NCBI GenBank assembly: GCA_003141335.1 | Contig: PLLR01000045.1 | Coordinates: 16,028 to 51,344, forward strand | From: Methanoregula sp. | GTDB taxonomy: Archaea > Halobacteriota > Methanomicrobia > Methanomicrobiales > Methanospirillaceae | DNA: 35,317 nt | Direction: 5' to 3' | Shown: piece by piece, positions 1 through 35,317 of the stretch | Numbering within the stretch: position 1 is the stretch's first letter | Layout: each line of letters opens with the position of its first letter | Position numbers and translations under genes: made by a program | Notes under the pieces: model-generated | Seen by the model: the letters and a program-made list of their open reading frames with translations, nothing else | Told to the model about the DNA's origin: nothing | Database searches by the model: none

Positions 1-150
1 TCCGTAAGCCGGAATGAAGGGGAACGAATAAGGCTGAACTCTCCGGATGACTTCATAACGGCAGGCATCATGTTCATCCTGAATACCATTTCAACAAACG
101 GTATATACGGACTTGCCGGTACTATTTTTAATTCCTTACATTTTTGCACA
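1..150 (+). CDS. possible C-terminal end of a gene entering from the left
   Basis: One forward frame is open from base 1 to a TAG at 148-150 (49 codons), while the other two forward frames close at once. The residues are a mixed hydrophilic start followed by a hydrophobic stretch (around FITAGIMFILNTIS). No family is recognised. It could be the tail of a protein whose body lies outside the window, or a chance open frame; 49 codons is too short to decide. Confidence 0.2.
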
Positions 151-157
151 TAGTACA

Positions 158-210
158 TTGAGGAGAAATTGTACCCGAGATCTCTTCATCAGCCGTTCTC
201 TTCTCCTCAA
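158..210. repeat. 10-bp inverted repeat downstream of the ATPase operon
   Basis: TTGAGGAGAA at 158-167 is perfectly complementary to TTCTCCTCAA at 201-210, with a 33-base spacer. It lies about 80 bases beyond the stop of the last ATPase gene. It is not followed by a clean T-run on either strand, so it is not a textbook terminator. It may be an RNA hairpin at the operon's 3' end. Confidence 0.35.
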
Positions 211-287
211 AAATAATCAGGTTATTTTTACCCAGCCAAAATACCGGATAGGTATGATATACTCGCGCTGACTATGCGAATTTATAC

Positions 288-719
288 CTAGGCGAACCTA
301 CCCAGGATACCCAGGGTAAACGCCATTACAAGCAGGGCCACCGTTTCGGTCATACCCAATATGATCATGTAATTGCCGAATCCTTTACCGGTTTCTTCCA
401 TGGCGTCGCAGGCGCAGGCAGCACATTTACCCTGATAGTATGCAGAAAGACCTATAGCCGCGCCGCAAAAGGCGCCGATACCCCAAAGGTCATTGCCTTG
501 TACGGCAAGTTCAGACATCCTGTTCATTACGATCATGCCATAGATCGTCTGGGTAAGCGGAGCACCAACAAAAGCAAGGAGCATAAATGCCGCTGGCTTA
601 TTCTGGCTGTATTTCTTCTTCCATGCTCCTATCGCAGCCATTCCGGCGACACCGGCTCCAGCGGCAGACCCGCAGGCCGACAAGCCAAGCACCAAACCTA
701 ATCCCAGATCCCCAGTCAT
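288..719 (-). CDS. atpK: V/A-type ATPase subunit K (proteolipid c ring)
   Basis: Membrane rotor proteolipid of 143 aa with four transmembrane helices in two hairpins, the duplicated V-type form. The start at 719 is chosen because a strong AGGAGG lies 5 bases upstream of this ATG; a longer frame to 764 would add a charged non-homologous leader. Hairpin one has P-L-T-Q-T-I-Y (T56, Q57, Y60). Hairpin two has Q96 and the ion-binding E125 in TETVALL. This is the Na+-ligand set known from Enterococcus hirae NtpK (T64, Q65, Y68, Q110, E139), with identical spacing between Q and E. I infer a Na+-binding ring. It is the last gene of the seven-gene ATPase operon. Confidence 0.93.
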   Translation of the reverse strand: MTGDLGLGLVLGLSACGSAAGAGVAGMAAIGAWKKKYSQNKPAAFMLLAFVGAPLTQTIYGMIVMNRMSELAVQGNDLWGIGAFCGAAIGLSAYYQGKCAACACDAMEETGKGFGNYMIILGMTETVALLVMAFTLGILGRFA

Positions 720-732
720 GATATCCTCCTGT

Positions 733-2499
733 TCATTCTTTGAGCGGCTTGAATGCAAACCCACTCCATGTTACGTTCGCATGCCCCGAAAATTCCAGCA
801 CATTAAGCCTGACACCGTGCACGAGCACTGACATCAGTCCCAATATGATATTTAAGCTATGGCCGATTAAAATGATTACGACACCTGCCGCTAAAGCTGC
901 GACACCATCGCCCAATCCTGATGACAACGTATTCGTAGTCTCTGCTATGGCGAGACCTGCCAGGCCAACCGCAAAAAGACGTACATACGAGATCACGTCG
1001 GTAATATTATTCATAAGGCTCAACGCCACCGTCCCCAGCCCTTCTCCGATGGTTCTGAGCACATTAGCCTGGGGGTTAGTAAATAAAATCACGAGTACAA
1101 TCCCTGTAGCGAACAACCATATCCCCCAGGGTGGAAATGCTTCTCCCAGGATTAACGTCCTGGCTAGGAAAAATGCGGTCCAGAGTACGCATATCCATCC
1201 GACATCCGCAAGTGCTTTCAGCGACGGAAATTTCAGGTATGCCCTCCAGGAATGGGCAATGGATAAATGCAACGCTCCCAAAAAGAAGCAGAACGTTTGC
1301 ATAAAGTTGGCATCGTTTAACTGCGGAACGAGGGGCTTATATCCTAAGTTAAGCAACCATCCCTGACCAAAAAAGGTACCGGTCAGAACACCCCAAAGTA
1401 TTGCGCAGGAACCTAAGAGATAAAAAAGCGAAACGATCGTTTTCATCTCTGTGTTCAGCTTCATCATTTTCTGTACCACGAGAGCGATCAGTATATAGAC
1501 CAGCCCATAACCGGCATCACCTATCAGAATGCCAAAAAAGATGCTGAAAAAAATCAGAAACAGCGGACTTACGTCAAGTTCACGATATCCGGGCGTAAGC
1601 CCCAGGAGCTCAAGCACAGGTTTGATCCTACCGACCCATTTGGGATTGCGCAAGAGCGTCGGCACATTATCATCAGCCGACGGCTCAGTGATCACGATTC
1701 CCCATTTTCTGCTCCTGGCTTTTGCAATCAGATGCCCTTCCATGTCAAAAGGGATGTATCCCGTTACATAACTGATTGCCCCTTCCTTCCCCATGCCGCT
1801 TAATACCTGCTGGAATTCGATCTCTTTTTCCAGTTTTTTCTTTATTCTTAAAAGGGCTTCATAAAAACAAGCGGATTTTATAATCTCGCCTTGAATCATC
1901 TCCATATCCGTATTATTCCCGGCGAGCCGCTTTTTAAGCAAAGACAAGCTTTGCTTTGGCGGAAGAATTTCTAAAAAAGCGCATTCGAACTGCCTGCGGG
2001 ATATCGCCACGCAATGGGCGATGTCGCCTGCGGTAAATATCGTTTTCACTACCACGTCATCGGGAAAACTTCTTATTTCTTTTACCGGTACCTGGTAAAG
2101 CTTAAGGTAAATGCCGTTTTGGCTCAGGTGCTGAATCTGGTTGAGATCAACATCACCCCAGTGCTCCCACTCATTGATTTGACCGGTTATGTTTCTGGAT
2201 GAGGACTCCAGTTGTTCCTGGCGCTTGCCGAGTTCGATGATAGGGTTTGCAACCGCTATCCAGTCACCGATGATTATATTCTGCGGTTGAATTTTTTTCT
2301 CTAACGCTATCGCCCGGTTCAGGACATCAAACGAGGAATTAATTAAGGCCACTTTTTCCTGGAGCGCGGATACATCTCTGCCCTCAGGCAGATTCTGGTG
2401 CTCAACGTGTAAAACTCCTAATGTACGCAAATATTTTACCGTTGCTTCTGCATCTCCGGTTTCGAAAAGGATGGTAGCTTTTTTCATCGGAACAATCAC
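733..2499 (-). CDS. atpI: V/A-type ATPase subunit I (stator, a-subunit homologue)
   Basis: 588 aa. The N-terminal half (about 1-300) is hydrophilic with coiled-coil stretches and acts as peripheral stalk anchor. The C-terminal half (about 308-575) has about seven transmembrane helices. It contains SYVRLFAVGL with the arginine near residue 507, equivalent to the essential ion-channel arginine, and HGVRLNVLEF near the end. A GTG start at 2499 is preferred: GAGGAGG in the 3' end of the D gene lies 7 bases upstream, whereas the ATG at 2487 is too far. The start overlaps the D stop by 4 bases, implying translational coupling. Confidence 0.93.
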   Translation of the reverse strand: MIVPMKKATILFETGDAEATVKYLRTLGVLHVEHQNLPEGRDVSALQEKVALINSSFDVLNRAIALEKKIQPQNIIIGDWIAVANPIIELGKRQEQLESSSRNITGQINEWEHWGDVDLNQIQHLSQNGIYLKLYQVPVKEIRSFPDDVVVKTIFTAGDIAHCVAISRRQFECAFLEILPPKQSLSLLKKRLAGNNTDMEMIQGEIIKSACFYEALLRIKKKLEKEIEFQQVLSGMGKEGAISYVTGYIPFDMEGHLIAKARSRKWGIVITEPSADDNVPTLLRNPKWVGRIKPVLELLGLTPGYRELDVSPLFLIFFSIFFGILIGDAGYGLVYILIALVVQKMMKLNTEMKTIVSLFYLLGSCAILWGVLTGTFFGQGWLLNLGYKPLVPQLNDANFMQTFCFFLGALHLSIAHSWRAYLKFPSLKALADVGWICVLWTAFFLARTLILGEAFPPWGIWLFATGIVLVILFTNPQANVLRTIGEGLGTVALSLMNNITDVISYVRLFAVGLAGLAIAETTNTLSSGLGDGVAALAAGVVIILIGHSLNIILGLMSVLVHGVRLNVLEFSGHANVTWSGFAFKPLKE

Positions 2500-3107
2500 A
2501 TCGCCACCTCCTCAAAATTTGCTTCTTCGATTTTATTTTTGGCAATTTTGCTGCGACCAACGGCATTGGTCATCTGGTCGCTGATATAGATTTTAATCAG
2601 GCGGATTGCCTCTTTTGCCTCGGGGATTTTTACCTTTTCGAACAGATTGACGCGCTGCGTGGTAATACGCATTTCATGCTTTAGAACAGATATTGCTTTT
2701 TCAATGACCCTTATCTCTTCTTGTAAAGAGACCATATCCCTTAATGTTTCTAAGCCTGCATCCACCCAGAGAGGTGTTAAGAATAAATCATACTCCGCCG
2801 GCTCAAAATCCACGCGTTCAAAAACCGGTACATCAACCCCGGCAATGTTTTTCTTTGCGGTGATGATTTTTTTTAGGATAAGCCATTGCCTGATGTCGGG
2901 AGCCTCAACCAAAAGCCCTGACCAGTTTTCCGCTGCTTTCTCCTTTACTGATGAGGACGTCTCTCTCTCCCTGATAGCACTCTGCTGGTGTAAAATTTCA
3001 AGTTGCAACAGCTGCTTTTTAAGCTGCAGAGTGGGCAGATACCTCTCGTACTGCCGCAGGGCATCTCTTTGTCTTTTAAGTTCACCTTGAGTAAATTTTA
3101 TTTTCAT
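2496..3107 (-). CDS. atpD: V/A-type ATPase subunit D (central rotor shaft)
   Basis: 203 aa, the usual length. Subunit D forms the coiled-coil shaft that turns inside the A3B3 head. The family signature is visible: an N-terminal [16 protein letters not shown] helix rich in K, R, Q and L, and a second long helix near the C terminus (about 120-190). It overlaps the end of atpB by 26 bases and the start of atpI by 4 bases, so the operon is tightly coupled. No F subunit gene, which normally partners D at the foot of the shaft, is present beside it. Confidence 0.9.
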
Positions 3108-4401
3108 ACTTCTCTGGCCAATACTTATCTGTCATGGATTTCTTAATCCCGGTTTCCTCGGGAGAGAAACAATCGTGCAAAATCTCCCAGCCCAGATCCA
3201 GTGCTTTCTCCAGGGGGATATTTACCTTTAACGACATCATTTTATCTTCAAAGAGTTTTCCGTATGTAAGAAGTTTCATATCCCAGGCACTCATCTGAAA
3301 TCCCATGGCCTGCTTTTCCAGCGTTTCGCGGTAATCGGCAAAAAGCTGAATCATCGTATCCATAATCGTCCGGTGGTCATCACGGGTTTTGCTGTTGACC
3401 TGCTGCTTCAAACGGCTTAAGGAACCGAATGGTTCGATCACGCCGTTCTTAAGATAAAATTGCCCCTCGGTGATATAACCGGTATTGTCCGGAATCGGAT
3501 GAGTTACGTCATCTCCAGGCATCGTGGTTACTGCGAGAATAGTAATTGAGCCTGCGGTGTCAAAATCAACTGCCTTTTCATAGCGGGCTGCCAGCTGGCT
3601 GTAAAGGTCGCCCGGATATCCCCGGTTAGAAGGAACCTGTTGCATGGTGATGGCAATCTCTTTTAACGCATCGCAGAAATTGCTCATATCCGTCAATAGT
3701 ACCAGAACCCGTTTTCCCTCCAGAGCGAAATTCTCTGCCACCGCCAGACTGATATCCGGAACAAGCAAACACTCCACAACCGGATCGGCTGCGGTATGCA
3801 TAAACACAATCGAATGGGAAAGTGCGCCGTGTTCTTCTAAGGTGTCTCTGAAGAAAAGGTAATCATCATATTTTAAACCCATGCCACCTAAAATAATGAT
3901 ATCGATTTCCGCCTGGGTTGCGATTCTGGCCAACAGTTCGTTATAAGGCTCGCCGGCAATGGAAAAAATAGGGAGCTTCTGGGATTCAACTAAAGAATTA
4001 AATATATCGATCATGGGTATGCCCGTCCGAATCATCTTGTTCGGAATAATTCTTTTTACCGGATTCACGGGTGGCCCGCCGATATCGACGAGATTTTCGG
4101 AAAGTTCTGGCCCGTTATCCAGGGGCATACCGCTTCCGTTAAAAATGCGACCTAAAAGCATAGTGCCGGTGGTGATACGCATCGGGTGTCCTAAAAACCT
4201 TACCTTGTCGCCCGTAGAAATGCCGCGGCTTCCGGTAAAAACCTGTAAAAATACTTTTTTCCCGTCAAGGCGGATAACCTGGGCCAGGGAAGTTCCACGT
4301 TTGGTGATTACCTGGGCGAGCTCCGTATTGCCTACGTTTTCCGCCTCGACAGTAATGACGTCCCCGACAATCTGATTTATGTTGGTATATAATTTCTGCA
4401 T
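3082..4401 (-). CDS. atpB: V/A-type ATPase subunit B (non-catalytic head subunit)
   Basis: 439 aa. Non-catalytic nucleotide-binding-fold subunit alternating with A in the hexameric head. As usual for B it lacks a Walker A P-loop: the corresponding stretch reads [19 protein letters not shown]. The conserved segments [17 protein letters not shown] and [14 protein letters not shown] are present. The start at 4401 (MQKLYTNI) follows a GAAAGG site that overlaps the stop of atpA. A frame extending to 4461 would add a basic leader overlapping atpA and is unlikely to be used. Confidence 0.93.
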
Positions 4402-4402
4402 A

Positions 4403-6139
4403 CTAACCTTTCTTTGACCGCTCGAGTAAAAACACCCTGATCTCTTTTTCGGTTTTTTCAAACTCTTCGCTCCGCCATGGAGCGGAGTTCCAGCCCTTAA
4501 AAAGCTGTCTCAGTTGCTGAAAATAGTGTAAAGCCATATCTTTATCGGAAAAGTTGAATTCCGATTCCAAAATGCGGTAAATAAAATCAAAGACGTAAAT
4601 CTGCCGTTCTTTGGGGGTAGCTTCGTCAACTGCGTCAAAGGCATTCTGCTGCAGATAGACAAAATCAAAAAATTCTGCTTTAAGGTAGTCCACGTAATCG
4701 GAAAGCGAAGTCCCTTCTTCTCCGACAACTTTCATCATTTGCGCCACATCGAAACCCTTGCGCAGAATCCCGTGACCCCGCTCTTTTTGTTTCTCGTCAA
4801 TAAAACTTTGATACTTGCTCCAGCTGATTAACGGGTCTATTGCCGGGTATCTGCGGGCATCGGAACGGCTTCGGGAAAGCCCGTGGAATGCACCAACTAC
4901 TTTTAACGTTGCCTGGGTTACCGGCTCTTCAAAGTTTCCTCCTGCAGGGCTTACTGCTCCGCCGATGGTAACCGAACCGATTGAGCCGTCATATAACCGC
5001 ACCACACCTGCCCTTTCGTAGAAAGAGGCGATACGCGACTCTAAATATGCGGGGAACGCCTCTTCTCCGGGAATCTCTTCGAGCCTGCCGGACATCTCAC
5101 GCATGGCCTGGGCCCAACGGGAGGTGGAATCCGCAAGCAAAAGCACGTGAAGACCCATCTGACGGTAATATTCGGCTATCGTTACTGCCGTATAGACGCT
5201 CGATTCTCTCGCTGCTACAGGCATGGAGCTGGTATTACAGATAATGACGGTGCGGTCGCTCAAAGGCCGGTTGGTTCTGGGGTCAAGTATTGTAGGGAAT
5301 ATTTTTAATGTTTCGACAACTTCTCCGGCACGCTCGCCGCAGGCAGCAATCACGACAACATCCACTTCGGCATGCCGGCTGGTCAATTGCTGTAAAACTG
5401 TTTTCCCTGCTCCAAAAGGACCGGGAATACAATACGTCCCCCCCCGGGCCACAGGAAAGAGCGAATCAATAAGGCGCATCTTGGTAACCAGCGGTTCGCC
5501 GGGTTTAAATCTCTCGGCATATGCCTGAATAGGGATTTTCACGGGCCAATTCTGGCTTAAATACACAGGATAGATCTTTTTGTTTGAGTCTTTTATCTGA
5601 GCAACCGCCTCGCGTATCGTGAACTTGCCGGCATTTTCAATCGACACAACTTCAAAATTTCCCCGCAAAGAGAAGGGGACCATACAGTAGTGTTTAAATA
5701 TTTTTTCCACCACAAATCCGATTTTATCTCCGGCACGTACTCTATCACCGGGTTTTACCAGAGGAGTGAAATCCCAGACCTGGGTCTCAGAAAGCGCCGT
5801 GATATAAACACCGCGTTTTAAGAAAAAGCCGCATTGTCTGGCAATCTCTGGCAAGGGATTTTGCAGGCCGTCGAATATCTGACCTAGCATCCCCGGCCCC
5901 AGCTCAACCGAAAGAAGCTCTCCGGTAAACTCAACCTCTTCGCCGATTTTTAAACCGCCGGTTGCCTCATAGACCTGCATCTCCGCAAGGTTGCCGCGCA
6001 CACGGATGATTTCTGACTTAAGACGTTCGCTTGAGTGCAGGATATAGGCAACCTCATTCTGCATCACCGGAGAATCGAAACTGACAGTTACCATGTTACC
6101 GCTTATTTTGGTAATACGGCCTTTTCTGGGTGCTGTCAT
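4403..6139 (-). CDS. atpA: V/A-type ATPase subunit A (catalytic)
   Basis: 578 aa, full length. Catalytic ATP-hydrolysing/synthesising subunit of the head. The P-loop GPFGAGKTV is at 240-248 and the GER catalytic-glutamate region (ACGERAGEV) at 267-275. The A-type insertion, or non-homologous region, occupies about 110-200. The arrangement starts with a beta-barrel domain ([14 protein letters not shown]) as in the family. The gene lies 10 bases after the DUF2764 gene and one base before the atpB start. Operon order, not only similarity, assigns it to the spirochaete/chlamydia-type enzyme. Confidence 0.95.
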
Positions 6140-6149
6140 TTATACCCCG

Positions 6150-6680
6150 TTAATGCTGTAAAGCTTGTTTAAGCAGGATCGTTCCATCTGCACTGCGTAT
6201 GTTCTCCCAACGCTGGAGTATCAATAATTTATAGGCATAGGTTATCAGAAAATCCAGATCAAAATAATGGCCCGTTGCCAACTCTTCCAATGCCTTCCAG
6301 CGCGTTTCATCCAGTATCTTCTCCGCATCAAGAACAGAAGTATTTATGTTCACTGCCATAATTGCAGGGGCGAGGGAAGAACCGCTGTAGCCGTCGGTTC
6401 GCAGATATGTCGCAGGCTCAATATGTTTTTTTGTGGCACGTATCTTGACCAACTCATTTCTTAAGGCAACATCGAATTCGATCCATTTCTGAATAATCTG
6501 GTGTTTTTTGCCTTTTTTAAAATATTGTTCGGGTTGCGGCAACGTACGTACTAGTTGAAAGTCTTTTTCCGGAATAAGCGGGCTACATACTTCAAGAAAC
6601 CGCTCAAAAGAAAATGGCGGCTTCATTCCGAAATGCAGCATAGGCAGGCTTGCGATCAAATAGGGATAAAAATCTGCCAT
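6150..6680 (-). CDS. DUF2764 family protein of the V-ATPase operon
   Basis: 176 aa, soluble, no membrane segment. It opens with MADFYPYLIASLPML, typical of DUF2764, the conserved small gene that sits between atpE and atpA in spirochaete and chlamydial V-ATPase operons (for example the gene between atpE and atpA in Borrelia and Chlamydia). Function is not experimentally established to my knowledge. Because no separate C (d) subunit gene is present, I infer that it may fill the place of subunit C, linking rotor or stalk to the head. The rest is alpha-helical looking, which is compatible with a C-like fold but does not prove it. Confidence 0.85.
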   Translation of the reverse strand: MADFYPYLIASLPMLHFGMKPPFSFERFLEVCSPLIPEKDFQLVRTLPQPEQYFKKGKKHQIIQKWIEFDVALRNELVKIRATKKHIEPATYLRTDGYSGSSLAPAIMAVNINTSVLDAEKILDETRWKALEELATGHYFDLDFLITYAYKLLILQRWENIRSADGTILLKQALQH

Positions 6681-6686
6681 TTTATT

Positions 6687-7298
6687 TCATTCCTTAATTG
6701 CTTCCTGAAGGATCTGGTTTAATTTCGGCTTAAGATAGGTGCCGATATATTCTGCCAGGGCCTTGTCGGTAAAATCATAACAGGATTTTCCGCTGTCAAA
6801 ACTTATGGTAAAACCTCCTGAAATTTCTTCCGCAGGCCTCAAAATGATCTTTTTCTTCGTTTCTTCCCTGAGTTTGTGCAAAAAATTTTTTTCCAGGGTT
6901 TCCAGGTCCTCCTTATTAAGGAAAACCGTAATGTCACTACTTTCCCCCACGCTATAGTTCCTGACCACTTCTAATAAGAGTTTGAATAGTGCCTCGGGGA
7001 TCAAGGCCTGCTGGATGTCTGAAACCACAATGCACCCAAGCATGGCATTAATTTCTTTTCTTAAGGATAGAAGCAGATCCCTTCCCGCCTGAGCAAGCAG
7101 GGTTTTTCCTTTTTCGTCTTCACGGCGAATCCTGTCTTTCGCGGCAGCAATCATTTCCTCTGCCTCAAGCTTTGCCTGAGCAAGGGTGTCATCGGCTCTT
7201 TGCTTTGCCGCAGCCTCTATATTTTGAGCCTTTTCCTCCGCGGCCTTGATTCCTTCCTGATTTATTTTTTCGATCAAGTCTCTAATCTCTTCTGCCAT
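6687..7298 (-). CDS. atpE: V/A-type ATPase subunit E (peripheral stalk)
   Basis: 203 aa, first gene of the operon. Residues about 15-85 form a long charged coiled coil rich in A, E, K and Q (EEKAQNIEAAAKQRADD), the stalk helix. The C-terminal globular part (about 100-203) binds the top of the head. A ribosome site AAGAGG precedes the ATG by 6 bases. In other enzymes E pairs with G/H, but no such gene is seen here. Six bases separate it from the DUF2764 gene. Confidence 0.9.
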   Translation of the reverse strand: MAEEIRDLIEKINQEGIKAAEEKAQNIEAAAKQRADDTLAQAKLEAEEMIAAAKDRIRREDEKGKTLLAQAGRDLLLSLRKEINAMLGCIVVSDIQQALIPEALFKLLLEVVRNYSVGESSDITVFLNKEDLETLEKNFLHKLREETKKKIILRPAEEISGGFTISFDSGKSCYDFTDKALAEYIGTYLKPKLNQILQEAIKE

Positions 7299-7505
7299 AT
7301 AAAAACCTCTTAATTTTTATGGTATATCAGGATGGCATAAAACATTTTTACCAGTTCAATATCGTTTTTGCCCATTTCCATCGCAAGATCCGATTATTTT
7401 GTGTTGGTGCAATACTATTAAAAATCATTGAGTCACGCCAAATTTCCAATGCGGAGAATCGGGGTTCGCATGGCATTGCAGTGTTGATGTCCTGCATCAG
7501 TATAA

Positions 7506-7517
7506 CGGAATATTCCG
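7506..7517. promoter_or_regulatory. perfect 12-bp palindrome, candidate operator
   Basis: CGGAATATTCCG is its own reverse complement. It lies 16 bases upstream of the TATA-like box of the universal stress protein gene and in the shared region with the divergent ATPase operon. Position and symmetry suit binding of a dimeric regulator; the regulator is unknown. Confidence 0.35.
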
Positions 7518-7533
7518 ATCTGCATAATATGGA

Positions 7534-7545
7534 TAATTTAAATTA
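7534..7545 (+). promoter_or_regulatory. TATA-like box for the universal stress protein gene
   Basis: TAATTTAAATTA lies about 27 bases upstream of the GGGGTGA ribosome site (7572-7578). This would place the transcript start just upstream of that site and leave a short leader, as is common in archaea. Confidence 0.35.
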
Positions 7546-7583
7546 TGACAAGAAAGAGAGTAGAACAACACGGGGTGACGTAG

Positions 7584-8459
7584 ACGTTTAGAAAGGTATT
7601 AGTTCCCACAGATTTTTCTGAATACGCAAAAAAAACCATTTTATGCCTCACGAGGATCCCCGGGATACAGGAAGTCGTCCTCCAGCATGTTGTCGATGCC
7701 ACTCTTCACACCAAGCACGGGTGGACACACCAGGCACATATTGAGAATGCGAAAATCCAGCTGGAGGAGGAAAAAAAATTCCTTGAACATCTGGGATTTG
7801 TCGTGAAGGTGACCGTTGATGTCATCACCAGTGGCGATATCTCGACTGCAATTCTCACGAAGGCCGGGTGCGAGAACGTTTCATCCATCATCATTGGTTC
7901 CCGCGGGAGAGGACTTGTCAAAGGCCTCCTGCTTGGGAGCGTTTCGGCTGATATATTACGCCATGGAAAGACGCACCTTTTGATTTTCCGGCACAGCCTT
8001 GCCAGGGAGCTTGACGGAGCAGTATTCAGCAGGTTCTGTCCCGGGATATTTACCCGGGTACTATTCCCCACAGATTTTTCCGAACCTGCACAAAAGGCGC
8101 TGTCATCAATAAAGGATATTGAAGGGTTAGGCGAGGTACATATACTTCATGTCGTGACGAAGGGGGAAACTCATAAAGATATCGAGTCAAATGTTCAGGA
8201 AGCAACAAAGAAACTTGAGGAAATAAAAACCGATCTTACTGGTGCCGGGCTCCCAGTAAAGATTCATATCCGTCTGGGTCGACCACCTGACGAAATTATC
8301 AGCCTTGCAGATGCAGAGGATATCTCACTGATTCTTATGAACTCGCACGGGAAAGGTTTACTGACGGAGCTTCTTGTCGGGAGTACCACGCTTGGTGTCT
8401 CCATCCACACTAACCGACCCCTGATGGTCATCCGGACTCCGGGCAAACCGCGGAATTAA
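7584..8459 (+). CDS. tandem-domain universal stress protein (UspA family), apparent ACG start
   Basis: 291 aa with two Usp domains. Each begins with the beta-1 motif VLVPTDFSE or VLFPTDFSE (residues about 5-13 and 155-163). The first has an intact ATP-binding G-2x-G-9x-G-S motif (GSRGRG...LLLGS). In the second the first Gly is replaced by Asn (NSHGKG...VGS). The reading frame is intact from an in-frame TAG at 7581-7583, but it has no ATG, GTG or TTG before the GTG at 7803, which would cut off half of domain one. ACG at 7584 stands exactly 5 bases after GGGGTGA and yields (M)FRKVLVPTDF, the normal Usp N terminus. So the start is either a genuine ACG, a mutated ATG or a sequence error. Confidence 0.8.
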   Translation, partial: TFRKVLVPTDFSEYAKKTILCLTRIPGIQEVVLQHVVDATLHTKHGWTHQAHIENAKIQLEEEKKFLEHLGFVVKVTVDVITSGDISTAILTKAGCENVSSIIIGSRGRGLVKGLLLGSVSADILRHGKTHLLIFRHSLARELDGAVFSRFCPGIFTRVLFPTDFSEPAQKALSSIKDIEGLGEVHILHVVTKGETHKDIESNVQEATKKLEEIKTDLTGAGLPVKIHIRLGRPPDEIISLADAEDISLILMNSHGKGLLTELLVGSTTLGVSIHTNRPLMVIRTPGKPRN

Positions 8460-8616
8460 GAGCGCGCACGATCTTTTTATCAGGGAGAACAATTCCGTAC
8501 ACTATCACCTTCCTTTACCGGGTTTCCATACGAGTGACTACCTGTCCCGAACACCTCTCCTGATTGCGGCGATACGCACTACGGCCAGTAAATTCCGGCT
8601 TTGCCAGCGTAAGGCA

Positions 8617-8654
8617 CAAAATGCAAAGGAATTGGGATGTAATTTTGCATTTTG
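8617..8654. promoter_or_regulatory. 11-bp inverted repeat upstream of the first 109-aa gene
   Basis: CAAAATGCAAA (8617-8627) and TTTGCATTTTG (8644-8654) are perfect inverted arms with a 16-base spacer, just upstream of the promoter region of the gene at 8707. Candidate operator or RNA hairpin. Confidence 0.35.
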
Positions 8655-8667
8655 CCCAAGAAAAACT

Positions 8668-8693
8668 ATTTAATCAGAATCAAAAGATTAAAT
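8668..8693. promoter_or_regulatory. inverted repeat overlapping the likely TATA box
   Basis: ATTTAATC (8668-8675) and GATTAAAT (8686-8693) form perfect 8-bp arms around a 10-base spacer, 14 bases before the ATG at 8707. The left arm lies in the TATA-like CTATTTAATC. A very similar dyad, TTTAATC...GATTAAA, lies upstream of the HEAT-repeat gene at 18520-18544. Confidence 0.4.
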
Positions 8694-8706
8694 TGAGGAT
8701 GGATGT

Positions 8707-9036
8707 ATGCCTGATGTAACAAATGACGAGCGGGGGAGAAGAATTTTTCAGCTGCACAAGGAGAGAGCTGTCGAGACGGCAATAGAGAAGATCCGCCACA
8801 ACCCGGGATCCGGTTTATCTGCATTTTCACCGCAGGACATAAAAACGCTGAACTACATCCTTGGCGAGACGTGGGTCTCCGTAGGGAGACAAATCTGGGA
8901 ACAGAGTTCCTTTACCCGCCTGACGAGAAAAGATCTGGAGGAGATCATCAGTATCGGAAACGATGTAAACAGCAAGAAATTGCGGGAGGAGACGGGGGTC
9001 AATAAGATCTGCGGGATCCTCAAGGGATCCATCTGA
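8707..9036 (+). CDS. uncharacterised 109-aa protein, copy 1 of a paralogous pair
   Basis: 109 aa, soluble, predicted helical, no signal peptide or membrane helix and no cysteine cluster. It begins MPDVTNDERGRRIF and contains RxxVExAIxKIxH near residues 20-31 and a central FSPQDIKTL...TW. A gap-free alignment to the protein encoded at 10673-11002 gives about 40 identities in 109 by hand count, including MPDV, GRR, AI.KI.H, DI, TW, IW and the C-terminal spacing. GAGG lies upstream of the ATG. I do not recognise the family. The two copies flank the inverted cation-transporter gene, suggesting a local duplication. Confidence 0.75.
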   Translation: MPDVTNDERGRRIFQLHKERAVETAIEKIRHNPGSGLSAFSPQDIKTLNYILGETWVSVGRQIWEQSSFTRLTRKDLEEIISIGNDVNSKKLREETGVNKICGILKGSI

Positions 9037-9288
9037 TGAGGGGGGGGAAAATAGTATCCTCTGATCTGTACAGCAATATTTTTTTGCTCCTTTTTTACTA
9101 TTCTTTAAAAAAAATTTTAAAGGGATGCAATTCTTGTTTTTAAGGAGTGAAATGACACTCCCAAAAAACCGTAGCTGTGCCTTCAAAGCCGTCATGCACC
9201 CGGCACCTGATGCCTTCCTGTTCTCCAGACTTCACTCCCTGTGGGTGGATATGATTCGCCCGTATCACGGAACAAAAATGTCTGCCGT

Positions 9289-10413
9289 TTATGCCAAACC
9301 AAGATACTGGGGAATAAAGAGAATACCAAAGAAGCACACCATCAGAACAAGACCGAGAGGGATTCCTCTTCTTGCCCATTCCTTGCTCGTAATCTCCAGT
9401 TTTCCTGCAGCAATGATATTGGGAATGTTTCCGGGGATGAGCATCCCTCCGGCGATAATAAGTCCCATAATGGCACTTTTTATCTGCTGGACAGAAAGGG
9501 CGGGCCCGATCTCAGCGGCGGCAAGTGTGGCGTTGTCAAGCACAGCAGAGACCATATTTACCCAGTAAAGCCCCTCTGCCGGGATTTGTATCACATAATC
9601 GAGGACGACCGGTTTAAAACCCTCGCCAAGAAAGACCAGTGCCATAATAAACAGGTACACTTTTCCGGAACGAACAACAACCTGCCTGATTGTCTCCCGC
9701 TGGAGGTGGCATTCGGATATTCCCGTTCCGGTGCTGCCTCGTTTGTACAGGATGACCCCGATAATTCCCATAAGGATGACTGCAGGTATGATATAGATGC
9801 CCAGGATACGGATGAGAAAATCGAAGCCGGCATAATGGGGGGCACCGGAAAGCTTGGCAATAACAATCGTGGAGAGGGGTTCTCCGAGTGGTGTTAAAGC
9901 GGCACCAAGCCCGATTGCAAAGCAAGCGACAACAGTAATGTCAATCTTGGAACCCCGGTCAAGCGGCAGCGCACAGATAATTTCGACAAGCAAAATCGCT
10001 GCGAGTATTGCAGAGATTACACTCGAGATGAGTCCCAGAGTGATAATCAGTCCGAAAACGATCGTGGATACCGAGAATTTTTTCACCAGGCTATATATTG
10101 CCAGCTCGATTTGCCGGTACCAGACATAAATGATAATCCCGATAAGGAGCACGATCTGCACGATTCCTATCGGTATCCCATAGATATTGGTAATATTCAG
10201 CGGGGTGGTCAGGGCTTCTGTCAGGATCTTCCAGCTCCAACCCGTCTGTTCTCCAGGTAAAGGGATAAAACCGGAGAAAGTCAGTGCAAGTACTCCTGAG
10301 ATGAACAGGAAAATCTCGAGGTTGCGCTCAATTGCCCGGACTTTGAATGGCAGGACTAAAACCGCAATGAAAATAACGATGAGGCCGATCTTAGCCTGCA
10401 TTATATCCAGCAT
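9289..10413 (-). CDS. DUF1646 family putative cation transporter
   Basis: 374 aa, strongly hydrophobic with roughly ten transmembrane helices. It resembles the DUF1646 'predicted cation transporter' family of archaea, related to the ArsB/NhaD-type ion transporters. The central GLGAALTPLGEPLSTIVIAKL, about residues 175-195, is the kind of G/P-rich broken-helix segment found in that superfamily. Substrate is unknown; Na+/H+ exchange is only an inference. The ATG at 10413 or the one four codons later could be used; neither has a strong ribosome site. The gene is inverted relative to both flanking 109-aa paralogues. Confidence 0.75.
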   Translation of the reverse strand: MLDIMQAKIGLIVIFIAVLVLPFKVRAIERNLEIFLFISGVLALTFSGFIPLPGEQTGWSWKILTEALTTPLNITNIYGIPIGIVQIVLLIGIIIYVWYRQIELAIYSLVKKFSVSTIVFGLIITLGLISSVISAILAAILLVEIICALPLDRGSKIDITVVACFAIGLGAALTPLGEPLSTIVIAKLSGAPHYAGFDFLIRILGIYIIPAVILMGIIGVILYKRGSTGTGISECHLQRETIRQVVVRSGKVYLFIMALVFLGEGFKPVVLDYVIQIPAEGLYWVNMVSAVLDNATLAAAEIGPALSVQQIKSAIMGLIIAGGMLIPGNIPNIIAAGKLEITSKEWARRGIPLGLVLMVCFFGILFIPQYLGLA

Positions 10414-10672
10414 CCCTAATTTGTAGGGGGGGGTAACTTGTAAACTTATTGAATTTTTTTTGGTATTTCACCCAGGGCAAAGTACACACCAATCGAACAA
10501 CAGGAACATTATCCCAACATCCCGGCTCATTATCATCTTCATCCCGGGGTTCCCCGTTCTTTTGGTATCGACAGTCCTGTCCAAAGGGAGGGATGCCATA
10601 AAGGTTATCACGTGAGAGGGTAATGAGAAAACTGATCACGCATTCGTGTGCGGGAGAAGGGGGTTTTAAAAA

Positions 10673-11002
10673 ATGCCTGATGTATCGCAAAAAGAAGTGG
10701 GAAGACGGCTGTACCATGTACACCGTGAAAAGAGAGTGGAAGAGGCAATAAAAAAAATAAAACATGGCGTTGGCACAGACTGGAGCTCATTTACCCGGGA
10801 AGATATTGATCTCCTCGGGCACCTGTTGCAATGCACCTGGAATGTAATTGATCAGAAGATCTGGGATGATGTGCCCTTTGGCAGTATGACAAAAAATGAG
10901 GTCCAGAAAATCCTTTCATACGGGCAGGGGGTTGGCCCGGGAAAGAACCCGGAGCCGGCTGCAGTCGCGGAGATAAAAAAAATTCTGCTCTCTCTCAAGT
11001 GA
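10673..11002 (+). CDS. uncharacterised 109-aa protein, copy 2 of a paralogous pair
   Basis: 109 aa, same length as the protein at 8707-9036 and alignable to it without gaps (about 37% identity by hand count). It starts MPDVSQKEVGRRLY and keeps AIKKIKH, the DI...LL...TW block and IWDD. Divergence is highest in the last 25 residues, which are proline-rich here. A run of eight T follows shortly after the stop. The family is not recognised; the helical, charged make-up suggests a small soluble binding or regulatory protein, but nothing in the sequence fixes this. Confidence 0.75.
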   Translation: MPDVSQKEVGRRLYHVHREKRVEEAIKKIKHGVGTDWSSFTREDIDLLGHLLQCTWNVIDQKIWDDVPFGSMTKNEVQKILSYGQGVGPGKNPEPAAVAEIKKILLSLK

Positions 11003-11012
11003 TAACTAATCC

Positions 11013-11020
11013 ATTTTTTT
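11013..11020 (+). terminator. T-run terminator after the second 109-aa gene
   Basis: Eight consecutive T about ten bases past the stop codon, in the short gap between convergent genes. T-runs are the usual archaeal termination signal. Confidence 0.4.
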
Positions 11021-11084
11021 TATTCGGATCTTGCCTTACCTAAACGATATTGTACGAAAAGTGTCTGGAACAAGATACCGGCGA

Positions 11085-12248
11085 TTACGATGTCGCTACT
11101 GCCACGCACTCTTCAATCGAGCCAATCCGGGCAACCGCCCCGCACATATCCGGCACATAGGCAAGCGCTTTACCACTATTCACCATGATCGCTGAGTATC
11201 GCTCCATCACCGGTGAGACCACCATGCAGGTATCGGCAAAGACCCGGGCTCCGCTTTTCTCAATAGCATCGACGGTCTTTTGGTTGTTATCGATGACTCC
11301 CTGTGCGGCAAAGACATAGAAGGGTTTTGTGACAATTTTTCCTTTCAGGAGCCGCGCGATATCAACAAGTTCAGCGGGCGAGCAGTGTGGACAGCCCACA
11401 GCAACTGCATCAACCGGGATTTCGGTAAAGAGCACGTCGATCTCTGCGGGTTCTGTCCTGATAACCTCAAGAGATGAAAGATTGAACCGGTTCTTCTTTG
11501 CCTCCGGGGTTACATCTTCAACATGATAGAGCGCTACCGCCCCGGTTGCCGCCATTGCTGCACCGAGGGCTTTCAGCTGGTCGGGATTGGGAGTGATGCC
11601 CCGGAACCAGGGTATTTTATTGCCCACCAGTTTCCCGGCAAGATAGCCAAGCGCGCCGTAGCGGGCAATGCTCCAGTTCTTTTCATCGGGTTGTACTTCA
11701 ATGATCACCTGGGGGTTACGGTTTTTTTCAAGGTGCAGCCCATAACAGGGGGTTTTTCCAATCAGGGCGGCAGCAAGTGCACCGGGGCCCCCCTCGCGGT
11801 TTGTCCGTGCCCCGATGACCGAGTTGGCGTAACTGACAGCGGACGATTCCGACCATGCAAGATGATCGCCAAAAGAAGTTTCACGCAGGTAATAGGGAGT
11901 GCAGGTGCAATCAAGGTTCACACCGAGCCGCTCATATGCCGCGATCACCGCCTGCTGTCGTTCTGCAAACGCTGGTTCGACATCCATCTCCTGCCAGCGT
12001 TCGCGCGGCATGCCAATCGGGTTTAACACCGCCGGAACCACGACACGGGCATCAAGACCCGACAGCCATGCAAGCCCGTATTCCCCGATCGTCTTGTACG
12101 AGGCCCCGCTTACCTGTGCACTCCGGATCCTGACAAGCCGTTCAGCACCAAAAACCTTGCCAAGAGCGACGAGAAGTTCCAGCATTTTCTGCCGGGTCTC
12201 ACCCTGCTCACCGGCAAGGATCTTCTCATCGTCGGGATCAAGATGCAT
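11085..12248 (-). CDS. aconitase X family: phosphomevalonate dehydratase large subunit
   Basis: 387 aa from the ATG at 12248, which has GGTGA 5 bases upstream. The ATG at 12260, overlapping the ubiD stop, is the alternative. The single-domain aconitase X catalytic fold is recognised from segments such as CTCTPYYL, SESSAVSYANSVIGARTNREGGP and GCPHCSPAEL. Cysteines at 114, 116, 286, 289, 341 and 369 include the probable [4Fe-4S] ligands. In archaea this family, with a small swivelling subunit, dehydrates mevalonate 5-phosphate to trans-anhydromevalonate 5-phosphate. Placement directly after ubiX and ubiD supports that role. No small-subunit gene is in the window. A bacterial hydroxyproline-type AcnX role is less likely. 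Confidence 0.88.
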   Translation of the reverse strand: MHLDPDDEKILAGEQGETRQKMLELLVALGKVFGAERLVRIRSAQVSGASYKTIGEYGLAWLSGLDARVVVPAVLNPIGMPRERWQEMDVEPAFAERQQAVIAAYERLGVNLDCTCTPYYLRETSFGDHLAWSESSAVSYANSVIGARTNREGGPGALAAALIGKTPCYGLHLEKNRNPQVIIEVQPDEKNWSIARYGALGYLAGKLVGNKIPWFRGITPNPDQLKALGAAMAATGAVALYHVEDVTPEAKKNRFNLSSLEVIRTEPAEIDVLFTEIPVDAVAVGCPHCSPAELVDIARLLKGKIVTKPFYVFAAQGVIDNNQKTVDAIEKSGARVFADTCMVVSPVMERYSAIMVNSGKALAYVPDMCGAVARIGSIEECVAVATS

Positions 12249-12253
12249 CGGGG

Positions 12254-13489
12254 TCACCATGTCGCACGTGAAAAGTCGTCCTCACACCCAAGCACCATCG
12301 TTGCATCGACTCCGACTTTGACATTGGTTCCATCCTCGAGCTGGCAGGGATCGAGCGACGAACCCCGCACACCGGTGATCACCATGATATCCCGGTCACC
12401 GCTCACCCGGGTCGCAATCGCATACTCCACGTCATGTGGATCACAGGGATCGATATCCTCGTCTACAATAACAACGTGTTTGAGTGAGGTGTGAGCGGCA
12501 AATGCTGCCATAATCGCGTTCTTTGCATCACCCTGTGTACTCTTTTTAATCTGGATTACCGCGTGGAGGTAACCGCACCCTCCTTTGGTCAGCACGACAT
12601 TCCGCACCTCGGTGACCCCTGCCACGGCGCGGTAGATCTTCGGTTCATACGGGCAGCCCATCAGCACTTTATGTTCATCGCCGCCGGGCAGGATCCCGTG
12701 GTAGATGAAATCCGGTTTTGTATACATACCGGTAAACTCGATCACCGGCTGGCGCCGTACCGGGTCATAAGTTCCGGTAATATCCACAAACGGGCCCTCA
12801 TCGGTGACGTCTGCACCGATATATCCTTCTAAGACGATCTCCGCGTCGGGTACCAGCACTCCATTGCTGCATCTCCTCACCCGGATCTCGCCGCCAAGGA
12901 GTTCTGCAGCATACCCGAGCTCCATACCGTAGGGCACCCGGGTGCAACTGGCAAAGGTCACTGCCGGGTGAGTCCCGATGGTGACGGCAATGGGCAGTTT
13001 TTCGCCTTTGGCGAGCGCTTTTCCCAGCATCACATGCGTATGCCGCCCCTCAACGAGTCGGGCGGCAACCCGATGGTTGTCCAGCACCTGCATCCGGTGG
13101 ATCGAGGCATTCTCCACGTCTTCAAACAGCGAGAATACAATCCCCGAGGTCAGGTATTTGCCTGCATCCTTCGGGAAGTGGTGCATGATCGGGAGTTTGG
13201 CGAGGTCTGGTTTTTTGGTCGGGAGCGTGCCGTCCGTTACTACCTTCCCGTCAAATTTTGCATCGGCGAGAGTCTTTACAATCTTCTTTTCGTCAATGCC
13301 CAGTGCAAGGGAGAGCGAAGTCCGGCTGGCCGTGAGGTTCATAACCGCCCGGGCACCGTTGATCTTATGGAAGAAGAGGAGCTTGTCGGTCGCGGCTGCC
13401 ATCTTCGGGGCCTGCATATCAACCGATACCGGTTCCTCGACATCGACCACAAGTCCGCGTTCCCGCATCTTTTCTATAAATTCACGCAT
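12254..13489 (-). CDS. UbiD family decarboxylase (probable anhydromevalonate phosphate decarboxylase)
   Basis: 411 aa, UbiD superfamily, a prenylated-FMN-dependent decarboxylase. Recognisable segments are GRHTHVMLGKAL, AVTIGTHPAVTFAS, GPFVDITGTYDPVRRQPV and the C-terminal TRVSGDRDIMVI. In archaea one UbiD homologue decarboxylates trans-anhydromevalonate 5-phosphate to isopentenyl phosphate. The neighbouring aconitase X gene makes that the best assignment here. It overlaps ubiX by 8 bases at its start (13489) and the aconitase X frame at its end, so the three are co-translated. UbiD for another aromatic acid cannot be excluded from sequence alone. Confidence 0.88.
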   Translation of the reverse strand: MREFIEKMRERGLVVDVEEPVSVDMQAPKMAAATDKLLFFHKINGARAVMNLTASRTSLSLALGIDEKKIVKTLADAKFDGKVVTDGTLPTKKPDLAKLPIMHHFPKDAGKYLTSGIVFSLFEDVENASIHRMQVLDNHRVAARLVEGRHTHVMLGKALAKGEKLPIAVTIGTHPAVTFASCTRVPYGMELGYAAELLGGEIRVRRCSNGVLVPDAEIVLEGYIGADVTDEGPFVDITGTYDPVRRQPVIEFTGMYTKPDFIYHGILPGGDEHKVLMGCPYEPKIYRAVAGVTEVRNVVLTKGGCGYLHAVIQIKKSTQGDAKNAIMAAFAAHTSLKHVVIVDEDIDPCDPHDVEYAIATRVSGDRDIMVITGVRGSSLDPCQLEDGTNVKVGVDATMVLGCEDDFSRATW

Positions 13490-14036
13490 CGTAACCGCTC
13501 CAGCGCTTTACAAGGGTATGTTCCACCTCGAGGTGGTCAAGCACGCGGGCGACGACCATGTCTACCAGGTCGTCTATCGTTTTTGGATTGTGGTAAAACC
13601 CGGGGCTGGCCGGCATAATCGTAGCCCCGGCATCCTCTGCGGCGAGCATGTTCTTCAAGTGGATCTTTGAAAGCGGAGTCTCCCGGGGGACAAGGATGCA
13701 TTTCCGGTGCTCCTTTAAGCAGACGTCTGCAGTCCGGGTGATCAGGTTGTCTGCATACCCGGTCGCAATTGCCGCAAGTGTCTTTGCGCTGCAGGGAATA
13801 ACTACCATCCCGTCAAACCGGTGGGATCCGCTCGCGATAGAGGCTGTCATCTGGTCGACAGGATGATAGGTCGCTTTGAACCCTTCAAAAGAAACACCTT
13901 CATGGGCTGCAATCTGCTGCGCAACACCCGAAACAATGATATGCACTTTCGCATCCCTGCAGAGCACTTCAAGCAGGCGCCGGGCATAGCAGGCGCCGCT
14001 TGCACCAGTCACGCCGATTACAAACTCTTTTACCAT
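13482..14036 (-). CDS. ubiX: UbiX flavin prenyltransferase
   Basis: 184 aa. It prenylates reduced FMN with dimethylallyl phosphate to make the prFMN cofactor of UbiD enzymes. The N-terminal VIGVTGASGACYARRLLE carries the FMN-binding GASG motif, and later segments such as VIPCSAKTLAAIATGYADNL and LVPRETPLSKIH are family hallmarks. The start at 14036 is preferred because GAGGTTGAG precedes it; an upstream extension to 14186 would run into the neighbouring gene and lacks homology. It heads the ubiX-ubiD-aconitase X operon. A TATA-like TTTTTAT lies about 40 bases upstream. Confidence 0.93.
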   Translation of the reverse strand: MVKEFVIGVTGASGACYARRLLEVLCRDAKVHIIVSGVAQQIAAHEGVSFEGFKATYHPVDQMTASIASGSHRFDGMVVIPCSAKTLAAIATGYADNLITRTADVCLKEHRKCILVPRETPLSKIHLKNMLAAEDAGATIMPASPGFYHNPKTIDDLVDMVVARVLDHLEVEHTLVKRWSGYDA

Positions 14037-14121
14037 CTCAACCTCGCGCTCTCCTGTGATACCAATGTCGGAGCCCGGATAAAAAGAGTTTATGCAGGAA
14101 TAACCGGGAAAAGTAAAAAAT

Positions 14122-14568
14122 TCATTTTGTTTTTGGTGGCGCAAAGAAGCGGTACCGCACGTGCGCTTCCTCAACGCGGCGTGCATGCGTTGGGTTGAGA
14201 TCCCGGCGCGCTTCGATTACAAGAGTGTTGAGAATATTATGCAACCGGAGTGTGTCGTAATCCCTGTCCTTGTGTTCGTTTAAAAAGTCTAACAGATCGC
14301 TTGTGCTCTTGAGCACACCGGAACTTCCAAGGAGGTTTAAGCGGTTGAGCGTCATGGCGAGGTTCTTTTTTGCGATATCCATCTTGTAAGGATCGCCACT
14401 GGCAAGGTTCAGCTCGGTAATCGCATTCAGCAGATCATTATAGACCTTGAGTTTGTGGGTGCTTTCGTGCATCCTGCGCTCGGCACTGCGAAATTTCAAC
14501 AATGTGACGGCCATGACAACAACAATTGCCACCACACCGCATGTTACTACAATCCAGTCTTCTATCAT
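14122..14568 (-). CDS. uncharacterised membrane-anchored protein
   Basis: 148 aa from the ATG at 14568, which has GAGGTGA 5 bases upstream; a GTG at 14577 would overlap that site. One N-terminal transmembrane helix (WIVVTCGVVAIVVVMAVTLL) is followed by a soluble, charged helical domain (about 30-148) facing the cytoplasm or outside. No known domain is recognised. It lies a few bases after the lipoprotein gene 14586-15056 and is probably co-transcribed with it. Confidence 0.7.
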   Translation of the reverse strand: MIEDWIVVTCGVVAIVVVMAVTLLKFRSAERRMHESTHKLKVYNDLLNAITELNLASGDPYKMDIAKKNLAMTLNRLNLLGSSGVLKSTSDLLDFLNEHKDRDYDTLRLHNILNTLVIEARRDLNPTHARRVEEAHVRYRFFAPPKTK

Positions 14569-14585
14569 CACATTCACCTCAGAAT

Positions 14586-15056
14586 TTATGGGTTCCTCTT
14601 TGCTACGATGACATCCACCTTGACGAGATTGCCTTTCATCTCGATTTTGTAGGGTCCGGTGGTGTACATCGGGTATAGCTGGTGGTTTTCGATACCTTTG
14701 TCCCGTCCAAATCCATAGATATCGAATTGTTGGGTATCCATGTTCGTGATATTCATCTCAAACCAGCAATATTGCAGGTCGTCATTGAGGGGGAGCACAT
14801 CAAACCCGACACCCCACGAGGGGTTGTCCACCCGTACCTGTTCCACAACTACATCCTTCTCACTCTGGAAGGAGTACGATTTCTGCAGGTAATGATCACC
14901 CAGGGAAAACGATAGTTGGGGTACCGGAACCGTTGCGGTTGGCGTTGCCAGAGGAGTCGGTACTGGCGTGGCGGCAGGTGCCGGGTTCTGGGTGCACCCG
15001 GTAATCATTACTCCTGCCATGATCAGCGCAAGAATGATGGCCATGAGGTTTTTCAT
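14586..15056 (-). CDS. uncharacterised lipoprotein
   Basis: 156 aa. The N-terminal signal MKNLMAIILALIMAGVMITGC ends in a lipobox-like ITGC with the cysteine at 21. A Pro/Thr/Ala-rich linker (about 25-48) follows, then a beta-rich domain of about 105 residues. It is exported and probably lipid-anchored. Family not recognised. The AT-rich box at 15081-15090 gives a likely promoter about 25 bases before the ATG. Confidence 0.75.
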   Translation of the reverse strand: MKNLMAIILALIMAGVMITGCTQNPAPAATPVPTPLATPTATVPVPQLSFSLGDHYLQKSYSFQSEKDVVVEQVRVDNPSWGVGFDVLPLNDDLQYCWFEMNITNMDTQQFDIYGFGRDKGIENHQLYPMYTTGPYKIEMKGNLVKVDVIVAKRNP

Positions 15057-15080
15057 TATGGTGAGTGTTTGGGGAAGGGA

Positions 15081-15090
15081 ATATATTATA
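15081..15090 (-). promoter_or_regulatory. TATA box for the lipoprotein/membrane protein pair
   Basis: On the minus strand TATAATATAT ends about 25 bases upstream of the ATG at 15056, the usual archaeal TATA spacing to a transcript start near the start codon. A short or absent leader is implied. Confidence 0.45.
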
Positions 15091-15228
15091 GTTTATTTAT
15101 GTACCGCAGGAATCCGGCACGGTATACCCATCAGTCTCTGATGAATGCTTCAAAAAATTCCAGCACTATCCGGATAATTAATAAAAATGTGCACGAGTGC
15201 AGTAACCCCGTGTGTACCCGGATCCGGA

Positions 15229-16428
15229 TCAGAACAGCGTATCCTGCCGGGTCGGTTTTTTAATGTGCAGGACCTCGCAACCCACTTCGGCAACCAAATC
15301 CCTGTGTTGAGGAAGGGTATACACACCGAGGCGCCACTGTTCGCGCCGCGTTGCATTGAGAGTTTGGATGCGCGGGGAGATCTCTTTAAAACCAACAACC
15401 GTATGCCGGTTTTTCACCCGTACTCCAAGCGACATCTCGCTCGGAATCGCGGGTATATCCACCAGAACCTCGTGTGACTGGAGACCGGCTTCCGACGCGA
15501 TCTTTTCTGCGAATTCCCGGCATTTTTCAATCGGTGCTCCCTGCTCAAACAGCGGTGTACTCACCTGATCGCTACCCGCGTAGATTGCCCGTTTATAGAG
15601 CCGGCGCTCATACAACCGGAGGGAAAGATCCCGGGCAACAGGTTTTTCTGAGGTACGCAACGCATGCATACAGGATGCATCATCCATCCTTAGGAGGTGT
15701 TGACACGCCTCTTTTTTTGCACCGTCAAGATGTTCCAGTACGGCGAGCTGGAACATGCTCTCTCCAATCCTGCTCACATGATGGAAGTATACCGTTGGCC
15801 GCATCAGCGTGCGGGCGATCAGGAGTGATTCTGCCGCGTTCACCCCATTCTCATCGAGCACGGTACCCGTATCGGTCCGGATCAGGTGCCGGATGAGGCG
15901 CTGTGCATCGACTGAACCATAGGGTGCACCGGTGTAATAGGCATCCCGGAGAAGGTAATCCATCCTGTCCACATCAAGGTCCCCATGAATTATTCCTGAC
16001 AGGGGATGTTTCCCTCTCACAACAGCGCAGAGTTCGTCCGGATCAATTGCCGATGCGCGGAGCAGATCACCTGCCTTTTCCTCTACAACCTCATCGATCT
16101 CATCATGGGTACAATGCAGGAATTCCTCCATGAGCGGTTCACTGGCGTGGGAGAATGGTCCGTGTCCGATATCATGGAGGAGGGCTGCAGCGACTACAAG
16201 CGTGCGCTCATCATCAGAAAGCCCGAACCGGCGTGAGGCCACATCCGCAAGAAACATGGTACCAAGCGAGTGTTCAAACCGCGTATGGTTGGCGCCGGGA
16301 TATACAAGATACGAAAAACCGAGCTGTTTAATGTAGCGGAGGCGCTGGAGCGCCGGGGAATCGAGCAGGGCAAGCGCAAAATCCTCCACTTCGACATAGC
16401 CATGGACCGGGTCTTTTATGATCTTCAC
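15229..16428 (-). CDS. HD-domain phosphohydrolase (COG1078, SAMHD1/dGTPase-like)
   Basis: 399 aa, GTG start at 16428. The family signature opens the protein: DPVHGYVEVEDF...LDSPALQRLRYIKQLG. The metal-binding H...HD...D set is complete: H53 in NHTRFEHSLG, H85-D86 in LLHDIGHGPFSH, and an Asp around 152-157 in DLDVDRMDYLLRD. Relatives hydrolyse (d)NTPs; the precise substrate is not predictable here. The C-terminal third (about 280-399) is a less conserved accessory region. It is divergent from cofD with only 48 bases between the start codons. Confidence 0.9.
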   Translation of the reverse strand: MKIIKDPVHGYVEVEDFALALLDSPALQRLRYIKQLGFSYLVYPGANHTRFEHSLGTMFLADVASRRFGLSDDERTLVVAAALLHDIGHGPFSHASEPLMEEFLHCTHDEIDEVVEEKAGDLLRASAIDPDELCAVVRGKHPLSGIIHGDLDVDRMDYLLRDAYYTGAPYGSVDAQRLIRHLIRTDTGTVLDENGVNAAESLLIARTLMRPTVYFHHVSRIGESMFQLAVLEHLDGAKKEACQHLLRMDDASCMHALRTSEKPVARDLSLRLYERRLYKRAIYAGSDQVSTPLFEQGAPIEKCREFAEKIASEAGLQSHEVLVDIPAIPSEMSLGVRVKNRHTVVGFKEISPRIQTLNATRREQWRLGVYTLPQHRDLVAEVGCEVLHIKKPTRQDTLF

Positions 16429-16448
16429 GGATTCACTAAAAGAATCTT

Positions 16449-16456
16449 CATATACA
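16449..16456. promoter_or_regulatory. shared TATA-like element between HD protein and cofD
   Basis: CATATACA lies 28 bases before the cofD ATG and about 21-28 bases before the HD-protein GTG on the opposite strand. In a 48-base divergent gap this leaves room only for very short or leaderless transcripts, fitting the weak ribosome sites on both sides. Confidence 0.4.
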
Positions 16457-16476
16457 TTGCATAAAAGTATTGAGTA

Positions 16477-17379
16477 ATGATCACGTTCCTTTCAGGTGGG
16501 ACAGGAACCCCGAAGCTCCTGCGGGGTATGCAGAAAGTGATGGACCATCATGAAATCTCTGTCATTGTTAACACTGCCGAGGACATCTGGATATCGGGAA
16601 ATCACCTCTCACCGGATCTTGACACGGTTATGTACTTGTTTGCCGGGATCCTCAATACCGACACATGGTGGGGAATCAGGAGCGATTCGTTCACCACCCA
16701 TGACGAGATTGCCCGGCTTGGCATCGATGAGTTCATCACAATCGGCGATCAGGATCGTGCAGTACATATCGCCCGTGGCGAGATGATGCGGGCCGGGATG
16801 CGCCTGACCAACGTCACAAAAATTCTCTGCGACCGGTATGGCGTTCGTGAAAACGTTCTCCCGATGACAGACACCGAAGTGACAACCCAGGTAAAAACAG
16901 ATCTTGGCCTGATCCACTTCCAGGAGTACTGGGTCCGGTCAAAAGGAAAGATCGGGATAGAGCAGGTGGTGAGAAGTTTTAATGAACCTCCTTTAGCAAC
17001 CGAGGAGGTTCTTGCGGTGATCGAAGCAAGTGATACCGTTGTGATCGGGCCGTCCAATCCGATCACCAGTATTTCCCCGATTCTTGCATGTGAGGGAATA
17101 AAATCTGCCATCAGGGACAAATTAGTGATCGCAGTAAGTCCGTTCATCGGCAATGCCCCGGTCAGCGGTCCTGCTGCTGCTCTTATGCAGGCCGCAGGAT
17201 TTGAACCCGGCTCGGTTGGGACGTTACACTGCTATGAAGGGATTCCCGATATCTTCATACAGGACATCCGGGATCCGGTGGACATCAGTGGATCGGTCAG
17301 ATTTGATACACTCATGACAAGTGAAGAAAAAAGTATCGCGCTTGCGCAGGAGATCCTCCACCTTGCCGGGACACGTTGA
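16477..17379 (+). CDS. cofD: 2-phospho-L-lactate transferase CofD
   Basis: 300 aa, near the usual length. CofD joins the activated phospholactate (or phosphoenolpyruvate) nucleotide to 7,8-didemethyl-8-hydroxy-5-deazariboflavin, forming F420-0, the hydride carrier of methanogenesis (EC 2.7.8.28). Visible motifs are [12 protein letters not shown] at 6-17, VNTAEDIW around 31-38, [13 protein letters not shown] near 45, and [15 protein letters not shown] near 190. The gene is monocistronic-looking, divergent from the HD phosphohydrolase. Confidence 0.95.
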
Positions 17380-17410
17380 TCCTCTGCATCCCCGCGGTTT
17401 TTCAGAAACC

Positions 17411-17418
17411 TATATAAT
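17411..17418 (+). promoter_or_regulatory. TATA box for the PEGA lipoprotein gene
   Basis: TATATAAT lies 28 bases before the GTG at 17439 and 37 before the ATG at 17448. Transcription would begin almost at the start codon. Confidence 0.5.
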
Positions 17419-17447
17419 GCCGCACAATAACGGTTATCGTGAGTGAT

Positions 17448-18371
17448 ATGGAAAAAAACGTGATCCTGAAAACGGTTATTTTTATCTTACTATTTTGTGT
17501 GTTCATATCCGGATGTATATCAGGTCAGGATTCCGGGAAAGGTATTATTCAACTTACCTCATCACCTTCCGGCGCTGAAGTATACCTGGACAACCAGTTT
17601 CAGGGAAGTACACCAGGCACCATTACCAATGTGGAACAGGGAAACCACACGCTTGAATTCCGGTACCCGGGATACCAGAGCTGGTCAGCAGGCATTTCGG
17701 TACCATCAGGTACATCCCATTTTTTTGCTGCATTGGCACCTTTTTCAAATACTCAGCTTCCCCAGGACATATCTCCGGCAACAACAACAACTCCCAAAAT
17801 TACGATTCGGGCAAGTAGAGATACAATGATTGTAGGAAACTCGATAGTATTTTCAGGTACGTGCGTTGGCTGTGACAAAGTTTTATTGACACTATTTGGA
17901 CCGGGAACATATACCAACGGGGTATCTCTGGTTCAACAAAACGTCAATGAAGTCGGTTCATGGAGTTATACCTGGAATCCGGGATTTTCTATCCAGTCAG
18001 GTTCATACATACTCGTAGCGGAGGATGCCCGGAAAACTACATCCGGCCGGGTTGAATTCTCCGTGGTGGGAGGGGGTATAGTTTCAATTACATCGAATAG
18101 TTTTTCAGTTGCCAAAGGAGATTCCCTGAGATTTTCTGGTCGATGCACAACGGGCGCTCAAAATGTTTTACTGGTATTATCTGGACCTGAACGATATTCC
18201 AGCGGTGTTGAAGTGGGTACGCTGTCTGTTATGGCTGATAAAACCTGGAGTTTTAAGTATACCCTTGATACTACCATGCCCACAGGAGTCTATACAATGA
18301 ATGTTTATGATATACCAAGAACAGCCTCCAGCACCACACAATTCACGGTCGGTTACGCATCAGACTCATAA
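17448..18371 (+). CDS. PEGA-domain lipoprotein with Ig-like repeats
   Basis: 307 aa from the ATG at 17448 (310 from the GTG at 17439). The lipoprotein signal is KNVILKTVIFILLFCVFISGC. A PEGA domain follows (about 30-95): IQLTSSPSGAEVYLDN...STPGTITNVEQGNHTLEFRYPGY. Two similar beta-sandwich repeats come next (about 115-205 and 210-300), each with a GNSI/GDSL...FSGxC start and a W-S-(Y/F)-x-(W/Y) strand, resembling surface repeats of Methanomicrobiales. It is probably a cell-surface protein. A hairpin plus T-run follows the gene. Confidence 0.8.
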   Translation: MEKNVILKTVIFILLFCVFISGCISGQDSGKGIIQLTSSPSGAEVYLDNQFQGSTPGTITNVEQGNHTLEFRYPGYQSWSAGISVPSGTSHFFAALAPFSNTQLPQDISPATTTTPKITIRASRDTMIVGNSIVFSGTCVGCDKVLLTLFGPGTYTNGVSLVQQNVNEVGSWSYTWNPGFSIQSGSYILVAEDARKTTSGRVEFSVVGGGIVSITSNSFSVAKGDSLRFSGRCTTGAQNVLLVLSGPERYSSGVEVGTLSVMADKTWSFKYTLDTTMPTGVYTMNVYDIPRTASSTTQFTVGYASDS

Positions 18372-18380
18372 CATACTTAC

Positions 18381-18413
18381 CAGGGATATCTCACTACTTC
18401 CCTGCTGTTTTTT
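18381..18413 (+). terminator. hairpin and T-run after the PEGA lipoprotein gene
   Basis: CAGGGA (18381-18386) pairs with TCCCTG (18399-18404) across a 12-base loop, followed three bases later by six T. It stands ten bases after the stop codon. Confidence 0.5.
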
Positions 18414-18519
18414 ACAAAAAAACGATCGATGCGCTCTGCCTTTGTCCTTGCAGTGTTTTCATCATTTTCATATCCACTGAAATTTCCGTATTAAATGCAC
18501 AGATCTGTAAAAAATCCGA

Positions 18520-18544
18520 TTTAATCATCCAAATGTTGATTAAA
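18520..18544. promoter_or_regulatory. inverted repeat upstream of the HEAT-repeat gene
   Basis: TTTAATCA (18520-18527) and TGATTAAA (18537-18544) are perfect arms around a 9-base spacer, 66 bases before the ATG at 18610. Nearly the same half-sites occur at 8668-8693 before the first 109-aa gene, so both may bind one regulator. Confidence 0.35.
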
Positions 18545-18609
18545 ACCCGGCACAGGTACCCGATACCTATTTGAAGGATTTTATACAAATATTCGTTCGG
18601 AGAACGTAC

Positions 18610-19815
18610 ATGGGCATTACAAAGAAATTCCTCAATATGTTTAAGTCAGGAAAAGGCGAGGAAGGGGGGGAAAAGGAGACGGAGGAAGCACAGTTCCGTG
18701 CGCAAAAGGTGCGCTACGAAAGCTTCCTCACGGCACTCAGTGAAGGCGATCTTGATACCCGGTGGAATGCAGTGCGATCGGTCGGCGACCTTGGCGAGCC
18801 ATTCATCGAACCGCTCATCCGTGGACTCAGGGATGAGTACTGGATCATCAGGCGCGGATCCGCAGATACTCTTGGGAAGATTGGCGCTCCTGCTGTTGGA
18901 CCGTTGATTGAGGCACTGCACGAACCAGGTGATGATGTACGGCAGGAAATCATCCGTGCGCTTCAATTGATCGGTGAACCATCGGTGGGTGCTTTAATTC
19001 AGGGGCTGAAACACAGCCACCCGTTTATCCGGAGAGGTTCTGTTCAGGCACTCGGGATCCTGGGTGAGACACGGGCTGTCCCCCAGCTCATTGAATCTCT
19101 CAAAGACCCCGATGCAATGGTCCGATACGAGAGCGCAGTTGCCCTCGGCCGCATCGGGAATCCACGGGCAATCGGGCCACTTATCGAAACACTCAATGAT
19201 GTAAAAGAGCCCGTCCGTATGGCCGCAATGGCAACACTCTGTTCCATCGGGGAGCCATCCATAGAGCCGCTTATCCATTCACTCATCGATCCAAATGAGG
19301 ATATCTGCCACAGGGCAACACTCGCTCTCGTCACTATTGGCGAGCCCGCTATGGATCCTTTGATCAAAGCGCTCGGTGATCAGAACCCGGGTATCCGCAA
19401 GGGTTCTGTAGAAGTGCTCGGGCAAATAGGGAACACACGGGCAATCCCTCCTATCATGGAGGCACTCCACGATCCCGAACGGTCAGTCCGTATTGAAGTC
19501 GTAAAAGCACTCGCGGCTCTTGGAGTTCCTGCCATTGCACCACTCATGCAGGTTTTCCGCACGGGAGATGCCATGGCGAGGACCAGCTCTATGGAAGCCC
19601 TCTGGATGCTCGGGCAGCCTGCGACCACGCCCCTGATCATGGTATTAAAGGATGATCAGAGTGATGTACGGAAGCGTGCAGCGCTCCTGCTCGGAGAGAT
19701 CGGCGACCAGAAAGCTGTTGATCACCTGGCCGGTCTTCTCACTGATGAAAATGTTGCCGTAAGACGGGAAGCATTCGAAGCGCTTGAAATGATCAAGAAA
19801 CGAACTGCCCAATAA
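18610..19815 (+). CDS. HEAT-repeat (PBS-lyase type) protein
   Basis: 401 aa from the ATG at 18610, which has GGAGA upstream; a frame extending to 18571 adds a leader with no support. After a charged head with a 7-G codon tract (GEEGGEKETEE), about twelve consecutive HEAT-like repeats of 30-31 residues fill the protein. The consensus resembles VRxxAxxALGxIGEPAIxPLIxALxDxxx. Such alpha-solenoids act as protein-binding scaffolds. Similarity to phycocyanobilin lyase repeats does not imply lyase activity. The partner is unknown. No signal peptide, so it is cytoplasmic. Confidence 0.9.
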   Translation: MGITKKFLNMFKSGKGEEGGEKETEEAQFRAQKVRYESFLTALSEGDLDTRWNAVRSVGDLGEPFIEPLIRGLRDEYWIIRRGSADTLGKIGAPAVGPLIEALHEPGDDVRQEIIRALQLIGEPSVGALIQGLKHSHPFIRRGSVQALGILGETRAVPQLIESLKDPDAMVRYESAVALGRIGNPRAIGPLIETLNDVKEPVRMAAMATLCSIGEPSIEPLIHSLIDPNEDICHRATLALVTIGEPAMDPLIKALGDQNPGIRKGSVEVLGQIGNTRAIPPIMEALHDPERSVRIEVVKALAALGVPAIAPLMQVFRTGDAMARTSSMEALWMLGQPATTPLIMVLKDDQSDVRKRAALLLGEIGDQKAVDHLAGLLTDENVAVRREAFEALEMIKKRTAQ

Positions 19816-19961
19816 TGCCCATCTATTCTTTTTTCCTCACCTTACTATTCAGTGAATTATTTTTTAGGATAGCAGGTTTTACTGCGATTGTTTGATAGTG
19901 AGGCGCCCTGAATCATTTTTTAGACGTAACCCTCATAACCTCCCGGATACCTTTTTCATTT

Positions 19962-21167
19962 ATGGTCTCGCTTGCAGATATCAAGGCAGCTGAAATAAGG
20001 ATTTCTCCGCACATCATCCACACTCCCCTCGTGCACTCTCCGACAATTTCTGAGATGGCCGGGGCGAATGTCTACCTTAAGCTCGAAACACTTCAGAAAG
20101 CGGGATCGTTCAAGGTGCGAGGGGCAACCAACAAGATTCTTTCTCATATCAATGCAATCAGGGAACAGGGTGTTATCGCAGCCTCAGCCGGAAATCACGC
20201 ACAGGGTGTTGCAGTAGCAGCACATTCTGCAGGCATTCCCGCTACTATCGTCATGCCGGAATGGTCTTCCCTCTCAAAGCAGGAAGCGACCAGAGGTTAT
20301 GGGGCACAGGTGATAATTCATGGCCAGACTTTAGAGGAGAGTATCGGGAGGGCACAGGAGATCGCATGTAGAGGGCAGCTCTTTATCCACCCGTACGATG
20401 ATGATGAGGTGATTGCCGGGCAGGGAACCATCGCGCTCGAGATCCTCGCTGATCTCCCGGAGACAGATATGATTGTTGTACCGGTCGGTGGGGGTGGTCT
20501 CATTGCCGGTATTGCAACCGCAGCAAAAGCAAAAAAGTCAGATATCACCATTATCGGGGCCCAGGCACGGGTGTGTTCGTCCGCCGCAGAGGCCGTACGG
20601 CAGGGGATCCCATGCCGGATTATGGCAGGAAAGACCATTGCTGATGGTATTCGCGTGGCAGAGACCGGCAGCCGGACACTACCCGTCCTGCAGCACTATG
20701 TCGATCACCTCGTACTTGCATCCGAAGAAGAGATCGCTGATGCAATGCTCCTGTTGCTCGAACGCAAGCACGTGGTTGCAGAAGGAGCTGGTGCAGTCCC
20801 GCTCGCCGTGTTCATGAACGGTTCAATCGATGTGATGTCGGGCAGCAATGTCGTGCTTGTGATCAGCGGGGGGAATATTGAAAGTGCCCAGCTCTTCCGG
20901 GTCATACGGCAATCGCTTGCCCGCCAGGGCCGGATCATGCACTTTTCGGTAATGCTCGATGATCAGCCCGGCACTCTCGCCCGGCTCCTTGCCGTGATCG
21001 CACAGGAACGGGGCAACATCCTCCATATCCACCACACGCAGGGAGAAAATGATCTCCCCGTGATGATGGCGAGAGTGAACATAGAGCTGGAGACACGAGG
21101 GCCGGTCCATATCGCAGCAATTAAAAAAGGGCTGGCGGATAACGGGTACGAGATCCGGATGGGGTGA
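19962..21167 (+). CDS. ilvA: threonine ammonia-lyase with C-terminal ACT domain
   Basis: 401 aa. This PLP enzyme converts threonine to 2-oxobutanoate and ammonia (EC 4.3.1.19). The PLP lysine is K51 in GSFKVRGA, the SAGNHAQGVA substrate loop lies near residue 75, and the phosphate-binding glycine loop GGGGLIAG is near 176. The C-terminal part (about 325-401: HFSVMLDDQPGTLARLL) is a single ACT domain, as in the shorter TdcB/IlvA forms, which suggests allosteric control by amino acids. Methanogens usually make 2-oxobutanoate by citramalate synthase, so this may be mainly catabolic. No ribosome site is obvious. Confidence 0.93.
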   Translation: MVSLADIKAAEIRISPHIIHTPLVHSPTISEMAGANVYLKLETLQKAGSFKVRGATNKILSHINAIREQGVIAASAGNHAQGVAVAAHSAGIPATIVMPEWSSLSKQEATRGYGAQVIIHGQTLEESIGRAQEIACRGQLFIHPYDDDEVIAGQGTIALEILADLPETDMIVVPVGGGGLIAGIATAAKAKKSDITIIGAQARVCSSAAEAVRQGIPCRIMAGKTIADGIRVAETGSRTLPVLQHYVDHLVLASEEEIADAMLLLLERKHVVAEGAGAVPLAVFMNGSIDVMSGSNVVLVISGGNIESAQLFRVIRQSLARQGRIMHFSVMLDDQPGTLARLLAVIAQERGNILHIHHTQGENDLPVMMARVNIELETRGPVHIAAIKKGLADNGYEIRMG

Positions 21168-21201
21168 AACCCCACCCGTCTGCATCCTGTGTTAAAAAGA
21201 G

Positions 21202-21867
21202 TTACAGCTCACCCATACCCTTCCAGTAATCGTACTCGTGCTTCCAGAGATCTTTGTTGAACATCACCATGCGCTTGAAGTACTCCCTGCGTTCAGCCAG
21301 AATTTTCTGCTGCGCCGGATCCTTCCACTTCGTCCTGATCGCATCAACAAGTTTCCTGCCGAGTTCCTTTGCCTGCTTTTCCGCAGGCACGATCGCTTCG
21401 GGATTTCCTAAAAAATTCACCCCAACCTTGCCAACCGTTGTCGCACCAAGGTGCAGCATCGCATCGTTCATATAATCCGCCACCTCGTCTGCCATTGAGC
21501 CGCCTGCTGTTGAGACAGCACAACCGTACTTTCCGGTAAAGGACTGGCAGTGGATCGCATCCGCCATCCGGTCGAACATGGTCTTGAGCTGGGCAGTGAC
21601 CGAGTTGATGTAATTCGGTGAGCCGAGCACGATACCATCGGCATCCAGCATCTTCTCCAGAAGCATCGGGAAATCGTCATCATGGATGCATTCCCCCTTT
21701 GCGTAACAGGTACCGCATGCTGTACAGTACTTAATCTCAAGACCGCAGATGTCCACAAACGTTACATCCGCTCCACTCTGCCGTGCTCCCTCAAGGACTC
21801 CCATAACAAGAAGGCGGGTCTGGCTTTTTTCCCTTTTCGGACTCCCGTTGATGCCGATAATTTTCAT
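21202..21867 (-). CDS. iron-sulfur flavoprotein (Isf/NADPH-dependent FMN reductase family)
   Basis: 221 aa. A flavodoxin-like fold opens with IIGINGSPKREKSQT, the FMN-phosphate loop. Cysteines C48, C51, C54 and C60 form the compact C-x2-C-x2-C-x5-C motif of methanogen iron-sulfur flavoproteins, which binds a [4Fe-4S] cluster. LGSPNYINSVTAQLKTMFDR is the conserved FMN/dimer segment. Isf proteins pass electrons from ferredoxin, often to O2 or H2O2; the acceptor here is inferred only. The gene is convergent with the threonine ammonia-lyase gene. Confidence 0.9.
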   Translation of the reverse strand: MKIIGINGSPKREKSQTRLLVMGVLEGARQSGADVTFVDICGLEIKYCTACGTCYAKGECIHDDDFPMLLEKMLDADGIVLGSPNYINSVTAQLKTMFDRMADAIHCQSFTGKYGCAVSTAGGSMADEVADYMNDAMLHLGATTVGKVGVNFLGNPEAIVPAEKQAKELGRKLVDAIRTKWKDPAQQKILAERREYFKRMVMFNKDLWKHEYDYWKGMGEL

Positions 21868-22124
21868 GATGCATTCTCTATGTAAGGATGTTTGCTGGTA
21901 GGTAAAAAGGTGTGCGATGGAAAAAAATTCCCGTACCAGCAGCAGAACCAGTATGCTTGCGGGAATACACTTTTTTTCCCATTTGCCGGTATTTGCTTGC
22001 TATGGAAAAGCTTGCGCTCGTCACAGCCGGCTCATCCTCGTGATTTTTTCCTTATCGGGAATGCCAAACGAATAGGAACGAAAAGAATGAAAGATTTACC
22101 AGTTTTCCACAAATAGTATATTGT

Positions 22125-22751
22125 ATGAGCGGATTTGAACAGGATAATCCCTACCGGATCTCCAAAGTGCGGCTGGAAACGATGGTGGACACGATCTTTG
22201 CGTTTGCAATGACCCTCCTCATGCTCGGGATCACTGTGCCAGAGTCATCCATGAGCCAGACTGCCACTGATCTATCAGCGGATCTCGTAAAACTCATTCC
22301 GCAATTCGTCTTATTTGTCATCGCATTTCTGGTACTTGCCTTCTTCTGGATCGAACACCACCGCCAGTTTCATTACCTGAGGATCGTTGATCCAACCATC
22401 CTCCGGTTCAATATTGCTATCCTCATCTTCATCGTCCTGATCCCATTTACCACAGACGTGGCGGGGGCGTATGACGGTGTGCGGATCGCCGTGCTCCTCT
22501 TCCACGTAAATATCCTGATCGTCGGTGCTCTGTTTCTTGGCCAATGGATGTATATCTGCCGGTGCAGCCACCTCTGTGATGCTGAATTTGATTCCGCTAC
22601 GAAAAGAAACCGGTTCCTGCTCCTTGCAACTATCCCGTCCGTTGCGATCCTCGGCATTGTAGTGGCGTTTTTTTCACCCCCATACTCCCTGTTGGTCTAT
22701 CTTCTCGTCCCGTTCATCTTTACCATACGGCAGTTTACAGGAAACAAATAA
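22125..22751 (+). CDS. TMEM175-family (DUF1211) potassium channel-like membrane protein
   Basis: 208 aa with about six transmembrane helices. The first helix carries RLETMVDTIFAFAMTLLMLGI, matching the prokaryotic TMEM175 signature (R-x3-F/V-S/D-x2-F-A...MTLL), and HHRQFHYL follows helix three. Prokaryotic TMEM175 proteins form tetrameric K+ leak channels. The usual FSD triad is partly altered (MVD here), so selectivity is uncertain. No ribosome site is seen before the ATG. A damaged paralogue follows at 22817. Confidence 0.8.
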   Translation: MSGFEQDNPYRISKVRLETMVDTIFAFAMTLLMLGITVPESSMSQTATDLSADLVKLIPQFVLFVIAFLVLAFFWIEHHRQFHYLRIVDPTILRFNIAILIFIVLIPFTTDVAGAYDGVRIAVLLFHVNILIVGALFLGQWMYICRCSHLCDAEFDSATKRNRFLLLATIPSVAILGIVVAFFSPPYSLLVYLLVPFIFTIRQFTGNK

Positions 22752-22816
22752 ACACTAGCTATTCCCATTTTCATGAGAGCGATTCCGGAGTTGGTTACTC
22801 TGCCGGGGTATAGTAC

Positions 22817-23304
22817 GTGAGCGGACAGGAAACTACGGACAAATACGACCTGTCAAAGAACAGGCTGGAGGCGCTTTTTGACGCAATCTTTGCGTTTGCG
22901 ATGACGCTGCTTGTGACGGGCTTTGTTATCCAGCCGATCCCGGCACCTGATGCTGTGGTTGAACTCCCGGCCCGCATCGCCGCGATGAGCCCGGAATTCT
23001 TATCGTTTATAATCGCATTCTTTGTGCTCGCCTCGTTCTGGCTCCTCCATCACCGCCAGTTTCACTTTATCCACTTCGTCAATCCTCCACTTGTGCGGAT
23101 CACCCTGTTCATACTTGCCTTTACCGTGCTGATGCCATTTACCACCAATGTCAGCGGGGATTATTCCGGAGTGCAGGTTGCCGTTGACCTGTTCCATGCC
23201 ATTTAGGACTCGTCTGTTCTTTTGCATCACCGTCGTGGTCAATGGCAATCTACCTTCCGATACCACTCATATTCTTTATCAACAGGAGATACTTCACAGT
23301 CTGA
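22817..23304 (+). pseudogene. decayed second TMEM175-family gene
   Basis: From a GTG at 22817 the frame encodes 129 aa closely similar to the N-terminal two thirds of the preceding gene (RLEALFDAIFAFAMTLLVTGF; HHRQFHFIHF; FTTNVSGDYSGVQVAV) and stops at a TAG at 23204-23206, just after LFHAI. The lost C terminus survives in another frame from 23200 to the TGA at 23302-23304: SPSWSMAIYLPIPLIFFINR aligns with SPPYSLLVYLLVPFIFTIRQ of the intact copy. About 50 codons between LFH and the SP motif are missing. The simplest reading is an internal deletion that also shifted the frame. The 129-aa product could still be made. Confidence 0.8.
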
Positions 23305-23651
23305 ATGGTGATCTGCAGATAAAAAAAATCATAAGAGAAAAATTGTTTTAGTCCCGGTAGTTCCGGACAAAAACCTTTGTCTTCCGGATATGGGGTGTCC
23401 CTTAGATTGCAAGGAGCGCGACGGGGGAATGTTTTTCCTCTCTAAAAAAACAATTTTGCAGAATTATTATTCCGCCAATCCGGGGGGTAGTTTACAATCT
23501 GAACACATACGGTAAGCGAGAGTTTTTTTTATCGTGCCCCGCTGTGCTGAAAAATTTCAGGCTGTCTTTGCAAATCCCTGCAATGCTACCAATATTTTCG
23601 CAGTTAACGCCAGTTTGATTATCTCCTGCTGCAAAGGGTCATTGATACATC
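23305..23651. other. 347-base intergenic region with AT-rich inverted repeat
   Basis: No credible gene. It holds an 11-bp inverted repeat, AAAATTGTTTT at 23339-23349 and AAAACAATTTT at 23447-23457, and a run of eight T around 23525. The promoter of the beta-propeller lipoprotein should lie in its right half, but no clear TATA box stands out. Confidence 0.4.
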
Positions 23652-25799
23652 ATGTCACGCAGGAAACTCACCCTGGTCGCGCTTACCACGCTCGTGCTCA
23701 TCCTGGCATTGGTCATTGCCAGCGGCTGCATGGGCTCAACGGTAACAGCACCGGCAGGAGATATTAAAAAGTTTGGCTCGGCGGACGAAATCCGCGAGTA
23801 TATTAAGAACAACACACAGCTCGCACAGGATTCATATTACAGCACAAACGGGGCATTGGCAACGGACCACATGGGTGCTGTCCCGGCTATGGCAGTGCAG
23901 GAGTCATCAGCAAAGGGTGCTTCCCTGTCCGGTGCCCTCCCGTCAGCCGGAGGAATCGGGTCGCCCGACTATTCACAAACCAATGTGCAGGTCGCCGGGG
24001 TCGATGAACCGGACTTCGTGAAGAACGATGCCCGGTATATCTATGTAATTTCAGGCAGCACGCTTACGATAGTCGATGCGTACCCGGCATCATCGGCATC
24101 TGTTCTCTCAAAGACCGAACTGGAAGACACGCCCCGCGAGATCTTCATCAACGGTGACCGGCTTGTTATCCTGAAGACCGGCTCGGCAGAAGTTTCCGTC
24201 ACAGAAGACCAGCCAGTACCCGTTTCTGCCGAAAAGATGGCCATGATGCCCCCGCGGTACCCGTATTACCGCTCTGCACCGGTCACTCATGCAGTCTTTT
24301 ACGATATAAGTGACCGGGCACACCCGAAGGTGCTCAAAGACTACACCATTGACGGCGATTACGTAAACGCGAGGATGATAGGAGATATAGTATACCTGCT
24401 CTCCCGTGAGTCGGTGTACCCGTATGATGACCGGATCATCGTCCCCGCAGTGCGGGAGAATGCAAAGATTGTCGCGACACCGGATGTCTATTACTTCGAT
24501 AACCCTGAACAGCAGTACGACTTTACCACCGTCACCTCATTTGATGCCCGCAACGGTGCCACAAAGGATGCAAAGACGTACCTTGTCGGCAGCGGCAATA
24601 TCATCTATGTCTCGCCCGATGCGATGTACGTGAGTTACCAGACGTACCACAATATCTACCGCCCGATGGGGGGCATAGCGCAGCCCGCGATAAATGTGGT
24701 GCAGGGTTCTGTTGGTTCGGCAACCGGCATTGCGCGGGTATCATCACCCACCGTTGTGGAAGATTTCAACACCATGAGCGAGGTGGACAAACAGGCTGCC
24801 ATCGCAGAGATGAAGAGCGGAGAACAGGAGGCGATCCGCAAGCGCGAGATCGACCAGAGCACCACCATGATCCATAAGATCGGGATCAACAACGGTGCGA
24901 TCACCTACCTCGCAAAAGGTGAGGTGGCAGGATATCTTAAGAACCAGTTTGGCATGGACGAGTATAGTGGCAACCTCCGTGTGGCGACAACGTCAGATGT
25001 CTGGACTACCCGCGGACAGTACGAGTATAATAACGTCTTTGTGCTGGACGGTGCGATGAAGACGATCGGGTCACTCACGCACATCGCCGAGCAGGAGAAG
25101 ATCTACTCAACCCGGTTCATCGATGACCGGCTCTACATGGTCACGTTCAAACGCATCGACCCGTTCTTTGTGATCGACCTCTCGACCCCTGCCAGCCCGA
25201 AGATCCTCGGCAAACTCAAGATCCCCGGCTACTCCGATTACCTGCATCCCTATGATAAGAACCATATCATTGGTATCGGCAAGGAAACCGCAACAACCGA
25301 ATGGGGCGGTGTATCAACACAGGGGCTGAAGCTTGCGCTGTTCGATGTCTCTGATGTGGAGCACCCGAAGCAGATCGATACGGTGGAGATCGGTGATTCC
25401 GGTACAGACTCTGCCGCACTCACGGACCACCGGGCATTCCTCTTTGATAAGAACAAAAACCTGCTCGTGATCCCGGCACGGGTTGTCAAACAGATCGATA
25501 TGCCGGAGAAGTACAGCGGAGACCAGCAGCGGATCTGGTACGGGGCATACGTATTCGGTGTCACACCGGAGACCGGTTTTGTCCTGCGGGGCACCGTTGA
25601 GCACGGCACGATGGGGGGCTACGCGTGGTACGGTTCACCCAACGAAGTGACACGCTCGCTCTACATCGGAGACACGCTCTACACCCTCTCACAAAAACAG
25701 ATCCTTGCAAATTCCTTAAGCCAGATCAATACAACGATCGCTACTATCCAGCTGCCCGGGGGCGGGGATGTACTCTACCCGGATATGAAAGGAATTTAA
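23652..25799 (+). CDS. secreted beta-propeller lipoprotein (COG4880 type)
   Basis: 715 aa. The N terminus (SRRKLTLVALTTLVLILALV) is a signal peptide ending in a lipobox ASGC, with the cysteine at about residue 26. The rest matches the archaeal family of secreted proteins with a C-terminal beta-propeller domain. Typical phrases are TNVQVAGVDEPDFVKNDARY, YVISGSTLTIVDAYP, VEDFNTMSEVDKQ, TRFIDDRLYMVTFKRIDPFF and VIDLSTPASPKILGKL. The propeller may bind ligands at the cell surface; no catalytic residues are identifiable. It is probably monocistronic, and a T-run follows at about 25823. Confidence 0.88.
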   Translation: MSRRKLTLVALTTLVLILALVIASGCMGSTVTAPAGDIKKFGSADEIREYIKNNTQLAQDSYYSTNGALATDHMGAVPAMAVQESSAKGASLSGALPSAGGIGSPDYSQTNVQVAGVDEPDFVKNDARYIYVISGSTLTIVDAYPASSASVLSKTELEDTPREIFINGDRLVILKTGSAEVSVTEDQPVPVSAEKMAMMPPRYPYYRSAPVTHAVFYDISDRAHPKVLKDYTIDGDYVNARMIGDIVYLLSRESVYPYDDRIIVPAVRENAKIVATPDVYYFDNPEQQYDFTTVTSFDARNGATKDAKTYLVGSGNIIYVSPDAMYVSYQTYHNIYRPMGGIAQPAINVVQGSVGSATGIARVSSPTVVEDFNTMSEVDKQAAIAEMKSGEQEAIRKREIDQSTTMIHKIGINNGAITYLAKGEVAGYLKNQFGMDEYSGNLRVATTSDVWTTRGQYEYNNVFVLDGAMKTIGSLTHIAEQEKIYSTRFIDDRLYMVTFKRIDPFFVIDLSTPASPKILGKLKIPGYSDYLHPYDKNHIIGIGKETATTEWGGVSTQGLKLALFDVSDVEHPKQIDTVEIGDSGTDSAALTDHRAFLFDKNKNLLVIPARVVKQIDMPEKYSGDQQRIWYGAYVFGVTPETGFVLRGTVEHGTMGGYAWYGSPNEVTRSLYIGDTLYTLSQKQILANSLSQINTTIATIQLPGGGDVLYPDMKGI

Positions 25800-25959
25800 A
25801 AAAGAAAATAAAAAAGAAAATTTTTTTTACTGGTGTGGTGCGTTTTTTACCGGGATCCTGCAGCCGGGATTACAGCCAGATATATGAACCGCTCAAACTG
25901 AGGGGGATATTCCCATAAAATCCATTATCCCCTGCGCCCCATAGGTATAGGATTTCATC

Positions 25960-27252
25960 ATGCGCATTCCCATACAATCAGTTACACCGGCAAGCGGGCA
26001 GGCCGAAGTCTGTGGCTGGGTCCACGAGGTTCGGGATCTCGGCGGTCTTGCCTTCTTTTTGATCCGCGACCGGACCGGTATCATCCAGGTAACTATCCCT
26101 AAGAAGAAAGCTTCAGAGGCCGTGCTTGCCGCTGCAAAACAGGTCTCCCGCGAATCGGTTGTCCGTGTTTCAGGGACAGTAAAGGCGATTGACAAGGCAC
26201 CGGGCGGACGCGAACTCGTACCGGATGTATTTGAGATCATCAGCCTGGCCGACAGCCCGCTCCCCCTTGATGTTGTGGAGAAGGTACCGGCCGATCTCGA
26301 CACCCGGCTCGATGCCCGGTTCCTTGACGCCCGGAGACCCCGGGTCGCTGCCGTTTTCCAGATCCGCAGTGCTGCAATGCATGCCATCAACCAGTACCTG
26401 CATCACGAGGGATTCATCAATATCACCACCCCCAAGATCGTTGCCGCCGCAACTGAAGGCGGAACCGAACTGTTCCCCATCGCCTACTTTGACAAAGAGG
26501 CATTTCTCAACCAGAGCCCGCAGCTCTACAAACAGATGATGATGGCAGCAGGATTTGAGAAGGTCTATGAGATCGGGCCAATCTTCCGGGCCGAGGAGCA
26601 CAACACGACCAGGCACTTAAACGAGGCCACGTCGATCGATATCGAAGTCTCCTATGCAGATCATCTCGAGGTGATGCGCATCCTCGAAGCGCTGATCGTA
26701 AAAACCTACGAGTATGTCAGCGCGACCTGCGGCAACCAGCTCGCCTCTATCGGGATAACCGATTTTGTTATTCCAAAAGCCCCATTCCCCCGGCTCCCCT
26801 ACTGCGAAGCGATCGAGATCGCTGCAAAAAAGATCGAGGACCCGATCAAGTACGGCGATGATATCAGTCCCGCAGCAGAGAGGGCTATTGGTGCAGAAAT
26901 GGGCGGGCACTACTTCATTGTGGACTGGCCAAGCCAAATCCGCCCCTATTATGCCATGCCCTACGAGAACGATCCCTCTGTCTGCAAGGCATTTGATCTT
27001 ATGCACCCGAGAATGGAGTTATCAAGCGGGGCACAGCGTGTCCACCAGCATGATCTCCTCGTACAGCAGATCAAAAAGAAAGGATTGAATCCCGAGAGTT
27101 TCGAGTTCTACCTGCGCCCGTTCCGGTACGGCATGCCACCCCATGCAGGCTGGGGACTGGGAGCGGATCGGCTGGTTATGACGATGCTCGGGCTGTCAAA
27201 CGTGCGCGAGGCAGTGCTGTTCCCGCGTGACATGCACCGGCTGGTTCCCTGA
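25960..27252 (+). CDS. aspS: aspartyl-tRNA synthetase, archaeal type
   Basis: 430 aa, the archaeal/eukaryotic short form without the bacterial insertion domain. The N-terminal OB-fold anticodon-binding domain (about 1-110) contains VCGWVHEVRDLGGLAFFLIRDRTG. The class II catalytic core follows: motif 2 in GPIFRAEEHNTTRHLNE and motif 3 in GWGLGADRLVMTMLG near the C terminus. It charges tRNA-Asp with aspartate. Many archaeal forms are non-discriminating and also load tRNA-Asn for amidation, which cannot be settled from this window. Confidence 0.97.
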   Translation: MRIPIQSVTPASGQAEVCGWVHEVRDLGGLAFFLIRDRTGIIQVTIPKKKASEAVLAAAKQVSRESVVRVSGTVKAIDKAPGGRELVPDVFEIISLADSPLPLDVVEKVPADLDTRLDARFLDARRPRVAAVFQIRSAAMHAINQYLHHEGFINITTPKIVAAATEGGTELFPIAYFDKEAFLNQSPQLYKQMMMAAGFEKVYEIGPIFRAEEHNTTRHLNEATSIDIEVSYADHLEVMRILEALIVKTYEYVSATCGNQLASIGITDFVIPKAPFPRLPYCEAIEIAAKKIEDPIKYGDDISPAAERAIGAEMGGHYFIVDWPSQIRPYYAMPYENDPSVCKAFDLMHPRMELSSGAQRVHQHDLLVQQIKKKGLNPESFEFYLRPFRYGMPPHAGWGLGADRLVMTMLGLSNVREAVLFPRDMHRLVP

Positions 27253-27314
27253 CCACATCCTTTTTTATTGCCGCGGTTGATTCGGTTGTACAATTAATTA
27301 TCCGGATATTTTTT

Positions 27315-28220
27315 ATGTCAAAGGAGTATTTTATCAATAAAGTACTGGCGACAACCGTAGTCGGGAGTTACCCGGTAGTGAAAGGCGGGGGCCTGAGAAG
27401 TCTCTTTGATCCGCTCTACTCCGCAGTCGAAACAGCAGTCTCCGACCAGATCTCAGCAGGTATCGATATCATATCGGACGGGCAGGTGCGGGGAGACATG
27501 ATCGGGGCATTTGCCTCAAAACTTCCCGGGGTTAAAGGACAGGAGATCATCGGCAAAGTGCAGCCCGCATCCGGATCCATAACCGTGGGAGATACAAAGT
27601 ATGCTCTCTCAAAAGCCCCGAAAGTGAAAGGGATCATCACCGGGCCCACCACGCTTGCCCACGGGCTCCATATCAGTACCCCGACATACCGGAACAAGGA
27701 GGAACTCGCGCTGGACCTTGCCGCTGCACTGGTTCCCGAGGCAAAAGCATTGGAAGCAGCCGGGATAACCCTGTTGCAGATTGACGAGCCGATGTTTTCC
27801 ACCGGTATGGCCGATCTTGCTATCGGAAAACAGGCGATTGGACTCATCACGTCAGCCCTGCAGATTCCCACCTGTATGCATGTCTGCGGGAATTTAGGGA
27901 ATGTCCTGGATGAAATCCTGAAGTTCAACGTGAACGTGCTGGACTTCGAGTTTGCGAATAACCCGGCAAACCTCGATCTCCTCTCCCGCCGTGACCTTGC
28001 CGGGCGGATGATCGGGTACGGTTGCGTGGACTCATCCATTGATACAGTCGAAAGCGTAGCCGAGATCAAAAAACGGATCGAAAAAGGGATTGAGATATTT
28101 GACCCACGGATTATGCTGCTCGATCCGGATTGCGGAATGCGAATGCGGACCCGTGAGGTGGCTTTTGCCAAGCTGAAGCATATGGCAGAAGCGGCAAAGA
28201 TGGTGCGGCTCGGGCTGTAA
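27315..28220 (+). CDS. metE: archaeal cobalamin-dependent-donor methionine synthase (MetE-core type)
   Basis: 301 aa, corresponding to only the C-terminal catalytic domain of bacterial MetE. Zinc ligands are visible: H189 and C191 in CMHVCGN, E212 in LDFEFAN, and C273 in DPDCGMRMRTREVAF. Homocysteine-site residues DEPM lie at about 157-160. Short archaeal homologues use methylcobalamin or a corrinoid protein as methyl donor instead of methyl-tetrahydrofolate, the function expected here. It follows aspS by about 60 bases and may have its own promoter in the AT-rich gap. Confidence 0.88.
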   Translation: MSKEYFINKVLATTVVGSYPVVKGGGLRSLFDPLYSAVETAVSDQISAGIDIISDGQVRGDMIGAFASKLPGVKGQEIIGKVQPASGSITVGDTKYALSKAPKVKGIITGPTTLAHGLHISTPTYRNKEELALDLAAALVPEAKALEAAGITLLQIDEPMFSTGMADLAIGKQAIGLITSALQIPTCMHVCGNLGNVLDEILKFNVNVLDFEFANNPANLDLLSRRDLAGRMIGYGCVDSSIDTVESVAEIKKRIEKGIEIFDPRIMLLDPDCGMRMRTREVAFAKLKHMAEAAKMVRLGL

Positions 28221-28455
28221 TTTTTTTACCCAATCCTTGTTTTCGTGGAGGTAATATTTGAAACTCATGACGTAATGGCGGATGCCTCCCTGCAGAATAT
28301 GAGGAGGGAACCCCCACTACGACATCGGGTTGCCGGGATCCGGAACGCGAATGTCATCTGACTACCCCTGCCCAGGATTCCTAAAAAAAATTCGGCGACT
28401 ATATGGTATATTAACTGGCGATTCGCTAGGCCAATCCACTAATAAAAAAACGTGA

Positions 28456-29079
28456 TTACACGACCCTTGATGTGGTCGATGCTTCGATACCATTGTCAGT
28501 GATAATGAATGGCAGGAGCCGCCGTGGTGACGCTGCGTTCTTCATCTTTTGTACTGCAAGCGTCCGCTCGATTTCAGCCTGGTTGACTTCTGAGCCGAAC
28601 TCAATAACAATATCTGCCGCCCGCATGATCCTGGTCATCTCGACTGGTTCATGGATCCCGGAATAAACAACGAACATGATATTTGCCCCGCGTTTTTTCA
28701 TCTCTTCGCGGGCAAGCCGCAGGAATTTTAAGGCTTCCTCGATCCCATACTTGATGATGATGGTCGAGAGCGAATCGACAACAATACGGCATCCAGCCAT
28801 CTGCGTCATGTACATTTCGGGGTGCAGTTCGGAAGCGTCGATCATTCCTGACTCGACATCTCCATCGTTCATCAGGTAGGTACCCTCCTCTCCATCCACC
28901 TTCCAGAACTGCATTGATGCAAGGTCTACTCCGGCAAGAGGGGTTCCGTACACCATTATAGTGGTGCCGATGGGAAACCCACCATCCAGCAACAGGTTAA
29001 GACCTACGATACCAGTAGAACGTTTTTTCGGTCTTTCGCTTACCGGGATATCCTGGATATGGCTTTTTATGTCTGCCAA
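28456..29079 (-). CDS. KaiC/RecA-like ATPase-fold protein with degenerate Walker A
   Basis: 207 aa. The opening STGIVGLNLLLDGGFPIGTTIMVYG is the KaiC/RadA-like entry, but the expected GxxGxGK(S/T) reads GTPLAGVDLAS (45-55) and lacks the catalytic lysine. A Walker B-like RIVVDSLST (98-106) and a further RecA-core region (REEMKKRGANIMFVVYSG) remain. It is therefore probably a non-hydrolysing regulatory or binding relative; similar single-domain KaiC-like proteins are common in methanogens. The start appears to be TTG at 29079, as a TGA lies just upstream in frame. A TATATA-like box stands about 12-20 bases further upstream. Confidence 0.8.
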   Translation of the reverse strand: MADIKSHIQDIPVSERPKKRSTGIVGLNLLLDGGFPIGTTIMVYGTPLAGVDLASMQFWKVDGEEGTYLMNDGDVESGMIDASELHPEMYMTQMAGCRIVVDSLSTIIIKYGIEEALKFLRLAREEMKKRGANIMFVVYSGIHEPVEMTRIMRAADIVIEFGSEVNQAEIERTLAVQKMKNAASPRRLLPFIITDNGIEASTTSRVV

Positions 29080-29090
29080 AATACTTCAGG

Positions 29091-29100
29091 CATATATTTT
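29091..29100 (-). promoter_or_regulatory. TATA box for the KaiC-like gene
   Basis: On the minus strand AAAATATATG ends 12 bases upstream of the TTG at 29079. Together with the absence of a ribosome site this points to a leaderless or nearly leaderless transcript. Confidence 0.4.
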
Positions 29101-29162
29101 TTTAACGCTTTAATAGGTTTGTGTGAGGTCTTGGCGGTTTGCAGGAAATTATTTGAGTTCTT

Positions 29163-30710
29163 TTATAGTACTGGGGAGAACCCGCCATATATTTCCCGCA
29201 GTGTCCTGCGGAGCAGCTTCCATCCGTGTACACGGGGGAGTGCCCCGACGATCATAAGGGTGCGTGGGATCTTGTAGCCGGCCAGGTGATCACGACACCA
29301 GGATTCAAGTTCTGATTCGGTAAAAGAAGTGCCCGGTTTGAGCACAACCGCTGCTACCACAACCTCCCCTTTACGCTCATCAGGTACACCAAAGACAGCG
29401 ACATCAGCTATTGCCGGGTGCTGGATGATCACATTCTCGACTTCGGTGGGATAGATCTTCCAGCCTGACATGATGATCATGTCTTTTTTCCGATCAGTGA
29501 TGTACAGGATACCTTCTTCATTGAGGTATCCGATATCACCGGTAAGGAACCAGCCATCCTTGCGGAACACTGCTGCTGTAGCTTTTGGCATATTCCAGTA
29601 CCCCTTCGCAACCGATGGGCCGCGGAGTGCGATCTCCCCCCGTTCACCAGACGCAAGTTCTTTTTCAGGATCATCGACGTCCACGATTGTCACTTCAGTA
29701 TAGCCAACTGCGACCCCAACGCTCTGGTAGTTCATGGTCAGTTGAGGGTATTCAGGGAGTGTGGTTGTTCCCGATCCAATCACAATCGTCTCCGATAACC
29801 CGTACGAATTGGCAACCGGGATGTGATAGCGATGGTCAAACGCTTCCCAGACTGCCGGGAGGAGCTGCCCCCCGCCGGAGATAATCACCCGGGCATTCGC
29901 AAGCCGTTTTCCGGTCCCTGGCGGAGAATGTACGAGCGAGTGGATGACCGGGGGCATGCCAGCGAGAACAGTTACCTTGTACTGTTCAGCAAGATCGAGA
30001 TACCGGTCGATCTCAAAGCGCTCCATCATTACGTACGTGCCTCCCGCCCGTAGCATGGAAAGGCCCCATGAAAAACCGACATGCCCCATCGGGTAGATGC
30101 CGAGATATACATCGTCCGGCCGGAGCCTGAGCGCTTCACGTTCAGCATCAAGAGCGGTCATCCAGTTGCCGTGGGTGAGCATCGCACCTTTGGGTTTTCC
30201 GGTTGTGCCGGCAGTATACTGGATATGGCAAAGGTCATCGGTGGCGCAGTTGACTGCCCGCAGGTTCGCTGGTGCCGGGGGAAATGATTCCCACGCAACC
30301 GATCCATTGCATGAGGTTTTGATGCAGATGATATGAGAAAGCGTGGGGGCGTTATGACGGATAGCGGAAACAACGTTCACACCCTGACTGTCCGTAATGA
30401 TCGCAGAGGCACCGGCATCGTTGATCGCGTGCAGCAGCTCCTCGCTGCGGTATACGATATTTGTCGGCACAGCTACTGCACCGATCCGCCAGATGGCAAA
30501 ATAACTGATGAGGTACTCGGGCGAGCTGTCAAGGTAGATGCAGACCCGGTCACCTTTTTTTACACCAAGGGTAACGAGTCCCTGCCCAATCCGGTTCATC
30601 TCGTCCCGGAGTTTCCCGTAACTGTACGTCTCGTTCCGTGTTGGGCAGATTAAGGCCGCTTTTGCTGCAGGAACGCTCTTTGCATCAAGCAGGGTGGTGA
30701 CGTTGGACAT
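29163..30710 (-). CDS. AMP-forming acyl-CoA synthetase
   Basis: 515 aa, adenylate-forming enzyme superfamily. The AMP/phosphate-binding loop YTAGTTGKPKG is at 165-175. The later NSYGLSETIV and the hinge region GWFLTGDIGYL...DRKKDMII are all present. The C-terminal lysine region reads LPRVHGWKLLRRTL, so the acyl-adenylating lysine is kept although the usual TGK is GWK. It activates a carboxylic acid to its CoA thioester. A fatty-acid or aryl substrate cannot be chosen from sequence. It is preceded by an AT-rich region and no clear ribosome site. Confidence 0.93.
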   Translation of the reverse strand: MSNVTTLLDAKSVPAAKAALICPTRNETYSYGKLRDEMNRIGQGLVTLGVKKGDRVCIYLDSSPEYLISYFAIWRIGAVAVPTNIVYRSEELLHAINDAGASAIITDSQGVNVVSAIRHNAPTLSHIICIKTSCNGSVAWESFPPAPANLRAVNCATDDLCHIQYTAGTTGKPKGAMLTHGNWMTALDAEREALRLRPDDVYLGIYPMGHVGFSWGLSMLRAGGTYVMMERFEIDRYLDLAEQYKVTVLAGMPPVIHSLVHSPPGTGKRLANARVIISGGGQLLPAVWEAFDHRYHIPVANSYGLSETIVIGSGTTTLPEYPQLTMNYQSVGVAVGYTEVTIVDVDDPEKELASGERGEIALRGPSVAKGYWNMPKATAAVFRKDGWFLTGDIGYLNEEGILYITDRKKDMIIMSGWKIYPTEVENVIIQHPAIADVAVFGVPDERKGEVVVAAVVLKPGTSFTESELESWCRDHLAGYKIPRTLMIVGALPRVHGWKLLRRTLREIYGGFSPVL

Positions 30711-30960
30711 GGCAGTGCCGGAGGTTTTTTGGTAAAAGAAAATGGGTCGTTGGGGTATTTAGGTGTGCATTATTCTGGATCAGGCAACGCGGTTCACTGA
30801 GAGCAAACCTTCTGAAATAGTTGTCCATTTTTTTTAAGATTTTCCTTATGTTTTTCCGCGAGATTGTTGTCGATGCGGTGTACAAGGACCGCTGCTTCAT
30901 GCAGAAATGCAGGGGCAAGCTATTTCTGTAACAACTTCCGTATTATCTGTCCTGACACTT

Positions 30961-31260
30961 ATGGCTGAAGATACCCAGAATCCACAACCATCGCCGAATT
31001 CTCAAAACGTCCAAAGCACCCGGAGAGATGCTCCCCGGTATCATGCCAGCCGCAGGCACGATAGCTACCGGGAACAGGCTCCACGGCCGGCAGAAAAGCC
31101 GGAGGAAAAACCGCAGGAGTCAAAAGAACTCAGTCTGGATGATGAAGAGACTGAGCAGGACAGGAGCTCTGCCCCGTCCCGGCAGTCCCGGGGAGGCAAT
31201 CGGGGTAAGCCGCCGAAACGGGTCATCGAGGAATGGGCCAACGATCCCTACTGTGAATAA
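30961..31260 (+). CDS. short disordered, charged protein of unknown function
   Basis: 99 aa from the ATG at 30961 (an in-frame ATG at 30907 gives an unlikely leader). The body is low in hydrophobic residues and rich in R, E, P, S and Q, so probably unstructured. It ends in a more ordered GKPPKRVIEEWANDPYCE tail with one terminal cysteine. No family is recognised. Codon use resembles neighbouring genes more than random sequence, but there is no ribosome site. Confidence 0.5.
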   Translation: MAEDTQNPQPSPNSQNVQSTRRDAPRYHASRRHDSYREQAPRPAEKPEEKPQESKELSLDDEETEQDRSSAPSRQSRGGNRGKPPKRVIEEWANDPYCE

Positions 31261-31524
31261 TGGGGCCGGGTTCGGTTCGGGTTGTAATGATACCCGGGAA
31301 TTCTGGATCTTTTTTGGATTTTTTTGCGCAGATATTTTCCAGAGATATTCTCCCGGGAAATTTTTTTCCGGTAAAAAAACCGGAGAATAATGTGGGAAAA
31401 AATTGGGTGTGGTTGTGAAATCTCCCCCTCATTTCCACACCCTTTAATATGAGCGAATTCAAGCCATTTTCAGATCGAAAAACACGAGTTAACTCCAATC
31501 GCAAAAACCCCTAATCCGGGCATT

Positions 31525-31914
31525 TTACAGGCTGCGATTTTTAGATCTCTTCAAAATGGGCTCCGTTTTGGTATCTACGAGGCCCTGTTTGATCGAAAAC
31601 TCCAGGGAGTATTTGCATGCAAAGATGTTTTCCGGATCACTTCTGGCAAACTGGCACAATTCCGGCATGACCTTGCGATCACCATGGTGACATAAGACAC
31701 ATCCGGGCCCTATGCAGGCTCCGATTCGACAGATCGGAGCCCATAAAACGCTCCGATTATCGAAGTCCTCTAAAAATCGTTCTTTTGGCAATCGGACGAA
31801 TTTATAGCTTCTCGAAAAGCGGGCAGATACTGAGAAACCGGACTGATCTGGGGCAAGTGGCGGGCGATCCCAAAAAAGGCTGCCGGAACGCTTCCAGAGG
31901 GCGTTTGCGGGCAT
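31525..31914 (-). CDS. doubtful Cys-rich ORF
   Basis: 129 codons, ATG at 31914. The product has a compact cysteine/histidine patch CRIGACIGPGCVLCHHGD (about residues 62-79) and two more cysteines beyond, with a hydrophilic C terminus (KRSKNRSL). The patch could hold a metal, and the second half looks more protein-like than random. No family is recognised and no ribosome site is seen. It lies exactly between two 11-bp direct repeats. It may be a real small gene, a decayed one, or chance. Confidence 0.3.
   Translation of the reverse strand: MPANALWKRSGSLFWDRPPLAPDQSGFSVSARFSRSYKFVRLPKERFLEDFDNRSVLWAPICRIGACIGPGCVLCHHGDRKVMPELCQFARSDPENIFACKYSLEFSIKQGLVDTKTEPILKRSKNRSL
31717..31741. repeat. 9-bp perfect inverted repeat
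   Basis: GGCTCCGAT (31717-31725) and ATCGGAGCC (31733-31741) pair across a 7-base loop; GCTCCGATT recurs at 31750-31758. It lies inside the doubtful ORF. Confidence 0.45.
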
Positions 31915-31934
31915 TTTATGCGCCCCAGATTAAG

Positions 31935-31954
31935 CCCCGTTTTTAAAAAGGGGG
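31935..31954. repeat. 20-bp palindrome with one mismatch
   Basis: CCCCGTTTTTAAAAAGGGGG is self-complementary except at one pair. It is 21 bases upstream of the minus-strand ORF start and could be its TATA region or a bidirectional terminator. Confidence 0.4.
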
Positions 31955-32203
31955 TTGAATTGCCCTATTAATTGTTCACGATCTGTCATTTTTTTGGCGG
32001 GATGCAAAAGCGGGACACCGGGAGTGGTGGTTGAATGGAAATGTGTCACCGCGAGTGATGATTGGAGAAAAATCCGCGATTTTTTTTATTTCCGGACAAT
32101 AAAAAATCTGGCAAGAAATTTTTTTTGAAAATTAAAAAAAATCCCCAAATTATTTTCGGTAACATCATATCCTCCCAAAAAAATTGTAAGTGTTAGGAGT
32201 CGG

Positions 32204-32917
32204 GTGTTTTCTTTGAGATGTAGTATATGCGGTACAGATAATCCGGATAAGAACCGGTTCTGCAGCAGCTGCGGCAAACCCTTGCCAAAACCGCAGCCGC
32301 TGACGAACAACATGCCCAATGGGGCCGGGCAGACACCGGTTCCTGCAGCTCCCAAAGGATCGGGATTGGGTCTGGTCCTCCTGATTGGAGGAGTACTATT
32401 CCTTATCGCAGTTATTGCGGTGGGGTTCTTTGTCATCCTCCCGCTGCTTGAAGAAGAAACGCCGTCGTGGGGAGATTCGGGCATTTCCTCTGGGAGTCTC
32501 AGTCTTCCAAATGACCTGACAAATTCTGATGATTCCAATCAGACCGTTGATTCATCAGGCTCCCTGGTTTCAGGATCCGGTGAAAAATCGGGATCCTTAT
32601 CGGTCACTGCAACTGCGACACTAAGGGTTTCACAACCGGTTCAAGGCAGCAGTAGTACTACATCAAATGATCCCATTATTGGGACGTGGGACATCGGCAC
32701 GACCGGGATGCAGATGCAGTTCGGTGCGGATGGCGTGGCCACCCTGCGGGACTCCACATCGGGATACCATTCCACGCTTTCATGGGAGAAGATATCTGAT
32801 GGCAGATACCGGCTCCAGTCTGCTTCAGGTACAGGCAGCCCCGTCCTGATCTCCGATCCCCTTGCAGGAATGATGTATTTTGAAGATTATTCGACAGTGT
32901 TCATATGGAAGGGCTGA
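32204..32917 (+). CDS. zinc-ribbon membrane protein with external C-terminal domain
   Basis: 237 aa, GTG start at 32204 with TAGGAG upstream. An N-terminal zinc ribbon has C6, C9, C20 and C23 (CSIC...CSSC). A Pro-rich linker and one transmembrane helix (about 54-79) follow, then a Ser/Thr/Gly-rich spacer (about 90-155). The C-terminal beta-domain (about 155-237: DPIIGTWDIGTTG...) has a lipocalin-like GTW start. The ribbon would face the cytoplasm and the beta-domain the outside. Function unknown. The next gene starts 6 bases after its stop, so they are likely co-transcribed. Confidence 0.75.
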   Translation: MFSLRCSICGTDNPDKNRFCSSCGKPLPKPQPLTNNMPNGAGQTPVPAAPKGSGLGLVLLIGGVLFLIAVIAVGFFVILPLLEEETPSWGDSGISSGSLSLPNDLTNSDDSNQTVDSSGSLVSGSGEKSGSLSVTATATLRVSQPVQGSSSTTSNDPIIGTWDIGTTGMQMQFGADGVATLRDSTSGYHSTLSWEKISDGRYRLQSASGTGSPVLISDPLAGMMYFEDYSTVFIWKG

Positions 32918-32923
32918 TCCTCT

Positions 32924-33727
32924 ATGAAAAAAATTTCCTCACTATGGTATGGTATCGCTGTACATGCTCTGGCGGCAGTGATTGTGTCCAATATCCTCTG
33001 CTCATTCCTGATAATGCCGGCAGCCGCTGCCGAAACATCCGAGAACTGGCTTTTGACGCAGTTGAAAGATACCAATGGGCCAGTCGATAAGGCAGGTGGA
33101 CAGAACGTTGCCGGGGGGACCATATACCTCCCTGAAATTATTCCATATCCCCCTTATGTCACGGACAATCCTGGGAACAGGGGGACCTATACCGGCCCCT
33201 GCCCGATCGGCGGAAATGCCCCCCAGTTGCGCCAGACGGGATTATCCACCGGGGCAGAGTGCCGGGGAGCCTGTGGCATGGACTGCCCTGCAGAGCGGTG
33301 CAAACCGATGGACGACTGGACGATAGCTGTGGATGGGGGTACCTGCACCTATAAGGATGTGGTCACGTGCGACTCCCACCAAGGCTGCCGCGACCATGAT
33401 GCCTGCTATGATTACTGCTCGGAAAAAACAGGAGAGACCTCAATCTTATTCGGTTCCTGCCACGGAGTATGCAACTCGCGGTGCTATGCTGAGTACGGGA
33501 TCTTCACCTGTGGCAAATGGGCAGCTCTCCCGGGCAGCTTCGCCAGTTCTCTCGGCTGGGTTCAAGATTCTTTTACCGCTCCACTGACGGATAAATCCCT
33601 CATATTCTCGGATGTACCGGTGTTTACCTCCAACACCGAAACATATTGTTTTAAAAATATGGGGGAATGCATCACCTATGATGCTGACGGGAACCCCCAT
33701 ACCGAGAAGTACTCAAGCTCCCCATAA
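32924..33727 (+). CDS. secreted Cys-rich protein with phospholipase A2-like motif
   Basis: 267 aa. The N-terminal signal peptide (about 1-36, ending MPAAAAE) predicts export. At least 15 cysteines lie between 93 and 196. The key segment GCRDHDACYDYC (154-165) resembles the catalytic helix of secreted phospholipase A2: C155, catalytic-type H158-D159 dyad, C161, Y162 and C165, preceded by C149. Further cysteines (179, 183, 187) could complete the disulfide frame. A canonical YGCYCG calcium loop is not obvious, so activity is uncertain. It sits 6 bases after the zinc-ribbon membrane protein gene. Confidence 0.7.
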   Translation: MKKISSLWYGIAVHALAAVIVSNILCSFLIMPAAAAETSENWLLTQLKDTNGPVDKAGGQNVAGGTIYLPEIIPYPPYVTDNPGNRGTYTGPCPIGGNAPQLRQTGLSTGAECRGACGMDCPAERCKPMDDWTIAVDGGTCTYKDVVTCDSHQGCRDHDACYDYCSEKTGETSILFGSCHGVCNSRCYAEYGIFTCGKWAALPGSFASSLGWVQDSFTAPLTDKSLIFSDVPVFTSNTETYCFKNMGECITYDADGNPHTEKYSSSP

Positions 33728-33785
33728 TTTTTTTACAACACCCGATCCCCTTTGCTTATATTTTCCGGTGTGCTACCCTGTGAGC

Positions 33786-34355
33786 ATGAACTATCCGGCA
33801 CCTTCCCTGAAAAGCAGGCTGTTCTCTCTCACGTGCATTGCAATCCTGCTCCTCGTATTCCCGGTTGCAGCAGCAGATAGCACAGACCAGGCACGCCAGC
33901 TCTACCGGCAGGGGGAAAATGCACTTTACGCCGGGCAATACCAGCTAGCAATCGATGCGTTTGACCAGTGCCTTGCCATCCTCCCGTCAGCAACAAGTCT
34001 CGCTCCCTACAAGGATTTCACGGAAGCGGATGTCTGGACAAACCAAGGCGATGCCTATATCGGGCTGAAGCAGTACGAGAACGCGGTTGCCGCCCTTGAA
34101 ACGGCGACAACTCTCGATCCTTCGTATGCAGAAGCGTTCCAGATCAAGGCTCAGGCACTCCGGGCACTGAACCGGACTGCCGAGGCAGAGGCTGCAGAAA
34201 CCAGTATGGAGCGGGCGGCACAGAAACGCCTGGACGATTTCGACAAGGCAGCGTTTGCAAAACCGACGACAAAAGCGGATCTGCCATTGATTGTACCGGC
34301 TCTTGGAATGCTGGGGGGCGTCCTGCTCTGTTCAACCTGCCGAAAAACCCAGTGA
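33786..34355 (+). CDS. exported TPR-repeat protein with C-terminal membrane anchor
   Basis: 189 aa from the ATG at 33786; a longer open frame to 33612 overlaps the preceding gene and is unlikely. It has a signal peptide (LFSLTCIAILLLVFPVAAA), then about three tetratricopeptide repeats (residues 30-150: ARQLYRQGENALYAGQYQLAI; VWTNQGDAYIGLKQYENAV; and AEAFQIKAQALRALNRTAEA). A C-terminal hydrophobic helix with a basic tail (VPALGMLGGVLLCSTCRKTQ) follows. It is probably an envelope scaffold for protein-protein contact. CTTATATTTT about 27 bases upstream suggests its own promoter and a leaderless message. Confidence 0.8.
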   Translation: MNYPAPSLKSRLFSLTCIAILLLVFPVAAADSTDQARQLYRQGENALYAGQYQLAIDAFDQCLAILPSATSLAPYKDFTEADVWTNQGDAYIGLKQYENAVAALETATTLDPSYAEAFQIKAQALRALNRTAEAEAAETSMERAAQKRLDDFDKAAFAKPTTKADLPLIVPALGMLGGVLLCSTCRKTQ

Positions 34356-34771
34356 ACTCCGTGTAAAAGCACGACAAATTCAATAAATCTATATCAAAAA
34401 CCCCCTTTTTTATAACGTGAAAACCTGAACGCGTTCCATGGAGAATCCGTCCTCACCTCCAAACCTCCAGCGGACTTGCCCCGCCGCAGTTTTTCCGGGA
34501 TATCTATCATCCATGACACCAATACCAGGTTCCGTGATCACCTCCACGGAGAATCATACACACAGCCACTGAGCCGAAAAAAAGAGATTGCCGGAAATTA
34601 TTTTCATTTACGGTAACGAACCACGACCATGGCAGTAAGAAGCGCTGCCACTATAACCCACAAAGGAACCGGCAGGTCGAAAAGACTGCCAACCGCTGCC
34701 CGCGGGATTCTGCATGGATTCCGTGTACGGTGCAGGGGTATATTATAGGTAAGCTTGTGATCCGGGAATAC
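34356..34771. other. intergenic region with decayed fragment
   Basis: 416 bases between convergent genes. Just after the TPR gene a T-run (about 34406-34411) may end transcription. The right half carries the decayed surface-protein tail at 34604-34742. Nothing else is recognised. Confidence 0.4.
34604..34742 (-). pseudogene. frameshifted C-terminal tail of a surface protein
   Basis: On the minus strand one frame reads YTPAPYTESMQNPAGSGW and a second frame continues SLFDLPVPLWVIVAALLTAM then VVVRYRK and a TGA at 34604-34606. Thr/Pro-rich text, a short hydrophobic helix, a basic end and stop form the usual C-terminal anchor of archaeal surface proteins. One frameshift near 34680-34690 is needed to join the halves, and no upstream body is visible. 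It is read as a gene remnant. Confidence 0.4.
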
Positions 34772-35317
34772 TTACCGGCCGTCAAGCAGACCGGTCACAT
34801 CCCCCGCCTTGACGATCTTAACCCCGATATTCTGCATGTCCCGGATATTGGCCCGGTGCACCTCATCTGATGCTGCCCCGGTCGCATCATCGACCAGCAC
34901 AACCGGGTAATTGTAGGCAATACCATCGAAAACGGTGGTCCGTATGCAGTTTGGGGTCTGGATACCGCAGACCACAAGGTTCGTTACGCCGAGGGTCCGG
35001 AGCATCAGGTCGAGTTCCGTGCCGATGAACGCACTCATCCGGGTCTTGGTGAGTACATAATCTCCCACCTGTGGTGCCAGTTCATCTATGACCGCGGCTC
35101 CTGAGGTTCCGGCAACCGCAAAGGGCTGCTTCCGGAAAAGCTCCTGCCGGATGATCTCCACATCCGAACCGTCCGGCCGGTGCACCCGCAGGATATGAAA
35201 GACCGGCAGGGATCGTTTCCTGAATTCAGCCAGCACAGACTGGATTTTGGGTATTACGGCAGAGGCTCCGGCAACTCTCATCGACTTGCCTTCCAGCACG
35301 AAATCGTTCTGCATATC
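34772..35317 (-). CDS. isochorismatase-family cysteine hydrolase, cut by the right edge
   Basis: At least 181 residues; the window ends inside the N-terminal motif DMQNDFV, so the true start lies beyond it and the first few residues are missing. The catalytic triad of the family is present: Asp in DMQNDF, Lys in LTKTRMSAF, and Cys in CGIQTPNCIRTTVFDG. The cis-peptide VVCGIQT loop is normal. Members hydrolyse nicotinamide, isochorismate or related amides; the substrate is not predictable. Confidence 0.9.
   Translation of the reverse strand, partial: DMQNDFVLEGKSMRVAGASAVIPKIQSVLAEFRKRSLPVFHILRVHRPDGSDVEIIRQELFRKQPFAVAGTSGAAVIDELAPQVGDYVLTKTRMSAFIGTELDLMLRTLGVTNLVVCGIQTPNCIRTTVFDGIAYNYPVVLVDDATGAASDEVHRANIRDMQNIGVKIVKAGDVTGLLDGR

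Follow-up and report, generated by a model that had tools for sequence, protein, structure and literature searches.

The window analysed here, a 35,317-nucleotide stretch of DNA from Methanoregula sp., carries two members of an apparently undescribed family of small proteins. It is well supported that the presence of this family tracks one subtype of archaeal A1AO ATP synthase, called type 2 below, almost perfectly, and that its genes usually adjoin the type-2 operon, at either end. Our main reading, to which we assign a probability of about 0.5, is that the two paralogues, alpha and beta, represent a small, soluble-looking and mainly helical family that serves the type-2 enzyme by acting on its assembly or activity; the pair in the window are candidate helpers or regulators of that ATP synthase. 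The novelty lies in the companion family, the ATPases themselves having already been reported in the available text of PMC11738941.

A pair of old paralogues

Copy A (the alpha paralogue, 109 aa) lies at 8707..9036 of the window and copy B (the beta paralogue, 109 aa) at 10673..11002, both as open reading frames on the + strand, identified by BLASTP and by a tree of family members. An earlier note on this DNA had claimed equal length, gapless alignment at about 37% identity and a common MPDV start, all of which is borne out: BLASTP aligns A and B without gaps with 40 of 105 residues identical (38%; 40/109 over full length) and 66 of 105 similar (E=2e-27), and their global alignment scores 195, whereas 1000 shuffles average -35.6 (sd 12.1) and reach at most 5. 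Both copies behave like genuine genes, as is evident from their dN/dS between genomes (0.05-0.27 in six comparisons for B, 0-0.14 in four for A) and from relatives in which the start is kept and the length nearly so. The family tree, which rests on few columns (109), is rooted at its midpoint and has several long branches, places A and B on either side of a split with support of 95/88; judged by that split they are old paralogues and not a recent duplication. Both are hydrophilic overall (GRAVY -0.56 and -0.51), and their AlphaFold2 models are confident and mainly helical (pLDDT 87.8 and 87.3).

Distribution and conservation of the family

Among 40 related genomes, a set in which the window's own genome (G000) is counted, the family was found in 26, mostly as two copies each. 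A profile (A1) built from 72 members recovered it from 41 of the 392 genomes of the window's phylum; these carriers are Methanomicrobiales, apart from five genomes of a family that lies outside that order, f7; copy number varies between one and two, and the weakest listed profile match stands at E=3e-30, leaving no twilight zone. The 72-member alignment has four invariant positions (M1, G10, R12 and W56) and seven near-invariant ones (R11, E23, W37, L48, L52, W64 and F69).

No relative with a known function, by sequence or by fold, was found in PDB sequences, PDB folds, Pfam or NCBIfam. The earlier description of the family as unrecognised stands, since Pfam and NCBIfam scans of the 72 members returned nothing credible (scattered matches, best E 0.004), and no ATPase family was matched in Pfam. 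A single PDB sequence match to an enkurin-domain protein (E 0.036) was taken as chance. With neither model did Foldseek match a PDB structure at E 0.001 or lower (best E 1.9 for B and 0.57 for A), while the best VIA-align match for B, the chromatin remodeler Yta7 (Z 5.0, rmsd 2.9, 68 aligned), may reflect merely a common helical arrangement. Descent of the family from an ATPase subunit by copying was considered and rejected, hhalign giving probabilities below 1% against alignments of H, E, F, D, C, K, I, the V-type E-like protein and DUF2764. Full-text literature searches on archaeal and Methanomicrobiales ATP synthases and on DUF1646 returned no title on such a family, in a coverage outside which most subscription journals fall.

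Co-occurrence with the type-2 ATP synthase

Several ATPase loci are present in most genomes, as seen in searches with subunit D. When the query was the D subunit of the left-hand operon of the window's genome, the listed matches were bimodal, with 65% identity or more in 37 genomes and otherwise 49% or less; type 2 is defined as a D match of at least 65% identity, among the matches listed, in 110 Methanomicrobiales genomes, and the family search took in the identical 110. All 35 family carriers possess a type-2 subunit D. The family is thus present in 35 of the 37 genomes with type-2 D and in 0 of the 73 without (p=1e-26) and, counted by genus, in 14/15 with and 0/14 without (p=2e-7), although these p values ignore the relatedness of the genomes and so overstate independence. 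The two genomes with type-2 D and without the family are G265 (D at 65% identity, genome 96% complete) and G414 (62% complete), and the family is absent from genomes that hold other A-type ATPases only. Its distribution is patchy within the genus, within the families f1 and f2 and between the two f6 genera, a pattern which suggests that the family and the type-2 ATPase may have been gained or lost jointly on repeated occasions. One genome has a partial second type-2 D (G345:C13:43623-44066; 69% identity, residues 44-191) directly adjoining a family gene.

For eight genera of Methanomicrobiales the prevalent set consists of two H+ and one Na+ A-ATPases, according to the available text of ProAD (PMC11738941). 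Read by eye, helix 1 of the type-2 K subunits carries Gln in 35 of 39 cases and Met in the four from f6, and all have Glu-Thr in helix 2 followed by a hydrophobic residue. A Na+-specific type-2 enzyme was considered and is not claimed, because a hydrophobic residue after Glu-Thr means H+ under the residue rule for ion choice in K (PMC2359735; applied by ProAD, PMC11738941), as the accessible parts of these sources give it.

Gene layout at the ATPase operons

Merged stretches from 45 mapped genomes contain 72 family ORFs, two of which (in G201 and G013) were dropped by an overlap filter, so that 70 genes are counted. Of these, 57, in 38 of the 45 genomes, have a rotary-ATPase subunit gene no more than 1 kb away. 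Among the remaining 13, five come from stretches in which there is no ATPase gene, and eight belong to G000 (the window), G001, G005 and G084, two copies in each, where the nearest ATPase genes are V-type, 1.9-7.3 kb away, and not type 2.

Family genes occur at both ends of the type-2 operon and in several orientations: convergent (tail-to-tail) with D in 17 genomes, upstream of a co-directional K in 12, and upstream of a co-directional H in the four f6 genomes mapped, directly in one and beyond a small ORF in three. The two copies are divergent to each other in 12 genomes. The f7 genomes and G039 have one copy, which sits between two convergent ATPase operons and is equally close to the second. 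The ATPase link holds across five families that differ in their other flanks.

The type-2 operon of the window's genome lies just left of the window (G000 C50:6043-14534); its D, A, F, C, E, K and I are confirmed by Pfam, H scores 26.6 against a cut-off of 28, and B is labelled by its cluster. The window pair does not stand beside this operon, as 57 of the 70 genes do beside an ATPase gene, but is separated from it by a V-type ATPase operon on the - strand (288..7298; K, I, D, B, A, DUF2764 and E-like by Pfam), in which the label of subunit I is weak (26.7 bits, below the cut-off of 30.7) and that of the E-like protein consists of sub-threshold matches alone. This operon encodes a third rotary ATPase, of the DUF2764 type, and a DUF2764 search finds 4 of the 40 relatives. 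Its K subunit has four helices and, read by eye, shares Thr-Gln..Tyr, Gln and Thr-Glu-Thr with the Na+-binding NtpK of E. hirae, from which the V-type ATPase may be a Na+ enzyme. Nothing in the window reached an Rfam gathering score, hence there is no known Na+ riboswitch in it. The window also encodes a universal stress protein (Usp; 7803..8459, + strand; Pfam Usp 113.4 bits) and aconitase X (AcnX; 11085..12260, - strand; Pfam AcnX 486.2 bits), the right flank in Methanoregula, past which are genes that we take to be UbiD and UbiX.

Other genes recur around these loci. A Usp gene lies divergently upstream of the type-2 H end in nine genomes (window 1-153; L115:5-463), a position occupied by a CBS-domain gene in four of the five f7 genomes. 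A hydrogenase-like complex (L115:10774-15838; Proton_antipo_M, NADHdh, Oxidored_q6, Complex1_30kDa, Complex1_49kDa and Fer4) adjoins the family gene on the flank opposite the type-2 operon, and the same clusters are found in g12 and G230. The DNA polymerase II large subunit at L131:180-4082 shows an intein-splicing match that falls below threshold (30.5 bits, cut-off 35.8).

A candidate exchange of the ATPase block

A segment of the window's genome that runs from left of the window to about window position 9041 (G000 C50:5604-25068) is 89-93% identical to G001, and 91-93% from D onward, with short gaps; it contains the type-2 operon, Usp, the V-type operon and copy A. From copy B onward the identity between the two genomes falls to 74-78%, and the right flank of G001 is 87-90% identical to G015. 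Copy A is the same at 109/109 residues in G000 and G001 (dS 0.12), copy B at 75/109 (dS 1.36). This block of ~19 kb is a candidate for lateral exchange of an ATPase cassette, and the simplest reading of the comparison would be the lateral replacement of a two-ATPase cassette that carried alpha with it and left beta behind.

Proposed role and alternatives

In proposing how alpha and beta might serve the type-2 enzyme, we envisage that they would bind its cytoplasmic part or its assembly intermediates, making contact through the conserved N-terminal helix and the conserved Trp and Phe positions, and would control the assembly or activity of the type-2 enzyme in cells that have two or three rotary ATPases. 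We favour action by protein contact because there is no match to a DNA-binding or catalytic family, because the link is kept at either end of the operon, and because the charged and aromatic residues that are conserved would suit a surface for binding. A more specific version, which we offer tentatively and consider possible rather than probable, is a two-paralogue control system in which alpha travels with the cassette, beta stays chromosomal, and together they would choose which ATP synthase is assembled or active; such a system would be archaeal and ATPase-specific, with a fold unmatched in the PDB.

Relative to the archaeal A1AO operons (H-I-K-E-C-F-A-B-D), the family occupies terminal positions and accompanies one subtype, but it resembles none of the tested subunits and is absent where there are only other A-type ATPases. 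In bacteria, F-type operons encode the membrane proteins AtpI and AtpZ, and mitochondria have the helical inhibitor IF1. Set beside these as they are commonly described, our family is likewise small, non-core and an accompaniment of a rotary ATPase; however, it is hydrophilic overall and belongs to archaeal A-type loci.

The alternative that survives best, though we think it unlikely, is that the proteins act on the type-2 operon, at the level of its transcription or translation, and not on the enzyme. The copy directly upstream of K on the same strand in 12 genomes would suit an expression regulator, as would the 12 genomes with divergent copies, a common layout for autoregulated regulators, and the window copies are basic (pI 8.9 and 8.7). 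Yet pI ranges from 4.8 to 9.9 across 75 members (median 8.0), 17 genomes have a copy tail-to-tail with D and far from the operon start, and no helix-turn-helix or other DNA-binding family was credible in Pfam, where the top such match, HTH_48, reached E 0.057 in 3 of 72 members.

Less probable again is a stable extra subunit, that is, a stoichiometric non-core part of the type-2 ATPase in place of a transient factor. The almost strict co-occurrence with type-2 D, the location at operon ends and sizes close to those of subunits F and H (106-110 aa) all fit this, but the hhalign probabilities below 1% for each of H, E, F, D, C, K and I, the two genomes that have type-2 D and lack the family, and the frequent placement of the genes on the strand opposite to the operon count against it. 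We hold it just as improbable that the family is a passenger, an unrelated gene merely travelling with the ATPase island. The island is exchanged as a block and is flanked in some genomes by Usp, CBS and hydrogenase genes too, as this explanation would have it; however, the link survives changes in the other flanks, at either operon end and in several orientations, and copy B, which stays chromosomal in the exchange between G000 and G001, is still kept.

The DUF1646 bracket as a probable by-product of rearrangement

The observation that first drew attention to the pair, namely that it brackets an inverted DUF1646 gene, is correct, the transporter (9289..10413; Pfam PF07854, 413.7 bits, cut-off 21.4) lying on the - strand between the two + strand ORFs. 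According to the available text of PMC9337991, certain DUF1646 proteins are predicted to be Na+/H+ antiporters, and in bacteria a Na+ riboswitch is associated with the gene. The transporter that adjoins the pair in the window is a different protein from the family, and its association with the family is not conserved. The nearest named relatives of the window's DUF1646 protein, at 94, 93 and 91% identity, are from Methanoregula metagenome-assembled genomes, which marks the window, as far as this protein can indicate, as DNA of a Methanoregula-type archaeon.

That the pair are partners or regulators of this transporter, as the earlier note had suggested, is highly improbable and is largely refuted by co-occurrence. 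DUF1646 lies between the two copies in the window genome and in G005, it adjoins copy B on the named contig L032, which then ends, and in many Methanoregula it has the split-off H-I part of the type-2 operon close by. Against this, relatives of the pair are common without DUF1646 nearby, an outcome that the earlier note itself had named as refuting its idea: 2 of the 45 mapped genomes (G000 and G005) have DUF1646 at a distance of 1 kb or less from a family gene. Of the 40 relatives, 26 have the family, 19 have DUF1646 and 15 have both; DUF1646 is present in 15/26 family genomes (and missing from 11) versus 4/14 without the family, a difference that is not significant (p=0.10).

Gene order points the same way. 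In G001 a PHO4 phosphate transporter occupies the gap between A and B. G011 and G016 each have one subunit D and no family gene, and their order is AcnX, DUF1646 directly beside it, genes of a HEAT-repeat cluster and a gene of a DNA polymerase II large-subunit cluster, the latter two labels being taken from G000 members; in G011 (L142:6399-8743) AcnX and DUF1646 are on the same strand, 53 bases apart, with neither ATPase island nor family gene. The window genome shows this order with two insertions: B separates AcnX from DUF1646, and the ATPase island separates DUF1646 from the HEAT genes. From gene order, then, the likeliest reading is that the bracket arose when the DNA around a resident DUF1646 gene was rearranged, and DUF1646 would be an older chromosomal neighbour caught between A and B and not a partner. 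What holds of the proposed module beside the ATPase is that the family belongs with the neighbouring ATPases; the proposed link to DUF1646 does not hold.

Significance

These results correct a tempting but wrong reading, in which the bracketed transporter looked like the partner of the pair. Many Methanomicrobiales carry two or three rotary ATPases, as seen in our subunit D searches and in the available text of ProAD (PMC11738941). A small family that tracks one of these ATPases almost perfectly, and that comprises two old paralogues, offers a testable handle on how cells separate or choose among them.

Follow-up and report, generated by a model that had tools for sequence, protein, structure and literature searches.

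A cysteine-rich archaeal protein family with a phospholipase A2-like His-Asp motif and, in seven genomes, a conserved partner gene

A two-gene cassette in Methanoregula

The window, the whole 35,317-nt stretch of Methanoregula sp. DNA that we analysed, carries at 32924..33727 on the forward strand an open reading frame, running from ATG to TAA, for a secreted protein of 267 residues that is like phospholipase A2 (PLA2) in its central motif (GCRDHDACYDYC). Homologues are found, and the reading frame is a genuine gene. The protein begins MKK, continues with a hydrophobic run and reaches PAAAA|ET, which by inspection reads as a signal peptide of residues 1-36 (32924..33031), in agreement with the initial annotation, where the protein had been called secreted. 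Four elements then make up its core. The first is the loop CRGACGMDC (C113-C121; 33260..33286), a candidate Ca2+-binding loop in which C113, G115, C117, G118 and C121 are invariant in 15 of 15 family members. AlphaFold predicts a beta meander after it (residues 126-151; 33299..33376), then a helix bearing the His-Asp (HD) pair (residues 153-169; 33380..33430), and finally a second helix (residues 178-191; 33455..33496) that reads C179-H..C183-N184..C187. Within the HD helix, GC155..H158-D159.C161-Y162-D163.C165, residues C155, H158, D159, C161 and C165 are invariant. H158 and D159 themselves fall in G-C-R-D-H-D-A-C-Y-D-Y-C at 33383-33418, the longer string being SHQ-G154-C155-R-D-H158-D159-A-C161-Y162-D163-Y-C165. 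A search of the source genome (2.0 Mb, 125 contigs) for DNA that could encode C-x-x-H-D-x-C-Y gave two hits, of which the second lies out of frame within a 412-aa ORF; the HD motif of the 267-residue protein is beyond chance.

Directly upstream on the same strand, with 6 nt between its end and the PLA2-like ATG, lies a partner gene for a protein of 237 aa (32204..32917), to which the initial annotation did not extend. Its product consists of a zinc ribbon (PF13240, E 2.5e-6), one hydrophobic transmembrane helix, a linker rich in Ser and Thr and, at the C-terminus, a domain of 80 residues that starts GTW; neither Pfam nor NCBIfam has a match for this outer domain. A run of seven T residues immediately after the PLA2-like stop codon (33728..33734) might mark the end of a two-gene transcript. 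In L002, L042, L043, L044, L045 and G048 a homologue of the partner likewise directly precedes the PLA2-like gene; in all, seven genomes have the conserved partner gene in this place. When 108 genomes of the home taxonomic family were searched, strong matches to the GTW domain (E <= 3.3e-30) were confined to seven, all with an adjoining PLA2-like gene, and the remaining partner matches were weak or fell on the zinc ribbon, helix or linker. Since the GTW domain is strong in exactly the seven genomes with the adjoining gene, the partner and the PLA2-like gene form a cassette. The partner is missing from three more carriers of the same taxonomic family (G006, G046 and G079), as it is from the distant carriers examined. 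Possible roles for the partner are to anchor the secreted protein, set its position or control it. A Rosetta-stone link was considered and set aside, as the GTW domain has no significant similarity to the N-terminal domains of L018 and L031 or to the C-terminal domain of L030. The block around the cassette (28459-35314) also encodes a KaiC-like ATPase, an AMP-binding ligase, a TPR protein and an isochorismatase-fold protein, and is common to G067; judged by the TPR gene, G067 alone among the genomes searched within the genus shares the gene order around the cassette.

An unnamed family with a constrained core

By sequence relatedness, the 267-residue protein founds an unnamed family of 15 related, distinct proteins from Halobacteriota-type genomes. 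A homologue search, one of the checks suggested at the outset, returned relatives with E down to 5e-75, and in the resulting family the HD pair does not vary. Among the 108 genomes of the home family, 11 gave matches in the protein search at E <= 0.01, or 10 once L011 was removed as spurious (it lacks the motif, and the profile did not match its genome). When the phylum and two further families were searched by profile, G372, G168, G190, G496 and G487 joined the set, while the weakest matches of one of these searches, L022-L024, were discarded for want of the motif. The spread is patchy, at 10/108 in the home family, 10/232 in the order, and 2/51 and 3/50 in the two other families. These figures come from the archaeal genomes searched and say nothing on restriction to archaea. 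Named members include proteins on JANXYM010000119.1 (a Methanomicrobiales archaeon MAG) and JACTVG010000005.1 (a Methanoregulaceae archaeon MAG). A contig scan with the window protein alone matched just two close archaeal relatives, and the viral contigs, phages and plasmids searched held no confirmed relatives, on which ground we reject an origin in any of these; a Streptomyces plasmid match (E 9) lies on the strand opposite an annotated gene and was taken as chance.

Conservation across the relatives is limited to the core. In an alignment of the 15 distinct members, whose pairwise identities range from 32 to 78%, 13 cysteines never change and one more, C93, is absent once. Beyond the cysteines, just 7 of 94 well-occupied core columns are invariant (P100, G115, G118, Y143, H158, D159 and W199), which places H158 and D159, present in 15/15 members, among the most constrained residues of the family. 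Position 154 is Gly in 14 members and Ala in one, position 162 is Tyr in 14 and Phe in one, and position 184 is Asn in 11, the window protein included, Asp in the other four, and nothing else.

Outside the core, the relatives differ in architecture. Four members carry InlB-like repeats (PF18998). The C-terminal end of L020 resembles a PEP-CTERM tail (PF07589, E 0.0025, below the cut-off), and the tail of L008 looks PGF-CTERM-like by eye. For the members concerned, these repeats and sorting-type tails point to the cell surface as the site of action. L021 (1-2541, reverse strand) is a large extracellular-type protein that combines an N-terminal rhodanese domain with the PLA2-like core and further domains, and the distant members L018 (1483-2334, reverse strand) and L031 (1420-2373, reverse strand) begin with a GSW-type domain. 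We asked whether the window protein is a truncated or frameshifted version of its longer relatives and rejected the idea: the C-terminal parts of L002 and L003 were not found downstream of the window gene, which suggests that the extensions are lineage-specific.

Register, fold and the relation to secreted PLA2

Against bovine pancreatic PLA2, whose sequence was checked against 1bp2 and which served as the reference for register, the shared features are a Cys at H-3 and at H+3, a Tyr at H+4, an upstream Cys-Gly and a Cys-[Asn/Asp] in the next predicted helix. On this mapping C155 would correspond to C45, H158 to H48, D159 to D49, C161 to C51 and Y162 to Y52, with C117-G118 standing for C29-G30 of the secreted enzymes (sPLA2) and C183-N184 for C98-D99. 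The initial annotation had likened the HD helix and its cysteines closely to the sPLA2 active helix. The motif is real, its HD pair is invariant in 15/15 and a helix is predicted for it, but the first Cys of the sPLA2 Cys-Cys pair is G154 here. The strict sPLA2 pattern CCxxHDxC is thus absent from the 267-residue protein, Gly taking the place of C44, and with it the C44-C105 bridge is missing. Putative disulfides are C117-C155, C161-C183 and C165-C179; the last two have the same index sum (344), which is self-consistent with bridged antiparallel helices. The paired helices whose absence would have spoken against the likeness are predicted, at 153-169 and then 178-191. Of the Ca2+ loop that was to be looked for, there is a Cys/Gly loop upstream of the HD helix, with C117-G118 invariant; Ca2+ binding by it is something we infer.

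Similarity in sequence to sPLA2 stops at the motif. The family profile scores 22.9 against bovine PLA2 over an alignment of just 12 residues around it, above all 200 shuffles with the cysteines fixed (maximum 18.3) and, narrowly, above all 200 full shuffles (maximum 22.8). None of the 15 members matches a PLA2 family of Pfam at E up to 10, PF06951 and PF09056 included, the family profile has no PDB sequence match, and the 267-residue protein has no sequence match in Pfam, NCBIfam, PHROG or the PDB. The AlphaFold model built on the 15-sequence alignment puts H158 and D159 in the N-terminal part of the first helix, with pLDDT in blocks of 82-96 over most of the core and 73 overall. A core-only model (pLDDT 72) brought no gain over it and also shows the HD helix and the beta meander. 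The comparison with PLA2 folds that had been proposed did not bear out the likeness: Foldseek against the PDB gave no significant PLA2 match for either of these shallow models, the sole PLA2 listed for the full model being 8k1w (rank 41, E 6.2, probability 0.07) and none being listed for the core. The same search against a viral library returned nothing significant. As the models are shallow, this failure is weak negative evidence. With similarity limited to the motif and no significant fold match, we call the protein PLA2-like in motif but do not class it as a PLA2.

Several known groups of PLA2 come close to these proteins. Groups I/II (PF00068; 1bp2) share the HD pair, the Cys at H-3 and H+3, the Tyr at H+4, the Cys-Gly loop, the Cys-[Asp/Asn], the wealth of disulfides and secretion; unlike them, the window family has no profile match, Gly for the first Cys of the pair, mostly Asn for Asp99 and a predicted beta meander between loop and HD helix. 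The group XII enzymes (PF06951) likewise have a loop rich in Cys, an inserted stretch ahead of the HD helix and a CxxHDxCY motif. This likeness is to be read as a lead only, and the family has no PF06951 match at E up to 10. Enzymes of group XIV have few cysteines. The latter (PF09056), found in prokaryotes and fungi, include prokaryotic secreted PLA2s with a catalytic His/Asp dyad (PMC11525133); the window family resembles them in being prokaryotic and secreted and in its His and Asp, and differs in having no PF09056 profile match. Tox-PLA2 domains of polymorphic toxins are exported prokaryotic PLA2-type domains of microbial conflict with the motifs DxC[ST] and CxxHxxxYxN (PMC3482391), which are partly matched here, C155-H158-Y162 fitting CxxHxxxY, although the family again has no PLA2 profile match. 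The initial annotation was also right that such an enzyme would be unusual in these archaea, since PF00068 and PF09056 are found in none of 393 sampled genomes of the phylum. A sub-threshold PF00068 match in G129 runs antisense to an aminotransferase-like ORF and was rejected.

A possible esterase and its alternatives

Overall, the reading we prefer, tentatively, is a secreted or surface-tethered, Ca2+-dependent, PLA2-like esterase directed against foreign ester lipids. The protein would be exported and its PLA2-like core held by about seven disulfides. The C113-C121 loop could bind Ca2+, and the HD helix would supply the general base, H158, and a Ca2+ ligand, D159, while the antiparallel second helix would place N184, Asp in some relatives, behind the histidine; how sPLA2 uses His48/Asp99, Asp49 and the loop has been described (PMC2248580). 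The protein would be a Ca2+-dependent esterase, or a descendant of one, whose substrates are ester-linked phospholipids or other acyl esters of foreign origin, for example those of bacterial neighbours. Its site of action would be the cell surface or its vicinity, alongside the membrane-anchored partner whose gene ends 6 nt upstream; relatives might reach that location through a C-terminal surface domain or sorting tail of their own. Archaeal lipids are ether-linked, so a PLA2 in these cells would find its target in foreign ester lipids, and the producer, whose own lipids are no substrate, would require no self-protection. Against an esterase stand the Asn that 11 of 15 members have in place of Asp99, the absence of a PLA2 profile or fold match, and the Gly in place of C44. 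At the putative dyad Asp of the AAV9 PLA2 (D97), an Asp-to-Asn change was poorly maintained in selection (PMC12455919).

The same Asn is what lends weight to a second, less probable explanation, in which a PLA2-derived module has lost catalysis, retains the scaffold of disulfides and perhaps Ca2+, and works as a surface binding or adhesion domain for a lipid, glycan or protein ligand. The fusions to InlB-like repeats in four members, to rhodanese in L021 and to sorting-type tails suit such a role, as does the membrane anchor of the partner. However, H158 and D159 never vary, although a domain with a purely structural role ought to be able to lose the general base, and position 184 is confined to Asn or Asp. 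It is unlikely, we think, that the fold is an unrelated disulfide-rich one in which the GCxxHDxCYDxC helix arose independently, for instance as a metal site or structural cap: the lack of a PLA2 profile or fold match, the predicted beta meander that separates the loop from the HD helix and a profile similarity limited to 12 residues all agree with it, yet it leaves several features in PLA2 register (the Cys at H-3, the Asp, the Cys at H+3, the Tyr at H+4, the upstream Cys-Gly and the Cys-[Asn/Asp]) and two consecutive predicted helices to coincidence. That the protein is a secreted effector and its partner an inhibitor or immunity protein is very improbable, for although the two genes form a tight cassette with the partner first and the partner's outer domain co-occurs with the gene in seven genomes, cells with ether lipids should need no immunity to a PLA2, and three other carriers of the same taxonomic family, like the distant carriers examined, have no partner.

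Returning to the esterase, it would be a further and unlikely step to a novel PLA2 family of archaea, often displayed at the surface and in some genomes encoded as a two-gene cassette with a membrane partner, by which methanogens and their relatives hydrolyse bacterial ester phospholipids that they themselves lack. Regardless of that step, the family is a concrete candidate for an archaeal enzyme acting on bacterial phospholipids, and one in which a specific residue can be mutated. An active protein would be a lipid weapon or a scavenging enzyme to which the producing cell is inherently resistant; an inactive one would be a PLA2-like scaffold that archaea have put to new use as a surface module. 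In both cases the family is without a Pfam or NCBIfam match. There is a parallel in the archaeal peptidoglycan hydrolases that a 2025 study tested for killing and found to kill bacteria (PMC12352652): there too an archaeal enzyme attacks a substrate that its producer lacks, albeit with another target and from another family. The same study points to membrane lipids as another exploitable difference and explicitly proposes that archaeal genomes be searched for enzymes with bacterial phospholipids as substrates.
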